This document shows, piece by piece, positions 1-64,000 of a DNA stretch of 64,000 nucleotides. The DNA comes from Prosthecobacter debontii (GTDB lineage Bacteria; Verrucomicrobiota; Verrucomicrobiia; Verrucomicrobiales; Akkermansiaceae): assembly GCA_945870855.1 (NCBI GenBank), contig CAMBTP010000007.1, forward strand, positions 1-64,000, written 5' to 3'. Below the pieces are notes generated by a model. That model made no database searches. It was not told the DNA's origin and was given only the letters and a program-made list of their open reading frames with translations. The position numbers were made by a program, and so were the translations under genes. The stretch's first letter is position 1. Each line of letters opens with the position of its first letter.

Positions 1-51
1 ACCGATTTCCAAGTCCTCCGCAAAGGGGCTGCAAGACCCTTCTCCATACGG

Positions 52-146
52 AGAATTGAACCGCCAAGAGCGCCAAGAAAGAAAAGTGAAGAATGCAAAA
101 AACAATTCCTCCTTGGCGAACTTCTCTTCCTTGGCGGTTCAAATTC
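52..146. repeat. CCGCCAAG palindromic intergenic repeat
   Basis: The two ends are an inverted repeat: TTGAACCGCCAAG on the left and CTTGGCGGTTCAA on the right, with extra GCCAAG/CTTGGC copies inside. Together with the neighbouring hairpin repeat it fills the 299 bases before the first gene, where I see no coding gene. The 153-aa ORF that crosses it is low-complexity and basic and looks spurious. Similar 'accgccaag' palindromes are familiar from other genomes, so this is probably a dispersed non-coding element. Confidence 0.6.
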
Positions 147-160
147 TTCCCATTCGGCAA

Positions 161-281
161 GGCTGCAACCAGCTTACTTCGTTTTTCCATCACAAACCCA
201 AAAAGCTGCGGATGAGAACCGCAGCAGTCAAAAGCCTCCGGCGGCATGGATATGCGCAAGGACTTTTGGCAAATGGTATAG
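161..281 (+). repeat. Hairpin repeat family B, copy 1
   Basis: This roughly 110-base element contains the perfect hairpin GCTGCGG-atgagaa-CCGCAGC, then a conserved AGTCAAAAGCCTCCGGCGGC block, and ends in ACTTTTGGCAAATGGTATAG. A near-identical copy lies inverted at 36803-36908 and a diverged copy at 36937-37034. It sits just past the 3' end of the zinc peptidase gene. It encodes nothing visible and behaves like a REP- or MITE-type mobile palindrome. Confidence 0.75.
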
Positions 282-299
282 ATGATTCCGCTGAATTGC

Positions 300-1031
300 T
301 CAGTCCCTGCGGCCAAACAGCATGGAGACGTAGTAGAGCAATGTCGCGAGCGAACCGATGGCGGCGACCACGTATGTCATGGCAGCCCAGAACAATGCGT
401 TTTTTGCTTTGTCATGATCCATCGCTGAGGAAACGCGGGAGCCTTCCAGCCAAACGAGGGCGCGGCGGCTTGCATCGAACTCCACGGGCAAGGTCACGAA
501 AGCGAATAGCGTGGTGACGGCGAACAGCGTGACCCAGATGTAGAGAAAAGCAGGCGTATTGAAAAAACTCGCGCCAAAAATGCTGGCGATAAGGAATATA
601 TTCAGTGTCTTCCCGGCGAACTGCACAGCGGGTACCATTTTCGAGCGCATCGTGAGCCATGCGTAGGACTTCGCATGCTGGATGGCGTGACCACACTCGT
701 GGGCTGCGACGGCTGCGGCTGCGATGCTGTTCATCGCATAAACCCCTTCGCTGAGATTCACGGTTTTCTTGGTGGGATCGTAGTGATCGGTGAGTTTTCC
801 TGGCGTATGGATCACCTTCACATCGGTGATGCCATTTTCGCGAAGCATCGTCTCGGCGATCTGCGCGCCGGTGAACTGAATGGGAATCTGCGAGTATTCG
901 TTAAAACGGCGCTTCAAAGTGCTGGAAACGATCCAACTCGCAAGCGCGGTGGCCACCATTATGATTAGGAGGGTGGGCGAGATGCCGTAAACGAATGCGA
1001 TGTGCGGGGTGTTGATGAGAATATCTGTCAT
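300..1031 (-). CDS. Membrane neutral zinc metallopeptidase (YugP/Zn_peptidase_2 type)
   Basis: This is a 243-aa membrane-bound zinc peptidase of the YugP type, close to the usual family length of about 225-240 residues. The catalytic zinc motif HECGH lies at residues 111-115, inside HECGHAIQHA. Hydrophobic segments at about 15-35, 140-160, 165-183 and 210-235 would hold it in the membrane. A conserved LPVEFDAS stretch near residue 181 also fits the family. The substrate is unknown; members are presumed to take part in membrane protein quality control, which is family knowledge and not shown here. The start has no competing upstream Met. It is a lone gene, convergent with no partner, and is followed by palindromic repeats. 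Confidence 0.85.
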   Translation of the reverse strand: MTDILINTPHIAFVYGISPTLLIIMVATALASWIVSSTLKRRFNEYSQIPIQFTGAQIAETMLRENGITDVKVIHTPGKLTDHYDPTKKTVNLSEGVYAMNSIAAAAVAAHECGHAIQHAKSYAWLTMRSKMVPAVQFAGKTLNIFLIASIFGASFFNTPAFLYIWVTLFAVTTLFAFVTLPVEFDASRRALVWLEGSRVSSAMDHDKAKNALFWAAMTYVVAAIGSLATLLYYVSMLFGRRD

Positions 1032-1110
1032 GTCGGTATGATAAATGATTTTTTAGTTGTCGCAAATAGAAGCGAGACAAAGGGCGCTTTTGTCTGAGGA
1101 AACGCTATGG

Positions 1111-1710
1111 TCAGACATCGTTCCGGATCAGTCGGAAGCGCTCATGATAAACGCCGCCGTTGAGTTTCCGGCAGCAGGAGTAGCACGCGACAGCGCGGCG
1201 AAAGGGACGGACACGAGTGATCACCGCCAAACAAGAGGGGCAGGCGTAAGCGAAGTTGCGCTTCATCCTCCGGGACTTGAGAGGCAGGGTGTGGTAGGGT
1301 TGCTCGTCGGGGATACCGAGTTCCGCGCAGGCGGCGCGCCACTCTGGGCCGTGCGGATCGATATGCCGCCGACCGCAGCGCTCGTAGGCGAGAAGGTGGG
1401 CGAATTCGTGCTTCAACGTGCGCCAGATGTCTGCCTCGGAGAAATCCTTGAGCTTCGGGTTCATCTCAATGCCGCGCGAAGGCCACCATGCACGGCCGGC
1501 GGTGGTGCGCATCCGCGGGTTCCAGGTAACCCGGACTTTTTTAGCAAGCTCCGGCAGTCCGAAGGTAACTGCCTGCTCCTGACACCATACGGTCATGCCG
1601 GAATCATACAGGGAATTCGGCGCGCTGCGGGGGGCTTTTTGCAGAGTAACCTTCTCTGACCGCAGCCATGCGGGGAGTCGGAATTCCAGTTGCGCGAAGG
1701 GTTTTGCCAT
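1111..1710 (-). CDS. SprT-like zinc-dependent protein
   Basis: The protein carries HEFAH at residues 101-105, the zinc-binding core of the SprT/Spartan domain, and a downstream HGPEW (His 120) that supplies the usual third ligand. A C-terminal zinc ribbon follows (CPSC at 157-160, CYSC at 176-179). Family members are DNA-associated proteases or uncharacterised zinc proteins; the bacterial role is not settled. The ORF track extends to 1893, but that start would overlap the divergent deacetylase gene and adds a basic, low-quality leader. I therefore chose the internal ATG at 1710 (MAKPFAQLEF), giving 199 residues. Confidence 0.75.
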   Translation of the reverse strand: MAKPFAQLEFRLPAWLRSEKVTLQKAPRSAPNSLYDSGMTVWCQEQAVTFGLPELAKKVRVTWNPRMRTTAGRAWWPSRGIEMNPKLKDFSEADIWRTLKHEFAHLLAYERCGRRHIDPHGPEWRAACAELGIPDEQPYHTLPLKSRRMKRNFAYACPSCLAVITRVRPFRRAVACYSCCRKLNGGVYHERFRLIRNDV

Positions 1711-1823
1711 CCTTGGAAAATTTATGTTTTTCCCCAGCCGCTTGGCAAGCCCGCCGACGGAGTTTTTCACGCTCCCGCCGTTTGGATTGCAAGACGGGCG
1801 GGCGCGGCTAATCTCCCTGGCAG

Positions 1824-2990
1824 ATGAGATTTCTAAAAAAGCTGTTTTTCCTATGTTTGGCCTTGGCAACGCCGCTGCTAAGCCAGACCCCACCGCCTGA
1901 TGCCGAACCGCTGCGCGAACTCGGCGTGCCGGACGATGGCATCCGCGTGGCGGTTATCGGATACCATGATTTCTCGGCCACGGAGCGCGAGACCGCGATG
2001 CGCATCCATACCTCGAAATTCCGCAAACAGATGGAAGCAATCCGTCAGCTCGGACTCACGGTGATTCCGATGGCGGATTTCATCGCATGGAAAGACAGCG
2101 GAAAAGAGATCCCTGCAAAGGCTGTGGTGATCACCATTGATGACGGCTGGAAGTCCACCTACACCGACGCGTATCCCATTCTCAAGGAGCTCGGTTACCC
2201 GTTCACAATCTACCTCTACAAGAATTACGTGGACGGCGGCGGCAAGGCGCTGACTACCCCGATGATCAAGGAAATGGTGAAACATGGCGCAACCATTGGC
2301 AGCCACTCAGTGACCCATCCGTTTCCACAGGCAGTCAAGGCAAGCCGTAAACGCGGCCCGGAAACTTACGACAAGTTCCTGAACACAGAGATGGGCGAAT
2401 CGAAAAAATTCCTAGAAGAAAAATTCGGCGGGTCGGTGAAAACTTACGCTTATCCAGGTGGCTATTTCACCGAGGAAATGCTTACCAAGGCCAAGCAGCT
2501 CGGCTATACGCACCTCTTCACAGTTCAGCCCGGGAAGGTCAAACGCCAACTCCCCAACGAAATATTGCCGCGATATGTGATCCTTGGGAACTACGATAAG
2601 ATCTTCGATTTCGCTGTAACATTCCGTGATTCCCAGACGGCCATGCCCGCAGGATCAGTCGCAGGGCTTGTGCAGGAACTCCCTTTTCCCGTCGAACCCC
2701 AGCCGGGAGCCATGATCAATTCCCGCCTGCCCGTCATTTCCGTGGATCTCGCCAAAGCCGAAAACATCGATCCGAAAACCCTGTCCATGCAAGTCGCGGG
2801 CTTCGGCGAAGTGCCAGCAAACTATGCCAGCGAGGGGAAAATCTTCTCATGGCAGGTTAACCGCCGCCTCCGCCAGCCCATCTGCCAAGTGCAGGTCACA
2901 TGGAAAGACAAAGAAGGGAAAGTTACGGAAACGCCCCTCAAATGGAGCTTCCAGATCGACCGCGAAGCCGCCTATCTGCCCGATGAATGA
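1824..2990 (+). CDS. Secreted polysaccharide deacetylase family protein
   Basis: This 388-aa exported protein has a hydrophobic signal peptide (residues 1-20, ending LLSQ) followed by a NodB-homology carbohydrate esterase 4 domain. Visible motifs are the metal-binding TIDDG (104-108), the zinc-binding SHSVTHP (160-166) and the YAYPGGYF block near 210. The C-terminal 120 residues look like a beta-rich extension rather than catalytic sequence. Such enzymes remove N-acetyl groups from peptidoglycan or other polysaccharides in the periplasm or outside the cell; the substrate cannot be told from sequence. It lies 47 bases upstream of ffh, but an operon link is uncertain. Confidence 0.85.
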   Translation: MRFLKKLFFLCLALATPLLSQTPPPDAEPLRELGVPDDGIRVAVIGYHDFSATERETAMRIHTSKFRKQMEAIRQLGLTVIPMADFIAWKDSGKEIPAKAVVITIDDGWKSTYTDAYPILKELGYPFTIYLYKNYVDGGGKALTTPMIKEMVKHGATIGSHSVTHPFPQAVKASRKRGPETYDKFLNTEMGESKKFLEEKFGGSVKTYAYPGGYFTEEMLTKAKQLGYTHLFTVQPGKVKRQLPNEILPRYVILGNYDKIFDFAVTFRDSQTAMPAGSVAGLVQELPFPVEPQPGAMINSRLPVISVDLAKAENIDPKTLSMQVAGFGEVPANYASEGKIFSWQVNRRLRQPICQVQVTWKDKEGKVTETPLKWSFQIDREAAYLPDE

Positions 2991-3037
2991 ACGAATTTTG
3001 AAGTTTGAGTTTTGAAATTTGAGATTTAGTTTCCGCC

Positions 3038-4435
3038 ATGTTTTCCGCCCTCAGCGACAGCCTCGACAAGACCTTCCGCAACCTCCGCGGTGTCGGCAAA
3101 ATTTCTGATAAAAATATCACAGATGCGCTCCGTGATATTCGCATCGCACTGCTGGAGGCGGATGTCGAGTTCGGCGTTGCCAAGGAGCTGATCGCCCGCG
3201 TCAAAGAGGCCTCGATGGGCGAGGATGTCCTCAAATCGATCAAGCCCGGCGAGCAGATCGTGAAATTTTTCCACGACGAACTGACCCGCGTCCTCGGCGG
3301 CGACAACGTCCCGCTGGATCTCAACCCACCCGCCCGCATTTTAATGGTCGGCCTCAACGGTGCAGGTAAAACCACCACCTCCGCGAAGCTTGCCCGCCGC
3401 CTGAAAAAGGAAGGCCGCCGCCCACTGCTTGTCGCCTGCGACCTTTACCGCCCCGCCGCCATCGAACAACTCCAGACGCTCGCCAAGCAAGCGGATGTCC
3501 CTTGTTTCGCCCCGGAGAGAGGCGAGACGGATGTGATCAAAGTCGCCCGCGAGGCCATCGCATTTGGTGAAAGCACGGGTGCCACCGTGCTGATCTTCGA
3601 TACCGCAGGCCGTCAGGAAATCGACGAGCGACTCATCGAGGAACTCAAAAAGCTCAACGCTTTCCTGAAACCAAAGGAGACCCTCCTCGTCGCCGACGCC
3701 GCCACCGGCCAGCAGGCGGTTTCGGTCGCCACCCATTTCAACAACGCGGTCGGCATCACCGGCATCGTGCTCACGAAACTCGATGGCGACGCCCGCGGTG
3801 GCGCGGCGCTCTCCATGCGCGAGGTCACTGGCAAGCCGATCAAATACGCGGGCGAGGGCGAAAAACTCGATCAGCTCATGGAGTTTCACCCCTCCCGCAT
3901 GGCCGACCGTATCCTCGGCATGGGCGACATCGTCAGCATGGTGGAAAACGTCGCTGAGGCGGTGAACGAAGAGGACGCCATGCGCTCGGTGAAGCGGATG
4001 CAGGAAGGGAAATTCGATTTTAACGACTTCCTCGACCAGATGCGCATGATCCAGAAGCTCGGCCCGTTGGAAGGATTGCTCGGCCTGATGCCGGGCTTCA
4101 GCAAGATTAAGAAGCAGCTCCCCGCCGGTGCTTTGGACAACAGCAAGATCAAGCGCACCGAGGCCATCGTGCTTTCCATGACCCCCTACGAACGCGCCCG
4201 CCCGGAGATCATCAAAGCCTCGCGCCGCCAGCGTATCGCTGCGGGTTCCGGCACCTCGATGATGCAGGTGAACCAACTCATCAAGCAGTTCGGCGAGATG
4301 CGCAAGATGATGCGATCACCAGGAAAAATGAAAAACATGATGAAAGCCATGGGCGGCCCCGGCGGCATGAGCGACATGATGAAAGGCCTCGGCGGCATGG
4401 GTGGTGGAGGCAAGGGCGGGAAATTCCCGTTCTGA
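3038..4435 (+). CDS. ffh: Signal recognition particle protein Ffh
   Basis: Ffh binds 4.5S RNA and the signal sequences of nascent membrane proteins and delivers ribosomes to FtsY. The protein has 465 residues, near the usual 450. The N domain covers about 1-90 and the G domain about 95-295, with the P-loop GLNGAGKTTT, DTAGR and TKLDGDARGG. The methionine-rich M domain follows. The C-terminus ends in an unusual Met/Gly-rich tail (GGMGGGGKGGKFPF). The 30 bases before the start are AT-rich repeats of the 'tttgaagtttgag' type, a pattern seen again around rplI. No 4.5S RNA gene was recognised nearby. Confidence 0.97.
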   Translation: MFSALSDSLDKTFRNLRGVGKISDKNITDALRDIRIALLEADVEFGVAKELIARVKEASMGEDVLKSIKPGEQIVKFFHDELTRVLGGDNVPLDLNPPARILMVGLNGAGKTTTSAKLARRLKKEGRRPLLVACDLYRPAAIEQLQTLAKQADVPCFAPERGETDVIKVAREAIAFGESTGATVLIFDTAGRQEIDERLIEELKKLNAFLKPKETLLVADAATGQQAVSVATHFNNAVGITGIVLTKLDGDARGGAALSMREVTGKPIKYAGEGEKLDQLMEFHPSRMADRILGMGDIVSMVENVAEAVNEEDAMRSVKRMQEGKFDFNDFLDQMRMIQKLGPLEGLLGLMPGFSKIKKQLPAGALDNSKIKRTEAIVLSMTPYERARPEIIKASRRQRIAAGSGTSMMQVNQLIKQFGEMRKMMRSPGKMKNMMKAMGGPGGMSDMMKGLGGMGGGGKGGKFPF

Positions 4436-4522
4436 GATGAACGCGGATGCCTAGCTTAAATTCTTCTCGGCTCTCGTGAATGAACCCTGAATTCCTCACC
4501 GCGCCTTCAGGGCAAACGCATC

Positions 4523-4760
4523 TTATTTTGTGAGGATCTTCTCGAGGTATTTGTTGTCCCATCCTGCGCGTTTTACTCGGCCTTTGATTCCCCGGCGGTT
4601 TGTGGACTCCCGATGAACCAAGTTCATCGCTAGTCCTCGCGTTGGGCAAATCAAGATACTGGCGGAACCACTCTTCTTTGGCGTTTCCAAATTCCTCCAT
4701 GTCCTCGAAGCTTTCGCAGCCGCAGATAACGGCACACAGGGAGATGATTTCGCCTTTGTC
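4523..4760 (-). pseudogene. Internally deleted ISAs1-family transposase relic
   Basis: Two ends of an ISAs1-type transposase sit side by side in different frames. The first part (about 4638-4760) reads EIISLCAVICGCESFEDMEE and continues through GNAKEEWFRQYLDLPN, which matches the N-terminal region of that family. The second part (4523-4600) reads RGIKGRVKRAGWDNKYLEKI and stops, which matches its extreme C-terminus. About 270 central residues, including the DDE catalytic core, are missing, so it cannot be active. The upstream ORF extension to 4958 begins with a signal-peptide-like stretch and is of unclear origin. No terminal inverted repeats were found. Confidence 0.7.
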
Positions 4761-4962
4761 CAAAACCGGGGCATCCGCCGCGAAGGTGTAGTAGGGCGGG
4801 CGCAGGGGAATGCCTTCGGCAAGGGTGATTCCGAGATCGCCGGACATCGCGTTTTCGCCGCCCAAGGCCACGTGATGCGAAGCGGCGGAGGCAAAGCAAA
4901 GGCCTAGAGCCAAGCAAACGACCAGATGGAGACAGATCATTCTACGAACGACATGCACAAGC

Positions 4963-5664
4963 TCACTCCTCCCCGGACATCTCGCGCTCTAGTGTGCTTT
5001 TGTGGCGGATGTCTTTCGCGTGCTCGAGGTAAACGGCGTCCTCGCCGATATTTGAGGAGAGATCGCCTACGCGCTCGAGGGAGCGGACGATGAAAATGAG
5101 GTGGAGGTATTCTTGGCAACGCCCCTGGGCTTCCTCCATGCGGGAGGCAAAATGGGCGGTGGTCTGCTTGTGCATCCGGTCGAGCTCCTTGTCGCGCGTG
5201 TGCAGGGAGGCTCCGAGCGCGCTGTTGCCGTCGCTGTAGGAGGAAATCGCGTCGCGCAGGAGATGGTCGGCGAGCGTGTAGAGCGGCTCGATGAGATTCA
5301 CCTCGCTGAGCTCCGGAGTGGCAGAGATTTTCTTGGCGCGCTTGGCGATGTTCACCGCGTGGTCGGAGATGCGCTCCAAGTTCATGGAGATTTTCATCGA
5401 GGAAACAACGAGGCGCAGATCCGTGGCCATGGGGTGGTATTTCACGAGGATATCCATGCCGTGTTGGTCGATGCTGCGCTCATAATCATCCACATCGTCG
5501 TCGTCGGCGATCACGGAGTTGGCGAGTTCGCTGTTGCGCTCCATCAGTGCTTGGACTGCTCGCTCGAGGTTGTGGCGTGCCTTGGCGGCCATTGCCAGAA
5601 CCTCGCTCTTGAATGCGGCGATGGCGTTGTCAAAGTCCCTGAGAATGTGTGGTGAGCTGTTCAT
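4963..5664 (-). CDS. phoU: Phosphate transport system regulator PhoU
   Basis: PhoU couples the PstSCAB transporter to the PhoR sensor kinase and damps phosphate uptake when phosphate is plentiful. The 233-aa protein shows the two tandem helical PhoU repeats (about 15-110 and 120-215), including the DDDVDDYE metal-binding-type cluster and the corresponding SLERVGDLSSNIGEDAVY near the C-terminus. It is the last gene of the pst block, 12 bases downstream of a pstB, which is its classical position. No phoR or phoB is in the window, so the partner kinase must lie elsewhere. Confidence 0.95.
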   Translation of the reverse strand: MNSSPHILRDFDNAIAAFKSEVLAMAAKARHNLERAVQALMERNSELANSVIADDDDVDDYERSIDQHGMDILVKYHPMATDLRLVVSSMKISMNLERISDHAVNIAKRAKKISATPELSEVNLIEPLYTLADHLLRDAISSYSDGNSALGASLHTRDKELDRMHKQTTAHFASRMEEAQGRCQEYLHLIFIVRSLERVGDLSSNIGEDAVYLEHAKDIRHKSTLEREMSGEE

Positions 5665-5676
5665 ATCTTTCTCGGT

Positions 5677-6438
5677 TTATCCGAATCTTCCGGTGATGTA
5701 TTCTTCCGTTTTCTTCACAGTTGGATTGGAAAATATTCGCGCAGTGTCACCGAATTCAATCAGTTCGCCCATGTAGAAAAACGCGGTCTTGTCAGAAACC
5801 CGCGCTGCCTGCTGCATGCTGTGAGTGACGATGACGAAAGTATAGTCGCTTTTGAGCTGAAAAATGAGATCTTCTACTTTCGCTGTGGCGATGGGATCGA
5901 GGGCGCTGCACGGCTCGTCCATAAGAACGATCTGGGGCTTCACAGCGAGCGTGCGAGCAATGCAGAGCCGTTGCTGTTGGCCGCCGGAGAGGCCGAGTGC
6001 TGATTCATCGAGGCGATCCTTGGCCTCATCCCACAACGCGGCAGCTTCAAGTGCTTCTTGCACGGACTGATCGATGACCGCCTTATTTTTCTCACCGCGG
6101 AGGCGGATTCCATAGGCGACGTTTTCGTAAATACTGCGCGGAAACGGGTTAGATTTTTGGAACACCATGCCGACGTCGCGGCGGAGTTTGACGACATCGA
6201 CCGAGCGGTCGTGGATATCGATACCGTTGATATGGATGGAGCCGCGGGTGATTTTGGCGATGGCGATCTCATCATTCATCCGGTTAATGCAGCGGAGCAG
6301 GGTGGACTTGCCGCAGCCGGAGGGGCCGATGAACGCCGTCACTCCGTGGGCTGGGATTTCCAGATTGATATTCTTCAACGCCGGAGACGATCCGTAACGG
6401 AAATCGAGCTCTTGGATGACTACGGAGTGGTCTTGCAT
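5677..6438 (-). CDS. pstB: Phosphate ABC transporter ATP-binding protein PstB (second copy)
   Basis: This ATPase powers phosphate import through PstA/PstC. It has 253 residues with Walker [10 protein letters not shown] near residue 38, the Q-loop FQKSNPFP, the signature LSGGQQQR and Walker [14 protein letters not shown]. It is the second of two adjacent pstB genes, separated from the first by 18 bases and 12 bases upstream of phoU. The two copies are clearly homologous but substantially diverged, which argues against a recent tandem duplication. Both keep all catalytic motifs, so both may be functional. Confidence 0.95.
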
Positions 6439-6456
6439 GACTGAAAATGAGTTGAA

Positions 6457-7215
6457 TCAACCGAAAGTGCCGGTGACGTAGGCTTCCGTTTGTGGGTCTT
6501 GTGGTCTTTCGAAAACGTCCATCGTCGGGCCGTATTCGATGAGTTTTCCGAGATACATGAATGCGGTCATGTCGGAACAACGGGTTGCTTGGGACATGTT
6601 GTGGGTGACGATGACAATGGTGTATTGTTTTTTGAGCTCGCTGATGAGTTCCTCGATCTTGAGTGTGGCGAGGGGATCGAGCGCGGCGCAAGGCTCATCC
6701 ATGAGGAGGATTTCTGGCTGGTTGGCGATGGCGCGGGCGATGCAGAGGCGTTGTTGTTGACCGCCGGACAGGCCGAAGGCGCTGGCGTGCAGGCGGTCTT
6801 TGACTTCTTCCCAGAGGGCGGAGCTTTTCAGGGCATTCTCGACGATTTCATCCAACTCAGCGCGTTTGGTCAAACCCGCAAGACGTGAGCTGAACGCCAC
6901 GTTCTCATAGATGGACTTGGGAAAGGGATTGTATTTTTGGAAAACCATCCCGATCCGGCGGCGGAGCTCCTGGAGGTCGATGTCCTTGCGATTGATATCG
7001 ATCGAATGGACTTCAACAGAGCCGCCGGTCACTTCGGCTCCGGGGATGCGGTCGTTGATGCGGTTGATGCAGCGGATCAGCGTGGATTTTCCGCAGCCAG
7101 AGGGGCCGATGAAGGCGGTCACCTGGCGGGCGGTGATGTCCATGGTGACATCATGGAGAACCTGTTTGCCGGAGTAGGCAAAGTTGAGGTTCTTGATTTG
7201 TATCGCGGTTTTCAT
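6457..7215 (-). CDS. pstB: Phosphate ABC transporter ATP-binding protein PstB (first copy)
   Basis: This is the first PstB ATPase after pstA, with Walker [11 protein letters not shown]-loop [10 protein letters not shown], signature LSGGQQQR and Walker [14 protein letters not shown]. The ORF track starts at a GTG at 7224 that overlaps pstA, but the ATG at 7215 ([10 protein letters not shown]) leaves a 2-base gap to the pstA stop and gives the usual 252 residues. The close spacing suggests translational coupling to pstA. Having two pstB genes in one operon could allow mixed ATPase dimers or condition-specific use; that is inference. Confidence 0.95.
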
Positions 7216-7217
7216 GG

Positions 7218-8345
7218 TTACCACTTGAGTTTGGAGCGGAGTTTACTGCGTAGGATGACGGAGCCGAGCGAAAGGATGGCGACGAGCACCAGGAAAACAA
7301 ATACCGAGCCGTATTGGGCGCGCTGAGTGTATTCGGAATTCGGGATGCGGGCAGCGAGGGTGTAGATGTGATATGGCAGCGCCTGGACTTGGGAGGAGAG
7401 AACATCGAGCGGGCCATCAACCCCTTCCCATGGAAGATCGTCTTTCGCCGCAACGGCGGCGGTGAACATGATCGGTGCGGTCTCACCGGCGACGCGGGTG
7501 ATGGCGAGCAAGGAAGATGTGAGGATGCCTGGCAGGGAAAACGGCAGGACGCATTTACGGATCGTCTGCCAGCGGGTGGCACCCATGGCGAGCGAGGCAT
7601 CGCGGAAACCCTGAGGCACAGCACGCAGAGATTCTTCCGAGGCGGTAATGATCACAGGCAGGATCATGCAGGCGAGAGTGGCGCAACCAGCCATCAGCGA
7701 CGAGCTCCAGCCTTGGAAACTGATCACATAATCGCTGATCATCAGCGGGATGGTTAGAATCGAGCGATCCGATGGATCCTGAGTGATCACCGGCACGATC
7801 AGCACAAACACCGAGAATCCGAACAACCCGAAAACGATGGAGGGAATGCCTGCGAGGTTGAGAATCGCCAAACGCACCGCATGGATGAAAGGGCTTTGCT
7901 TGGCGTATTCCGATAGATAAATCGCAGCGCTCACTCCAAAGAACAACGCGAGCATCATGGAGCCGATGGTTAGTAACGCCGTCCCCGCAATGGGGCCGAT
8001 GATACCGCCGCCCGAGTAAGAATAAGTCTGCTCGTTGAAGATGGCTTCCGCTCCATTCTTTACCACGTATGCGCTGTATTGCGAGGCCGGTAGCTGGTAG
8101 CGATTTCCTTTTTCGTCATCGAAGACGTGGAGCGTTTCATTTTTCGCAGTTAGAAACTCGAGATCCACGAAGGGAGCCTCTGCCTTGAAAAGGACGGGAG
8201 CGCCATCGACAACGATTTTTCCAAACAGCAATGCGGCGATGAGGACGATGGAATAGGTCACGCCGGAGAGCAGCGTGCGCACGATACGATCCTTGAAGTG
8301 GCCCTTGGGGAGCCCCTTGCGGATGAGAGTTTCGGGATCGAACAT
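7218..8345 (-). CDS. pstA: Phosphate ABC transporter permease PstA
   Basis: PstA forms half of the inner-membrane phosphate channel. The 375-aa protein has one N-terminal membrane helix at about 27-47, a periplasmic loop of about 70 residues, and then five further helices. The binding-protein-dependent transport signature is visible as [20 protein letters not shown] with [12 protein letters not shown] next to it. At 375 residues it is longer than the 280-300 typical of the family because of the periplasmic loop after helix 1. It lies 11 bases downstream of pstC. Confidence 0.95.
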
Positions 8346-8356
8346 GGGATGAAGAG

Positions 8357-10297
8357 TCAGTGTTTCATTTTGCTCACGAAGCGGTGGGCGGTGGCGTTGA
8401 TGGCAAGCACGACGACGAACAAAAGGATGCCCACGACAAACAGCGCCCGGTAGTGGACGCTACCCAATGGAACCTCTCCAAGCTCTTGGGCGATGATGCC
8501 GGTGAGGGTGTGGGTGGGTTGGAAAAAGGCGCCGAGCCCTGCCGTAAAATCGGGGATTTTTATGCGGTTTCCGGCAACGAGCAGCACCACCATAGTCTCG
8601 CCGATGACGCGACCGAATCCCAACAGGATCGCGGCGAGGATTCCCGAGAAAGCGGCGGGAATGATGACGCGGAAGGTTGTTTGCACCCGCGAGGCACCAA
8701 GGGCTTCGGAGGCCTCGGCGTAGGCGGAGGGCACATTATTTAGCGCGTCCTCCGCGAGTGAGAAAATGGTGGGGATGCTCATCAGGGCAAGCAGGCAGCC
8801 AGCGGTGAAAATATTAAGACGCTCCTCAATGGGGAATCCCGGAATCCATTGCAGCGAGTCCCACTGCGACACATCCCGCAAGATTGTCCCGAAAACGAGG
8901 ATGCCGATGAAGCCTAGGACGACAGAGGGAATCGCCTGGATGAATTCGATCACGGGCTTTATCAGCTCTTGCTCGCGGCTGGATGCAAATTGATTGACAT
9001 AAATGGCCGCGCCAATGCCGGTGGGTATGGCAATGATCAGCGCAACGATGGCTATCATCAAGGAGCCAACAGCGAGGGGTAAGATGCCGTAAAAATCCTG
9101 CCACTCCCCGCCCGTGACCCAGTTCTTACCGGTGAGAAAGGATGAAATCGCTGCGCTCAATGGCACAGGAATTTGATGATTCCATGAATTGATGGCGGCA
9201 GGTGTTTTTTCAAGATCGGCGAGAAAAACCGGCCAGGCTCTGCGCCCTACATCGAGAAGACGAATGGCTTCGGGCTGGGTCAGAGAGGTTGGGAGTTCTT
9301 TGACTATCCCGGAGGTCGATTCCTTTAGTTTGGTGTTCACCTCGACACAGGCGGACTTGCGCTCCATGAGGAGTTTCATCGGGCCCTCGATATCCGGTTT
9401 ATCGGCGAGGGAGGCCAAGGCATCCGCTTTAAGGCGCTCGCGCTCCACAGGATCCTCGGCGTTTTCTGCCGCAGCGAGAAGAGTTTTGCGGTCTTTCTGG
9501 AGGATGTCCGCAGATTGGATTTTTTCTTTGGTAACGGTGACGGCTTCGGTCATTTCCGAGACCAACGAGCTCAAATCATAACCCGCGGACTCGAAGGTAT
9601 CGATGGTGGCGCGCATGGCCCGCAGCGGCTCGGAGTGCTTTTGTTGAGCGGCAGAGTATTCATCGGTGAGCGTAACGACGAGAGGGGGATCCTCGGTGGA
9701 GTCCACGGCACGGAGGCGGATGGATTCGATCAAATCTTGCCGTTCCTTTGCGGAGAGGTGCGGCGTATCGGGCAGCGCTTCAAGTGCCTTATCCTTCTGT
9801 TTCTGGAAATTGGCGCGCAGGGACGTAAGGATCTCGGAATCCGCAGTCGAGCCTTCCTGGGTATTGTTTAGGACAAGATCGCGAGTGGGGCCGATCTGGT
9901 CGGTATAGGCATTGAACAGGGCGCTGGCCTCCTGATAGCGCTGGAGCTCCTTGGCGCTCTTGCCGTTGATCTCCGCGAAATATGCACGGTTCAAAACGCT
10001 GGTTAGCTGCTCATGGGCGGTCAGATTCTTCCGCGAGATATCAACGAATTCCAAACCCGCGATGCGATAGACCGACAACTCGCGTTGATAGCCCGGAAAA
10101 AATCCGAGGCCTTCTTTGAGAAGGAAAACGATAATTAGGACGAGAATAACAATCGTCAGGCCGGCATTCGAAGCAAAGAAAAACTTGATCGCCTTCTCAG
10201 ACGAAAAGCCCCGTTTTTGAAAACGGTGGGGAGCTTCAGGATTGGGGGGGGCAGCAGCTTGCATGCGGTCGATGAGAGATTCGTAATCAGCTTTCAA
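8357..10297 (-). CDS. pstC: Phosphate ABC transporter permease PstC with large periplasmic insertion
   Basis: PstC pairs with PstA to form the phosphate channel. The C-terminal 270 residues are typical: helices from GILPLAVGSLMIAIVALIIA onward and the permease signature EASEALGASRVQTTFRVIIP. The protein is 646 residues, twice the classical length. After a first helix at about 37-60, roughly 330 residues of charged, helix-forming sequence with coiled-coil character precede the transport domain. Long PstC proteins are known in several phyla, so this is likely a periplasmic insertion and not a fusion artefact. It may contact PstS or the cell wall, which is inference. Confidence 0.93.
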   Translation of the reverse strand: MKADYESLIDRMQAAAPPNPEAPHRFQKRGFSSEKAIKFFFASNAGLTIVILVLIIVFLLKEGLGFFPGYQRELSVYRIAGLEFVDISRKNLTAHEQLTSVLNRAYFAEINGKSAKELQRYQEASALFNAYTDQIGPTRDLVLNNTQEGSTADSEILTSLRANFQKQKDKALEALPDTPHLSAKERQDLIESIRLRAVDSTEDPPLVVTLTDEYSAAQQKHSEPLRAMRATIDTFESAGYDLSSLVSEMTEAVTVTKEKIQSADILQKDRKTLLAAAENAEDPVERERLKADALASLADKPDIEGPMKLLMERKSACVEVNTKLKESTSGIVKELPTSLTQPEAIRLLDVGRRAWPVFLADLEKTPAAINSWNHQIPVPLSAAISSFLTGKNWVTGGEWQDFYGILPLAVGSLMIAIVALIIAIPTGIGAAIYVNQFASSREQELIKPVIEFIQAIPSVVLGFIGILVFGTILRDVSQWDSLQWIPGFPIEERLNIFTAGCLLALMSIPTIFSLAEDALNNVPSAYAEASEALGASRVQTTFRVIIPAAFSGILAAILLGFGRVIGETMVVLLVAGNRIKIPDFTAGLGAFFQPTHTLTGIIAQELGEVPLGSVHYRALFVVGILLFVVVLAINATAHRFVSKMKH

Positions 10298-10375
10298 AAG
10301 CGAAACAAGAAAATGAGCACCGCAAGCGAACTAACGATACCCATTCTTGATAGCAACATAGAGGACAATAGAGAA

Positions 10376-11185
10376 TTAGAGGTCAGCGACCGGGATGAAG
10401 CCGACCTTGCGGACGATATCCTGACCAGCGGAAGACTCGACGTATTTCATGAAGGCATCTGCTTCGGCGCTCGGTTTGTCAGGAGCGTAGAGGTAGCAAA
10501 GACGGGCGTAGGTGTATTTCTTGGCGTTCGCGGCAATCGGCTCGACACCATCGATGACAAGTGTCTTGGTGCCGGTAGTCTTGGAATAGGCGAGACCGAC
10601 GTAGCCGATGCCGTTCTTATTCTTCGCGACTTCCTGGGCGATTTGCTCATTGCCCGCCATTTTCAGCGAGGAGGATGGATAATCGCGGCCTCCCATGGCG
10701 AGTTTTTGCCAATCCTTGTAAGTGCCTGAGGACGTATTCCGCGTATAAACGGAGATCTTGCCGGGTGCGCCGCCAATTTCAGACCAATCCTTGATTTGAC
10801 CGGTGAAGATCTTGGCAACCTCGGCCTTGGACAGCTTCGCAAGCGGCGAGTTCTTATTTACGATCACGGTAAGCATATCGTAGCAAATCCCGTGTTCCTT
10901 GATGAAAACTCCCTTGGTTTTGCAGAAAGTGCGCTCGTCGTCCTTGACCTTGCGGGAGGACATGCCGATCTGCGCTGTGCCGTTGGCGAGTGCCGGGAAG
11001 GCGGTGGTGGATCCCTCTGCGGCGATCTCGAATTTCACGCCTTTATTACCGGCGGCCTTGAAGCCTTCGGCGAGCTGGGGCACGAGCTTGGCACCGAGAG
11101 TGTCGCTGCCTTTGATGCTCAGGGTTTGCGCGCTGGCCACGGACAAAGTCGCGGCGGCGGTGAATAGTGTGATAAACGTTTTCAT
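10376..11185 (-). CDS. pstS: Periplasmic phosphate-binding protein PstS
   Basis: PstS captures phosphate in the periplasm and delivers it to PstCA. The 269-aa precursor starts with a signal peptide (MKTFITLFTAAATLSVASA, cleavage before QTLSIKG). The phosphate-binding segments SIKGSDTLG, EGSTTAFPAL, IGMSSRKVKDDE and NTSSGTYKDW are readable. It is shorter than E. coli PstS (about 346) but within the range of the compact PstS group. It sits between the porin and pstC, 36 bases after the porin stop, consistent with one transcript for outer-membrane, periplasmic and inner-membrane phosphate uptake. Confidence 0.95.
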   Translation of the reverse strand: MKTFITLFTAAATLSVASAQTLSIKGSDTLGAKLVPQLAEGFKAAGNKGVKFEIAAEGSTTAFPALANGTAQIGMSSRKVKDDERTFCKTKGVFIKEHGICYDMLTVIVNKNSPLAKLSKAEVAKIFTGQIKDWSEIGGAPGKISVYTRNTSSGTYKDWQKLAMGGRDYPSSSLKMAGNEQIAQEVAKNKNGIGYVGLAYSKTTGTKTLVIDGVEPIAANAKKYTYARLCYLYAPDKPSAEADAFMKYVESSAGQDIVRKVGFIPVADL

Positions 11186-11221
11186 ATATTTTGGTATTGG
11201 TTGTTTGGTTTTTTGCTGATG

Positions 11222-12547
11222 TTAGAAGGAGAATCGTAGGCCGGTCATGGCTGTGTAGCCATCATAGTCGCCACCGCCCATGTGGGAGTATTCGATGCCG
11301 TTCATGAGTTTGAGTTTGTGGCCATAAATGTAGTAGTTGAGCCCCATGTAAGCCGAGGCATAAGTGTTGCCTTTCTCGTCATTATTCGCGCCACTGGGCA
11401 ACTTAGACAAGCGCTCATAGCGACTAGGAACCGTAATGCCATTGCCAGCATCCGAGTTAGCTAACTGCAAGCGCCCCACCAACTGCAAACCATTTGCGAT
11501 GTAATAGGATGGAATGACGCTCAGCGCGATCACGTCGGATTGGCTAATGTTCTTTTGTATCCCGCTTTGCTCGGCAGTGCCATCAAACCCGAATCCATAG
11601 AGAAGTTCGGTAGTCAGACCGAAGCGCCCACTGGTTATGTCATTGGTAAGTGCTATCGAATCAGTGAAACTCGGCGATGTCCCGGGCGTGAAGTCCGCGT
11701 CTTTGAGTTTTACATATCCCGGATCAGAATTGTGCATGTAGTGCAGGGAAGCGACCGCCGTGTCGAGGCCGACTTGGGATGAATAGTCATATCCGATTTT
11801 TCCCAAAATCACCAAACCTTCATTGAAACTGGAAAACTCACGAACCCGATCGCCGCCGTAGATGCCGAGTTCGTAGAGCCAGTATTCCTGAATCCCTTTT
11901 CCAGAGACCCAAGCACCGGTCAATTCGCCCGGGAACAGCGTGTTGGAGATCAGGCTGCGCTCTATGGTCAGAATTTCTTTGGAAGAGATTTCCTGCTCAC
12001 GGGAGAACTTCACCTTAGTCTTGCCGACGGAGAGATTGAAGGTATCCACAGGGGCATAGGTTAGATAGAGATCGTAGATATCCTTGTAGGGCGAGAAATC
12101 ACCGCTGCTGTCATGCGCATCTACATCCACGTCGATCTGACCTTCGAGTTTCCAAGTTTGGAACCATTTTGACTTGAAGCCGAAGCGAGCGCGGCGGGAT
12201 TCAATGTCATCTCCCCATACGGTCTCGTCGTTGCCGGCAGCCTTGTAATCGGAGGTGTTGAATGTGTCGCCATCGTCACCGAAGATCGACTGGACTTGCA
12301 GGCGGCCTTGTAGGGAGAATTCCTGGAGGACTTGGTTGTCATCGTTTTTATAGAGCGTGAATCCGGACCATGCTCGATCCCACGCGGTCTCACCGGGAAA
12401 CTTGCCCAGCAGTAGGCCCGTAGCATAGCTGCTTAGGGCGCTTGATTCATCGATATATGGTGTGGTTTCGGTGCCAGCGTGGACTGGGATGGAGCCTAGT
12501 AGGCTTGTGGCGACTATGATGTGTTTAATTGATTTCATGGGGTGCAT
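11222..12547 (-). CDS. Phosphate-selective porin (OprO/OprP type)
   Basis: This 441-aa outer-membrane beta-barrel protein has a signal peptide ending SIPVHAG, alternating hydrophobic/polar beta strands throughout, and a terminal phenylalanine (MTGLRFSF) as needed for barrel assembly. Repertoire and position directly upstream of pstS support a phosphate- or anion-selective porin of the OprP/OprO group; the channel specificity is inferred from context. A good ribosome site (GAAAGG four to five bases before the ATG at 12547) supports the upstream start over the ATG at 12538. A strong inverted repeat lies just ahead of this ribosome site. Confidence 0.85.
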   Translation of the reverse strand: MHPMKSIKHIIVATSLLGSIPVHAGTETTPYIDESSALSSYATGLLLGKFPGETAWDRAWSGFTLYKNDDNQVLQEFSLQGRLQVQSIFGDDGDTFNTSDYKAAGNDETVWGDDIESRRARFGFKSKWFQTWKLEGQIDVDVDAHDSSGDFSPYKDIYDLYLTYAPVDTFNLSVGKTKVKFSREQEISSKEILTIERSLISNTLFPGELTGAWVSGKGIQEYWLYELGIYGGDRVREFSSFNEGLVILGKIGYDYSSQVGLDTAVASLHYMHNSDPGYVKLKDADFTPGTSPSFTDSIALTNDITSGRFGLTTELLYGFGFDGTAEQSGIQKNISQSDVIALSVIPSYYIANGLQLVGRLQLANSDAGNGITVPSRYERLSKLPSGANNDEKGNTYASAYMGLNYYIYGHKLKLMNGIEYSHMGGGDYDGYTAMTGLRFSF

Positions 12548-12561
12548 TTGACCTTTCGGTC

Positions 12562-12592
12562 GTGTGACGAAATTTATTTGGTTTCGTCACAC
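12562..12592. promoter_or_regulatory. Inverted repeat upstream of the porin gene
   Basis: The sequence GTGTGACGAAA and its exact complement TTTCGTCACAC are separated by nine bases, 15-45 bases ahead of the porin start. The core GTGACGAA recurs in three further sites around the phosphate genes, so this looks like an operator or regulator site of the Pho response. It could instead act as a hairpin in the 5' leader. Confidence 0.5.
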
Positions 12593-12637
12593 AAGATCGC
12601 TAGGTATTGATTTTACAAGCACTCCATAACTGATTAA

Positions 12638-12657
12638 TTGTGACAAATTCGTCACAA
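12638..12657. promoter_or_regulatory. TTGTGAC-N6-GTCACAA palindrome, candidate Pho box
   Basis: A perfect 7-base palindrome with a six-base spacer lies about 100 bases upstream of the porin, a normal distance for an activator site. It can also be read as an imperfect 11-base direct repeat (AATTGTGACAA, ATTCGTCACAA), the geometry PhoB-type regulators use. Binding is inferred only. Confidence 0.45.
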
Positions 12658-12746
12658 AGCAGATTCTGAACGATTCGAAATGGCGATAAATGCTGCCTCA
12701 CATCTTAAAAATGGCCAGTTGGCAGATGTCTTTCAACGATTTGATC

Positions 12747-12762
12747 GTGAAGAAATCGTCAC
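12747..12762. promoter_or_regulatory. GTGACGATTTC-type site downstream of the lipid-remodelling fusion
   Basis: On the minus strand this reads GTGACGATTTCTTCAC. It matches the site at 14863-14878 (GTGACGATTTCGACAC) at 14 of 16 positions. One copy precedes each of the two halves of the phosphate block, which suggests a shared regulator. Confidence 0.45.
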
Positions 12763-12787
12763 AATTCAGCAAAGCCCAACATGTCGG

Positions 12788-14788
12788 CTACGCCAGTAGG
12801 ACTCCCTCATCTACAGAGGTCTTCCTGTCGGTGAAAACGGGTTCCACCTCGCGATCGGCGGCATTCGCGCGCTCGATGCTTTTGACGTGGCACTGCGCCA
12901 TGAACTCCTCGAAATTGATCAGCTCCATGCGCCCGTCGTGGTGCTCGACGATGGCGGTGAGGCTCTCGACCCAGTCGCCGGAGTTGAGGTAATGGATGTT
13001 GCCGACGCGCTTGTCCTCTGGCGTGTGAATGTGGCCGCAGATAATGCCGTCGCAGCCCTTGTGGACGGCGAGTTCCTGGAGCAGGGACTCGTATTTATCG
13101 ATGAAACTCACGGCGGATTTAACCTTGGCCTTTACGCGCTTGCTTAGGGAAAAATATTCCTTTCCCTGCCAAGCCCGCCAGCGGTTATACCAGCGGTTGA
13201 TGTAGAGGAGGGTGTCGTACCCGACCGAGCCGAGGGCGGCCAGCCACTTGTGGTTCGTGGAAATGCTGTCGAAGCCGTCGCCGTGGACGACGAGGTAGCG
13301 TTTCCCACCCACTGCGGCGTGGATGTATTCTTTGGCGAAGCGGATTTTCCCGAAGGCGAGTGGGAGAAAACGTTCGAGGATTTCGTCGTGATTACCGCGT
13401 AGATAAATGATCTCTGTTTTCCCTTTCTCAGACATCTTGAGAATTTTCCGGATCACGCGGCTGTGGCTTGGCAACCATTTCGAGCCACGCCGCAGCGCCC
13501 AGCCATCTACGATGTCACCGTTGAGGACGAGCTTTTCGCAGCGGACTTGTTTGAGGAAATCGACAACTTCATCCGCCTTGCTATCCGCCGTGCCGAGATG
13601 GATGTCGGAGAGGAAAACGGTGCGGTAAGAAACCTTCTCACGTTTCCCGATTCGCGGCGTTTGAGAGTAGGGTTTGCGAGGGCTTTCCTTAGTGTTGATG
13701 ATCGATTTCAAACGCTCCTCGAACTCGGTGACGACGGCAGCCCAGCCTTGGGACTCTGCCAACTCTCGGGCGGAGATTCGCATCACGTGCCCCATGCGAA
13801 TGGCAAGCGCGGCGTGGGCGCGATCAAGGAAAGCGGCGGCATCTCCTTTGGGTGCTTTCAGGCCGTTGACTCCATGTTCCACGAAACGCGCGGCGGCAGC
13901 GTAATCATAACTGACAGTTACCAAACCGCTGGCCATGCCTTCGAGCACAACGTTTCCAAAGGTCTCCGTGAGACTGGGGAAAAGCAGGATATCCGCCGAG
14001 GCGTAATGCCGCGCCAAGGCCTCCCCCGTCTGGACACCTGCGAAGTGAACCCACGGATGCTTCGCAGCGAGTTTTTCGCGGATCGGCCCGTCTCCGACCA
14101 CCACACAGCGCAGATCCGGCACGGCGGCGCGCATTTGGGAAAAAGCGGTCATCGCGAGCTGCAGATTTTTCTCGGCGGCAACACGCCCCACCACCATCGC
14201 GACGGGGGCCGCCGATCTCGCGCCCCACTCGCCGCGGAGGGTCTCGCAGCGTTTCTTGGGATCGAAGAACAAGGTATCCACACCACGCCCAAGCAGATGC
14301 ACATTTTTAAAACCCTCGGTCTTGAGGCGCTCGACCAGCTCCGGCGAAGGGGCGAGCGTGCAGTCCGCGCGCCCGTGGAAGCGTTTCAGGTAAGCCATCG
14401 CCACCGATTGCAAACCGCGCAGGTTGTAGCGTTCCATGTATTCGTGGAAATTCGTGTGAAAGCCCGTCGCCACTGGGATGCCGAGCGCCTTCGCAGCCTT
14501 CACTGCGGATTTTCCCAGCGGGCTTTCCGTGGCGACATAGATGACATCCGGGCGCTGTTTTTGCCAAAGCTCGCGCAGTTTGAACGGGCCAGGTAGCCCA
14601 ACGCGCACCTCCTTGTATCCCGGCAGCGGCACCGAAGCGGCGATCGTTTCTCCGCGCTTGCCCTCGCCGGTTCTGATCAAGTGGACATGATGTCCGCGGC
14701 TCCGCAGTCCGTCGCTAAGGCGACCCAAGGTCATGGCCACCCCGTTTATATCCGGGGCGAAGGTGTCCGTAACAATGTCTACTTTCAT
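12788..14788 (-). CDS. Glycosyltransferase (GT4)-metallophosphoesterase fusion, Agt-PlcP-like
   Basis: One continuous 666-aa reading frame joins two enzymes. Residues 1 to about 368 are a GT-B family 4 glycosyltransferase (N-terminal TDTFAPDINGVAMTLG, nucleotide-sugar motif VGRVAAEKN, EX7E motif ETFGNVVLE). After a basic linker, residues 390-650 are a calcineurin-like phosphoesterase with all five metal motifs: DIHLG, GDIVDGW, GNHDE, VVHGD and GHIH. The second half resembles PlcP, the phosphate-starvation phospholipase C, including GDWVES near the end; LpxH-like UDP-diacylglucosamine hydrolases are relatives and remain an alternative. In other bacteria PlcP frees diacylglycerol from phospholipids and the adjacent Agt glycosylates it. 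The fusion is transcribed towards the porin-pst genes, which supports a lipid-remodelling role; that role is inferred. Confidence 0.85.
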   Translation of the reverse strand: MKVDIVTDTFAPDINGVAMTLGRLSDGLRSRGHHVHLIRTGEGKRGETIAASVPLPGYKEVRVGLPGPFKLRELWQKQRPDVIYVATESPLGKSAVKAAKALGIPVATGFHTNFHEYMERYNLRGLQSVAMAYLKRFHGRADCTLAPSPELVERLKTEGFKNVHLLGRGVDTLFFDPKKRCETLRGEWGARSAAPVAMVVGRVAAEKNLQLAMTAFSQMRAAVPDLRCVVVGDGPIREKLAAKHPWVHFAGVQTGEALARHYASADILLFPSLTETFGNVVLEGMASGLVTVSYDYAAAARFVEHGVNGLKAPKGDAAAFLDRAHAALAIRMGHVMRISARELAESQGWAAVVTEFEERLKSIINTKESPRKPYSQTPRIGKREKVSYRTVFLSDIHLGTADSKADEVVDFLKQVRCEKLVLNGDIVDGWALRRGSKWLPSHSRVIRKILKMSEKGKTEIIYLRGNHDEILERFLPLAFGKIRFAKEYIHAAVGGKRYLVVHGDGFDSISTNHKWLAALGSVGYDTLLYINRWYNRWRAWQGKEYFSLSKRVKAKVKSAVSFIDKYESLLQELAVHKGCDGIICGHIHTPEDKRVGNIHYLNSGDWVESLTAIVEHHDGRMELINFEEFMAQCHVKSIERANAADREVEPVFTDRKTSVDEGVLLA

Positions 14789-14862
14789 GATAGTCAGGAT
14801 TGATTAACTTTCAGTCTTTGGAACAAAACACTCCAGCACCGCTGTCATGCACTCCCCAGACG

Positions 14863-14878
14863 GTGACGATTTCGACAC
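14863..14878. promoter_or_regulatory. GTGACGATTTCGACAC site upstream of the fusion gene
   Basis: This quasi-palindrome lies about 75-90 bases upstream of the fusion start, in the 230-base region shared with the divergent nrdR. A nearby GCTGTCATGCAC resembles one half of a classical PhoB repeat. It shares its first eleven bases exactly with the minus-strand site at 12747-12762. It is a candidate Pho regulator site. Confidence 0.45.
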
Positions 14879-15018
14879 TTTGCAGAAGCGTTTTTCTAAA
14901 AACTAACAGAAAGGTTTTCCGTATAATCGGGGGTTAACTACTAAATATGCCGTAGTTTTTGCGTTGACGCTACTACCTGTATGGTTAGCCTGCGTCCAAC
15001 TGTTTCCAATTTCTATTC

Positions 15019-15510
15019 ATGCGTTGCGTCCAATGCGGCTCCCAAAAAGACAAAGTGCTCGATTCGCGCTCCTCGAAAGATGGAACGACGATTCGTCGTC
15101 GCAGGGAATGCCTGAAGTGCACTTACCGATACACGACCTACGAGCAGATCGAGCGCACGGAGCTCCGCGTGGTGAAACGCGACGGCACCCGGGAATCGCT
15201 GAATCGGGAAAAACTGATGAGCGGCCTGATCAAGGCTTGCGAGAAAAGACCGGTCTCCATGGAGCGCCTCGACCGCGCGGTGGAGGAAATTTTGACCGAT
15301 CTCCACAAGGATCACCTCAGCGAGGTGCCATCCGCGTCGATCGGCGCGAAGGTGATGGACAAGCTTCACCAGATCGATCCGGTGGCCTACGTGCGTTATG
15401 TTTCCGTTTACCGGCAGTTCGAGAACGTCAGCGAGTTCATCGCCGAGATCCAATCTCTCTCCCGTCGCGCCGCGCGCGATACATTCCAGCGCCGTCTCTT
15501 CAAGGAATGA
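15019..15510 (+). CDS. nrdR: Transcriptional repressor NrdR
   Basis: NrdR senses ATP/dATP and represses ribonucleotide reductase genes. The 163-aa protein has the N-terminal zinc ribbon (CVQCGSQKDKVLDSR with CLKCTYRYTTYE) and then the ATP-cone domain from about residue 46 (VVKRDGTRESLNREKLMSGL). Length and order are standard. It is transcribed away from the lipid-remodelling fusion, sharing its upstream region. No NrdR box or nrd gene is visible in the window. Confidence 0.97.
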   Translation: MRCVQCGSQKDKVLDSRSSKDGTTIRRRRECLKCTYRYTTYEQIERTELRVVKRDGTRESLNREKLMSGLIKACEKRPVSMERLDRAVEEILTDLHKDHLSEVPSASIGAKVMDKLHQIDPVAYVRYVSVYRQFENVSEFIAEIQSLSRRAARDTFQRRLFKE

Positions 15511-15537
15511 GCTGACACCTTTAAAAACAACCCCTTC

Positions 15538-16074
15538 GTGATCTCCTATATCGGCAACCGTCCCGCGCTCCAGATCGGCACCCACCAGGTGTTCGATTAC
15601 GATACCTCGTGGCTGGAAGACGCGCTGCGCCGCGCCGCCCGCGCTGCCGACCACGAGGATTTCCCACTGGTCTCGGAAATCCGTAACGGGGTGGAACTTT
15701 ACCTAGAGAACCAATGCGCGCTGCGCCTGCTGCAGCTTGAGGACTTGTTCGAAAGGATGCGGAAAATGCTGGTGAAAATCGGCTGTGAGCGCATCGCGGA
15801 AAAGCTGGAGCCACTGGCACCGCCGCTGACTTTTTCACTGGTTGCGGCCGCGCGCTCGGCGGGCAACGGCTTCGAGCTGGCATTTTTCGAGACGATACGG
15901 GTGGAACTTGCCCTGCTACGCGGGGCGGGCGCAGAGGACATCCGTTTCATCGGCCTGCGCGAGAGCGCCCTGATCCTGCGTGGAAAATCTAAGTGGAATC
16001 GCCAATGCGATACCATGCTCGCCGAAATCACCACGTTCCTGAATTCCGCCGGGACAATATGTGTGGATGTGTAG
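15538..16074 (+). CDS. Conserved hypothetical protein downstream of nrdR
   Basis: I do not recognise this 178-aa protein. It begins with a GTG codon 27 bases after the nrdR stop, so it is probably cotranscribed. It has no signal peptide or membrane segment. The sequence is rich in Ala, Leu, Arg and Glu and looks mainly alpha-helical, with an early WLEDALRRAARAADHEDFP segment and a hydrophobic middle. The clean codon pattern and tight spacing support it as a real gene. The neighbourhood suggests no particular function. Confidence 0.65.
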   Translation: MISYIGNRPALQIGTHQVFDYDTSWLEDALRRAARAADHEDFPLVSEIRNGVELYLENQCALRLLQLEDLFERMRKMLVKIGCERIAEKLEPLAPPLTFSLVAAARSAGNGFELAFFETIRVELALLRGAGAEDIRFIGLRESALILRGKSKWNRQCDTMLAEITTFLNSAGTICVDV

Positions 16075-16090
16075 GAGCGCCTTGATCAAG

Positions 16091-16237
16091 TCAGCGCTGG
16101 GTTTCCTTTTTCGCGGCTTTCCCACAACCGCAGCTTTTTCCGCAGCCAGATTTTTTCACGGGGCGGCATAGGCGGTAAGCAAAGGCAGCGACGGTGAGGG
16201 CGACGCAGGCGAGGGCGAGGTAGGTTTGGAGATCCAA
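16091..16237 (-). CDS. FeoB-associated Cys-rich membrane protein
   Basis: This small gene is too short for the ORF track. Read from a TTG at 16237 it encodes 48 residues: a single membrane helix (YLALACVALTVAAFAYRL) followed by a short cysteine-rich cytoplasmic tail, CGKSCGCGKAAKK. This is the pattern of the FeoB-associated Cys-rich proteins (the FeoC-like partner in many bacteria). It starts 43 bases after the feoB stop, in the same direction. The start codon is uncertain, since no ATG is available. A role in ferrous iron transport is inferred from family and position. Confidence 0.75.
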   Translation of the reverse strand: MDLQTYLALACVALTVAAFAYRLCRPVKKSGCGKSCGCGKAAKKETQR

Positions 16238-16279
16238 AATTCTAAGCTTTAAATTTTAAACCCTTAAGTAAGAGCGAAA

Positions 16280-18172
16280 TCAGAAACCCAGGAGGCGGCC
16301 TCCTTGGAAGACTAGGAGGGAGGCGGCGTAGGCGAAGCCGGACATAAAGAGAAACTGGCCAATAGCCCATTTCCAGGAACCTGCCTCGCGAGCTACTACG
16401 GCGGTAGTAGGTAGGCACTGGAGGGCGTAGATGAAGAAGACAAGGAGGGAAATAAGACTGAGGGGAGAGAAAAGCGGGCGTCCGTCGGGCCAGGTGGCGG
16501 CGGCGATGCGGTCGCGGAGGAGGCTGCGGGTTTCCTCGTCATCGTCCGTTTCCTCGACACTGAAAATGATGGCCAACGAGGAAACAACCACCTCGCGGGC
16601 GGCGAAGGAGGTGAGGATGGCGGTGCCGGTGCGGCCATCGAAGCCGAGGGGTTTCACGGCGGGCTCGATGAACGCTCCTATGCGGCCCATGGCGCTGTGG
16701 GCAAGGATTTCACCGGGGTCTTTGGAGTCGGTCTTCGGGTAGGTGGCCAGCGCCCAAAGCAGGATGGAAAGGCCGAGGATGATGGTTCCTGCTTTCTTCA
16801 CGAAAGACCAAGCGCGGTCGATGACGTGGCGGAAAATGTATGACCACTGCAGGCGGCGGTAGGGCGGGAGTTCGAGGAGGAAGTGATTGGGCGATTTGTC
16901 GGGGCCAAGGCGGCCGCGCAGGACTCGGGCTACGATGAATGCCGTAGCTGTGCCGAGCGCATAGATGCCGAAGAGGATGAGCGCCTGTTTCCACGAGCCT
17001 TCGTTTTCATGAAGCAGTAGCGGCACGATGAGGAAATAAACAGGAAGGCGGGCGGAGCAGCTCATCCACGGGGCGACGAAGATGGTGACGAGGCGCTCTT
17101 TGGCGGAGTCGATAGTGCGGGTGGCCATGACGCCGGGGATGGCGCAGGCGTAGGAACTGAAAAGTGGCAGGAAGGCTTTGCCGCTGAGTCCGGCCTTGGC
17201 CATGACGCCATCCATGAGGAAGGCGGCGCGCGCCATGTAGCCGCTGCTTTCCAGCAAACCGATGAAAAGGAAGAGCAGGATAATCTGCGGCAGGAAAACG
17301 AGCACGCCGCCGACCCCGGCGATGACACCATCGACAAGCAGCGAGCGGAAATCACCTTCCGGCATCATTCCCTCCACCCAGCCACCGAAGGAGCCGAGCG
17401 CGGCATCGATGAGATCCATGGGAACGGAGGCGAAGGAAAAAATCGCCCAGAAAACGGTGAACATCACCGCGATGAGAGCGATCCAGCCAAAGACGGGATG
17501 GAGGAGAAGGGAGTCGAGCTTGTCGGAAAAAGTGCGGGACTGCGCGTCCGGGCGGCGGGCGGCGAGGGTGCAGAGATCCGCGATGAAGTTGCGGCGGGTT
17601 TCCTCGGAGTCATCGCCATTTTTCAACCAAGTGACGGACGAGGGCGGTGGAAAAGGGTGGCGGAGGGCTTGTTTTAGCTCGATGATCCCCTTCCCTGCGC
17701 TCGCCTGCATGGGGACGACGGGGATGCCGAGTTCCTCGGAAAGCTTGGCGGGATCGAGGCGCAGGCCGGACTTTTCCGCGACATCAACCATGTTCAGCGC
17801 GAGAACGCAGGGCAGGCCGAGTTCGATGACTTGGAGGGCGAGCTGGAGGTGGCGCTCAAGGTTCGAGGCATCGACGACGCAAACGATCAGATCGGGGGCG
17901 GCGGTGCCGGGGAGTTTTCCGGTGACGGCATCGAGGGCGATTTTTTCATCCGGCGAGTTCGCGCGGAGGGAGTAGCAGCCGGGGAGATCGAGGACGAGAA
18001 GCTTGCGGCCATGTGGCGTGAAGGTTTCGCCGGTTTTCAACTCCACGGTAACGCCGGCGTAGTTGCCTACGCGCTGGTTCGCGCCGGTGAGGGCGTTGAA
18101 GAGTGTGGTTTTTCCCGAATTTGGATTTCCGATCAGGGCGACGGTGCTGGGAGCCTCAGATGCGGCGGACAT
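16280..18172 (-). CDS. feoB: Ferrous iron transporter FeoB
   Basis: FeoB imports Fe(II) across the inner membrane. The 630-aa protein starts with a G domain: G1 GNPNSGKTT near residue 15, the switch region VGNYAGVTVE, G3 DLPGCYSL and G4 NMVD. A helical GDI-like domain follows, then about ten membrane segments with the two Gate regions (ALPVYFLIVPLL and FAAREVVVSSLA). It is shorter than E. coli FeoB (773) mainly at the C-terminus, as in many other phyla. feoA lies 9 bases upstream and a Cys-rich small protein downstream, forming a complete feoAB-C-like operon. No Fur box was recognised. Confidence 0.97.
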   Translation of the reverse strand: MSAASEAPSTVALIGNPNSGKTTLFNALTGANQRVGNYAGVTVELKTGETFTPHGRKLLVLDLPGCYSLRANSPDEKIALDAVTGKLPGTAAPDLIVCVVDASNLERHLQLALQVIELGLPCVLALNMVDVAEKSGLRLDPAKLSEELGIPVVPMQASAGKGIIELKQALRHPFPPPSSVTWLKNGDDSEETRRNFIADLCTLAARRPDAQSRTFSDKLDSLLLHPVFGWIALIAVMFTVFWAIFSFASVPMDLIDAALGSFGGWVEGMMPEGDFRSLLVDGVIAGVGGVLVFLPQIILLFLFIGLLESSGYMARAAFLMDGVMAKAGLSGKAFLPLFSSYACAIPGVMATRTIDSAKERLVTIFVAPWMSCSARLPVYFLIVPLLLHENEGSWKQALILFGIYALGTATAFIVARVLRGRLGPDKSPNHFLLELPPYRRLQWSYIFRHVIDRAWSFVKKAGTIILGLSILLWALATYPKTDSKDPGEILAHSAMGRIGAFIEPAVKPLGFDGRTGTAILTSFAAREVVVSSLAIIFSVEETDDDEETRSLLRDRIAAATWPDGRPLFSPLSLISLLVFFIYALQCLPTTAVVAREAGSWKWAIGQFLFMSGFAYAASLLVFQGGRLLGF

Positions 18173-18181
18173 GGCCGTGGT

Positions 18182-18469
18182 TCAGAGGACGGGGGAAACA
18201 AGGACTTGCTTGGCGAGCTCGCGGCTGATGGCCATTTTCGCGCCGCAAACGGTGCAGACGAGGTTGCGGCCGTTGGAGATTTTGCGGAGCTGCATCTGCT
18301 CACAGAAGCCGAGATCGCGGAGGCGATCACAGGCCGGGCCGTTGAGACTGCTAATGCGCACATCACAATTCACGGCCACCTCGTTGAGGGTGACTTGGCG
18401 GGTAGAAGTGAAGGCAGGCACGGAGGAAGATTCGCCTAATTGAGATTGGTTTGCAATAGGAAACAGCAA
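18182..18469 (-). CDS. feoA: Ferrous iron transport protein FeoA
   Basis: FeoA is a small SH3-like cytosolic partner of FeoB. The 95-aa protein has the typical order LNGPACDRLRDLGFCEQM, then KISNGRNLVCTVCGAKMAIS and a final RELAKQVLV. It carries about 20 extra residues at the N-terminus compared with the usual 75, so a later start is possible, but no better start codon is obvious. It lies 9 bases upstream of feoB on the same strand. Confidence 0.9.
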   Translation of the reverse strand: MLFPIANQSQLGESSSVPAFTSTRQVTLNEVAVNCDVRISSLNGPACDRLRDLGFCEQMQLRKISNGRNLVCTVCGAKMAISRELAKQVLVSPVL

Positions 18470-18520
18470 GAAAGCCTTTTGAGCCGGTTTATAACCGCAA
18501 AGCTTGATACAACGGGCGCT

Positions 18521-19747
18521 TCAGGCAATCCCCTTCGCCAGAATCATCACGCACTCGACGTGACGGGTGTGCGGAAAAAGATCGAAAGGCTGCACCTCGG
18601 TGAGTGCGTAACCGGCTTCGCGAAGGATTTTGTAATCCCGCACCTGCGTCGCGGGATCACAGGAAACATAAACGATTCGCTGCGGGCCGTAGCTGACGAG
18701 TTGTGCGAGAAATTCCGGCGAGCAACCCTTGCGCGGAGGATCGATCACCACTGCTGTTTCCTCGGGTGGCGTGTCGATCTTTGCGAAAATTTCCTCCGCA
18801 TCGGCTTGCAGGATCGAGACGTTTTCAAAACCGTTGAGCGCGACGTTGTTCGCCGCCCAGCGCGCACCCGCCTCGTTCACCTCCACGCCCATCACTTTCT
18901 CGAAGCGATTTGCCAGGCAAAGCCCGAAGAGCCCCGCGCCGCAATACGCGTCCACCAGATAACGCGCGCCGCCCTCCAGCGCCTTTTCGCCGACGTATCC
19001 GGTAAATTTTTCCAAGATAAACGGGTTGTTCTGAAAAAACTCGCCGGCCACGAAATCGAATTTCACGCCGGCGATTTCCTCGCGGGCGATGGCCTTGGGA
19101 TCGCGCTCGACGCGGCCTTCGGTGGCTCGCAGGAGGATGGTCGCTCCGCGTTTGTAGAGCCGCCCGTTCGCGCGCACATCTGCGTGGACTTCCGGCAGCG
19201 CGTCGTTTATTTCCTGCATCGCGATGGGGCAGTCCGGAACGTTCAGGATTTCCATACGCCGCCCGACTTTGAGGAAACCGATCTCCTTGATGACGCCGTC
19301 CACGGGTTTTTCAAAGTGCGGGGTGATTTTAGAGCGGTAGTTCCAGATCTGCTCCGAGCTGGCGCAAGGGTTCACCTCGCGCTCCTCGCCAGCCATGTGT
19401 TTCAGCAGCTCGCGGATCTGGCGAGTCTTCCAAGCGAGCTGTTTATCGTAGGAAAGGTGTTGGTATTGGCAGCCGCCGCACGTCCCGAACAACGCGCAGC
19501 CCGGCTCCACCCGATCCGGGGATTTTTCCAAAATCTCGACGAGATCCCCCTGCGAGTGGTTCTTGTCATTGCGGAAAATCCGCGTCCGCACCAGCTCGCC
19601 CGGCAAGGCGTAGGGCACGAAAACCACCCAGCCATCGACACGACCCACCCCCGCACCGAGGTTCGTTAGCGAATCAATCCGTAAATCAATTTCCTGATGA
19701 TAGGTGAAAGGTATCGGCGAGAACTTTTTCGGCGGGCGGCTGTGCAT
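18521..19747 (-). CDS. 23S rRNA (uracil-C5) methyltransferase, RlmD/RumA type
   Basis: This 408-aa class I SAM methyltransferase has an N-terminal TRAM domain (about 15-75), an iron-sulfur cysteine cluster (C-ALFGTCGGCQYQHLSYDKQ), the SAM-binding VDAYCGAGLFGL, and the C-terminal catalytic SCDPATQ with its nucleophilic cysteine. The family methylates U1939 or U747 of 23S rRNA or U54 of tRNA; which one cannot be decided here. It stands alone between feoA and a toxin-antitoxin pair. Confidence 0.92.
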   Translation of the reverse strand: MHSRPPKKFSPIPFTYHQEIDLRIDSLTNLGAGVGRVDGWVVFVPYALPGELVRTRIFRNDKNHSQGDLVEILEKSPDRVEPGCALFGTCGGCQYQHLSYDKQLAWKTRQIRELLKHMAGEEREVNPCASSEQIWNYRSKITPHFEKPVDGVIKEIGFLKVGRRMEILNVPDCPIAMQEINDALPEVHADVRANGRLYKRGATILLRATEGRVERDPKAIAREEIAGVKFDFVAGEFFQNNPFILEKFTGYVGEKALEGGARYLVDAYCGAGLFGLCLANRFEKVMGVEVNEAGARWAANNVALNGFENVSILQADAEEIFAKIDTPPEETAVVIDPPRKGCSPEFLAQLVSYGPQRIVYVSCDPATQVRDYKILREAGYALTEVQPFDLFPHTRHVECVMILAKGIA

Positions 19748-19813
19748 GTGCTGGGAGCTAAGTTAGGCATCCCCTTCGCCGCGACGCAAAGGCAATCCCG
19801 CGTCCGATGACCG

Positions 19814-20218
19814 TCAGGGATCCAATATCCTCACCCCGGTGTCCGCGAAATGCTTTACGTTTCTGGTAACCACCGTGAAGTCGTGAACCAAAGCCGTCGC
19901 CGCGATCAGCAGATCGGGGATGTCCCGGCTTGGAAGCGTGGCCAGCCTTGCCGCCACACTGCAAATTTCCGAGTCAATGGGCATGATGTGCCCTGCGAAA
20001 TGAATCCTGACGGAAAAATCAAGCCAGTCCTGGAGCGCCTTGGCAAATACCGGATCGTCTGGCAGGACGCGAAAGATCCCATATTGGATCTCGAACTCGC
20101 TGATCGCGGAAATGTGATTTTCCCGTATATCCGTCCCACTCTCCCAGCTAGCGAATTCCGCGCTCCATCGCTGCGGATTGCGCAGGTGCGAGATCGTGTT
20201 TGTATCGAGAATGAACAT
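19814..20218 (-). CDS. vapC: PIN-domain toxin VapC
   Basis: VapC toxins are Mg-dependent RNases. The 134-aa protein has the PIN acidic residues in order: Asp in MFILDTNTISHL, Glu in AISEFEIQYG, Asp in RDIPDLLIAATAL and Asn in VVTRNVKHFADTGV. It resembles the FitB subgroup. Its start immediately follows the antitoxin stop, with no intergenic base, so the two are translationally coupled. All catalytic residues appear intact, so the toxin is likely active. Confidence 0.93.
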   Translation of the reverse strand: MFILDTNTISHLRNPQRWSAEFASWESGTDIRENHISAISEFEIQYGIFRVLPDDPVFAKALQDWLDFSVRIHFAGHIMPIDSEICSVAARLATLPSRDIPDLLIAATALVHDFTVVTRNVKHFADTGVRILDP

Positions 20219-20473
20219 TTACTGGTCGAAGCTGATCGTTTTCAGGGGAGCAGCGTCGAGTTTCGGGAAATCCCAGTCGGCATGGCGATCCAGACCTGTC
20301 ATATCCATCGCGAGGGCGGCACCTAGCGTCTTGCGTGAGGTGGAACCCTCACCCTCCAGTCGCAGCTTAAAGGATCGCCCGTTCCTTGTGATCGTTACCC
20401 CCCCGTCTTTTAGCAGGGCTTCAAAAAAATCACCGGTGCGGACTTTCAAGTCGGTCGCAGTCAGAGTTTTCAT
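20219..20473 (-). CDS. vapB: Antitoxin of the VapBC pair (Phd/YefM-like)
   Basis: This 84-aa protein is the cognate antitoxin of the downstream VapC. Its N-terminus (MKTLTATDLKVRTGDFFEAL) is a Phd/YefM-type DNA-binding fold, and the C-terminal part, rich in Asp and Trp, would wrap the toxin. Typical for such modules, it comes first and probably represses the operon. A direct repeat ATAGTC...ATAGTC, 18 bases apart, lies 9-33 bases upstream of the start. Confidence 0.85.
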   Translation of the reverse strand: MKTLTATDLKVRTGDFFEALLKDGGVTITRNGRSFKLRLEGEGSTSRKTLGAALAMDMTGLDRHADWDFPKLDAAPLKTISFDQ

Positions 20474-20481
20474 GACACGTG

Positions 20482-20506
20482 GATAGTCGATTCGATTGAA
20501 ATAGTC
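20482..20506 (-). promoter_or_regulatory. Direct repeat operator candidate of vapBC
   Basis: GATAGTC and AATAGTC lie 18 bases apart just upstream of the antitoxin start, overlapping a TTGACT that would serve as a -35 element on the minus strand. This position fits an autoregulatory site for the antitoxin. The rest of the 230-base gap up to pyrD holds nothing else I can identify. Confidence 0.3.
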
Positions 20507-20707
20507 AATACGCTCGATTTAGCGAACCGCAAAGGATTCTGCGCAGGGGATGCGATCAAGGCTGCCCGGAATGACCGGGATGAACGTCTCGCAGCCGGAT
20601 ATCGGAAGACCAGCAAATGAAATCCGCTGTTGATTCATCCGGGATCATCTCAAGACTCGCCTCAATCTGCTTTCGGCCTTCACAGTTCCTGCGGCCGCGC
20701 CTATTGT

Positions 20708-21763
20708 GTGCATGTGCTTGCCGCCGCCTATCCCATCGCTCGGAAAATTTTGTTCTCGTTGGACGCGGAGACCGCGCACCACGCCAGCATGGCGGGGCTG
20801 CGTTTCGCCGAGAAAACCGGATTACTCAAAGCCCTTTCCGATCCTCCTCCGCAGGGTGAACCCATCGAGCTGATGGGCTTGAAATTCCCCAACCGCATCG
20901 GCCTCGCGGCGGGTCTCGACAAGGAGGGCAACACGATCGACGCGCTCGGGCGGCTCGGCTTCGGTTTCATCGAGATCGGCACGATCACCCCGCGCCCACA
21001 AGCGGGGAATCCCAAGCCGCGGCTGTTCCGCCTCATCCCGCACGAGGCGATCATCAACCGCATGGGCTTCAATAACCCCGGCATTGACGCGGGCGTCGCC
21101 AACGTCCGCGCCCACAGATCCTTCACCGGCCCGATCGGTTTCAACATCGGAAAAAACAAGGACACGCCGAACGAGAACGCCGCCGACGATTACCTTGCCT
21201 GCCTCGAAAAAGCCTATCCGGTGGCTGATTACATCGCGGTGAATCTTTCCTCGCCAAACACCCCAGGCCTCCGCGATCTACAAGCCGCCGATTCCTCCGC
21301 ACGGCTGTTAGAGACTCTGAAAGCTTCTCAGGAAAAACTTACCGCCCAACACGGGAAGCGCGTGCCCATTCTGTTCAAGATCGCGCCGGATCTAACCGAC
21401 GAACAAGTCGCGGATCTCGCGAAGGCTTTCCTTGACGGTGGCCTCGAAGGTCTGATCGCCACGAACACCACGCTGGATCGCGAAAAAGTCGCTGACCACT
21501 CATGGGCGCACGAAGCGGGCGGCCTCTCGGGGAAACCCGTTTTCGAAAAATCGAACCACGTCCTCGCCGCGTTTGCATCCGCCTTTTCCGGGAAAATTCC
21601 CATCATCGGGGTCGGCGGAATTTCCAACAAAGCCGAAGCCGAGGAAAAACTCCGCCTCGGCGCCGATCTCGTGCAAATCTACACATCCTTCGTTTACCAA
21701 GGCCCCGCCCTCGTCCGCGAGCTTCTGGAGAGCCGCGCAGCCAGCCGGCTTCTTCACCATTGA
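20708..21763 (+). CDS. pyrD: Quinone-dependent dihydroorotate dehydrogenase
   Basis: PyrD oxidises dihydroorotate to orotate in pyrimidine synthesis and passes electrons to membrane quinone. Class 2 features are the N-terminal membrane-associating region PIARKILFSLDAETAHH, the FMN-binding MGFNNPGIDAG, the catalytic-serine block NLSSPNTPG, FKIAPDLTDE, ATNTTLDR and GVGGISNK. The track ORF begins at 20630, but the family normally starts a few residues before 'ARKILFSLD'. The GTG at 20708 (or 20714) therefore fits better and gives 351 residues. Confidence 0.93.
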   Translation: MHVLAAAYPIARKILFSLDAETAHHASMAGLRFAEKTGLLKALSDPPPQGEPIELMGLKFPNRIGLAAGLDKEGNTIDALGRLGFGFIEIGTITPRPQAGNPKPRLFRLIPHEAIINRMGFNNPGIDAGVANVRAHRSFTGPIGFNIGKNKDTPNENAADDYLACLEKAYPVADYIAVNLSSPNTPGLRDLQAADSSARLLETLKASQEKLTAQHGKRVPILFKIAPDLTDEQVADLAKAFLDGGLEGLIATNTTLDREKVADHSWAHEAGGLSGKPVFEKSNHVLAAFASAFSGKIPIIGVGGISNKAEAEEKLRLGADLVQIYTSFVYQGPALVRELLESRAASRLLHH

Positions 21764-21796
21764 TACGAAAATAAAAAATCCCCACGTAACCCTAAC

Positions 21797-22594
21797 ATGA
21801 AAAGCGCTCGCCTCCTCATCACACTCATCCTCGCCGCAGGCATTGTCGGCTACGCGGTGTGGCGGAGTTCCCGAACGGCTGCGCCCGAGGAGAAACTAGT
21901 TGGCTACCAAGATTCAGATGCGTCCTTCGCGATGCCCACGAGCAGCAAGCCCGACATGCGTTTCCATTTCCTCTCCGCATGGCAAGCAAACCAAGTCCCC
22001 ACCGCCAGCCGCATGGACGCCCCGATGGGTTCAGAAAACGGCGCGCTGACCTACAACGCCCAGAAATTTTGGGAAATGAACGACAAGCGCGGCGGCCACC
22101 ACACTGGAGACGATCTCAACGGCATCGGCGGCATGAACACAGATCTCGGCGATCCTGTTTTCGCGGCGGGCGACGGCCTCGTGGTCTATGCGGGCGAGCC
22201 TTCGCCGGGCTGGGGAAAAATCGTCGTCCTCGCCCACCGCGATCCGGCAGGAAAGCCAGTCCACACGATGTATGCCCACCTTCATGAAATCAAAACCAAG
22301 CTCAACACCCTCGTCGCGCGCGGTGAAGTGATCGGCACCGTCGGCACCGGCAACGGTCATTATCCCGCCCACCTCCACTTCGAGGCGCGCTCCTCCGATG
22401 GCGCGGACATTGGCGCGGGCTATACCTCCCAACCTCTCAACCGACTCGATCCCGCCGCCGTCCTCGCCGCCCTGCATGATACTTCAGAGAAAGGAATTTT
22501 ACCCGCCCCCCTGACCTTCGCGAGCAAGGACGACGCGCCTTGGACGAAGTTGGAAATGAAGAACGCCGAGAAGTTCTCCGAGCTTAAGGAGTGA
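21797..22594 (+). CDS. Membrane-anchored M23 family metallopeptidase
   Basis: The 265-aa protein has an N-terminal signal anchor (about 5-23) and a periplasmic LytM/M23 domain. The zinc ligands and catalytic histidines appear in HHTGDDLNG, TMYAHLHEI and PAHLHFEAR. Such enzymes cleave peptide cross-links of peptidoglycan or act as amidase activators; here all ligand positions seem present, so a hydrolase is likely. It begins 33 bases after pyrD and may be cotranscribed, though no functional link is evident. Confidence 0.85.
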   Translation: MKSARLLITLILAAGIVGYAVWRSSRTAAPEEKLVGYQDSDASFAMPTSSKPDMRFHFLSAWQANQVPTASRMDAPMGSENGALTYNAQKFWEMNDKRGGHHTGDDLNGIGGMNTDLGDPVFAAGDGLVVYAGEPSPGWGKIVVLAHRDPAGKPVHTMYAHLHEIKTKLNTLVARGEVIGTVGTGNGHYPAHLHFEARSSDGADIGAGYTSQPLNRLDPAAVLAALHDTSEKGILPAPLTFASKDDAPWTKLEMKNAEKFSELKE

Positions 22595-22670
22595 GTGGCG
22601 ATCAGGCTTGTTTTCGAAAGATCACGAAATTTGAGGAATTTCCCGGCAATGTGCGTATCATAAACTCGTG

Positions 22671-23300
22671 ATGAAAAAACTCCTACTTGCCTTGTGCCTC
22701 GCGATACCGACCTTAGCGTCCTGCCAAACCGAGACGAAAATGAACGAAAATGATAAGAAGCCAGCCGCTGCGAAGGAAATCCCCGAGGGCGCACAGATCG
22801 TGACGGTGGGGGTTGGTTGTTTCTGGTGCGCCGAGGCGGCCTACGACCAGCTTGATGGCGTGTATTCCGCCGTTTCAGGATACATGGGCGGCGAAACGAA
22901 AGACCCCACCTACGAGGACATCTGCACGGGAGCCACGGGACACGCCGAGGTCGTCCGTGTCGTCTTCGATCCGAAAAAAATTCCTCTCGAGCGTGTGCTT
23001 GCCTGGTTCTGGGATCTCCACGATCCGACCCAACTCAACCGCCAGGGCAACGATATCGGCACACAATACCGCTCCGCGATTTTCTACGAAAATGACGAGC
23101 AGATAAAAATCGCAGAAGCCTCGAAGAAGGCGGCGCAGGAAAATTTCGACAAGCCCATCGTGACCGAAATCACCAAGGCTTCTGTTTTTTACCCTGCGGA
23201 AGACTATCACCAGGGATATTACTTCGCGAACAAATCGAAGAACGGCTATTGCAAATACATCGTCGAGCCGAAGCTAAAAAAGCTGAAACTCGATCACTGA
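22671..23300 (+). CDS. msrA: Peptide methionine sulfoxide reductase MsrA, lipoprotein form
   Basis: MsrA repairs the S-form of methionine sulfoxide in proteins. The catalytic cysteine lies in the GCFWCAEAAYD motif, and the conserved GGETKDPTYEDICTGATGHAEVV and EDYHQGYYF regions are intact. Unlike cytosolic MsrA, the protein starts with a lipoprotein signal (KKLLLALCLAIPTLASC, lipobox LASC), so it is predicted to work on the periplasmic side of the membrane. The ATG at 22671 is preferred over the adjacent GTG at 22668. The gene is convergent with trmD. Confidence 0.92.
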   Translation: MKKLLLALCLAIPTLASCQTETKMNENDKKPAAAKEIPEGAQIVTVGVGCFWCAEAAYDQLDGVYSAVSGYMGGETKDPTYEDICTGATGHAEVVRVVFDPKKIPLERVLAWFWDLHDPTQLNRQGNDIGTQYRSAIFYENDEQIKIAEASKKAAQENFDKPIVTEITKASVFYPAEDYHQGYYFANKSKNGYCKYIVEPKLKKLKLDH

Positions 23301-23317
23301 GAACGGGTCGCGTTGCG

Positions 23318-23995
23318 TCAGGCATTTTCCGAGAGATCCGGGCGGATCTGGCGTGTGCGTTCAAGCGCTTTTTCCCTCCGCCATACCTCGATCTTCGCGT
23401 GATTTCCTGAGAGCAAAACATCCGGGACTTTCATACCCATGAAATCGATGGGGCGCGTGTAGCACGGCGCTTCTAACAGGTTCGGATCGGAAAAGGATTC
23501 CTCGACAGCGGATTGCGAATCGCCGAGCGCACCGGGCAGCAGGCGGATGACGGCATCGCATAACACCGCAGCGGCGATGGCTCCGTTGGTGAGCACGTAA
23601 TCGCCGATGGAGATTTCCTCATGGATGAGCCTTTCGACGATGCGGTGATCGACGCCTTCGTAGTGGCCGCAGACGATGAGGAGGTGGTTTTCGCCGGAAA
23701 GCTCACGGACGCGGGCTTGCTTGAGCGGCGCGCCCTGCGGGGTCATCAATATCACGCGGGTGTTCTCCTTTTTCAGCGCCGTGATCGCCGCATGCAAGGG
23801 GCCGGGCTGCAAGACCATCCCAGGGCCACCGCCACAGGGCGAGTCATCCACGCGGCGGTGCTTGTCCTCTGACCAATCGCGTAGATTGTGCCCGCACACC
23901 TCCACGATCCCCGCATCCTGCGCGCGGCGGATGATCGAATCGCCCAGCGGCGCCAGCGCGATCTCGGGGAACAGGGTGAGGATGTCGATTTTCAT
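23318..23995 (-). CDS. trmD: tRNA (guanine-N1)-methyltransferase TrmD
   Basis: TrmD methylates G37 of tRNAs and prevents frameshifting. The protein has 225 residues when started at the ATG at 23995 (MKIDILTLFPEI); the 84-residue extension in the ORF track is out of keeping with the family and overlaps the upstream gene. The trefoil-knot motifs are clear: CGGGPGMVLQP, LIVCGHYEGVDHRIVE, SIGDYVLTNG and the C-terminal GNHAKIEVWRREK. The usual neighbours rpsP, rimM and rplS are absent. It follows the short-chain dehydrogenase by 5 bases, suggesting cotranscription. Confidence 0.96.
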   Translation of the reverse strand: MKIDILTLFPEIALAPLGDSIIRRAQDAGIVEVCGHNLRDWSEDKHRRVDDSPCGGGPGMVLQPGPLHAAITALKKENTRVILMTPQGAPLKQARVRELSGENHLLIVCGHYEGVDHRIVERLIHEEISIGDYVLTNGAIAAAVLCDAVIRLLPGALGDSQSAVEESFSDPNLLEAPCYTRPIDFMGMKVPDVLLSGNHAKIEVWRREKALERTRQIRPDLSENA

Positions 23996-24000
23996 GAGGC

Positions 24001-24789
24001 TCAAAGGCTCATCGCCTGAAAGCCGCCATCGACGATCATTTCCATACCAGTGATGAACGAGCCGGCCTTGGATGAGGCGAGGAGGAGGGTGGCTCCGATG
24101 AGCTCCTCGGCGTTGCCGAAACGGGAGGCCGGGGTCTGGCGGAGGATGTCGAGCACGCGGGATTCGTCGAGCACCTTGCGGTTCTGCTCGGCGGGGAAGA
24201 AGCCGGGGACGAGAGTGTTGACGCGGATATCCTTGTCCGCCCATTCGCGGGCGAGGTTGCGGGTGAGGTTGTGGACGGCGGCCTTCGAGGCGGAGTAGGT
24301 GAACACGCGGGAGAGCGGGTTCAGGCCAGAAATGGAGCCGAGGTTGATGATCGAGGCAGGGCGCATCTCATCGACAAAATATTGCCCGAAAACCTGGCAG
24401 GCGCGGAAAATGGAGGTGAGGTTCGTATCGATGATGCGCGCGTATTCTTCCTCGGTGATCTCAAGAAATGGGGTCGGTGAATTGGTGCCCGCGCCGTTAA
24501 TGAGGATGTCCACACCACCGGATTTTTCCAAAACGGTGTCGAGCATGTCGTGAAGTGATTGGCGCGATGTGACGTCAACCGGCACGAAGTATCCCTTGCC
24601 GCCGTAGCTCTCGATTTCCGCAAGGCGCTTCTCCGCTTTTTCCGGAATGCGACCGCCAAGCACCACCTCCGCACCCGCCCGCGCGAGACCGACGGCCATG
24701 GTGCCGCAGAGCTCACCGGTGCCGCCGATAATGACAGCCGTCTTGCCGCTGAGATCGAAAAGTTCCTTGAGGTATGTGCTAGTTGTCAT
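24001..24789 (-). CDS. Short-chain dehydrogenase/reductase, sugar-acid type
   Basis: This 262-aa SDR enzyme has the N-terminal nucleotide-binding [20 protein letters not shown], the NGAG-type motif ([10 protein letters not shown]), the catalytic Ser in LGSISG and the YSASK Tyr-Lys pair. The GFFPAEQNR segment after the active site is typical of SDR enzymes acting on sugar acids (gluconate 5-dehydrogenase or mannonate/fructuronate reductase group), so that is the likely substrate class; the exact reaction is uncertain. The ATG at 24789 ([10 protein letters not shown]) was chosen over the longer ORF. It sits directly upstream of trmD. Confidence 0.8.
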
Positions 24790-24883
24790 GGGTGAATGTT
24801 TCCCCAACCGCACGGGACTTGCCAAGGGGAATCCAAGCAAGATTTGATTCAGCGACACCGACCCCACCTTCGGCTCGCGTCAG

Positions 24884-24955
24884 TTAGTCGTAGGCGGAAA
24901 GGAAGAAGCCGCCCGTGCCGCAAGCGGGATCGGCGATGGCTTTTTCGGGGATGCC
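24884..24955 (-). pseudogene. Scrap of an N-6 adenine DNA methylase (HsdM motif I)
   Basis: The 545-base gap between the dehydrogenase and rplI holds no intact gene. On the minus strand a short open stretch reads EKAIADPACGTGGFFLSAYD and then stops. ADPACGTGGF is the SAM-binding motif of type I HsdM-type methylases. The upstream frame is closed by a stop within about ten codons, and the rest of the methylase is absent. The nearby 112-aa ORF (24880-25218) is in another frame and was not recognised. The remainder of the gap looks like decayed sequence plus the rplI leader. Confidence 0.45.
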
Positions 24956-25335
24956 CCAATGCAATGATCTTCATCAGCTTTTTTCTCCTGTATCCTACGC
25001 TTGTCGGATTCCGAGACCAAGCGGCTTTCAAGCACTCCACGTGTCAATCGCTCCAGAATTTCGGAAGGGATGTCGTCTTTCGGGACAGAGTGGAAGGCTA
25101 ATGACGACAAGAAGAATACCACTGTCAGCAAAGGTGCTGAGGATGACTTTTTGTATGCATCACATTGGGTGCTTCGCTGCGCCAGCTTGAAGCCGCGCTC
25201 CACACCGAAACTGCTCATGACCCCTGTTTTTCAAAAAAAATCACCCCTTGTGGCCTCGGGCGGCAGGATTCTTCTTGACGCACACCATGCCCGCGCCTAA
25301 ATCCGCCCCCCGTTTCCAAACAATCCTCTCCCACC

Positions 25336-25806
25336 ATGGCCAACGCACAAGTCATCCTCAAAGAAAAAATCGAAGGCCTTGGAGCCGAAGCCGATGTTGT
25401 AAAAGTCCGCGCCGGATACGCCCGCAACTACCTCGTCCCACAAGGCAAGGCATACGAAGCGACCAAGGCAAACCTCCGCCACGTCGAAGCCCTCAAAACC
25501 GAGCGCGCCCGCCGCGAAGCCGAGGAAATCGTCGTCGCCCAAGAGCTCGCCACCAAGATCGGCAAGCTCAAGCCGTCCTTCACCCTTTCCACTGGCCAAG
25601 GCGGCAAGGCATTCGGCTCCGTCACGAACATGGACATCCATAAGGAACTCGAAGCCGCTGGAATCTCCATCGACCGCCACTCCATCCAGCTCGACAAGCC
25701 GATCAAGAAATCTGGCAAGTCCGCCGTTGAAATCAAACTCAACGCCCAAGTCACAGCGATTCTCACGATCACCGTCGATGCCGGCGATGTCACCGAGGAG
25801 GATTGA
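25336..25806 (+). CDS. rplI: 50S ribosomal protein L9
   Basis: L9 binds 23S rRNA near the L1 stalk and helps suppress frameshifting. The 156-aa protein has the N-terminal signature VILKEKIEGLGAEADVVKVR followed by GYARNYLVPQGKA, a long connecting helix, and the C-terminal domain. Length is close to the usual 148-150. It is a single-gene unit here, without rpsF or rpsR, and is followed by a clear terminator. Confidence 0.97.
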   Translation: MANAQVILKEKIEGLGAEADVVKVRAGYARNYLVPQGKAYEATKANLRHVEALKTERARREAEEIVVAQELATKIGKLKPSFTLSTGQGGKAFGSVTNMDIHKELEAAGISIDRHSIQLDKPIKKSGKSAVEIKLNAQVTAILTITVDAGDVTEED

Positions 25807-25840
25807 AACTTTAAAACTTAAACTTTAAACCTCAATGAAG

Positions 25841-25870
25841 AGGCCGGTTCCGAAAGGAACTGGCCTTTTT
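25841..25870 (+). terminator. Rho-independent terminator of rplI
   Basis: An 11-base-pair stem (AGGCCGGTTCC with GGAACTGGCCT, one G-T pair) closes a GAAA tetraloop and is followed by a run of T. It begins 35 bases after the rplI stop. AT-rich 'aaactttaaaacttaaactttaaac'-type tracts flank it as mirror-like inverted copies. Confidence 0.9.
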
Positions 25871-25925
25871 CTTATTCGTGTTCTTCCTTGGAGTTTAAAG
25901 TTTAAGTTTTAAAGTTTCCCGCAAG

Positions 25926-26942
25926 ATGATCCCGGCGAGAAAAGTCATGTATGAGGTTTCCCAGCCGCTGCGGCAGTATCTCTACCGCTTCGATCGGCTG
26001 CGGGACATTCCGAGGGTTTATTCGGAGCTGACAAGATTCACGGGCGCCGTGCCTTATGAAGATCCGCAGGGACGTGAAACGCTTTGGCTCACGGTGATGT
26101 ATCCGCCCGAAGTCCTTGCGGAGCTGCGGCCACGACTTATTCGGATTTACAGCGAGCTGAAAATCGGGCGCGACGCCGTCGAGCACGAGCACTTGCTGGT
26201 GGATCGCGTTGACTTCGGCGATTTCGGAAATTCCAAACCCTTTCGCATCCGCGTCACGAACCTTTTCAACGATAACTCCGACTACTTTTACGTGAAGCAA
26301 GCCGATGCCTCCCGCATCTACGGCCTTGAGCTGGAGCACATTCTTTCGCCGAACCGGATCAACTACATGGTCAAAGGCAACACGCTCATCGAAGAGCACA
26401 TCGCGGGTGTGCCGGGCGATGTTTTCCTGCGCGATTACCTGCCGGATCCGAAGCTCAATAAAGTCCGCATCGCCAAGGAGTTCACGAAATTCACCGAGCG
26501 CTCCTTCATCCGCCTGCTCGGGGATATGCGGAGCGTGAACTACGTCGTCGATATCACCCCGGACTTTGAGGAGGTGCAATACCGCGTCCGCCCGATCGAC
26601 TTCGACCAGCAATCCTACGAGGGCAACGGCAACATTTACCTCGCCTTCCGCTTCAATTCAAACCGCCCCGTCACACGCCTCGCTTTCAACGTTCTGAATC
26701 GGAAATCCATCGATCAATACGTCAACGAAGAACACGCCCAGATGGCGCGCCGTGCGAAAGTGGAATCCACCCGCCTACGCGCCCTGCTCGGCATCATGCG
26801 CCGTGAGGAAATCGCACCGATGGAACATGTCCATCGCCTCGCGCTCGAGCTCGACCGCATGCACGGCACCACCGATTTTCGCGACTGCAAATCCATGGGC
26901 GAGCTCACCGCCGAGCATATCTCGCTGATGCTAGGGGTGTGA
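25926..26942 (+). CDS. Conserved hypothetical protein
   Basis: I do not recognise this 338-aa soluble protein. It has no signal peptide or membrane helix. It is well structured, with an acidic-aromatic composition and clear blocks: EDPQGRETLWLTVMYPPEV, a central EEHIAGVPGDVFLRDYL, and VRPIDFDQQSYEGNGNIYLA. The IDFDQ segment after a helical lobe loosely recalls the metal-binding DFD of kinase folds, but I would not call it a kinase. Codon pattern and length make it a real gene. It is preceded by an AT-rich tract and the rplI terminator. Confidence 0.7.
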   Translation: MIPARKVMYEVSQPLRQYLYRFDRLRDIPRVYSELTRFTGAVPYEDPQGRETLWLTVMYPPEVLAELRPRLIRIYSELKIGRDAVEHEHLLVDRVDFGDFGNSKPFRIRVTNLFNDNSDYFYVKQADASRIYGLELEHILSPNRINYMVKGNTLIEEHIAGVPGDVFLRDYLPDPKLNKVRIAKEFTKFTERSFIRLLGDMRSVNYVVDITPDFEEVQYRVRPIDFDQQSYEGNGNIYLAFRFNSNRPVTRLAFNVLNRKSIDQYVNEEHAQMARRAKVESTRLRALLGIMRREEIAPMEHVHRLALELDRMHGTTDFRDCKSMGELTAEHISLMLGV

Positions 26943-27021
26943 TGGCCGGATGCTTGGGGAAGGAAAGAATGATCTGGGAGGCATGGATTGGCGCGTTGAG
27001 CGGCACGCATCATCGATATAA

Positions 27022-27468
27022 CTAAGGAGCCTTGGCAGCGTCGGTAACAGGTTTGCGCCGCAAGTTGACGAGTTGGAGAAAGCCGCCCGAGGTTCCGTCG
27101 GAGGAAAGGAAAAACTGGTTCTTACTGCGCAGGACGATGAGCTGGGACTGCTCGTCTTGTGGGACAGGGAGGATGTTGCTTTCCTGAATCTTCCACTCCT
27201 CACCTTCCTTGTATGCGAGCTTGTAAACGGCGTAGCCCTCCGGCGCGTCCACGAGCATGGTCTCGCGCGTTGCCATCTCCTTCTGTTTCCCGTTGCCGAA
27301 CTGCATGGCGATGGTATGCGGCGAGAGGTTGTGCACTCGCAGTTTGCCGAGCGGGAGCTTTGCGGGATCGTCTTCGATCACATATCCGGAAAAAGTTCCT
27401 TCCGCAGCGGGCGCCAGCAGAATGGTGACGCGGCGGGCGGTAGGCGGGAGGCGGACGAGGGAGACCAA
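27022..27468 (-). CDS. Hypothetical protein, possibly 5'-truncated
   Basis: The function is unknown. The 148-aa frame starts only with TTG (MVSLVRLPPTARR). The same frame stays open for about 33 codons further upstream without any ATG or GTG, reading a plausible coding sequence (SINPKDSDVFTGIHLAQLRK) back to a stop. The body looks like a beta-sandwich domain (TILLAPAAEGTFSGYVIEDD, KLRVHNLSPHTIAMQFG). Either it uses a rare start codon or it has lost its original N-terminus, perhaps a signal peptide. The 130 bases beyond, up to the DUF6288-like gene, hold nothing recognisable. Confidence 0.55.
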   Translation of the reverse strand: MVSLVRLPPTARRVTILLAPAAEGTFSGYVIEDDPAKLPLGKLRVHNLSPHTIAMQFGNGKQKEMATRETMLVDAPEGYAVYKLAYKEGEEWKIQESNILPVPQDEQSQLIVLRSKNQFFLSSDGTSGGFLQLVNLRRKPVTDAAKAP

Positions 27469-27679
27469 GGTCGGATTCTCCTTACGGAGTTGCGCCAGGT
27501 GAATTCCTGTAAATACATCCGAGTCTTTTGGGTTTATCGAATAGCATTTTGAAAAACTTACTTATTGATACATGATGTAAAGATAACGGTCAAATTGGAG
27601 CGAAAATTAGGTTTAAAGGGTATTGGAAAATCTGAGATTGGACTATTCACGCCGTTGGCGACAAATCGGGTCCACCTCA

Positions 27680-30166
27680 CTACCTCGCCGACGATAACCT
27701 AATGCTGCGCATTTCCGGCTGGGTTGTCGCCGCGTTGATGGCTTTTATCGCATCCTCAACCGCGCCGGTCCGCCTGTTATTGAGTTCTCCCGAGGGATAC
27801 TCGCCCCGCTCGCACTGGGCGTTTAATTCAACGATCAGCTCTTTCAGGCCCGGAATCGCCCCGCGAGCGGCCGAACCATAAGCCACGATCTCCTTCATGA
27901 TTTCGCCGGTCCGGCCTTCACTGCCGTGGCCACCTTGGGTTTTCGCAAAGATCACCCCGGCATCGATCGCCTCCTTGTAATGAAATTTCGTCAATGCCCT
28001 AAAAGCACCCATGCGGATCTCCGCGCCGAACATGGTGTCCGCCGGACACAGCGTCTTCACGGCGATGACTAGATCCGGCGCTAGCGCCTGCACGTCGTCG
28101 GGTGTTAGATCTTGTTCGAAATAACCTCTCAGCGTGGCGCGGGCCATACCGTCCGCGTTTTTGGAAATGACCCTTACGGCCGGGTAGCGCAGCTTTGGAT
28201 CGGTGTCCTTGAGTGCGCCGGTCAGGCCGCCCGCAAACAAGGCCGAGGCCAACTGGCCGTGTGTGAATTGGATGCAATCCGCCCAGTTGACCGGTTGAAG
28301 CGGCTCGGCCGTCTGCGCCACCGCCATCAGGATATCCGGCAGCGCGGGTTTCGCCTCGCCGCCCATCTTCTTGATGGCCTGCGCGGCCTTGTAGCGCAGC
28401 CAGCGGTCTTGGTGCGATAGCAGTTTCACCAAGACCGGAAGCGCCTGTTCGCTCTTCATCCAGCCAAGCGTTTCGGTCGCGCCCTGAGCGATGTGCACAT
28501 CCTTGCCTTGCGCCATCGCAATCAGTTCCGGCACCATCGCTTTCGCCTCGGGGCGCTGCGACAGCTCCTCCGACGCCCAACCGCGGACAATCGGCGACCA
28601 ATCGCCGAACGCGGTCACAAGTTCTTTTGCGCTTTTCTGCTTGCGGTCGAGGTCAAAACTGCCGGAAGCGATGGCCTCCACCACCTGCTGTTTGCTCAAC
28701 CAGTTAGATGATTTCGAATCCTTGCCGGTGATACAGAGTTTCTTCAGTGGCAGCGAATAAGTTAGGACATAGGTGGCGTTCGGGCTCAGCCCATTATAGC
28801 TACTATTTCCGTAGTAGGTTGCGTCATCGGTCTTGCCGGGGCCGTATTGCTCACCGCCGTCATAGGTGAACGATCCGTCACAGCGCCGCACCAGATCGAG
28901 ATGCCATGAGGCCTCCTTGAAAAAGGCAGACGCCGCCGCAGGCCCGCCGGTGCTGGCACCGAGCGCGCTCCACAGATAGCTGAAGCCCTGTCCGGTGTGG
29001 CCGCATTCGCGGTTGCGGTAACCTGCTGTGGCCATCTTCGCGAAGAACTGCGCTTCCTTGACCGCGCTGTCCTGCTGTGTGAAAAACATCGCGGCAATTG
29101 AGTTTTTGCCGTTATTTTCATGGTAAGGCCATGGCTCGTGCTCGCCATACGGGATGGCGCCCTTGTCGGCATAGTAACCGAAGAATCCATTCGCCCGCAT
29201 GATCGCGGCATCCACCTCCGGATCCTTCACGCCGCATTTTTTTCCCATCACGATGGAAAGGTTGGCCGGCAGTCCCGCCATGTTCACTGGGCCATAGGGC
29301 GGGATCGAACCATGCAGCTTGCCCTCGGGAGTCAGGCGGGAAATGCCGTGGCCGAAGGTGCCATACATGCTCTGCCCCTTGGAAAGGGTGACCGTGTATT
29401 CATGGATCGCGTGCAGCACTTCCTTGTCACCGGTGAGCCGGTAGTATTCGCACAAAAACAGGTTCCGATAGCCCCAGTCCCAGATCACCATGCCGTCCTT
29501 GAGTTCGAGCTTGAGCGTGGGCGGCCCGATCTTGTGGGCAAACTCCTTCACCTTTGGCAGGTATTCGGGATTTCCGGTCGCCAACAATGCGAGGCCGTTG
29601 ATTGCACCATTCCAGCTTTCTTCGAGCGGCTCCTTCTCTAGAGCCTTGCATGCTTGCTCGAAGATCTTCTTGGACTTGGGGCAATTGTATGGCGCCGTGG
29701 CGCTGTAGCTTCCGATCACCGCTAGCTTGATCTGGACTTCTTCGGATTTCCCCGCACGCCACCGGATCAGCTTCAGAGTGCCCTTGTTTGTCTCTTTTTC
29801 TGCGTTCTGGATCGCCATGGCGATGCTCTTGCGGGCGTCATCGCTGAAGGGCTTGCCGTCCACGCCGAGAATCACGTCGTCCACCTGCATCACGCCATCC
29901 GCCGGCGACTTGGCACCGACGTGGGTGACGAGGATTTGCCGGCTGGACAGCGTGGTCCGCCCCTGCATGCTGTCGAGGTAATCCGCTGGGCGGGTGTAAA
30001 TCCAGCCGCGTAACCCGGTGGATCCCAAATTATATGTGAGCTCGCGGTCAACCTTGCTGCCCGTGGTCAGATCCGGCGGGGTTAGCGGCGACTCCGCAGA
30101 GAGATTGCCGCCGACCATGACCGCTACGGCAACCATTCCTATCATCTTTCTGCTGTGCATTTTCAT
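27680..30166 (-). CDS. Exported PDZ/HEAT-repeat protein, DUF6288-like
   Basis: This 828-aa protein starts with a signal peptide (cleavage near NLSA-ES), then a PDZ domain at about 75-150 (VTHVGAKSPADGVMQVDDVILGVDG). The central region, about 160-510, is rich in Trp, Tyr and Gly and has an all-helical toroid-like look (WDWGYRNLFLCEYYRLTG). HEAT-like repeats follow from about 540 (GATETLGWMKSEQALPVLVK). The arrangement matches the DUF6288-type proteins of Verrucomicrobia and relatives, whose role is not known; I assign that family from memory of its layout. Its neighbours act on carbohydrates, so a role in polymer processing is plausible but unproven. Confidence 0.7.
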   Translation of the reverse strand: MKMHSRKMIGMVAVAVMVGGNLSAESPLTPPDLTTGSKVDRELTYNLGSTGLRGWIYTRPADYLDSMQGRTTLSSRQILVTHVGAKSPADGVMQVDDVILGVDGKPFSDDARKSIAMAIQNAEKETNKGTLKLIRWRAGKSEEVQIKLAVIGSYSATAPYNCPKSKKIFEQACKALEKEPLEESWNGAINGLALLATGNPEYLPKVKEFAHKIGPPTLKLELKDGMVIWDWGYRNLFLCEYYRLTGDKEVLHAIHEYTVTLSKGQSMYGTFGHGISRLTPEGKLHGSIPPYGPVNMAGLPANLSIVMGKKCGVKDPEVDAAIMRANGFFGYYADKGAIPYGEHEPWPYHENNGKNSIAAMFFTQQDSAVKEAQFFAKMATAGYRNRECGHTGQGFSYLWSALGASTGGPAAASAFFKEASWHLDLVRRCDGSFTYDGGEQYGPGKTDDATYYGNSSYNGLSPNATYVLTYSLPLKKLCITGKDSKSSNWLSKQQVVEAIASGSFDLDRKQKSAKELVTAFGDWSPIVRGWASEELSQRPEAKAMVPELIAMAQGKDVHIAQGATETLGWMKSEQALPVLVKLLSHQDRWLRYKAAQAIKKMGGEAKPALPDILMAVAQTAEPLQPVNWADCIQFTHGQLASALFAGGLTGALKDTDPKLRYPAVRVISKNADGMARATLRGYFEQDLTPDDVQALAPDLVIAVKTLCPADTMFGAEIRMGAFRALTKFHYKEAIDAGVIFAKTQGGHGSEGRTGEIMKEIVAYGSAARGAIPGLKELIVELNAQCERGEYPSGELNNRRTGAVEDAIKAINAATTQPEMRSIRLSSAR

Positions 30167-30235
30167 ATATTAATTTCAAATACCCTCTTGCCTTGCTTGC
30201 GGGGGGGCATATTTGACACTTTAGCGCTAAGCTGG

Positions 30236-32239
30236 TCATTTTTCGAGCTTGGTCGCGAGTTTCGCCGCCCAGAGCGTGGCGAGTTCGCGCAGGCCAGGGC
30301 CGCTGAAATACAAGCCGTTGCCGTCGTCGTCACGCATGCTGCCTCTAAGTGCGTCGGAGTCGGGGCCTTCGAGGGCGATGCCGGCTTTCCACAACGATGC
30401 CTGCGCGGCGCGAATGTCCTGCGACACTTCATTACCTGGGCCACGATAGCTCACTTGTGCCACCATCCATGGTGCGTTCCAACCGATCTCGCTGCGCGAA
30501 TCGACGATGAGCTTTTCAAGGCACTGGCGATACAGCTTGGCGGTCGCGTCTTGCTGGCCAGCATCGCTTTCACCCTGTTGCCAGAGGACCGCGCGGAACC
30601 CTTTAGATCCGAGTTGTTTCATGCGGGCGACGAACGACGAATAGGCGGCGCCGTTACTCTCCCAGTCGCGCACGCTGGCGGCGCCTATCCCGCAAGCGAT
30701 CAGGCCAATCGGCACGTTGAGTCGTTGGGCCATGGCATCGCCAAACGGCAACAGGAAGCTGCCACCCTCGCCGCTGGCGCCGGCTTGTGGATCGTTGGAG
30801 AGGCGCCAGCGTCTGCCATCGAAAGTGGTAACTTTACTGGTTTGGGTGGTTTGTTTTTCATCGCCGTGGTCGGAGGACTTTGACGAGTCGGCTACCACAA
30901 ACACCTCACCGACGCCCAAATGCTCGACGGCGGCATCCATGACTGTCTTGTCAGGAGCCACAGCCCGCACTTCCAAGCGGTACCAGCCGCCGGCGGGAAC
31001 GTCCATCGTCGCCATAAACTCCGCGTCCTTGAAAGTCGGCGTGAGCTTTTGCCATGCTCCCGCTTGTTCGTTGGTGACAAGTCTTGCTCCAAGCACGCTG
31101 GTTATGGCACTGGCAGGGTCTATTCGTCCGGTCACGGTGAGTTTACCCTTGGTCTTGCTAGAGCGTTGCACGACTTGGTAGTCCAGCGGCGTGAGCAACG
31201 TGAGGGTCGGCTTGCCGGGCACCAGCAGGGGCAACATGGCTTTGCCTAAGGCCTCGCCGATGAGGAAATACGTCTCGCCATTCTGATATTCATGGTGACC
31301 TGCGCCGCTTGGGGAATCCTTCTCCTCCCGCATAAAATCGGTCGTTTTGACAAACTTAACGGTGTCCTTGAACTCAGGCTTTGCCGCCACGTCGGCCTGC
31401 GCTTTTCTAACGGTCAACGCAGCTTCCGGTATGTCCGTGAGCCACGGACCGGCGAATTCCCCAATCACCACCGGCAGTCGTGGGGCCTTGAGTTCGCTGC
31501 GGACATCTTTGATCAAATTCGTTAGGTTTTGCTCGTAGGCTGCCGTTGCCTTGGCGTCGCAAAAGTCATTCCACCCGTGCCACCAAACGAAGCCGGACAG
31601 TTCGTAGCCGTCGCCGGTGTAGCCAGGAAACTGCACCTTGATGTCGCCGAGCACTTTGTTGATCGTGCCGATCATCTCGGTGTAGAACGGCCCGACAGTA
31701 CCTCCGGAACTGGGTGGCCGGAAATCCACATCCAGGCTCTTGCCGCCCCAAGCGGTCTTGATGATGAGCACTTGCTCGGCGTAATGCTCGCCCATGAGAT
31801 GGCCGAACGCCACTTCAGGCCCGAAATACATGGTGTTTCGACCCTTCCAGGTCATATCCCCGAGAGGCCAACCGTAACCAAAAGAAAGTGGCCCGTGGAG
31901 CGTGCCAAATTCACTAATCTTATACATCCATACGTCATCGCGCACGTCTGCCCACTCGCCATTTGCATTAACCAAGTGTTGGATCAAAGGTGCCTTGGCG
32001 GGATCCGACAATAGGGAGCGCAGGGTTCCTTTTTTTTCATTACCGGCGTCGTCTTTGGCCTCCAAGGTGCCCTGTCCCTGCATGTTAGATTGACCAGCGA
32101 GAATGAAGACCTTGAGCGGACCTTTGCCTGCCTGTTTGAGGATTTCGGCAGGGTCGTTCGGGGCGGCGGCGGCAAATCCGCTCAAAGCGGACCACACGCC
32201 GGCGCAAATAGCGGTCGTCAATAAGGCTGGATTTAACAT
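30236..32239 (-). CDS. Secreted sialate O-acetylesterase with two SASA domains
   Basis: This 667-aa exported esterase removes O-acetyl groups from sialic acid or other sugars. After the signal peptide (MLNPALLTTAICAGVWSALS; ATG at 32239 preferred to 32296) the first SASA domain carries the nucleophile block FILAGQSNMQGQG and a C-terminal GHHEYQNGETYFLIG that supplies the catalytic His. A beta-sandwich follows, then a second SASA-like domain with ACGIGAASVRDW and WQQGESDAG. In the second domain the expected AGQSN has become VADSSKSSD, and the expected His near the end reads GLYFSG, so it is probably inactive. It lies between the DUF6288-like protein and a large secreted protein. Confidence 0.85.
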   Translation of the reverse strand: MLNPALLTTAICAGVWSALSGFAAAAPNDPAEILKQAGKGPLKVFILAGQSNMQGQGTLEAKDDAGNEKKGTLRSLLSDPAKAPLIQHLVNANGEWADVRDDVWMYKISEFGTLHGPLSFGYGWPLGDMTWKGRNTMYFGPEVAFGHLMGEHYAEQVLIIKTAWGGKSLDVDFRPPSSGGTVGPFYTEMIGTINKVLGDIKVQFPGYTGDGYELSGFVWWHGWNDFCDAKATAAYEQNLTNLIKDVRSELKAPRLPVVIGEFAGPWLTDIPEAALTVRKAQADVAAKPEFKDTVKFVKTTDFMREEKDSPSGAGHHEYQNGETYFLIGEALGKAMLPLLVPGKPTLTLLTPLDYQVVQRSSKTKGKLTVTGRIDPASAITSVLGARLVTNEQAGAWQKLTPTFKDAEFMATMDVPAGGWYRLEVRAVAPDKTVMDAAVEHLGVGEVFVVADSSKSSDHGDEKQTTQTSKVTTFDGRRWRLSNDPQAGASGEGGSFLLPFGDAMAQRLNVPIGLIACGIGAASVRDWESNGAAYSSFVARMKQLGSKGFRAVLWQQGESDAGQQDATAKLYRQCLEKLIVDSRSEIGWNAPWMVAQVSYRGPGNEVSQDIRAAQASLWKAGIALEGPDSDALRGSMRDDDGNGLYFSGPGLRELATLWAAKLATKLEK

Positions 32240-32272
32240 GTTTGGTATTAGGTCAAGGGGGGAAATAACGAG

Positions 32273-32301
32273 AAAAACGGGGTGCTCAAGAAACACCCCG
32301 T
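32273..32301 (-). terminator. Rho-independent terminator after the large secreted protein gene
   Basis: On the minus strand ACGGGGTG and CACCCCGT form a perfect eight-base stem with a nine-base loop, followed by a T run. It starts 20 bases after the stop of the 1052-aa gene and ends about 34 bases before the esterase start, so the two are separate transcription units or attenuated from one another. Confidence 0.85.
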
Positions 32302-32320
32302 CTTCCCCGCAGTAAGTTGA

Positions 32321-35300
32321 TCACTCGGCGGTGACGCGCACGAACAACTTCGACGCGGTGAGCGGTTTATCGGCACTGAGGGTGACCGTGACCGTTTCCA
32401 CACCGGTGGCGGTGCTGTCGAGTTGTTGGTCCGCGCCGACGTCTTGAGACCATAGAAAAAGGTCCGAAGAAGTCCACACCTTATAGGTTAGGTTGGTAGT
32501 CGCCGGGGTCGCACGGCGGGTGTAGCTGAACTCGCCGCTAGTCTTGTCCAGCGGAGTTTTGATCGGGGAACACGATGAGCCACTGGACGGATCGAGGCCG
32601 AAGGCGTATTCTGATTCGTTAGACATCCCATCGCTGTCGGGGTCACCCGCGGTAGTCTTGTCGGACAAGTTCGGGTAATCGGCATCTATCCATGCCTGGA
32701 ACGGGTCGGCTGGAGCTGTCACCGTCACATCCACCGAGGTGCTCCCGAGTTCGTAATTAGCGGTATCCGTTGGTGTAAATGTCACGTCATGGGCAGCTGT
32801 GCCGACGGAGGGCACCTCGTTCGGATTGTTAAAGGCGAACGTGCCTGACACAGTCACGCCAGCCGCGTTGACAAACGTCCCACTCAAGGTCGAAGCGCTT
32901 AGCGGTTGGCCGGAGGTGATGGACGTCGCCGATGGCAAAGGGGATCCAGGAGCCTCGATCTGGAAGCCCATGATTGCCAATCCGTTTGTTGGGTTCCATG
33001 TTAGATTTATCTTTCCAAGTGAGTTGGCAACCACATCTTGGAAGAGCACATAGTTTTGCCCTTCTACCCAGGTTGATCCGTTGGGCGATGACGTGCTGTC
33101 GAGATTCTGGGTTGATCCGTTGCTGCACGTATTGTCAGTTACAAACGAACCGTTGTTCCGGTCATTGCCGTGATAGCTCGCGATGTAGATGTCGTATGCG
33201 GAACCCACGGTGAGACCGGAAAGGGTCCCAGTTTCAGAGCTATTCGGGTTCGCGCCATTGGAGAGGAGCGTGAGGGAAGGACTGCCCCAAGGGTCAAAAG
33301 CATTCCATTGATTGCCAAATTCAAAGCCCACGGCCGTTGGGGTTCCAGTGGAGTCGTTCAAGGCCGACCCAGTGACGTCTTGCCACTGACCCGACCAGGT
33401 GAATTGGTTCCAAGTCGTCCCGGCGCCTCCGGCAGGCCCAACCGGGCTGCTTTTTGAAGCGCTGCCAATGCTTACGTTAATCAAAGGCCCGGCTGACAAC
33501 GGTGCCTGATAGGTCAGGTTACCTTTGTTGACCGTGAGTGTCCGCGGCACGTTGGTGGCGGCATTGTAGTTGGCATTTCCCGACTGGCTGGCGGTGATGG
33601 TCGTGCTGCCCGCTTTGAGGATCGTCACGGTATTACCGGAAATACTCGCCACCGAAGTATCCGAACTGGTATAGCTCACAGTCAACCCGGAACTGGCTGT
33701 CCCGGTGAGCACCAACGATGCATCACCATAGGACTTGGACACCAAGGCATCAAAGGTGATTGTCTGATTTGCCGCGTTGACCGTCTGGGTCGTGGCACTG
33801 GCAGTAGTGCTGCCACTGAAGCCGGATGTTCCGCTGTATGTGGCGGTGATGTTATGACTACCGGTGGTGAGGGCACTGCTGATAAGTTGAGCCTGGCCGG
33901 TGCTGGTATTGACCGACACTGGACTACCAAGCGCCACGGCGTCGTCGTAGAACTGTACGGTACCGCCGCTGGGCGTTGGTGCGACGGTGGCCGTCAAAGT
34001 CACGTCACTGCCGTAGGTGGAAGGACTGCCGGAGGTGCCCAAGGTCGTGGTGGTGGCGGCGGCGTCCACTACAGCGGAAGGATAGGCCGTGGTTAACGCG
34101 TACTTGGACGCGAGGTAGCTACCGACGATGGCCTCTTGGTCTGCAGTCAAGGCGGTATCGTAAATCAGGATTTCGGCGATGTCGCCGTTCAAACCGTCCC
34201 GATACCCACGGTCTTTGGTAACGTTGTTCGCTTGCACGTTACCGGCTGTGACGAGGGAAACTAATTGGAATGTCCCAGTGGGCAAAGTTGTGGTGGTGCC
34301 ATCCACTACCGCTCCCATGAGCTTGGTCGTTCCACCGCGCACGTTCGAGCTGGCATCGCTGCTGCTCCACAGGCGACCACTTCCACCGCGATGGAATGCA
34401 TAACTCTCGGTGTCTCCCAGCAGGAAGCGACCGTTGTCGCCGTTTTCCTTGAGCACCCAGAACACGCTCCGGATGTTCGAAATGCGGGTGAAATTGAGGT
34501 TGCTGCCATTGATGCGCACCACCGGTTTACCGTTAGCGTCGCTTTGGCCGGTCTTATAAATAGGCGAACCATGTGTCTTGGTCGCGGTGTTGTTCTGGCC
34601 CGACATGTCCGTCCAAGAGTCGACGGTGTCCCCATCATTCAGTCCCGTAATCGTCGAGGCATCCAGCCACAAACTGAGTCCGTTCGTTACGGCCCACGGA
34701 GTAACTGTGACGGTATAGGTATTGGTAGAACCATTCACGGCGGTGACGGTGTAGGTCTGCGGGTTGGTGAAGTCCCGAGAGCTGCCGGAGGATGGACTGG
34801 CGGATGCGCCGTTGTGAGTGAAAGTGGGCGACAGCGCAGTGACAGCCATGCCAACCGGCGCCGAGACGGTGATGTTATTCCCGCTGATCGTGGCCGGACC
34901 AAAAGACGAGTCAAATGTCAGGATGTCTTTGGTCGTATCCGGATCCTGAGCAACATCATACGTCAATGTAACGGTCCCCGACCAAGTGCCGTTCCAGCCG
35001 CTCGTGAGATAAACCGCATATTCGTTAAGATCGATGGCGGGGATGCCGGTTGTGATCGTTTTGGTAATGGTTTCACCAACGCCATAAGCGTATCCACCAT
35101 CCCAAATCACCTCAGTGGCAGCGCCCGGTGCGCCGTCATCATAATTATCTCCAACCCGTAGGATACCAGAAGCGGTGCTGTTGGCGGCGAAGAAAACGCA
35201 AATGTCGCCAACATAAGGGTCGCCGGCATCCGTTCGTGCGTCGATGGCGACCGACCTGAGAATTGATCCAACAGGCAATACCGCCTTGGCGATTTTTTCT

Positions 35301-35479
35301 ACTTTGGCTCCGCCGCCAAGAGCGGTGCCGCTGCCTTGGGCACCGAGATTGATGACGCTAGTAGTGGTCAACGCATGGGCGCTGTCCGCAGTCAGAGCCA
35401 CAAGTGCCGCCATGCCTACGGCTAGGGCCGCACGTTGCATGCTGTTAGTAAAATGCCGAATAGTGTTAGGTTTTTTCAT
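32321..35479 (-). CDS. Large secreted LamG/Ig-like repeat protein
   Basis: This 1052-aa protein has a signal peptide ending ADSAHA. An N-terminal beta domain is followed by a cadherin-like segment and a LamG/concanavalin-like domain at about 255-460 (LSLWLDASTITGLNDGDTVD). Bacterial Ig-like repeats come next (about 470-660), including one with AATTTTLGTSGSPSTYGSD and one with SYTSSDTSVASISGNTVTI. The C-terminus holds a Ca-binding DPDSDGMSNESEYAFGLDP segment seen in many verrucomicrobial exported proteins. It probably binds carbohydrate at the surface or outside the cell; no catalytic motif was seen. It is divergent from the GntR-type regulator, the likely controller of this island. Confidence 0.8.
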   Translation of the reverse strand: MKKPNTIRHFTNSMQRAALAVGMAALVALTADSAHALTTTSVINLGAQGSGTALGGGAKVEKIAKAVLPVGSILRSVAIDARTDAGDPYVGDICVFFAANSTASGILRVGDNYDDGAPGAATEVIWDGGYAYGVGETITKTITTGIPAIDLNEYAVYLTSGWNGTWSGTVTLTYDVAQDPDTTKDILTFDSSFGPATISGNNITVSAPVGMAVTALSPTFTHNGASASPSSGSSRDFTNPQTYTVTAVNGSTNTYTVTVTPWAVTNGLSLWLDASTITGLNDGDTVDSWTDMSGQNNTATKTHGSPIYKTGQSDANGKPVVRINGSNLNFTRISNIRSVFWVLKENGDNGRFLLGDTESYAFHRGGSGRLWSSSDASSNVRGGTTKLMGAVVDGTTTTLPTGTFQLVSLVTAGNVQANNVTKDRGYRDGLNGDIAEILIYDTALTADQEAIVGSYLASKYALTTAYPSAVVDAAATTTTLGTSGSPSTYGSDVTLTATVAPTPSGGTVQFYDDAVALGSPVSVNTSTGQAQLISSALTTGSHNITATYSGTSGFSGSTTASATTQTVNAANQTITFDALVSKSYGDASLVLTGTASSGLTVSYTSSDTSVASISGNTVTILKAGSTTITASQSGNANYNAATNVPRTLTVNKGNLTYQAPLSAGPLINVSIGSASKSSPVGPAGGAGTTWNQFTWSGQWQDVTGSALNDSTGTPTAVGFEFGNQWNAFDPWGSPSLTLLSNGANPNSSETGTLSGLTVGSAYDIYIASYHGNDRNNGSFVTDNTCSNGSTQNLDSTSSPNGSTWVEGQNYVLFQDVVANSLGKINLTWNPTNGLAIMGFQIEAPGSPLPSATSITSGQPLSASTLSGTFVNAAGVTVSGTFAFNNPNEVPSVGTAAHDVTFTPTDTANYELGSTSVDVTVTAPADPFQAWIDADYPNLSDKTTAGDPDSDGMSNESEYAFGLDPSSGSSCSPIKTPLDKTSGEFSYTRRATPATTNLTYKVWTSSDLFLWSQDVGADQQLDSTATGVETVTVTLSADKPLTASKLFVRVTAE

Positions 35480-35577
35480 GGTATAGGTTTGTGTTGATTG
35501 TTGGATAAGAATGACTTGATTCTGTTAATTTTTTGCTAAGACAGAGTTTTGATTGCTAATTTGTTATTGGGTGAACG

Positions 35578-35591
35578 CTCTTGAAAGAGCC
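35578..35591. promoter_or_regulatory. GCTCTT-GA-AAGAGC palindrome between secreted protein and regulator
   Basis: This short perfect palindrome lies midway in the divergent intergenic region, about 100 bases from each start. It is a candidate binding site for the adjacent regulator. No clear promoter was identified around it, and chance occurrence cannot be excluded. Confidence 0.3.
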
Positions 35592-35699
35592 GGATATTTG
35601 CGTTTTCTAATACACACAAGAAAATGTCGGCGATCTGCTGGGGCGCAACAATTTTTTGTTTTGCAACTAGCCCAAACTTTGAATAGGCTACCAAGCATT

Positions 35700-36785
35700 A
35701 TGGAACCGATGCGCCGCATGACGACCAGTGAACTCGCCGCCGAACACCTGCGCACCGGCTTGCGGAGCGGACGCTGGGGAGAAACCCTTCCCGGAGTGGC
35801 CCGCTTGGCGCAGGATCTCGATGTCAGCCGTCACACGCTGCGCACGGCACTGCGTCAACTGGAAACCGAGGGGGTGCTTGCTGGCCGCGGCTTGGGACGG
35901 AGCCGCTGCATCACCGCCACCGGCGCGAACATCTCCTCTCAGCGCCCGCTGCGCATTGCGATTCTGCGTCACGACCTGCGTCCCACGGACAATGCCCAGA
36001 CAGCAGCAATCATATTCGAGATCATTCATTCACTGGAAAGCGCAGGCCATACTGCTTTTTTCAGCAAAATATCCCAACTCCAACTCCGCCACGATGTCCG
36101 GCGCATTGCCAAGGAAATGGCGAAGACCCCGGCGGATGCCTGGATCGTCGTGGCTGGGTCACGCCCGCTGTTAGAGTTGTGCGCCAACCTGCCGATTCCC
36201 TGCCTCGCGCTCTACGGCCGCTCCGACGGACTGCCCTTGGCCGGCGCCGGGCTAGACAGGATACAGGCCTTCCGCGCTGTTACTCGCGACCTCATTAAGC
36301 TGGGGCACCGTCGCATCGTACACATCGTGCGAGCCACCCGTCGCGAGCCAGTTCCGGGAGCTCCCGAACGCGCCATCCTAGAAGAGCTCGCCGCCCACGG
36401 CTTGACAACCAACGAATACAACCTGCCGAAGTGGGAGGAGACACCCGCAGGATTTTACAAATTACTCGAAAACTTGTTTCTATATTCGCCGCCCACCGCG
36501 CTAATAGTCGATGAGACAGCGCGATTCATTGCCACCATGGAGTTTCTCTCGCGGAGGGGTATCAAGGTGCCGGAACAAGTCTCGTTGGTTTTCCCCGATG
36601 ACGATCCGGCGTTGGCCTGGTGCCATCATGGGATCGCCCACCTGCACTGGGACTCCAAGCCTCTCATCCGCCGCGTGGTGCGCTGGGTGGACGCCGTGCG
36701 CAAAGGCAAGCCCGACCGCAAAATCATCAATTACCCGGCGGAATTCGTCCCCGGCGGCAGCATCGGCCCGGTGTGGAAAGGGTGA
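35700..36785 (+). CDS. GntR-type HTH/LacI-type sensor transcriptional regulator
   Basis: The 361-aa protein combines an N-terminal winged helix of the GntR class (about 1-75, with LAQDLDVSRHTLRTALRQLE as the recognition region) and a C-terminal periplasmic-binding-protein-like sensor as in LacI (LGHRRIVHI, then HWDSKPLIRRVVRWVD). Such hybrids respond to sugars. The ATG at 35700 was chosen; the ORF extension to 35553 crosses the intergenic region. It is divergent from the large secreted protein, and the shared 220-base region carries GCTCTT-GA-AAGAGC, a possible operator. It probably controls the carbohydrate island at 27.7-35.5 kb. Confidence 0.8.
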   Translation: MEPMRRMTTSELAAEHLRTGLRSGRWGETLPGVARLAQDLDVSRHTLRTALRQLETEGVLAGRGLGRSRCITATGANISSQRPLRIAILRHDLRPTDNAQTAAIIFEIIHSLESAGHTAFFSKISQLQLRHDVRRIAKEMAKTPADAWIVVAGSRPLLELCANLPIPCLALYGRSDGLPLAGAGLDRIQAFRAVTRDLIKLGHRRIVHIVRATRREPVPGAPERAILEELAAHGLTTNEYNLPKWEETPAGFYKLLENLFLYSPPTALIVDETARFIATMEFLSRRGIKVPEQVSLVFPDDDPALAWCHHGIAHLHWDSKPLIRRVVRWVDAVRKGKPDRKIINYPAEFVPGGSIGPVWKG

Positions 36786-36802
36786 GACGGGCGAGGTTCT
36801 CA

Positions 36803-36908
36803 AGTCCTTGCGCATATCCATGCCGCCGGAGGCTTTTGACTGCTGCGGTTCTCATCCGCAGCTTTTTGGGTTCGTGATGGAAAAACGAAGTATTCCGGTA
36901 GCAACCCG
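36803..36908 (-). repeat. Hairpin repeat family B, copy 2 (inverted)
   Basis: This is a near-identical inverted copy of the element at 161-281, including the GCTGCGG-atgagaa-CCGCAGC hairpin and the flanking CTTCGTTTTTCCATCAC block. It begins 18 bases after the regulator stop. Together with copy 3 it fills the 325-base gap to rmuC, where no gene is seen. Confidence 0.75.
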
Positions 36909-36936
36909 TCGTCCCGTAAAACAAAGCCGTCCTTAA

Positions 36937-37034
36937 GAGCTGTGAATAAAGAATCACAGCAGTCCAGAGCCTGCGGCGCACTCTACTTTGTTGTCACTTC
37001 ATTTTTGCGCACAAACTTTTGGCAAACGGTATAA
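36937..37034 (+). repeat. Hairpin repeat family B, copy 3 (diverged)
   Basis: The layout of copy 1 is kept but the sequence is diverged: hairpin GCTGTGA-ataaagaa-TCACAGC, then AGTCCAGAGCCTGCGGCGC, and the end ACTTTTGGCAAACGGTATAA. The stem changes are compensatory on both arms, so base pairing is preserved. It faces copy 2 head to head. Confidence 0.65.
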
Positions 37035-37110
37035 TCGCGGACAACGATTGCCATCTGTCTCTGCCATATTCCCCATCCCCAACGGGGATAACGGCGATAG
37101 CGAAGCCCCT

Positions 37111-38592
37111 TTAAAAATCTCCAAACGCGCCCCGAAGATCAGTCGCCGCGCTTTTTGAGGCGGTTTCTTTTTCCGGGACGAAGGAGAAGTCTTCTTTGGG
37201 TTCGATGTCGATTCCGGGGTTAGCGAGTAGGGGGCGGGTGGTTTTGTCGATGGCCTCGAGGTTGGGGAGGGTAGTGCCTTCGGGGGCGGCTTTGAGCTCC
37301 TCAAATTTCCTCGCGGTGGACATGACGCGGGTCTCGTAGGAGCCGATGGCTTTGTTGTAATTCTCGACAGCGGCGTTGAGGGAGTTTCCGAGTTTTGAAA
37401 AGTGCTCGGCGAGCTTGCCGAGGCGCTCGTGCATGCTGCGGCCGAGGGCGGAGATTTCCTTGGCGTTGAGGGCGAGGGCTTCCTGCCTCCAGCCGTAGGC
37501 GACGGCTTTCAGCAGGGCGATGAGAGTGGTGGGGGTGGCGAGGATGACACCGTTATCCACGCCGCGCTCGATGAGGCTGGGATCCGAATGGAGGGCGGCG
37601 GAGAAAAAGGATTCGCTGGGCAGGAAGAGGACTGTGAACTCCGGGGTGTCCTCGAATTGGTCGGTGTATTTTTTCGAGGAAAGCTGCTGGATGTGAGTGC
37701 GCACCTGGGCGGCGTGCTGGGTGAGAAAACGCTCGCGCTCCGCTTCGTCGGAGGTTTCGAGGGCGTTGAGGTAGGCGTCCATGGGCGTCTTGGAATCGAC
37801 GACGATGGATTTCCCGCCGGGGAGGCGCACAACGAGATCGGGGCGGAGGCGCTTACCCTCGTCGGTTGTGGAGGTGGTTTGGAGGGTGAAATCGCAGTGC
37901 TCCTGCATGCCGGCAAGCTCGACGACGCGGCGGAGCTGCATCTCGCCCCATTGGCCGCGGCCGGTCGGTTGGCGGAGGGCTTTCACGAGCGAGGCGGTTT
38001 CCTTCTGGAGGCCGAGCTGGCCTTCGCCGAGGGCGCGGACTTGCTCTTTCAGTTCGGCATACGCGCCTTCACGGAGTTTCTCGATCTCGCCGATGCGTAG
38101 CTCGAATTTCCCTAGGGAGTCAGCGACGGGCTTGACGAGGGTTTCGATGGCGGTCTTGCGTTTCTCGATCTCGCCCTTCGCCTCTTCGGTTTGCGAGGCG
38201 AGGGTGGATTTGGCGAGGTGGAGAAATTGCTCGGTAGCGCCTTTGAGTGCGTCGGCGGAGAGGGCTTTGAAGGTGTCGGAGAGCTTGATCTCGGCGCGTT
38301 CGAGGAGGGCTTGCTTTTCCTCTGCTGCCTTCCGCTCGGCTTCGAGTTGGCTTTTCATTTCACCGAGCTGGTTGCGGTAGGTTTGGGCTTCGGTCTCATT
38401 GCGCCGCCACTCTGCAGTGGTGGTGGCGAGGCGGGTTTCGGAGTCGGCATTACGGCGCTCCTCGGACTTCAGCCGCTCAGTGAGGGCGGATTTCGCGGAG
38501 CCGGCGGCGAGGTAGGTGACCAGCCATCCGACGAAGATCGAGGCGAGGGCGGTGGTGATAAAAGGAGCGTAGTGTGTGAATTCGGGCGGCAT
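37111..38592 (-). CDS. rmuC: DNA recombination protein RmuC
   Basis: RmuC is a membrane-anchored protein with a nuclease-like domain that limits inversions at short repeats. The 493-aa protein (ATG at 38592, MPPEFTHYAPF; the track start at 38688 is too early) has one N-terminal membrane helix (about 8-28), a long coiled coil (about 35-190), and the conserved RmuC domain with GRGQWGEMQLRRVVELAGM and KSIVVDSKTPMDAYL, then LFLPSESFFSAAL. It is divergent from the superoxide dismutase gene. Confidence 0.93.
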   Translation of the reverse strand: MPPEFTHYAPFITTALASIFVGWLVTYLAAGSAKSALTERLKSEERRNADSETRLATTTAEWRRNETEAQTYRNQLGEMKSQLEAERKAAEEKQALLERAEIKLSDTFKALSADALKGATEQFLHLAKSTLASQTEEAKGEIEKRKTAIETLVKPVADSLGKFELRIGEIEKLREGAYAELKEQVRALGEGQLGLQKETASLVKALRQPTGRGQWGEMQLRRVVELAGMQEHCDFTLQTTSTTDEGKRLRPDLVVRLPGGKSIVVDSKTPMDAYLNALETSDEAERERFLTQHAAQVRTHIQQLSSKKYTDQFEDTPEFTVLFLPSESFFSAALHSDPSLIERGVDNGVILATPTTLIALLKAVAYGWRQEALALNAKEISALGRSMHERLGKLAEHFSKLGNSLNAAVENYNKAIGSYETRVMSTARKFEELKAAPEGTTLPNLEAIDKTTRPLLANPGIDIEPKEDFSFVPEKETASKSAATDLRGAFGDF

Positions 38593-38705
38593 GGTCGGTT
38601 TCTTTCTACTTGCGGGGGCGGGGTTGCTGGAGTTGTTGTGGTTAGCGCGGTTCGTGATAATACTGAACTGCCGCGCCTCTGCAAACAACCAAGCATTTCA
38701 AAATC

Positions 38706-39329
38706 ATGCCACATACACTCCCCGACCTCGGATACGCGTTCAACGCTCTAGAACCCCACATCGATGCGCTGACCATGGAAATTCACCATGGCAGGCACCA
38801 CCAGGCCTATATTACGAACCTCAACAACGCGCTCGCCGGCAAGGCTGATCTCGAAGCGAAGTCCGCGATGGATCTGATTACCGACCTCGCGTCTGTCCCA
38901 GAAGAAATTCGCGGCGCGGTGCGCAACAACGCTGGCGGTCACGTGAACCACAGTTTTTTCTGGAAAGTCATCGCCCCCGGTGGCGCGAAAGCTCCCTCAG
39001 GTGATCTCGCGGCTGCCATCGACGTAGCGTTCGGTTCCTTCGATGCCTTTAAGGAAGCCTTCGCGAAAGCCGGCCTGACTCGCTTCGGCTCCGGCTGGGC
39101 GTGGCTCTGCAAAAAAGCCGACGGCACACTCGCCGTTTGCTCTAGCGCGAACCAGGACAACCCGCTCATGGGCGAGGCCTTCGGTGGCTGCGGCAGCACC
39201 CCGATCCTCGGACTCGATGTCTGGGAGCACGCCTATTATCTCCACTACCAGAACAAGCGCCCGGACTATATCGCCGGGTTCTGGAACGTAGTGAACTGGG
39301 ATGTCGTCACGGAAAACTTCGCGAGCTGA
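38706..39329 (+). CDS. Iron/manganese superoxide dismutase
   Basis: The enzyme converts superoxide to oxygen and hydrogen peroxide. The 207-aa protein has the metal ligands in place: His in [13 protein letters not shown], His in [10 protein letters not shown], and Asp and His in [18 protein letters not shown] and the GFWNVVNWD tail are typical. Metal choice (Fe or Mn) cannot be settled by eye. No signal peptide is present, so it is cytosolic. A terminator follows 20 bases after the stop. Confidence 0.96.
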
Positions 39330-39348
39330 TTCCAAGCATTTTAAATAA

Positions 39349-39380
39349 ATCCCTCCGGAGAGATCCGGGGGGATTTTTTT
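39349..39380 (+). terminator. Rho-independent terminator of the superoxide dismutase gene
   Basis: ATCCCTCCGG pairs with CCGGGGGGAT over ten bases (one G-T pair) around a six-base loop, followed by seven T. It may also serve as a barrier to the convergent cytochrome gene, which ends about 40 bases further on. Confidence 0.88.
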
Positions 39381-39420
39381 GTGCGGTGAACTTCTAGAGT
39401 CCACCGTGCAGAAACGAGAC

Positions 39421-40938
39421 TCAAATCCCCGTCACGATCTCAACCGCGGGTAGCGCTTTTTTGATCTCGGCGATAGCCTCCGGCGTGACGGCGGTCTGCC
39501 AAAGGTAGAGGCGCTTCAGGTTCGGCAGGGCGATGAGTTTTTTCACGCCAGCGTCGGTGACTTTGGTGCCGTAGAGGTTCACAGATTCCAGTTTCGTGAG
39601 CTTCGCAAGCGTGTCCAGCGAGGCGTCGGTGATACCCGTTTCGGAAAGGCGCACCATGCGGAGATCTGTGGCAGCGGCGAGCTTCGCAATGGAAGCATCC
39701 GTGACCGAAGTAGCGGAGAGATCGATCGCGACCATTTTTGCAAGCACTGGGGCGAGCTTCGTGAAAAGCTCGTCTGTAAGGTTTTTCCGCATGGAAACGC
39801 CGGTGAAGGTGAGGCTTGAAGAGGATTGCGATTCAAAGGTTAGCCCGCCGGGGAAATCCGTTCCAAGCTTGGCGACCGTCGCGCGGAGATCATCGGAAGG
39901 CTGGTCGGAGGAAGCTTCTTTCACGGCCACTTCACCTTTTCCGATAGCTAGATCCAGCTTGCCGATAGCGGCGCGGATCTCGTCTGTTAGATTCAACTCA
40001 CCGGCGGTTTTCTTGGGATCGGCTCCTTCGTTGATCCACCATTTCACGACAGCGAGTTCTTCGGCTTCGAAGCCTGGCTTGCCATCCGGCGGCATGTGCT
40101 CCTCGTCGTCTTCGGGAAGTTCGGCGCGATATACGATATTGCTATCCTCAGCGCTGCCTACTTCGATAGCGGAACCTTCCTTGCCGCCTTTCACGAGCAT
40201 CTCGTAGGTGTCCATCCGCAGCTTGCCTTTGATTTTTCCTTCTTTGTGGCACTGCACGCAGCGCTTGTTTAGGATAGGCTGGACGATGTCCGCGTACACG
40301 ATCTGCTCCTCGAGCGGCTTGGCTTTTTCTTCTTTCTCCCTCGGCTCAAGACCGAGCGCATTGCGGATCGGATTAGGGGCATACTGAGTTAGATAATCGG
40401 TGCCGTGGGTCATCGAGGCGCCGCCGTGGCTTGCAAAGCCCATCACGCCGACACTTGAAAAAAGCAGGAGGCGATAGAATACCTGAGAGGCGGCCGGCGC
40501 GAGGCTCCATGCCTTCACGATCATGGTCACCACCGCCGCGCAAGCGAAGCCCAGTCCGCTCCAAAGATGGTTTTCCGCCAACTCGCTGCCCTCGTATCCG
40601 CCGCCATGGTAAAGCATGAAACCGGCGATCACTGCCGCCACCGCGCTACCCGCGCCGATGAAGATCGGGAGCACCCCGCGTGGTGATTTCTGCTTGGAAA
40701 ACATTCCGAGCAACTCCTGTAGCAGGATCAGCGAGAAAATCCCGATCGGAAGATGCAGGATGACTGGATGAAAGCGTCCGAGAAAGCGCACTAGGTCCGG
40801 CATTTTGTCCCCGTCCGGTTCACCGGCGAGAAATGGCATGGCGATCATGCCGCCGATAGTGAGCAGGCCGGTGATGGTCAGGAACCATGGCAATGCTTTT
40901 CCGGCGGGCTGGGTGTCGAGGTCGATTTCTTTAGACAT
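39421..40938 (-). CDS. Membrane DUF2231-like/planctomycete-type cytochrome c/LRR protein
   Basis: This 505-aa protein joins three parts. Residues 15-180 form a membrane unit of about four to five helices resembling DUF2231 (RFHPVILHLPIGIFSLILL). Residues 210-320 are a PSCyt1-type cytochrome c with heme motif CVQCH and the following LRMDTYEMLVKGG and MPPDGKP blocks. The C-terminal 130 residues are leucine-rich repeats of the 'TDASLDTLAKLTKLESVNLYGTKV' style. This architecture is characteristic of Planctomycetes and Verrucomicrobia. The electron partner and role are unknown. It stands alone, divergent from nothing obvious. Confidence 0.88.
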   Translation of the reverse strand: MSKEIDLDTQPAGKALPWFLTITGLLTIGGMIAMPFLAGEPDGDKMPDLVRFLGRFHPVILHLPIGIFSLILLQELLGMFSKQKSPRGVLPIFIGAGSAVAAVIAGFMLYHGGGYEGSELAENHLWSGLGFACAAVVTMIVKAWSLAPAASQVFYRLLLFSSVGVMGFASHGGASMTHGTDYLTQYAPNPIRNALGLEPREKEEKAKPLEEQIVYADIVQPILNKRCVQCHKEGKIKGKLRMDTYEMLVKGGKEGSAIEVGSAEDSNIVYRAELPEDDEEHMPPDGKPGFEAEELAVVKWWINEGADPKKTAGELNLTDEIRAAIGKLDLAIGKGEVAVKEASSDQPSDDLRATVAKLGTDFPGGLTFESQSSSSLTFTGVSMRKNLTDELFTKLAPVLAKMVAIDLSATSVTDASIAKLAAATDLRMVRLSETGITDASLDTLAKLTKLESVNLYGTKVTDAGVKKLIALPNLKRLYLWQTAVTPEAIAEIKKALPAVEIVTGI

Positions 40939-40971
40939 GTTGTTGGTGGATCAATTCAGGGTGCGGGCGTT

Positions 40972-41223
40972 TTATACGTCAATCGTGATGTCTTTCTTTC
41001 CTGCTGCTTGTGGAGATGGGCTGGAATTGCCTTTTTTCCCTACAAAGGGCAACCATTTCCGAAGGTCGTAACCCAAGTATGAGGTGCATTTCAGGAAAAT
41101 GGCAAGGGCGACGGCCTCGTCAATAAATGGCAGCGGATCCATCGCCGGGAAAGGCAATGGTCCGATCGTAAGCAGATACAATCCCGTGAGGATGGCTCCA
41201 AGCCATGCGAGTTTTCGTTTCAT
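40972..41223 (-). CDS. Small membrane protein of the DUF1232 type
   Basis: The 83-aa protein has two hydrophobic segments (about 5-22 and 30-48) around DPLPFIDEAVALAIFL, a pattern close to the D-x-I/L-P-F-x-D core of DUF1232 proteins. The C-terminal 25 residues are polar. The function is unknown. It lies 33 bases upstream of the cytochrome c gene on the same strand and could be cotranscribed. Confidence 0.65.
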   Translation of the reverse strand: MKRKLAWLGAILTGLYLLTIGPLPFPAMDPLPFIDEAVALAIFLKCTSYLGYDLRKWLPFVGKKGNSSPSPQAAGKKDITIDV

Positions 41224-41248
41224 CGTCGTAATATTCTACTGATTTCCG

Positions 41249-41641
41249 ATGGCTCAACTTTCCGAGTTTTTCTTGATTCATCCCGGGCTATCGCCGAAGG
41301 TTGGCGATATGGATCCTATTTTACTGAAAACTCTCCACCTAGCCGCTGTCTTCGCCCTGTTCGCCTCTCTCGGCGCGACCTTGCTCGTTGGATCGAAAGC
41401 CAAGTCCGCCTCGATACTGCACGGCATCTCGCTTGTCCTGATTCTCCTTATTGGCTTCGCCATGCTGAAAAAACCGCCGATGGATCAGCAATGGTGGATG
41501 GCGAAACTCGGCCTCTGGCTGTTTATCGGCGTGGCTCCCGTCCTCTCGAAGCGCAAGATCCTCACTCCGTGGATGGTCTTCGTGCTTTGTCTCCTCGCTG
41601 CCACCGCCGCCGCTTACCTCGGCATCCGAAAGCCGTTCTGA
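41249..41641 (+). CDS. Small integral membrane protein, unknown
   Basis: The 130-aa protein contains four predicted membrane helices (about 27-45, 52-70, 83-98 and 105-122) and a WWMAKLGLWLFIG motif, recalling small CopD-like or SirB-like membrane proteins, though I cannot place it firmly. The ATG at 41309 (MDPILLKTLHLA) is a good alternative start and removes a 20-residue leader that does not look conserved. It is divergent from the DUF1232-type gene. Confidence 0.6.
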   Translation: MAQLSEFFLIHPGLSPKVGDMDPILLKTLHLAAVFALFASLGATLLVGSKAKSASILHGISLVLILLIGFAMLKKPPMDQQWWMAKLGLWLFIGVAPVLSKRKILTPWMVFVLCLLAATAAAYLGIRKPF

Positions 41642-41702
41642 GATTATATTCAGCCCTTGGGCGCTGCGGGGAGCCATGAAGGCAATTCACTCGGGTAGCC
41701 GA

Positions 41703-41957
41703 CTACTCGATAGGTGGGCTGGTGATGATCGTCGCATCGCCAGCCTTTTTAAAAGTGGGGGCGGAGCGGAGCTGGTTGTCGTCGGGGAGGGTGAGCATAT
41801 CCGGCAGGCGCAGACCGTCATCTACAAGGGCGGGAGGGGTCGGCGCGGCGGGCGTGATTAAGACGTCTTTCTTGGGAGGCTCTGGAATCACGATCACCTT
41901 CGCCGGCGCGCAAGAGGCGACGGCGAGAGCGGCCAGCAAGATAATTGGGGGTTTCAC
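41703..41957 (-). CDS. Small proline-rich lipoprotein
   Basis: This 84-aa protein has a lipoprotein signal peptide (MKPPIILLAALAVASC, lipobox VASC) and a mature part rich in proline and lysine (VIVIPEPPKKDVLITPAAPTP, broken up here by context only). No domain is recognised. It ends without a structured region and may be a cell-envelope spacer. It lies 11 bases downstream of the citrate synthase gene on the same strand. Confidence 0.6.
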   Translation of the reverse strand: MKPPIILLAALAVASCAPAKVIVIPEPPKKDVLITPAAPTPPALVDDGLRLPDMLTLPDDNQLRSAPTFKKAGDATIITSPPIE

Positions 41958-41968
41958 GGGAGCCGTGC

Positions 41969-43099
41969 TTAGCGCGATTTAATGGGCGGGACCGGGCTAA
42001 GGGTTTGCGGGCCGGTGTAGAGAGTGAGGGGGCGGTAGAGGCGATTGTCGCGGAGCTGTTCGAGGATGTGAGCTGTCCATCCGGAGGTGCGGGAAATCGC
42101 GAAGATCGGGGTGAAAAGGTCGGTGGGGATATCGAGCGAATAATACACCGTGGCGGAATAGAAATCGACGTTTGCCTCGAGGCCTTTGCGGTCACGCATG
42201 ATCTCGGCGATGCGCTCGGACATCTTGATCCATTTCGGCTCGCCGAGCTCTTCGGTAAGTTTCACGGCAAGCTTGCGGAGATGTGGTGCGCGGGGATCAA
42301 GCACTTTGTAAACTCGGTGGCCGATGCCCATGATTTTCTCCTTCCGCGTGAGCTTGCCTTCGACCCACGCGTCCACATTTTCCAGCTCACCGATGTCTTG
42401 GAGCATGTGGATCACGCCTTCGTTCGCACCGCCGTGGAGAGGGCCTTTGAGTGTGCCGATGGCGGCCGTGATCGCAGAATACATGTCGGATAAGGTAGCG
42501 ACGGTTACACGGGCGGAGAAGGTGGAGGCGTTCATGCCATGATCCGCATGGAGGATGAGGGCGACATCAAGAACGCGTGCGGCAGTGTCGGTGGGAACTT
42601 CGCCAGTGATGAGATAGAGGAAATGCTGAGCCTCGGTGAGATCCTCGCGGATTGGCGGTAGTTCAAGGCCATTGCGGAAGCGATGAAAGGCAGCGACGAT
42701 GGTGGCGGACTTCGCACAGAGCGAGAGGGCGATAGCGGCGTTCGCTACCATGTCCGGCTCGCCGATTTTTGCGCGGTGATCATACATGCCGAGCATGGAG
42801 ACGGCGGTGCGCAGGACATCCATAGGGCCAGCGTCCTTGGGCGCGTGTTTCAGAAAATCGATGACCGGTGCGGGCAGCGCACGCTCGGCGCGGAGCTCTA
42901 TTTCAAAGGCGTGCAACTCGGCCTCGTTCGGCAGGCGGTTGTGATGGAGTAAGAAGACGACTTCCTCGTAGCAGCAATTAGCGACGAGATCGTCGATGTG
43001 ATACCCGACGTAGCTGAGTTCGCCGATATTACCGATGACATTGCTGAGGGAGGATTCGTTGGCGATGACCCCTTCGAGGCCGCGTGCGTATTCTGACAT
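41969..43099 (-). CDS. gltA: Citrate synthase
   Basis: The enzyme condenses acetyl-CoA and oxaloacetate, opening the citric acid cycle. The 376-aa protein is of the shorter type found in many bacteria and archaea. Active-site regions are readable: ILHADHGMNASTFSAR, KGPLHGGANEGVI, IGHRVYKVLDPRAPHLR and the C-terminal SRTSGWTAHILEQ. The ATG at 43099 (MSEYARGLEGV) replaces the ORF-track start, whose extra 58 residues are basic and unlike the family. A 2-methylcitrate synthase cannot be excluded, but no propionate genes are nearby. Confidence 0.93.
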   Translation of the reverse strand: MSEYARGLEGVIANESSLSNVIGNIGELSYVGYHIDDLVANCCYEEVVFLLHHNRLPNEAELHAFEIELRAERALPAPVIDFLKHAPKDAGPMDVLRTAVSMLGMYDHRAKIGEPDMVANAAIALSLCAKSATIVAAFHRFRNGLELPPIREDLTEAQHFLYLITGEVPTDTAARVLDVALILHADHGMNASTFSARVTVATLSDMYSAITAAIGTLKGPLHGGANEGVIHMLQDIGELENVDAWVEGKLTRKEKIMGIGHRVYKVLDPRAPHLRKLAVKLTEELGEPKWIKMSERIAEIMRDRKGLEANVDFYSATVYYSLDIPTDLFTPIFAISRTSGWTAHILEQLRDNRLYRPLTLYTGPQTLSPVPPIKSR

Positions 43100-43229
43100 T
43101 ATCGGGGAAAAAGATTGGGGGTTAGCTCGGACAGGTGCAAAGAAGCGTTTTGCGTGCCGCGGCGCAAGGGAGAAAGGATTCTTTGAATCATGCGTCGATG
43201 ATTCCTTCGGGATCACCATGCCATTGCGA

Positions 43230-44822
43230 TCAGCGCTCCTTGATTGCCTTGATGGCGCGCTCGGCGAGCACACGGAATTCGGAGTCTTTCGTTACGACGA
43301 TTTGGCCAAGCGGGGAAAGGCTGCTCTCAGTGCCGATTTGGCCAAGGATGTTGATTGCAGAACGGCCCAAAGTAGCATTTTCCGAGTCAAGCTGTTCGAT
43401 CACGCTTGGCTCGATCACGGCACCGAACGCCATGTAATGGCGCTCCCAGATCGAAGGATTAGCTAGCCAAAGGGTATTTACGGAAGGGATGGCCTTTTGA
43501 TTATTTCCTTTCTGCAATAACTGCACGAGGCTCTCGGGAACCGGCTTTTCGGCAGCGATATGTTCTTCGAGAACTTTCAGAGCCGCCTCTCCCACCAAGC
43601 TTGGATCCTTAAGCCAAACTAGCAGCGCTTTCGAAAGTTCATCATGGAAACGGATCCCTGGCTTTTCCATGAGTTTAATTAGAATGTCGCTGATATCCTC
43701 GCGGTAGATCGAGGGTTTGGCGGAGGTGAGGCGCTCGACAGCGAGCCTCACGCGATCTATGTCGATACTGGCGAGTTCGCGTTGGTTCAATTTGAAGAAA
43801 GCCGGATCATTTTGGTTATTAAGCTTGTCCGGGGAATTGTATTCAAACTGTTCATTATTGACGCTGACCTCAATGACTCCGATCTCTGAATGCACTGCCT
43901 TGGTGGTGCCGAGAAGGCCGGCTATCTTAGCCACTTCTGTGATATCCATGTCCACATCCGTAAGCACCATCAGGTAGTCGCCTTTGTCCCGTGGATAGGG
44001 GTGGGAGTTGGCTCCCGCCATGGTTTCACGGGTCAGATAGTCTCTCACCGTGTAGATGTTCCGTTGAAGAAGGTCCGTGAGGTAAATTCCGTAAGCGGCT
44101 TTTTCACTGCTCGCGCTTTTTAAGCGGTTTTGTTCGACTTCGAGCGGTTTAGTCGAGAATCGTTCTTTCAATGCGGTAAAAGGATCTTCCGGTGCCTCAG
44201 GAATGAGCAGCGGATTAGTCGGGTCGACATAATTTGGCGAATCAACTGATTCTGTCAATTTTGCCGGAGTCCCCTTGACAAAGAAAGGTATGGTCATCAC
44301 CCCAGCCGCCATCAACAGTCCGAATAATCCCGCTTTAGCCCGTGCTTTAGGGCTTGCGTAAAGCAGCAAGGCGATACTGATAGTAGAAACAAAACCTCCC
44401 ATGATTAGCATATTTTTGAGCGGCATGGCACCCATTAATCCACTCGGCTCGCTGGATAAAAAGAACATCAGGGCAATTATCCCCATCTGCGCGACTCCCA
44501 CGAATCCGGCTATGATGCGTTGTGGGGAGGCGGGCTCTAGTTTATAGGGTTGGGCTTGTTGTGCGTTACGGACTGGCTGCACATCTGTCAGGCCTAAACC
44601 CCGGAGGTGAACCCTTTTGTAGCCGTCCAGTTCGGTTGAGGCTCGTTCTCCCGGATAGAATTTTTTGTAGCGCAGGATTACATCATCGTTGATGCGGAAG
44701 CGCGTGTCGCAAAAACTGCACTCGACCGTCCGATTCATGAGGTCGGCACCTAGGGAAAAACGCTGCCGACAAGATGGGCAACGGACACTAAGGGGCTCTG
44801 CTTTCTCTGTTTCGGTAGGCAT
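43230..44822 (-). CDS. Zinc-ribbon membrane protein with HEAT-like C-terminus, unknown
   Basis: I do not recognise this 530-aa protein. It begins with a double-CxxC zinc ribbon (CPSCRQRFSLGADLMNRTVE, then CSFC) of the kind found in MJ0042-type proteins. Three membrane helices follow (about 103-125, 132-152 and 157-177), and then a soluble region of about 340 residues whose last part (about 380-530) looks like helical repeats (RSAINILGQIGTESSLSPLG). The ATG at 44822 was chosen over 44900, which would overlap the lpxA promoter region. It is upstream of gltA with a 130-base gap and divergent from lpxA. Confidence 0.7.
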   Translation of the reverse strand: MPTETEKAEPLSVRCPSCRQRFSLGADLMNRTVECSFCDTRFRINDDVILRYKKFYPGERASTELDGYKRVHLRGLGLTDVQPVRNAQQAQPYKLEPASPQRIIAGFVGVAQMGIIALMFFLSSEPSGLMGAMPLKNMLIMGGFVSTISIALLLYASPKARAKAGLFGLLMAAGVMTIPFFVKGTPAKLTESVDSPNYVDPTNPLLIPEAPEDPFTALKERFSTKPLEVEQNRLKSASSEKAAYGIYLTDLLQRNIYTVRDYLTRETMAGANSHPYPRDKGDYLMVLTDVDMDITEVAKIAGLLGTTKAVHSEIGVIEVSVNNEQFEYNSPDKLNNQNDPAFFKLNQRELASIDIDRVRLAVERLTSAKPSIYREDISDILIKLMEKPGIRFHDELSKALLVWLKDPSLVGEAALKVLEEHIAAEKPVPESLVQLLQKGNNQKAIPSVNTLWLANPSIWERHYMAFGAVIEPSVIEQLDSENATLGRSAINILGQIGTESSLSPLGQIVVTKDSEFRVLAERAIKAIKER

Positions 44823-44929
44823 GTGATGAATTAGTGTCACTCTGCGGCTAGAAGATTGCAAGCCCGCACGCTGAACCAACCCGGAAAATTCGCTCGTCAC
44901 ACCCGTCCATAACGGTTGAAACTCATCGA

Positions 44930-45703
44930 GTGATCCACCCCACCGCCATCATTTCGCCGAAGGCCGAGCTCGGCAGGAACGTCCGCGTCGGCCCCTACTG
45001 CGTCATCGGCTCAGGTGTCGTGCTTGGTGATGACTGCGTGCTCCATTCCCACGTGATCTTGGAGACGAACTCGGTTTTTGGGAAAGGTAACGAGTTTTTC
45101 CCCTTCGCGGTCGTCGGCGGGAAAACCCAGGACTTGAAATACATCGGCGAGCCCACGGCGCTGGAGGTCGGCCACCACAACGTGTTCCGCGAAAACTGCA
45201 CGATCCACCGCGGCACCCACGAGGAGCTGCCAACCCGCATCGGCTCGCACAATCTTTTCCTCTGCTACTCCCACGTCGCGCACGATTGCCAGCTCGGCGA
45301 CCACATCATCCTTTCCAACAATGGCAGCCTCGCCGGCCATTGCACCGTCGGGGACTACGCCATTGTTTCCGGCCTCGCCGCCGCACACCAGTTCTGCCGC
45401 ATCGGGAAACACTCCATCGTCGGTGGCCTGTCGAAAATCGTCCAGGACGTGCCGCCCTTCATGATCATCGATGGCAACCCCGCCGCCACCCGCGGTCTCA
45501 ACCTCATCGGCCTGCAACGCCGAGGTTTTTCCGAAGACGACATCCGCGACCTCAAGTCCGCCTATAAACGCTTGTTCCTGAAAAAGGACATCTCCCTCGC
45601 TAACGGCGTCAGCTCGCTGAAAGCCACCGCCGCCGCATCGAATTCCCACGTCGAGCACCTCATTCATTTCATCGAGGAATCTCAACGCGGCGTGACGAGG
45701 TGA
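44930..45703 (+). CDS. lpxA: UDP-N-acetylglucosamine acyltransferase LpxA
   Basis: LpxA starts lipid A synthesis by acylating UDP-GlcNAc in the cytosol. The 257-aa protein has the hexapeptide repeats of a left-handed beta helix from the N-terminus (IHPTAIISPKAELGRNVRVG), the catalytic His in CYSHVAHDCQLGD, and the C-terminal helical domain (LQRRGFSEDDIRDLKSAYKR). It starts with GTG. The usual neighbours lpxD, fabZ and lpxB are absent, so lipid A genes are scattered in this genome. Confidence 0.95.
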   Translation: MIHPTAIISPKAELGRNVRVGPYCVIGSGVVLGDDCVLHSHVILETNSVFGKGNEFFPFAVVGGKTQDLKYIGEPTALEVGHHNVFRENCTIHRGTHEELPTRIGSHNLFLCYSHVAHDCQLGDHIILSNNGSLAGHCTVGDYAIVSGLAAAHQFCRIGKHSIVGGLSKIVQDVPPFMIIDGNPAATRGLNLIGLQRRGFSEDDIRDLKSAYKRLFLKKDISLANGVSSLKATAAASNSHVEHLIHFIEESQRGVTR

Positions 45704-45748
45704 GCGGAGAGAATCTCATGAGCGGCTCGCAACGGTTGCCTGAACATC

Positions 45749-46450
45749 ATGAAAATCTTCTTGTTCCTGCTCGCGATCTCGCTCGCTTTTTTCCCCTCCT
45801 GCAAGGGCAAGGCGAGAGCCAAGGAAGAGGCGAAAGAAGAGGCTCCTAAATCCATGGAAACTGAACTCGCGGAGAAAAAACTGGAACGCGGCTCCCCCGT
45901 TTTCATCCGCGCCTTCAAGGAGGAGCGCGTGCTGGAGCTTTTCATCGAGAACAAGACCACCGGCCAGTTTGAGCTCTTCCGCACCTATCCCATCGCCGCC
46001 GCCAGCGGCCAGCTCGGGCCCAAGCTCGCCGAGGGCGACCGCCAAGTGCCGGAGGGATTTTATTTCTCCCATCCCAGCGACATGAACCCGAACAGCTCCT
46101 TCCATCTCTCCTTCAACGTCAACTATCCCAACGCCTACGACCGCGCCCATGAACGCACCGGCACCTTCATCATGGTTCACGGCAGCAATGTCTCCGTCGG
46201 CTGCCTCGCTATGACGGATGAGAAAATCGAGGAAATCTACACGCTCTGCCAAGCTGCCTTGGATCATGGTCAGCCGTTCTTCCGCGTCCATATCTTCCCC
46301 TTCCGCATGACTCCGGAGCGCATGGCCACAGCCATCGGAAGCCCCCACCTCCCGTTCTGGGAAAACCTCAAAACCGGTTACGACCTTTTCGAGAAAAACA
46401 AGATGCCGCCCATCGTCAGCGTGCGGGATAAGGAATACGTGTTCGAGTGA
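45749..46450 (+). CDS. YkuD-domain lipoprotein (YafK/DpaA-like)
   Basis: The 233-aa protein has a lipoprotein signal (lipobox FPSC at residues 15-18) and a YkuD catalytic domain at about 60-200. The catalytic His and Cys lie in MVHGSNVSVGCLAMTD. The arrangement, with LELFIENKTTGQFELFRTYPI ahead of the active site, is closest to the YafK/DpaA group, whose best-known member releases Braun lipoprotein from peptidoglycan. An L,D-transpeptidase role is the alternative. It begins 45 bases after lpxA and may share its transcript. Confidence 0.85.
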   Translation: MKIFLFLLAISLAFFPSCKGKARAKEEAKEEAPKSMETELAEKKLERGSPVFIRAFKEERVLELFIENKTTGQFELFRTYPIAAASGQLGPKLAEGDRQVPEGFYFSHPSDMNPNSSFHLSFNVNYPNAYDRAHERTGTFIMVHGSNVSVGCLAMTDEKIEEIYTLCQAALDHGQPFFRVHIFPFRMTPERMATAIGSPHLPFWENLKTGYDLFEKNKMPPIVSVRDKEYVFE

Positions 46451-46463
46451 AGCCGAGCCCCAA

Positions 46464-46717
46464 GGAGCGGCGGATCAGAATCCGCCGATGTCCATGGGAG
46501 GACGATGAATAAGCGCGGCCGCACATCCCATCGGCACCTCATGGGCTAGGGCGGATTTTTGATCCACCCCTCCATGCGCTTCGCGTGAGGCTTCTTACTG
46601 GCATGGAGCGGCGGATCAGAATCCGCCGATGCCCATGGGAGGACGATGAATAAGAGAGTCCGCACATCTCATCGGCACCTCATGGGCTAGGGCGGATTTT
46701 TGATCCACCCCTCCATG
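46464..46717. repeat. Tandem pair of 113-bp elements with terminal inverted repeats
   Basis: Two direct copies, 46464-46576 and 46605-46717, differ at only a few positions and are separated by 28 bases. Each starts GGAGCGGCGGATCAGAATCC and ends in an imperfect inverted copy of that sequence (GGATTTTTGATCCACCCCTCC). Within each, GCCGATG/CATCGGC and CCCATG/CATGGG pair as well, so the whole unit can fold. It looks like a MITE-type non-autonomous element. Together with a short tail it fills the 324-base gap between the YkuD gene and glyA. Confidence 0.8.
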
Positions 46718-46719
46718 TT

Positions 46720-46803
46720 TTTCTCAATGACACCTTCGAGGGCGTGAACCTTGAGAACGCCGACAAGCTTTTCATCACCAAGGTAAAGGAAACGCCCGGT
46801 TGA
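46720..46803 (+). pseudogene. Orphan coding-like tail beside the tandem element
   Basis: Just past the second repeat copy a short frame reads [19 protein letters not shown] followed by TKVKETPG and a stop at 46803. It looks like genuine C-terminal protein sequence but has no start, and its upstream part is replaced by the repeat. It overlaps the 3' end of glyA on the other strand. I cannot name the parent gene. Confidence 0.3.
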
Positions 46804-48448
46804 AGGCAAAGACCTTGTCGCGGAGGGCGTGGAGCTTGGCGGTGTTGGTGTGGTCGGCTAGGGCTTCGGCGATGAAATCGGCGACTTGTTCGACGTCCTT
46901 CTCCATCATCCCACGAGTGGTGACAGCGGGGGTCCCAATGCGGATGCCGCTGGGCTTCATCGGGCTGCCGGTGTCGAACGGGATTCCATTCTTATTAACC
47001 GTGATGCCCGCCTCGTCGAGGGCGACGGAGGCGTCGGAGCCGTTGAGGCCTTTCGGGCGCAGATCGACGAGCATTACGTGGTTGTCCGTGCCGCCGGAGC
47101 AGATGCGGAAACCGTGGTGCGTAAGGCGGGCGGCAATGGCTTGGGCGTTTTTCACGACCTGGGCGGAGTAGGTTTTGAACTCAGGCTTGAGCGCCTCGCC
47201 GAAGCAAATGGCTTTTGCCGCGATAACGTGCATGAGCGGGCCACCTTGGATGCCGGGGAAGACTTGGGAGTCGATTTTTTTCGCAAACTCTTCTTTGCAG
47301 AGGATGATGCCACCGCGCGGGCCGCGCAGGGATTTGTGGGTGGTGGAAGTGACGAAATCCGCGTGCGGGAAGGGGCTTGGATGGACACCTGCCGCGACTA
47401 GGCCGGCGATGTGCGCCATATCGACGAAAAGGTACGCGCCGACCTCGCGAGCGAGTTTTCCCATGCGCTCAAAGTCGATGATGCGGGAGTAAGCAGAGGC
47501 ACCAACGGTGATGAGCGCGGGCTTGAGAGTGCGAGCGGTTTTTTCCAACTCGGCGTAGTCGATGCGCTCGTCATCCGGCGAGACTCCGTAGTGAGTCACG
47601 TCGTAAAAGCGGCCGGAGAAATTTGCCTTGTGGCCGTGGGTGAGGTGGCCGCCGTGGGAGAGATCCATGGTGAAAATTTTATCTCCAGGCTTGAGCACGG
47701 AGAAATAGACGGCGGTGTTCGCCTGCGAACCGGAGTGCGGCTGGACGTTGGCGTGGTCGGCTCCAAAAAGCTCCTTGGCGCGCTCGATGGCGAGGGTTTC
47801 CACGACATCCACGTATTCGCAACCGCCATACCAACGTTTCCCGGGGTAGCCCTCGGCATATTTGTTAGTGAGCAGCGAGCCCTGCGCCTCCATCACGGCG
47901 GGAGACGCGAAGTTTTCCGAGGCGATCAGCTCGATGTGGTTCCGCTGGCGGTGCTCCTCGCCGACGATGGCCGCGTAGAGCTCGGGATCGGTCACGGAAA
48001 TCCGGCTGCCGGAGGAATTGCAAACACGAGATTCGTGGCGCCCGCCCTCGAAGTCGGTGGCGATGAAGGCGCTGGCCATTTCCATCGCGGCGTCGATATC
48101 AGTGTGTTTTCCGGAAAGGCAAAGCACATTGGCGTCGTTGTGTTTGCGGGTGGTGACGGTTTCCTCGACCGAGCGAACACTCGCGGCGCGGACGTGGGTA
48201 TGACGGTTTGCGGCGATGCACATGCCCACGCCCGAGGTGCAGGCAAGGATGCCAAAATCAAAAGTGCCATCTGCAACATTGCGGGCAACGAGGTTAGCAT
48301 AGTCCGCGTAGTCCACCGAGTCCGGCGTGTTCGTTCCGAAATCCTCCACCTCATGCCCTGCGGCACGTAGGTGAGCGACGATGGCGTTCTTCATTTCAAA
48401 AGCGCCATGATCGGCGCCGACGGCGATGCGGAGTGGGGATTGGGTCAT
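46775..48448 (-). CDS. Ribose-5-phosphate isomerase B-serine hydroxymethyltransferase fusion
   Basis: A single 557-aa frame joins two metabolic enzymes. Residues 1 to about 140 are RpiB ([11 protein letters not shown], catalytic Cys in [24 protein letters not shown]). Residues 155-557 are GlyA with [37 protein letters not shown] and the PLP lysine in [14 protein letters not shown]. RpiB interconverts ribose- and ribulose-5-phosphate; GlyA makes glycine and one-carbon units from serine. Both active sites look complete. Both products feed purine synthesis, which may explain the fusion. The ATG at 48448 was chosen over 48541. Confidence 0.93.
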
Positions 48449-48604
48449 GGCAGAGAGGACTTGCGCATTCAACGACGGGGATGCGGCGATGGGAAATGGA
48501 AATTTGTAGAAAATTGCCCCCCCGCAATCTTTCGCTCGCATCCGGCGGGGCGGAAGCTAAGAATCTCTCCACGGCAGAGGCCGACAGAACCCGAAAACCC
48601 TACC

Positions 48605-50242
48605 ATGACCATCATCTCATTCATCCTGTTCACCCTCCTCGCGGCGGGACTCACTTGGTTCATCACCCGCAAGGACGAGGCACAAAGCTCCGAGGGCTTC
48701 TTTCTCGGTGGCCGCTCGCTGACTTTCCCCATCATCGCGGGCTCGCTGCTGCTCACGAACCTATCGACCGAGCAGATGGTCGGCCTCAATGGATCTGCTT
48801 TTAAAAATGGCTTAAGCGTCATGGCTTGGGAGGTGGTCGCTGTTGTCGCACTCGTTCTCATGGCCATGTTCTTTTTGCCGCGCTTTTTGAAAGCCGGCAT
48901 CACGACAGTGCCCCAGTTCTTGGAAAACCGCTTCGACAAGCGCACACAGACCCTCGCGAATTCAATTTTCCTCACCGCTTACGCCTTCCTTCTCATTCCC
49001 ATCGTTCTCTACACCGGTGCGCTGGGCCTGATTAGCATCATGGATCTTGAGAATCTCACTGGCATTACGAACCAGACCGTTCTTCTCCACACCATTTGCG
49101 CAGTCATCGGTATCGGAGGCCTGCTCTACGCACGCTTTGGCGGACTTCGTACGCTGGCCGTTCTGGATACCATCAACGGTGTCGGACTTCTCATCGGCGG
49201 CTTCATGATCGCCTTTTACGCCCTCAACACGCTCGGTGGTGATGGTGGTATCAGTGCCGGTTGGGAGAAACTGAATGTGGAGCATCCCTCACACATGGAT
49301 TCGACAGGTGAATCCGGATCCGAAGTGCCATTCTCCACCCTTTTCACAGGAGTCGCGCTGCTGAACCTCTTCTACTGGTGCACGAACCAGCAAATTATCC
49401 AGCGCACCTTTGGCGCCAGCAGCCTGGCCGAGGGGCAGAAAGGTGTGCTCCTAACAGGGGCCCTAAAACTTCTCGGCCCGATCTATCTCGTTCTTCCGGG
49501 CCTCATCGCCTACCATCTTTATTTCGGCCAAGATGTGGCAAATGATGAAGCTTATGGCAAATTGGTTTCGGACGTGCTACCCGCCCATTTTACCGGCTTT
49601 TTCGCCGCCGTCATGGTGGGGGCTATCCTGAGTTCCTTCAATGCGGCTCTCAACTCGACTTCCGCGCTATTCTCGATCGGCCTTTATAAACACATGATCA
49701 ATCCACAGGCAAGCGATGAGCAAACGGTGAAAACCGCCAAGCTCTTTGTCACCGGCATTGCCATTGTCGCGATGATTGGAGCCCCTCTTTTGGCGAAGGC
49801 ATCAAGTATTTTCAGTTACTTGCAGACGATGAACGGCATCTACTTCATTCCGATTTTCGCAGTGGTTCTGATGGGAATGCTCAATCGGCGCGTCCCTTCA
49901 TGGTCGGCATTTGTCAGTATGGTCATAGGCCTTATCCTGCTGATCAGCACTTTGATTGCGTATCCCGTTTTCGCCCCCAAGAAACTCAATGCCGCGACCG
50001 GAAATATGGATGCCTCCAGTTTTGCAGACTTCACGGGCTTCAGCAATTTTCACCTAATGGGCATCGTCTTCTTGCTGCTCGTGGGTATCATGTTTGTCGC
50101 CAGCAAGGTCTCACCTCGCGCGGAAGCATGGGTTCTTGAGACGAGGACTCCCATTGACATGACCCCATGGAAAAATGCGAAGTGGGCTAGTCTGCTTTTG
50201 GTCATCCTTGTGATCGCCATCTATGCCGCCTTCGCGAAATAA
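48605..50242 (+). CDS. Sodium:solute symporter, probable galactose/sugar carrier
   Basis: This 545-aa SSS-family symporter has about 13-14 membrane helices. The family motif region is visible as SLLLTNLSTEQMVGLNGSAF and the second as FFAAVMVGAILSSFNAALNS. It is most like the SglT-type sugar carriers. galK starts 7 bases after its stop, which points to Na+-driven galactose uptake; substrate is inferred from that context. The ATG at 48605 was chosen; the ORF extension upstream runs across the divergent rpiB-glyA start. Confidence 0.9.
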   Translation: MTIISFILFTLLAAGLTWFITRKDEAQSSEGFFLGGRSLTFPIIAGSLLLTNLSTEQMVGLNGSAFKNGLSVMAWEVVAVVALVLMAMFFLPRFLKAGITTVPQFLENRFDKRTQTLANSIFLTAYAFLLIPIVLYTGALGLISIMDLENLTGITNQTVLLHTICAVIGIGGLLYARFGGLRTLAVLDTINGVGLLIGGFMIAFYALNTLGGDGGISAGWEKLNVEHPSHMDSTGESGSEVPFSTLFTGVALLNLFYWCTNQQIIQRTFGASSLAEGQKGVLLTGALKLLGPIYLVLPGLIAYHLYFGQDVANDEAYGKLVSDVLPAHFTGFFAAVMVGAILSSFNAALNSTSALFSIGLYKHMINPQASDEQTVKTAKLFVTGIAIVAMIGAPLLAKASSIFSYLQTMNGIYFIPIFAVVLMGMLNRRVPSWSAFVSMVIGLILLISTLIAYPVFAPKKLNAATGNMDASSFADFTGFSNFHLMGIVFLLLVGIMFVASKVSPRAEAWVLETRTPIDMTPWKNAKWASLLLVILVIAIYAAFAK

Positions 50243-50249
50243 TCCACCC

Positions 50250-51416
50250 ATGCTTTCTCCGAACACCCCGATCAAATTCCTCGTCACCGAGGCAGGTGCC
50301 GCGCTGCTCTCCCGCTACGGAGTTTCAGCTACTACAGTTTCCGTAGCTCCGGGTAGGGTGAACCTGATCGGCGAGCATATCGATTACTGCGATGGCTTTG
50401 TGCTGCCCTTCGCGATCGAGCGGGCGGTGGTCATAGCCGCCGCGCTGAATGGGACTTCCGAGGTTCGCGTCGCAACTTCTTTCGATACCGAAGGCGCGGT
50501 GATCCCGCTCGGTGCGCCGCAGGAAATTTCCGAGCCGAAATGGTCGAACTACCTGCGCGGTGTGATCGAGGGTTTCCGGCTGCGCGGGATTGAGGTGCCG
50601 GGTTTCGATGCGTTTATCGTCTCCAGCCTACCGGTGGGCGCGGGGCTTTCCTCCTCCGCCGCGCTGGAGTGCGCCATGGCGACTTTGTTGGAAGGTTTCA
50701 CGGAAACATCCCTCGGCACTCGTGAGAAAGCTCTGCTCGCACAAAAAGCGGAGCATGATTTCGCGGGCGTGCCCTGCGGGATTATGGATCAGTTCGCCTC
50801 CGCCTTTGGAAAAGAAGACCAGCTCATCCTGATCGACTGCCTCACTGGCGGGACGGAGATGGTGCCCTTCGCCGATCCCTCGCTGACCATTCTCGTTTCC
50901 AATACCAAAGTTTCCCACGAGCTTTCCGACGGCGGCTACGCGGCGCGGCGGAAAAGCACGGAGGACGGCCTCGCCGCGATCGGCAAGCCAAGCTGGCGCG
51001 ATGTGACCCTCGCGGATCTCGAAGGTGCGGCAGGGAAAATGGATGAGGTCACCTTCCGCCGCGGCCGCCACGTTGTCGGCGAGATCGCCCGCACGATCGC
51101 CGCGGCGCAGGCCCTCAAATCACGGTTTTTCACGAGCCTCGGCGGCCTCATGTATGCCAGCCACGATTCTCTCAGGGATGATTTTGAAGTTTCCTGCCCG
51201 GAGCTCGACCATCTTGTGAAAACCGCGAGCGGCCTTGAGGGAGTGATCGGCGCACGGATGACAGGCGGCGGCTTTGGTGGCTCCACGGTTACGCTCTGCC
51301 AAGCGGACAAAGCGGAAGCCATTGCCGCATTTCTCGCGGCCTCCTATGAGGCGGAGTTCGGCTTCGCCCCGGAAATTTTCGCCACCCGCCCGGCGGAGGG
51401 CGCGAGGTTGGTGTGA
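50250..51416 (+). CDS. galK: Galactokinase
   Basis: GalK phosphorylates galactose at C1. The 388-aa protein has the galactokinase signature GRVNLIGEHIDYCDGFVLPF, the GHMP ATP-binding LPVGAGLSSSAALECA, the catalytic Asp in CGIMDQFASAFG and the C-terminal MTGGGFGGSTV. The ATG at 50250 (MLSPNTPIKFL) follows the symporter stop by 7 bases, so the two are coupled as a galactose uptake and activation unit. galT and galE are not in the window. Confidence 0.95.
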   Translation: MLSPNTPIKFLVTEAGAALLSRYGVSATTVSVAPGRVNLIGEHIDYCDGFVLPFAIERAVVIAAALNGTSEVRVATSFDTEGAVIPLGAPQEISEPKWSNYLRGVIEGFRLRGIEVPGFDAFIVSSLPVGAGLSSSAALECAMATLLEGFTETSLGTREKALLAQKAEHDFAGVPCGIMDQFASAFGKEDQLILIDCLTGGTEMVPFADPSLTILVSNTKVSHELSDGGYAARRKSTEDGLAAIGKPSWRDVTLADLEGAAGKMDEVTFRRGRHVVGEIARTIAAAQALKSRFFTSLGGLMYASHDSLRDDFEVSCPELDHLVKTASGLEGVIGARMTGGGFGGSTVTLCQADKAEAIAAFLAASYEAEFGFAPEIFATRPAEGARLV

Positions 51417-51481
51417 GCTGAGCCCGCGCTTTGCGGAAAAAAAATCTCTCCAAGCGCCGCGCTGGCATTTAGTTTGCCGCT

Positions 51482-52429
51482 GTGACGAATTTAGCGAAAC
51501 CATCCCAAAGCAGCTCACTCTGGAAAGATGCGTGGCATCGTTTGGCGCGGAACAAGCCCGCTTTGGTCAGTCTCGGCATACTGGTCGTGGTGGTGATTGC
51601 GTGCTTCATCGTGCCATTTCTACCCTTTGTAAAAGACCCCGCAGCAATCAACCTCGCCAATCCCGCCGCCGCTCCCAGCACGCAGTATTGGTTTGGCACC
51701 GACCAGCTCGGGCGCGATCTTTTTGCGCGGGTGCTATACGGCGGCCAGGTCTCGCTGCTTGTGGGCTTTGTCGCGACCGGCGTGGCGGTTTTGATCGGCG
51801 TGGTCTTTGGCGCGATCTCCGGATATTGCGGCGGTAAGACCGATGCCGTGATGATGCGTTTTGTGGATATTCTCTTCGCCCTGCCCTTTCTAGTGCTGGT
51901 GATTCTTTTCGCGCTCGTGGTCGATGATTACGCCTCTGATTTCACCACTTGGGTCATCGAAACGACGGGTTGGCAGCGTGGCCGCGTCGCCCCTATTACC
52001 ACACTGATTCCGCTTTTCATCGCGATCGGTGCGATCGGTTGGTTGACCATCGCCCGCATCGTCCGGGCCCAGGTAATGAGCGTGAAAAATCTCGATTTCG
52101 TCGAGGCGGCAATCTCGCTGGGTTTAAGCCGTTTCCGCATCCTTTTCCGCCACATCCTGCCGAACGTGATTGGCCCTATCATCATTTACACCACGCTCGC
52201 GGTGCCGGGGATTATGCTTCTGGAAAGCGTGCTGTCCTTCCTTGGCCTCGGCGTGAAACCACCGAACTCCTCGTGGGGCATCCTCATCAAAGAAGGCGCG
52301 GATCGTATGGAAGTCACTCCCTACCTGCTGCTTTTCCCCTCTCTGTTTTTCGCTACGACCCTCTTCGCTCTCAATTTCCTCGGCGACGGCCTCCGCGACG
52401 CCCTCGATCCGAAATCTTCGAAGGATTGA
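51482..52429 (+). CDS. Orphan DppC/OppC-type ABC transporter permease
   Basis: The 315-aa inner-membrane protein has six helices, the N-terminal OppC-type segment, GTDQLGRDLFARVLYGGQVS, and the EAA signature (EAAISLGLSRFRILFRHILP). These features mark a peptide/nickel-type permease of the DppC group. It starts with GTG. No DppB, binding protein or ATPase gene adjoins it; galK precedes it and comF follows by 14 bases. Its partners must be encoded elsewhere, or the gene is a survivor of a split operon. Confidence 0.88.
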   Translation: MTNLAKPSQSSSLWKDAWHRLARNKPALVSLGILVVVVIACFIVPFLPFVKDPAAINLANPAAAPSTQYWFGTDQLGRDLFARVLYGGQVSLLVGFVATGVAVLIGVVFGAISGYCGGKTDAVMMRFVDILFALPFLVLVILFALVVDDYASDFTTWVIETTGWQRGRVAPITTLIPLFIAIGAIGWLTIARIVRAQVMSVKNLDFVEAAISLGLSRFRILFRHILPNVIGPIIIYTTLAVPGIMLLESVLSFLGLGVKPPNSSWGILIKEGADRMEVTPYLLLFPSLFFATTLFALNFLGDGLRDALDPKSSKD

Positions 52430-52443
52430 AGACTGCCCTGCGT

Positions 52444-53175
52444 ATGCGAACCGGGAAAACGCCGTTGCTTGAAGTCCTCGACTGGCTTTACCCGCCGATT
52501 TGCGAGATCTGCGGGTTGGGGCTTTCCGAAGGCAAAGCACTTTGCGAACCCTGCGCGGAACGCCTGCCACGCATTGTCACGCCGTTCTGTGATGTCTGCG
52601 GCGAACATTTCCAAGGCCTCATCGACGGCCCATTCGATTGCCCGAACTGCAATGAGATCTCGTTCCACTTCGAGTTCGCGCGGTCGGCGATGGTTCGCTC
52701 GGACGCGACTTTAAATCTCGTTCACCGCCTGAAATACGGCAAGGAAATCCATCTCGGCGCGGAGCTGGGAAGACTGGCTTGCCTAGCGTTTTCAGACAGG
52801 CGCCTGGCCGTGGCGCTGGAGGAGAAGTGGCCGCTAGTGCCGGTGCCGCTTCATCGCTCGCGGCAGATGGAGCGGCAGTTCAATCAAGCTGAGGAGATCG
52901 CGAGATCTATATCTATTGAGACGGGGCTGCCGGTCTCGCACCTGTTGAAAAGGGGACGGCGCACCGAAACCCAGACCCGCCTGAGTAGAAAACAACGGAT
53001 GGAAAATTTGCGGGGCGCTTTCAAGTTGCGTGAGCCATTACCCGAGAATGTTCCGCCCGGTTATCTCCTCGTGGATGATGTTTTCACCACCGGCTCCACC
53101 GTGGACGAGTGCGCAAAGGTGCTGCGAAAAGCGGGAGCGGGGAGAATCGCGGTGCTCACGGTGATGCGAGGGTGA
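52444..53175 (+). CDS. ComF family phosphoribosyltransferase-like protein
   Basis: The 243-aa protein has an N-terminal double zinc finger (CEICGLGLSEGKALCEPC, then CDVCG and CPNC), a middle region with LVHRLKYGKEIHLGAELG, and the PRPP-binding loop YLLVDDVFTTGSTVDEC. ComF proteins aid DNA uptake in competent bacteria and are widespread elsewhere. The ATG at 52444 gives the usual family length; the longer ORF overlaps the permease. A perfect hairpin repeat follows 10 bases after the stop. Confidence 0.9.
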   Translation: MRTGKTPLLEVLDWLYPPICEICGLGLSEGKALCEPCAERLPRIVTPFCDVCGEHFQGLIDGPFDCPNCNEISFHFEFARSAMVRSDATLNLVHRLKYGKEIHLGAELGRLACLAFSDRRLAVALEEKWPLVPVPLHRSRQMERQFNQAEEIARSISIETGLPVSHLLKRGRRTETQTRLSRKQRMENLRGAFKLREPLPENVPPGYLLVDDVFTTGSTVDECAKVLRKAGAGRIAVLTVMRG

Positions 53176-53184
53176 GAGATGACG

Positions 53185-53248
53185 GGAGTGGCTGACGCCT
53201 GTCTGCCACGAGCATCCATCGACGTGGCAGACAGGCGTCAGCCACTCC
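53185..53248. repeat. Hairpin repeat family D, copy 1
   Basis: A perfect 26-base-pair stem (arm beginning GGAGTGGCTGACGCCTGTCT) encloses a 12-base loop. A second copy lies at 61393-61456 in opposite orientation, as shown by the complementary loop sequence. It sits between the convergent comF and CPBP protease genes and may also stop transcription, although no T run follows. Confidence 0.8.
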
Positions 53249-53269
53249 GATGCATAGCGCATCACTTCT

Positions 53270-54259
53270 CTACGGCGATAGCTCGGTATCGGATGTTTCG
53301 GATTTCGCAGGAAAAATGCGGACGATTATCGTGCAGCACGCGAAGCAGAAGCCGAGTGCGGCGATGGGCAGGAGACCGGATTTAAGGTCATTGCCGATGA
53401 CCCATTGGGGAAGCGGGGACTCGATATTCATGTCACGAACCATGGCTATAGTCTTTAGGGCGAGAACCAACCCTGCATGCAGGCCGATGGGGAGCCAGAG
53501 GGAAAAGGTGCGGATTCGGCACCAGCCGAGCAGCAAACCGATAAGGGTCAACGTGGTGAAATCGGTAACGAAAAACAGCGGGGTCGCGAAGTGGCCGAGC
53601 GTGCCGCCGAGGATTTCAAACCCCGCGTACCAGGCGCGTGGATCCGCGATGATCATTCCGTCCGGCGGACTTAGGAAATGGGCGACGGAAAACATCATCG
53701 AGCTGCCGATCCACGCAGTGCGAACAGAGCATGTCCGCAGCCAAAAGCCCAGCAACAGACCGCGAAACAAAAGCTCCTCGATGATCCCTACCCCAAGCGC
53801 AGGCACGAAAGCCTTGGAGAAAAATTTCGTGATGGAAAAATCGGTCTCTTGCGGGACAGTTGCGCCGCAGGCCTCGAGAACGAGAGCCAGTGCGACGAGC
53901 GAGGCCGATCCTATCAGCAGTCCGCTAGCAAGGTGCGCGAAGCGCCTGCTCCACGGTGACCGCCGAAGATCGTAAACGTCGGCGGACGGATCGCGCGGCA
54001 TACGTTTCACACGGCGGATCAAAAAGGGCAGCAACACCAACCCGGATATGAGCAGGGAGCGGGAGAAATAGCGGTCGATCTTCGCCCGCCCGGCAGATCC
54101 GGCGATGTCTTCGATGGCGGCGGGGTAGTCTTTCGTATCCGCGCTTTTAGCGAGATTTTTCCCCGCGTCATACAGATGCGGCGTGAGCAGGGCGGCTGCG
54201 AAAAGCGAGGCGGTGAGCCAGAGTATGATTGCTCCGGCCTCTGACTTGAGGAAACGCAT
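53270..54259 (-). CDS. CPBP family intramembrane metalloprotease
   Basis: The 329-aa membrane protein has about seven to eight helices and the three motifs of the CPBP (Abi/CaaX protease) family: EELLFRG, FSVAHFL and a final LHAGLVLA. Members cleave membrane peptides or confer self-immunity to peptide antibiotics; no substrate is evident here. The start at 54259 overlaps the stop of the upstream small gene by one base (TAATG), a sign of translational coupling. Confidence 0.88.
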   Translation of the reverse strand: MRFLKSEAGAIILWLTASLFAAALLTPHLYDAGKNLAKSADTKDYPAAIEDIAGSAGRAKIDRYFSRSLLISGLVLLPFLIRRVKRMPRDPSADVYDLRRSPWSRRFAHLASGLLIGSASLVALALVLEACGATVPQETDFSITKFFSKAFVPALGVGIIEELLFRGLLLGFWLRTCSVRTAWIGSSMMFSVAHFLSPPDGMIIADPRAWYAGFEILGGTLGHFATPLFFVTDFTTLTLIGLLLGWCRIRTFSLWLPIGLHAGLVLALKTIAMVRDMNIESPLPQWVIGNDLKSGLLPIAALGFCFACCTIIVRIFPAKSETSDTELSP

Positions 54260-54519
54260 TAGTCGGTTTTCTTTTGTGCGAACAACCACTTGATGACCTC
54301 GGGATCTTTGTATGTCTGTGTCCATGAGTCGTGGCCAACTCCGGGATACATGGTCATCTCCGCCTTGCCGTCAACTTCTTTTAGAATGGTGCTCCTATCC
54401 ATTTTCTCGGGAGCGGCGAAACGATAGAGCACTTCCGTCCGGTCGGTAGCCTTGAAGGTCATCGGCACGGGTTCGGCGAAGGCGGTGGTCATCGTGAAGA
54501 TGGCGGCGAGGCTTTTCAT
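54259..54519 (-). pseudogene. Internally deleted esterase, exported
   Basis: This 86-aa frame (ATG at 54519) has a short signal-like N-terminus (MKSLAAIFTMTTAFAEP), a segment like the start of a carboxylesterase (TFKATDRTEVLYRFAAPEK) and then the C-terminal catalytic-His block of such enzymes (MTMYPGVGHDSWTQTYKDPE). The nucleophile and most of the alpha/beta-hydrolase core, normally about 150-180 residues, are missing. It is therefore a deletion relic, though still an open frame that is coupled to the CPBP gene. The same head-to-tail scar occurs in the transposase at 4.6 kb. Confidence 0.6.
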
Positions 54520-54526
54520 GGCGTTG

Positions 54527-55810
54527 TTAGGAAATGCTTTCCGCGCCGAAATACGGGACGAGCGCGGCGGGGATTTTGATCGAGCCATCGGCTTGCTGGC
54601 ATTGCTCTAAGAGCGCCACGTAGAGCCGGGGCAGGGCCGTGCCGGAGCCGTTGAGGGTGTGCGGGAAACGGTTTTTGCCCTCCTTGTCCTTGAAGCGCAA
54701 CTTCATCCGCCGCGCCTGGTAATCGCCGAAGCACGAGCAGCTCGATACCTCCAGATATTTTCCGTGGCCGGGTGCCCAGACCTCGATGTCGTAGGTTTTT
54801 GCCGAGGATTGACCGACGTCGCCGGTGCAAAGCTCGATCACGCGGTAATGCAGGCCGAGCTTTTGCAGAATGCTTTCGGCGTGCGAGGTGAGTTGTTCGA
54901 GAACTTGGAAACCTGTCTCGGGATCGACTACCTGCACCAACTCCACTTTATCAAACTGATGCATGCGGATGATGCCTTTGTTATCGCGCCCGGCAGAACC
55001 GGCTTCGCGACGGAAGCAGGGGGTGTAGGCGACGAGCTTGATCGGTAGATCCGACTCGGGAACGATGGTGTCGCGGTAAAGGTTTGTCACCGGCACCTCG
55101 GCGGTGGGGGCGAGGAAAAGGGTGTTGCGGCCGTCGTTTTCCGAAGGCTCTGTGCCATACATATCGTCCTCGAACTTCGGCAATTGCCCGGTGCCCTCCA
55201 TGCACTCACGCAGGACAAGGTGCGGCACGTTCACCTCTTCGTAACCGTTTTCCGCCTGCGTATCTAACAGAAAGTTTATCAGCGCCCGCTCGAGTTTCGC
55301 ACCCTTGCCGCGATATACCGCAAAGCCCGAGCCGGCGATACGTATCGCATCGTCCCACGAGATCAGGCGGTGTTTCGTGGCGAGCTCGACGTGATCCTTC
55401 GGCTCCGCAATGGCTGGCTTTTCACCCCACTCGCGGACGATAGGATTGTGCTCCTCGCTATCGCCCACCGGGCATTCCGCGTGGGGTAGGTTGGGTATGT
55501 TGAGAAGTAGGTCGTTCTGCTTCGCGGTCGTCTCCTCAGCGAGCACGTCAAACTTCGAGATTTCGTCGTTGATGCCGCGCACCTCCGCCTCGATGGCCGA
55601 GCTGTCCTCACCCTTTGCCTTCATCATGCCGATCTGCTTAGAGATCGTCTTGCGCTTGTTCTGGAGTTCCTGCTTGGAAGTCTCCGCCGCCCGCCGTGCT
55701 TCATCGCAGGCAAGCACCTCGTCGATGAGTTTCCAATGATCTCCACCGCGCGCCTTGAGCCGCGTCCTCACTTCATCCGCCTGTTCCCGTATTACCCTTA
55801 TGTCCAGCAT
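54527..55810 (-). CDS. serS: Seryl-tRNA synthetase
   Basis: SerS charges tRNA-Ser. The 427-aa class II synthetase (ATG at 55810, MLDIRVIREQAD) has the N-terminal tRNA-binding coiled coil (about 25-100), motif 2 FRREAGSAGRDNKG and motif 3 NGSGTALPRLYVALLEQ. TAEVPVTNLYRD, which contacts serine, is intact. The longer track ORF was rejected because the family starts at MLDI. The gene is 8 bases upstream of the esterase relic. Confidence 0.97.
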   Translation of the reverse strand: MLDIRVIREQADEVRTRLKARGGDHWKLIDEVLACDEARRAAETSKQELQNKRKTISKQIGMMKAKGEDSSAIEAEVRGINDEISKFDVLAEETTAKQNDLLLNIPNLPHAECPVGDSEEHNPIVREWGEKPAIAEPKDHVELATKHRLISWDDAIRIAGSGFAVYRGKGAKLERALINFLLDTQAENGYEEVNVPHLVLRECMEGTGQLPKFEDDMYGTEPSENDGRNTLFLAPTAEVPVTNLYRDTIVPESDLPIKLVAYTPCFRREAGSAGRDNKGIIRMHQFDKVELVQVVDPETGFQVLEQLTSHAESILQKLGLHYRVIELCTGDVGQSSAKTYDIEVWAPGHGKYLEVSSCSCFGDYQARRMKLRFKDKEGKNRFPHTLNGSGTALPRLYVALLEQCQQADGSIKIPAALVPYFGAESIS

Positions 55811-55887
55811 TGCGCGCGCACTTTCACGGATCGCCGCTGGAGTGAAAAGCTCCGATTTTAGAACGTAGGATCGCGCAAACATAAAGA

Positions 55888-55915
55888 TTGCGACCGTTAT
55901 TACTTAGGTTATAAT
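55888..55915 (+). promoter_or_regulatory. Promoter of the AbrB-Doc pair
   Basis: A TTGCGA -35 element and a perfect TATAAT -10 element are separated by 16 bases. The -10 ends only six bases before the antitoxin ATG at 55922, so transcription would begin at or next to the start codon. The antitoxin message is probably leaderless. Confidence 0.6.
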
Positions 55916-55921
55916 CCTTGT

Positions 55922-56149
55922 ATGATCACCACCGTCAAAATCATCTCAATCGGCAACTCGGCAGGCATCATCCTGCCCAAGGAGCTTTTGGAAAAACTGC
56001 GCGTTTCGAAAGGCGACACCTTGACCGTCACAGAAACGCCGGATGGCCTGGGTCTCAATCCGTATGACGAAAATTTCGCGACTGCAATGAACCTCGCTGA
56101 GGAGATCATGAGAGAGGATCGGGATGTCCTCAGGAAGCTTGCCCAGTAG
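55922..56149 (+). CDS. AbrB/MazE-type antitoxin
   Basis: The 75-aa protein has the swapped-hairpin AbrB fold typical of MazE-like antitoxins (VKIISIGNSAGIILPKELLE, then LRVSKGDTLTV), with a C-terminal acidic helix to cover the toxin. It is followed 19 bases later by a Doc toxin, so the pair is a toxin-antitoxin module. Autorepression at its promoter would be expected. Doc toxins classically pair with Phd; this is an alternative pairing. Confidence 0.85.
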   Translation: MITTVKIISIGNSAGIILPKELLEKLRVSKGDTLTVTETPDGLGLNPYDENFATAMNLAEEIMREDRDVLRKLAQ

Positions 56150-56168
56150 AATTTTGGAAAAGCACCCG

Positions 56169-56564
56169 ATGATTACCGAACCGAAATGGATCACTCCGCA
56201 AATCGCGCATGCGGTTCATAGCAGACAAATCGCGGAACACGGAGGACAAGATGGCCTGAGGGATGAAGGCCTTCTACTTTCGGCGTTGGCGAGACCCCAG
56301 CAGTTGCTGAGTTACGGTAGCCCGCCTCCCGACCTTTGTGCCTTGGCGGCGGCATACGCATACGGCATTGCGAAAAACCATCCCTTTCTGGATGGCAACA
56401 AACGCACCGCATTCGTGGTTTACCGACTGTTTCTGAAATGGAACGGGATCGAGCTGCTTGCCGAAAAGACACAGCGCTATGTTACCATGCTCGCCCTCGC
56501 CGCTGGGGAGATTTCCGAGGAAGACTTTGCCACATGGCTTTGCGCAAACACCTCATCCGAGTGA
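56169..56564 (+). CDS. doc: Doc (death-on-curing, Fic-fold) toxin
   Basis: Doc toxins phosphorylate elongation factor Tu and stop translation. The 131-aa protein carries the Fic/Doc catalytic loop HPFLDGNKRTAF, with the His and the Asp-Gly-Asn-Lys-Arg all present, so it should be active. The ATG at 56169 (MITEPKW) is preceded by GGAAAAG and lies outside the antitoxin; the track start at 56124 overlaps the antitoxin gene. gapA follows after 138 bases. Confidence 0.88.
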   Translation: MITEPKWITPQIAHAVHSRQIAEHGGQDGLRDEGLLLSALARPQQLLSYGSPPPDLCALAAAYAYGIAKNHPFLDGNKRTAFVVYRLFLKWNGIELLAEKTQRYVTMLALAAGEISEEDFATWLCANTSSE

Positions 56565-57749
<1,185 letters not shown>

Positions 57750-57793
57750 TTCTGGAGAGCCGTGCTTTTAGCCGGCTTCTTCGATTTTTCCCT

Positions 57794-57826
57794 AGCGAGC
57801 CGCCCGAAAGGGTTGGCTCGCTTTTT
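57794..57826 (+). terminator. Rho-independent terminator of gapA
   Basis: AGCGAGCC pairs with GGCTCGCT, with CCC-GAAA-GGG pairing inside the loop, and five T follow. It begins 44 bases after the gapA stop. Confidence 0.88.
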
Positions 57827-57856
57827 CGTTTGGGGCGGCAAAGTCTCTGCGCTTAA

Positions 57857-58942
57857 ATGACCGCCATGACCACCCCAGCAAGAAACCGCGCCATCCAGCT
57901 CGACGGGCTGCGTGCGCTTGCGATGCTCGGGATTTGCTGGGATCATTGGGTGCCAGAGGCATGGAATTTTGGGCTGCCTTACGAGGTCGGGCTCTACTTT
58001 TTTCTAGTGCTCTCAGGGTATCTCATCACCGGCTCGCTACTGCGCACGCGCGACAAACAGGAAGCCTTGGGCACGGGCTGGCGCTGGCGGGCGTGGAAGG
58101 AGTTCCAGTGGCGGCGGGGTCTGCGTATCATGGCGCCGTATTATGTGGCGCTGGCCATCGCTCTCATTTTCATCGCGCCGAAGATCGGACCCCACATCCA
58201 TTGGTATCTCCTTTACCTCGCTAATATCCACATCGCCCTGCTTGGCGAATGGCCGCACGGCACCTCGCATTTCTGGTCCATCGCGATACAGCAACAATTC
58301 TATCTCTTCTGGCCGGCGGTGATCTGGCTCGCGCCTCGCCGTTTCCTCATTCCGGCGATGCTCCTTTTCACAGCGATCGCGCCGCTTTCGCGCTATTGCG
58401 AGCACCTTCTCATGCCGCCCTTCATCTGGCCTCACAAGCTGAGCTGGGTTTGGTTCGATTTCTTCGGCATCGGCGGGCTGATGGCGCTGGCGGTACACCG
58501 GGGCTTCCCGCTTTCGGCTAGGTTTTGGAAAATTCTCATGGTCGTGGGTTGTGGAGCCTACACGGTATTCGAGTTCGGCCCGCGCTTCGGCCTGCCGCCA
58601 AATCGGATCGGGCCGTTTTACGCGTCTATCCTTAGCGTTGGCCTCTGCGGCGTGATCGCGACGGCCTCGCTAGGCTGGAACAACTTTGCCGGACGTTTTT
58701 TGGAAACTAAATTTCTCCAGAAAGTGGGCCTGCTTTCCTACGGCATCTACCTCTACCACAATCTCGCGCCCATCATCCTCGGCAAAATTCTGCCCTTTCT
58801 TTGGCAGGGGCCTTACGCCGAGACCGCGCCGCAAATCGTTGTGCGGATTGCGCTTTTCGCCGTGCTGACTTGGGCTATGACGATACTTTCCTGGAAATAC
58901 ATCGAGACCCCGCTCAACAACATAAGGTCGAAACAATCCTAA
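57857..58942 (+). CDS. Acyltransferase 3 family membrane protein
   Basis: The 361-aa protein has about ten membrane helices and the acyltransferase 3 start (IQLDGLRALAMLGICWDHW), in which the conserved His is replaced in position by the HW pair. Members acetylate or acylate exopolysaccharide, O-antigen or peptidoglycan sugars. The normally acidic WS-x-x-x-E-E-Q-F-Y motif reads HFWSIAIQQQFYLFWP here, so the glutamates are glutamines. Activity may be altered; the substrate is unknown. It stands alone after the gapA terminator. Confidence 0.85.
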   Translation: MTAMTTPARNRAIQLDGLRALAMLGICWDHWVPEAWNFGLPYEVGLYFFLVLSGYLITGSLLRTRDKQEALGTGWRWRAWKEFQWRRGLRIMAPYYVALAIALIFIAPKIGPHIHWYLLYLANIHIALLGEWPHGTSHFWSIAIQQQFYLFWPAVIWLAPRRFLIPAMLLFTAIAPLSRYCEHLLMPPFIWPHKLSWVWFDFFGIGGLMALAVHRGFPLSARFWKILMVVGCGAYTVFEFGPRFGLPPNRIGPFYASILSVGLCGVIATASLGWNNFAGRFLETKFLQKVGLLSYGIYLYHNLAPIILGKILPFLWQGPYAETAPQIVVRIALFAVLTWAMTILSWKYIETPLNNIRSKQS

Positions 58943-59036
58943 GCTATTTGATCCGAGGAGAGCAGTAAAACATCGCTGCCCTCAAGGTGCGGCGGGGCGG
59001 TGAGGATCGTCATGAAGCATTGCGCCAAATTTCTTC

Positions 59037-60005
59037 CTATCTCCCTGCCGGAGTGCGCTCGAAAAGCGATGCAAGATCCGGCAAGTCAGAGGCGCTGTGG
59101 GCGGGCTGGGAGGAGGTGACTTTTCCGTTTTTAAAAACGAAGGCACCGGGCATCTGCAAGCCGTCACCAGCGAGGTGCCCGACTCCGCAACCTTTGAAAA
59201 CGGCGATCATCCCGCGCCACCAGACTTGTGGGCCGAAGAGCTCGATGAAGCCCCCCTTACCGAGGCCGAAGGCGCGGTAGAGTTCACAGCGCGGATCGGC
59301 GATGCGCGGGACATTCGAGTTTTCGCCGAGGTATCCGATTTCCTCGCCGGATTTCAGCATGTGGACGAGGACAAGGGTCGCGTTCTGTTGTTTCGCCTGC
59401 TGCTCCAAATCCTGAAGTCCGCGTAGAATCTGGCGGGTGAAGGTGCAGCCAAAATGGCGCAGGAACACGAGCACGAGAGGACGATCTGCGGAGGCATCTG
59501 CAAGGGTCTCGCCGGTGGAAAGCTGATAGACGGCGGCCGCTTCCTCCACGCTGTAAGGCTTTGAGCGGGAAACCGGGATTCCGATATGCGCGCGCAGCGT
59601 GATCCAGAGGATGGCGGCATAGGGGATAATCCAAACAAGATCATCGATGACCAAGAAAAGTAAGCAGCCGGCCGGAAGGGTGTTGTTTGAAATGGCAAAG
59701 GCAACGATTACCGAGGCGGCCACCGCTTTCGCAAAGCCGAGCAGGACGATGAGCCAGTGATGAACAGGATCGGCAGCGGCCAGAAAAAGTGCAAAACCGA
59801 GAAAGCCCGAGATCAAGCCGAGCGTGCGCCAGAGCATCGGGTGATTTGGACGGGGGATACCGAGCAGGTCGAAACCATGGAAGGGCCAGGCGTTCGTCCA
59901 GACCGCGAACAGCACATGATAGGCCGCGCCAAGCAACAGGGCGATCCGCATCCATTGTTTGGCGCGGCAATTTTCCCCGTGGCAGCTAATAATCATAACT
60001 GACAT
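59037..60005 (-). CDS. Membrane protein with C-terminal peroxiredoxin-like domain
   Basis: The 322-aa protein has four N-terminal helices (about 20-38, 62-80, 85-106 and 112-138) and a soluble thioredoxin-fold domain from about 155 to 310 resembling AhpC/TSA-2 (PRXL2-like) proteins. The motif LRHFGCTFTRQILRGL aligns with the usual FGCTFCRE, so the resolving cysteine is Thr here. It could act as a one-cysteine redox protein or be non-catalytic. The function is unknown. The start at 60005 is uncertain; MRIALLLGAAYH is an alternative. Confidence 0.7.
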   Translation of the reverse strand: MSVMIISCHGENCRAKQWMRIALLLGAAYHVLFAVWTNAWPFHGFDLLGIPRPNHPMLWRTLGLISGFLGFALFLAAADPVHHWLIVLLGFAKAVAASVIVAFAISNNTLPAGCLLFLVIDDLVWIIPYAAILWITLRAHIGIPVSRSKPYSVEEAAAVYQLSTGETLADASADRPLVLVFLRHFGCTFTRQILRGLQDLEQQAKQQNATLVLVHMLKSGEEIGYLGENSNVPRIADPRCELYRAFGLGKGGFIELFGPQVWWRGMIAVFKGCGVGHLAGDGLQMPGAFVFKNGKVTSSQPAHSASDLPDLASLFERTPAGR

Positions 60006-60039
60006 TATCTACGAAGTCTGCGTGCGCAACGGGAGATTT

Positions 60040-60252
60040 TCAGGCCTCCGAGAGAATTCGAGCCTGGTCGAAATCGAAGGGCGTCATTTCCAGAAGCACC
60101 GCCGCGCCGTCGGGAAATTCCGTTGCCGCGTCGGTCAGTTTTTTGGAAAGATGGCCGAGCACGACCTTGCCGTTCATCAATTCGACGCGATAGAGGATCT
60201 CGCCCTTGCGTTCGAGGACGGTTCCGGTGGTTTCGATGGCGGCTTCGGACAT
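60040..60252 (-). CDS. infA: Translation initiation factor IF-1
   Basis: IF-1 binds the ribosomal A site during initiation. The 70-aa OB-fold protein reads GTVLERKGEILYRVELMNGK early and ends LEMTPFDFDQARI, which matches the family along its full length (usual 71-72). The ATG at 60252 was chosen; the upstream extension is not family-like. It lies 10 bases after luxC on the same strand, an unusual location, since infA commonly sits near ribosomal protein genes. Confidence 0.9.
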   Translation of the reverse strand: MSEAAIETTGTVLERKGEILYRVELMNGKVVLGHLSKKLTDAATEFPDGAAVLLEMTPFDFDQARILSEA

Positions 60253-60262
60253 GGCTTTAATA

Positions 60263-61294
60263 TCAACCGAGATCGCGCCAACGCACAAGTCCAGCCAGCG
60301 GCATTTCACCATCCGGATGCCAGAAAATTCCCGGCTCCTGCGCCTTTCCTGCGGCGCAGATGCGAGGTGGGGAAAGGTTTTCCAAGCGCGTTGCTGCGGT
60401 GATCGGTTCGACGACGGCGGTGGAGAGGAAACGGGCTTCCGGGCCTATGGTTTCCGCTGAAATTTCAGAGGGCATAGGCAAAACCCGGACGAAGCCTGAA
60501 CCCGGGCCGGGGCGGAGGGTGGTGGATTCGCCGTCGCGGACGATGGTCCAATTTACAGAATTTTCGCTCTCCCACATCTTTACATCTGCTCCGTTGGCGA
60601 TGCGGAAGCGGGTGAGCTCGCGTTCGTTGCGGACGGCTCCCGCTTCGGAAAAAGTGGGGGCAATCTTCGGTCGCCTCTCCGCATCCAATGCCTCCGCAAG
60701 TTTCCCACAAAACGATTCCACTTCCCCTTCCACGTAAATCGCCTGCACGGAAAGGCAGCCGCGCTGGCCGTAGCGCATGATATCCTCTGCGAGATCTCGG
60801 TGAATTCCCTCCCGCTCGGAAAAAACGAAGGCCGCACTGATTTTCGGGCCATGTGCGATGATTCTTGTCTCCGGAGAAAGCCGGTTTCTGAAAAACTCCA
60901 GCGTATCTGCCCCGCCATAAATCACCGCCACCTCTGGAGCACACCATTCCTCTGGCAACTCGCGGCGCACATCTAACAGATCGATCCCGCGCGCCCATTC
61001 CTCGAATTCCGGCAAGCCCGCCGAAGGCACTTTCACCCAGCTCCGGCAGCCGATCAGAAGCGCGCGGAACGCCGATTGAAACGCCGCGTGTTCCGTATTC
61101 CCACTGACCACATGCAGCACGGGCTCACGCGGGACGACGCGTGAGCCATCCACCCAATCCTCCAGCCGCCGCGCATCACCAAGCTCCGCGTCCAGCCATT
61201 TTACGAGTAACTCCGCATCGTAAGCGCCCACCCATTTCTCCAGCGACTTCCGCTGGGAAACGAGGAATGCGATACGCTGGGCGAGGGTTTTCAT
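60263..61294 (-). CDS. LuxC-like acyl-CoA/acyl reductase
   Basis: The 343-aa protein resembles LuxC, the reductase that turns an acyl thioester into a fatty aldehyde using NADPH. The ALDH-like core is visible (HVVSGNTEHAAFQSAF, VAVIYGGADTLEFFR, RIIAHGPKISAAFV), and Cys 180 in YGQRGCLSVQAIYVEG is the likely acyl-carrying or structural cysteine. It is shorter than luminous LuxC (about 480) but near that of the shorter non-luminous group. No luciferase genes are present. It is preceded by a LuxE-like gene and followed by infA. Confidence 0.8.
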   Translation of the reverse strand: MKTLAQRIAFLVSQRKSLEKWVGAYDAELLVKWLDAELGDARRLEDWVDGSRVVPREPVLHVVSGNTEHAAFQSAFRALLIGCRSWVKVPSAGLPEFEEWARGIDLLDVRRELPEEWCAPEVAVIYGGADTLEFFRNRLSPETRIIAHGPKISAAFVFSEREGIHRDLAEDIMRYGQRGCLSVQAIYVEGEVESFCGKLAEALDAERRPKIAPTFSEAGAVRNERELTRFRIANGADVKMWESENSVNWTIVRDGESTTLRPGPGSGFVRVLPMPSEISAETIGPEARFLSTAVVEPITAATRLENLSPPRICAAGKAQEPGIFWHPDGEMPLAGLVRWRDLG

Positions 61295-61392
61295 TTGCTT
61301 ATGAATGACACGGAAACATCTAACGTTATGTCTGTCATTTCATCGCCAGCTTGCCAACACCATCCCGAGAAATCAATGCCAAGGTGTCACAA

Positions 61393-61456
61393 GGAATGGC
61401 TGCCGCCAGTCTGCCACGACGATGGATGATCATGGCAGACTGGCGTCAGCCACTCC
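61393..61456. repeat. Hairpin repeat family D, copy 2
   Basis: This copy pairs 24 of 27 positions and its loop is the complement of copy 1's loop, so it is inverted relative to copy 1 at 53185. Its right arm (61433-61456) encodes the last eight residues of the luxE gene (GVADASLP) and the stop codon follows at once. It has evidently replaced or extended the original end of luxE. Confidence 0.75.
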
Positions 61457-62440
61457 CCGAGAGCAACCCCGTGCCACAGCGGCGGGATCACGGCCGAGGA
61501 GGATAAATTCCCGCTCACCGACCGCGATGGCGAGATCCTGCGTCCTTATCGCGGCCACGGTGTCGAGGTTCGCGAGATCGATGATTTCGAGATAGCCGAC
61601 TTCGCCGGTTTTCGCGGGTGCGCCGGAATGCACATCCATGATTCGGATGCCGACCCATGGCGGCCCTTGGTGCGTTTCGGCGTTGCCCCATTTATAGAAT
61701 TGGGAGAACAATTCCGTCATCCCATACTCGTTGAGAATGCGGCTTTCCGGCACACCGAAATGAGCGGAGAGGCGGGCGCGGACTTCGGTGGGGGTGAAGG
61801 ATTTTTTCAGTCCCTTGCTGCCGCCGGTTTCAAAAATCCATGAGCCTTCCGGGAGTTGCCGCGGCTCCATTTCATCGCAGGCTTTCACCAAGGCTATAGA
61901 GGTGCCGAGGATCGCAGCGGGGGTTTCTGGGTGGAAATTTTCCAAGTGGAAATTGCCTTTGGGATCAATGAACCATAAGCCGCCCGAAGGGACGGCTCTC
62001 CCGCAGAGAATCTCGAACATGCGGACGAGCGAGGAATGGGGCGCTTCGGCGGCGCACTGTGAGAAAAAATAGGGCCGCTGCATCTCGGGTAACCCTAGTA
62101 AATGCCACGCGCCGAGCACTGAGGCGGCGTATAGTTCCAGATCGCAATATTCATGTTTCCCCTTGATCTCCGAGGTCGTTCCGGATGTCAGGAAATAGCC
62201 GATAACTTCACTTTCAGGAAAACACCGCAGAGCCACGCCGGGGAGCTTGAAGATATCCGTGGGCAGCGCCGGGATATCGTACCATGAAGCGATTTTTTGC
62301 GGAGTTTTTTCAAGTGATTCACAGTATCTCCGGTAGGAAATATTCTGCTCAAACTGGTATTCGAAAACCTCCAGCGCCATCGCCGCGAAATCGCCGTGGC
62401 CGCCGCGCATCCAGTCCAGCAGGCGTGATTTCAGATCCAT
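61430..62440 (-). CDS. LuxE-like acyl-protein synthetase/thioester-forming ligase
   Basis: The 336-aa protein resembles LuxE (acyl-protein synthetase), an adenylate-forming enzyme that activates a fatty acid with ATP for transfer to the LuxC partner. ATP-binding motifs are clear: YFLTSGTTSEIKGKHEY (about 82-98), FETGGSKGLKK and ILNEYGMTELFSQFYKW. Length is close to luminous LuxE (about 370). It is 135 bases upstream of luxC, and its last residues come from a palindromic repeat. The pair presumably makes a long-chain aldehyde or an acyl product; the physiological use is unknown. Confidence 0.8.
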   Translation of the reverse strand: MDLKSRLLDWMRGGHGDFAAMALEVFEYQFEQNISYRRYCESLEKTPQKIASWYDIPALPTDIFKLPGVALRCFPESEVIGYFLTSGTTSEIKGKHEYCDLELYAASVLGAWHLLGLPEMQRPYFFSQCAAEAPHSSLVRMFEILCGRAVPSGGLWFIDPKGNFHLENFHPETPAAILGTSIALVKACDEMEPRQLPEGSWIFETGGSKGLKKSFTPTEVRARLSAHFGVPESRILNEYGMTELFSQFYKWGNAETHQGPPWVGIRIMDVHSGAPAKTGEVGYLEIIDLANLDTVAAIRTQDLAIAVGEREFILLGRDPAAVARGCSRGVADASLP

Positions 62441-62593
62441 GGCGATGGCCGAAATGAAGAGAGTCCAACCACGGATGAACGCGGATGAATACGGATGAAA
62501 AGAGATTCGGGAGGCATTCCCTTCACTTTTCTCAGATGGGCGAAGCCTAATTCTAATCCGTGTTTATCCGTGTCCATCCGTGGTTAAAATTCT
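62441..62593. repeat. Intergenic GGATGAACACGGAT-type inverted repeat
   Basis: The gap between kdsA and luxE holds AACCACGGATGAACGCGGAT on the left and ATCCGTGTCCATCCGTGGTT on the right, with further GGATGAA/ATCCGTG copies between. The two ends are complementary. This phrase is a common dispersed palindromic repeat in several phyla. No coding sequence is seen. Confidence 0.65.
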
Positions 62594-63415
62594 TCAATGA
62601 CTGGCGTGGTGGATCGCCAGGAGTTTAATCAACAGATCCTCGATGAACTCAAGTGGGATCTGGTTCGGGCCGTCGGAGAGGGCGTTCGCGGGGTCGGAGT
62701 GGACTTCCATGAAAAGCCCATCAATTCCAGTAGCCACCGCCGCTCGCGCGAGCACGGGAGCCAGCTCGCCATCGCCACCCGTTGCACCGCCGAGGCCGCC
62801 GGGGCGTTGCACTGAGTGGGTGGCATCGAAAATGACCGGGATGCCCTCTTTCCGCATGAGGTAGAGCGAGCGCATATCGACTACGAGATTGTTGTAGCCG
62901 AAGGTCGTGCCGCGCTCGGTGATGAGGAATCTTTCGCAGCCGAACGAACGCATCTTGTCCGCGATGTTTACGGTGTCGAGTGGGGCGAGGAACTGGCCTT
63001 TCTTCACATTCACTACGCGCCCGGTTTTCGCCGCTGCTTCTAACAGATCCGTCTGGCGGCAGAGGAAGGCGGGGATCTGCAGGAGATCGATGTGCTCGGC
63101 GGCGATTTCTGCATGCTCCGCGGTGTGGATGTCGGTGGTGACCGGGCATTTCAGTTCCTTGGAAATTTCACCGAGGATCCGGCAGCCCTCTTTGATGCCC
63201 GGGCCGCGGAAGGAGCCGACGGATGTCCGGTTCGCCTTGTCGAAGGAGGCCTTGAAAATGAAGGGGATGCCCGTGCGATCCGCGATCTCCTTGAGCGAGC
63301 GCGCCATCTCCCATGCGAACTTTTCACTCTCCAACGCGCAGGGGCCGAGGATGAAAAACGGGATGGGGCCACCGACGGGAACGTGGGCGATTTGGAAGGG
63401 TGAAAAGGATTTCAT
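62594..63415 (-). CDS. kdsA: 2-dehydro-3-deoxyphosphooctonate aldolase (KDO-8-P synthase)
   Basis: KdsA condenses phosphoenolpyruvate and arabinose-5-phosphate to KDO-8-P, needed for lipopolysaccharide. The 273-aa TIM-barrel protein carries FFILGPCALES, FKASFDKANRTS, SFRGPGIKEG and FDATHSVQRPGG, all typical. The start overlaps the stop of the upstream DUF1844 gene by four bases (ATGA). This and lpxA show a Gram-negative LPS-type envelope. Confidence 0.97.
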   Translation of the reverse strand: MKSFSPFQIAHVPVGGPIPFFILGPCALESEKFAWEMARSLKEIADRTGIPFIFKASFDKANRTSVGSFRGPGIKEGCRILGEISKELKCPVTTDIHTAEHAEIAAEHIDLLQIPAFLCRQTDLLEAAAKTGRVVNVKKGQFLAPLDTVNIADKMRSFGCERFLITERGTTFGYNNLVVDMRSLYLMRKEGIPVIFDATHSVQRPGGLGGATGGDGELAPVLARAAVATGIDGLFMEVHSDPANALSDGPNQIPLEFIEDLLIKLLAIHHASH

Positions 63416-63684
63416 GATTCGGATTCGTCGAGGGCGGTTTTGTAAAGCGGAAGCAGGTTTTTCAAAGCCATTTCAAGCAGCTTGGCCTCGGTTTCCGTGA
63501 GGTTACCCGCTGTTTTCACACGCAGCATCCCGAGCGAGTCGATCACGGATTTCGCGGCGCGGAGGTTCACGGATTTCTCGCCCGTGCCCGGATTCGGAAT
63601 CTGGCCTAGGAAAAGGCCGGCGTTCTGCGCCTGGAGTAGGACAAAATCATTGAATCGGGGATCGGCTTCGGGAGCGTGGGGCAT
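63412..63684 (-). CDS. DUF1844 domain protein
   Basis: The 90-aa protein is a short helical protein matching DUF1844: FNDFVLLQAQNAGLFLGQIP followed by AAKSVIDSLGMLRVKTAGNL. Its function is unknown. The ATG at 63684 (MPHAPEADPR) was chosen; the longer ORF runs into the divergent accB promoter region. Its stop overlaps the kdsA start by four bases, so the two genes are translationally coupled. Confidence 0.85.
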   Translation of the reverse strand: MPHAPEADPRFNDFVLLQAQNAGLFLGQIPNPGTGEKSVNLRAAKSVIDSLGMLRVKTAGNLTETEAKLLEMALKNLLPLYKTALDESES

Positions 63685-63868
63685 GCCGGGAGATTTATGG
63701 ACTGACCGCAATGATGCAAGGACGGAGAAAGATTGGTGATTTATCCAGCAGCGTATTGCCCACCCGGGGATGTTGCTTGACGCGCTTTGCCGCCGTTTCC
63801 TACCTTTGGCGAGTGTTGGGGGTCGCGGTGATCCCTTACCTTTATCGAACACCTTGAAATCTACGCAC

Positions 63869-64000
63869 GTGGAACTGAACGAAATCCGTAAAATCGTCGA
63901 ACTGATGAATGAGCATGGGCTCACCCATTTCGACCTCTCGAAAAAAGATTTTCACCTGAAACTCAAGAAAGGTCCAGACATGGAGGAACTCGGCGCGTTG
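63869..64000 (+). CDS. accB: Biotin carboxyl carrier protein, start only
   Basis: The frame runs off the window end after 44 codons. It reads VELNEIRKIVELMNEHGLTH, FDLSKKDFHLKLKKG and so on, which is the N-terminal region of AccB, the biotin-bearing subunit of acetyl-CoA carboxylase. The GTG at 63869 is the likely start; an in-frame TTG at 63854 is possible. The biotinyl domain lies beyond the window. It is divergent from the DUF1844-kdsA pair. Confidence 0.75.
   Translation, partial: MELNEIRKIVELMNEHGLTHFDLSKKDFHLKLKKGPDMEELGAL

Follow-up and report, generated by a model that had tools for sequence, protein, structure and literature searches.

Analysis of the window (the whole stretch of DNA under study, 64,000 nucleotides) revealed a single reverse-strand gene in which a GT4 glycosyltransferase and a PlcP-type metallophosphoesterase are joined in one 666-residue protein. 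In other bacteria, separate plcP and agt genes serve to replace phospholipids by glycolipids when phosphate is scarce. The fused gene quite probably encodes a bifunctional enzyme that combines PlcP and Agt in one protein and remodels lipids as part of the Pho regulon, an activity predicted from sequence. Adjacent genes of an operon often fuse in evolution, and the surprise is limited accordingly; interest is raised by the fixation of the fusion across a family, by its operator, and by its presence in Akkermansia. The conserved operator ahead of the fused gene is new in this analysis.

Phosphate-free lipid remodelling is a major way in which bacteria adapt to waters poor in phosphate. Most of its characterisation comes from Proteobacteria, as do the PlcP-Agt precedents (PMC4796936, PMC8528852, PMC9239053, PMC8231724). 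One verrucomicrobial PlcP has been noted (PMC4796936), and verrucomicrobial methanotrophs are reported to lack PlcP (PMC9239053). A literature search, with most subscription journals outside its coverage, returned no description of a PlcP-glycosyltransferase fusion, and neither an enzyme assay nor lipidome or expression data for any such fusion. With the pathway in one gene, a single step would suffice to test it or to move it; whether substrate is channelled between phospholipase C and glycosyltransferase becomes a testable question, and the fusion serves as a genomic marker for the trait in lake, marine and gut Akkermansiaceae.

Organization of the fused gene and its neighbours

The fused gene, its parts and the adjacent phosphate uptake genes are arranged as follows.

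12788–14788, (−): fused glycosyltransferase-PlcP gene, 666 amino acids (from the single frame, Pfam and relatives)
13691–14788, (−): GT4 glycosyltransferase half, residues 1–366, Agt-like, GT-B fold, EX7E motif at E275/E283
13637–13690, (−): linker, residues 367–384 (18 residues)
12893–13636, (−): PlcP-type metallophosphoesterase half, residues 385–632, with DxH, GD, GNHD, HGD and GHxH motifs and the GDWVES block
11222–12547, (−): phosphate-selective porin O/P (PF07396)
10376–11185, (−): pstS, phosphate-binding protein
8357–10297, (−): pstC, permease with a long N-terminal part
7218–8345, (−): pstA, permease
6457–7224, (−): pstB, first copy, ABC ATPase
5677–6438, (−): pstB, second copy, ABC ATPase
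4963–5664, (−): phoU

The frame runs for 666 codons without interruption, just as the preliminary description had stated; it opens with ATG, and comparable fused frames are widespread in relatives. Pfam places Glyco_transf_4 at residues 14–172 (6e-30), Glyco_trans_1_4 at 195–327 (2e-28) and Metallophos at 389–590 (6e-14). None of codons 361–400 is ATG, GTG or TTG, which leaves the C-terminal half without a separate start in that region. The full-length structure model is of moderate quality (pLDDT 78, pTM 0.54), with a poor cap region in the PlcP half and low confidence at linker residues 368–382.

Spurious long frames do occur in high G+C genomes, and two were met here, in genomes G118 and G096 of other families, where the N-terminal parts of the apparent fusions proved to be arginine-rich noise without glycosyltransferase similarity. 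That the frame in the window likewise arose by chance, or by an assembly error merging two genes, has a negligible probability and is already refuted: 85 loci, closed isolate genomes among them, have both halves in a single frame, the linker stays within 13–25 residues across Akkermansiaceae fusions, and the fused state recurs in 28 further genomes of the genus, in 28 of the 29 PlcP-bearing genomes of the family and in 80 named loci.

The preliminary description had the fused gene transcribed directly ahead of the porin and the pst-phoU genes. The gene order stands; a single transcript is less certain, as the fused gene and the porin are separated by 240 nt that carry their own perfect copy of the promoter motif described below. 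The fused gene and the porin-pst genes are probably two co-regulated transcripts and not necessarily one. Among the 80 named family loci, pst genes lie within 8 kb of the fused gene in only 11, representing several lineages by inspection. The pstC product is itself unusual in length (646 residues, with approximately 400 ahead of the permease domain; relatives reach approximately 750), and the tandem pair of pstB-type ATPases in one pst operon is found likewise in two relatives (G005, G027).

Assignment of the two halves

The metal motifs of the C-terminal half (D395-x-H397, G424-D425, G465-N466-H467-D468, H502-G-D and G585-H586-x-H588) are invariant across 32 family members and identical in the PlcP references. 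The EX7E glutamates of the N-terminal half, E275 and E283, are invariant in the family as well. These residues and the Pfam domains bear out the earlier reading of a GT4 enzyme with EX7E joined to a phosphoesterase with five intact metal motifs. The C-terminal half shares 46% identity with P. aeruginosa PlcP and 44% with S. meliloti PlcP, as compared with 23% over 120 residues with E. coli LpxH. The PlcP references were taken from annotated records; the P. aeruginosa one adjoins agt1 and a cyclase gene, in what we take from gene context to be the PA3219 setting of PAO1, and the S. meliloti one adjoins a LuxR gene, presumably the SMc00171 setting, as judged by context.

The main competing assignment for this half is an LpxH-type UDP-2,3-diacylglucosamine hydrolase, with the glycosyltransferase half adding a lipid A or lipopolysaccharide sugar. 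PlcP and LpxH share fold and metal ligands, the closest solved folds to the PlcP half are LpxH, the LpxH equivalog is its best NCBIfam model, and LpxH is the database label of PlcP relatives. The match to this model is, however, only 42.7 bits against a cut-off of 134, and the true P. aeruginosa PlcP is similarly far below it at 55.1 bits. Both the C-terminal half and PlcP carry GNHD and the PlcP-specific GDWVES block, where LpxH has GNRD. The preliminary description had proposed a tree with characterised PlcP and LpxH and held that clustering with LpxH, or absence of another lpxH from the genome, would count against its own assignment. Neither objection holds. The C-terminal half falls inside the PlcP group, in its own clade away from LpxH (whose branches are long), in agreement with the identities and GNHD, and the genome encodes LpxI (E 4e-46), which covers the lipid A step and so makes lipid A independent of the phosphoesterase half. 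With a phosphate-type promoter motif also present, an LpxH function is very unlikely, and the C-terminal half is assigned to PlcP. Among the six Metallophos matches of the genome none is otherwise PlcP-like, and no further PlcP was found there. PlcP proteins at five other loci (L107, L109, L110, L112 and L114) are labelled UDP-2,3-diacylglucosamine diphosphatase (LpxH) in public records.

The N-terminal half gives Foldseek matches to BshA/PimA and is 31% identical over 310 residues to P. aeruginosa Agt1 (E 2e-43, in a small comparison set). Its top two NCBIfam models, glucosaminyl-phosphatidylglycerol synthase and alpha-monoglucosyl-diacylglycerol synthase, are both lipid glycosyltransferases, and Agt1 places the same two first. 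Since these models are shared, diacylglycerol is the likely acceptor, with sugar and acceptor both uncertain at 31% identity.

Both halves might instead work on phospholipid without acting in series, with the glycosyltransferase modifying phosphatidylglycerol or another lipid and PlcP feeding diacylglycerol into other pathways. The top model for the N-terminal half, N-acetylglucosaminyl-phosphatidylglycerol synthase (130.8 bits), and the modest 31% similarity to Agt1 speak for such an arrangement. We consider it quite unlikely, given that Agt1, which ranks the same models first, makes glycosyl-diacylglycerol (PMC8528852), that a phosphate-containing product makes little sense in a Pho regulon, and that the glycosyltransferase gene adjoined plcP before the fusion. 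This genetic linkage takes the form of fusion in Akkermansiaceae and of neighbouring separate genes in sister families. Free-standing glycosyltransferases 50–53% identical to the N-terminal half were also observed in fusion-bearing genomes (G030:C239, G009:C11:599982 and G035:C81), as a second Agt-like enzyme.

Distribution and origin of the fusion

Of 36 further genomes in the genus, 28 have a complete fused frame, at 63–88% identity. Within a sample of 388 Verrucomicrobiota genomes, the fusion accounts for all but one of the 29 PlcP-bearing Akkermansiaceae and for none of the 88 PlcP-bearing genomes outside that family, the spurious G118 and G096 being discounted. A scan of named organisms yielded the 80 loci, every one related to the whole query, with carriers that include Luteolibacter pohnpeiensis, Haloferula luteola, Haloferula rosea, Roseibacillus persicicus, Persicirhabdus sediminis, Rubritalea marina and Akkermansia muciniphila CSUN-56. 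Only some Akkermansia carry the fusion; approximately 10 genomes of the genus (up to 2.7 Mb, one of them closed) have neither half, and the gene is therefore dispensable there. The trait suggested earlier for Verrucomicrobiota is thus one of Akkermansiaceae, with a single case elsewhere in the order, and does not extend to the phylum at large. One genome has, besides an intact fused gene elsewhere, a second, degenerate copy interrupted by stop codons (G011:C80:6472-7721).

Sister families within the order (f2–f6) keep glycosyltransferase and plcP as separate genes, often neighbours on the same strand with the glycosyltransferase first; some pairs share a 4-nt overlap, and four genomes have phoU after plcP. 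The two unfused partners share 46–53% and 53–61% identity with the fused halves. These operons resemble the fusion in order and strand and, in f4, in carrying the same operator, and differ in consisting of two genes, often overlapping by a few nucleotides. On this evidence the fusion is best explained by an event at the base of Akkermansiaceae that joined the neighbouring agt and plcP genes of an operon. A second fusion, with a linker of 77 residues, occurs in a single genome from a different family of the order (G040, locus L063/L214). In the glycosyltransferase tree, a starred branch places its N-terminal half among unfused genes, which counts against a single origin; the PlcP tree does not reject a single origin of both fusions (p-AU 0.27). 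The fusion probably arose once more, independently, in that family.

The likeness to the known PlcP-Agt pathway (S. meliloti PlcP, PA3219; Agt PA3218, A. tumefaciens Agt, SAR11 GTcp) lies in a homologous esterase and GT4 enzyme, the metal motifs, gene adjacency in many bacteria and phosphate control. The fusion differs in being one polypeptide with the glycosyltransferase first, whereas P. aeruginosa has plcP before agt1, in the 31% identity of its glycosyltransferase, and in a promoter motif that departs from the E. coli-type Pho box in the first half-site.

Among the plasmid and phage records inspected, only unfused PlcP was found. The SAR11 phage Pelagibacter phage Mosig EXVC030M (L111, 2992–3729) encodes a PlcP 45% identical to that half of the window's protein, next to a phosphate-transporter gene, and Synechococcus phage S-SRM01 encodes a more distant one. 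A Pannonibacter plasmid (L237) carries a metallophosphoesterase 31% identical to the PlcP half, with a gene labelled ceramide glucosyltransferase immediately after it; this is perhaps a parallel esterase-glycosyltransferase pair with another glycosyltransferase family.

The promoter motif and a proposed mechanism

A search with the E. coli-type Pho-box consensus gave weak enrichment, and from those matches the motif GTGAC-N6-GTCAC (consensus TGTGACGAAWYYGTCAC) was derived, which lies mostly 77–95 nt ahead of the start codon of the fused gene. With up to one mismatch it is present in 40 of 62 fused-gene upstream regions as compared with 24 of 536 control upstream regions of the same loci (Fisher p 9e-30, nominal since the loci are related); the remaining 22 have no match at one mismatch. 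The window contains five strand-matches against 0.06 expected by shuffling, which correspond to three places.

14863–14878, (−): operator copy ahead of the fused gene, GTGTCGAAATCGTCAC, differing from GTGAC-N6-GTCAC by one core mismatch and beginning 90 nt upstream of the start codon
12744–12764, (−): degenerate third operator copy, TTGTGACGATTTCTTCACGAT, directly past the fused gene
12640–12656, (−): perfect operator copy, TGTGACGAATTTGTCAC, approximately 93 nt before the porin start

The last of these is the sole exact site in the genome. Across 60 family genomes, 12 exact sites were found, with none for a reversed-pattern control, and 10 of the 12 lie before or within the porin, pstS/pstC, a Na/Pi cotransporter (PF02690) or the fused gene. 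Unfused glycosyltransferase-PlcP pairs of family f4 have the exact motif 70–78 nt upstream, and Akkermansia retains an invariant GTGACGGTTTCGTTTCC. A scan for terminator and promoter consensus sequences gave nothing beyond chance.

Pho boxes have half-sites spaced 11 nt apart, arranged in E. coli as a direct repeat. The motif found here has this spacing when taken as two TGTsAC half-sites, and is at the same time a palindrome. Its palindromic character raises the alternative that the enzyme is correctly identified and the motif is the site of some other regulator over phosphate and lipid genes, which we regard as improbable in view of the Pho-box spacing of the half-sites and of exact sites that lie almost exclusively at phosphate transport genes or the fused gene. 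From these comparisons we conclude that GTGAC-N6-GTCAC is the Pho operator of Akkermansiaceae, which lets the Pho regulon of the family be mapped from sequence. PhoB is its presumed binder; a PhoB-like regulator is encoded in the genome, scoring 229.9 bits, which is under the curated cut-off. Membership in the Pho response, previously argued from the neighbouring genes, gains backing from the shared, conserved promoter motif, and it is this motif that points to phosphate-starvation control of the fused gene.

The preferred reading of a one-protein PlcP-Agt enzyme suggests the following sequence of events. At low phosphate, a PhoB-type regulator would act at the GTGAC-N6-GTCAC operators ahead of the fused gene and the porin-pst genes. 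The PlcP half, as a metal-dependent phospholipase C-type esterase, would convert phosphatidylglycerol or phosphatidylethanolamine into diacylglycerol and a phosphorylated head group, and the GT4 half, tethered by the short flexible linker, would combine diacylglycerol with a UDP-sugar to yield a phosphate-free glycolipid.

In Akkermansia, the enzyme would act on phosphatidylethanolamine. In A. muciniphila, a15:0-i15:0 phosphatidylethanolamine is reported to make up approximately half of the membrane lipid and to be immune-active (PMC9328018), and ornithine lipids were dominant at all phosphate levels tested (PMC9981464). A bolder extension, which we hold to be doubtful, is that the fusion acts as a membrane head-group exchanger, handing diacylglycerol directly from esterase to glycosyltransferase, and that in Akkermansia carriers phosphate would, through this enzyme, set the balance of phosphatidylethanolamine, including the immune-active form, against glycosyl-diacylglycerol in the gut.

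The 240-nt gap between the fused gene and the porin shows unusually strong folding (z −3.3). Right ahead of the porin start, at 12562–12592, it includes a perfect 11-bp inverted repeat, GTGTGACGAAA-N9-TTTCGTCACAC, made from the operator half-site.
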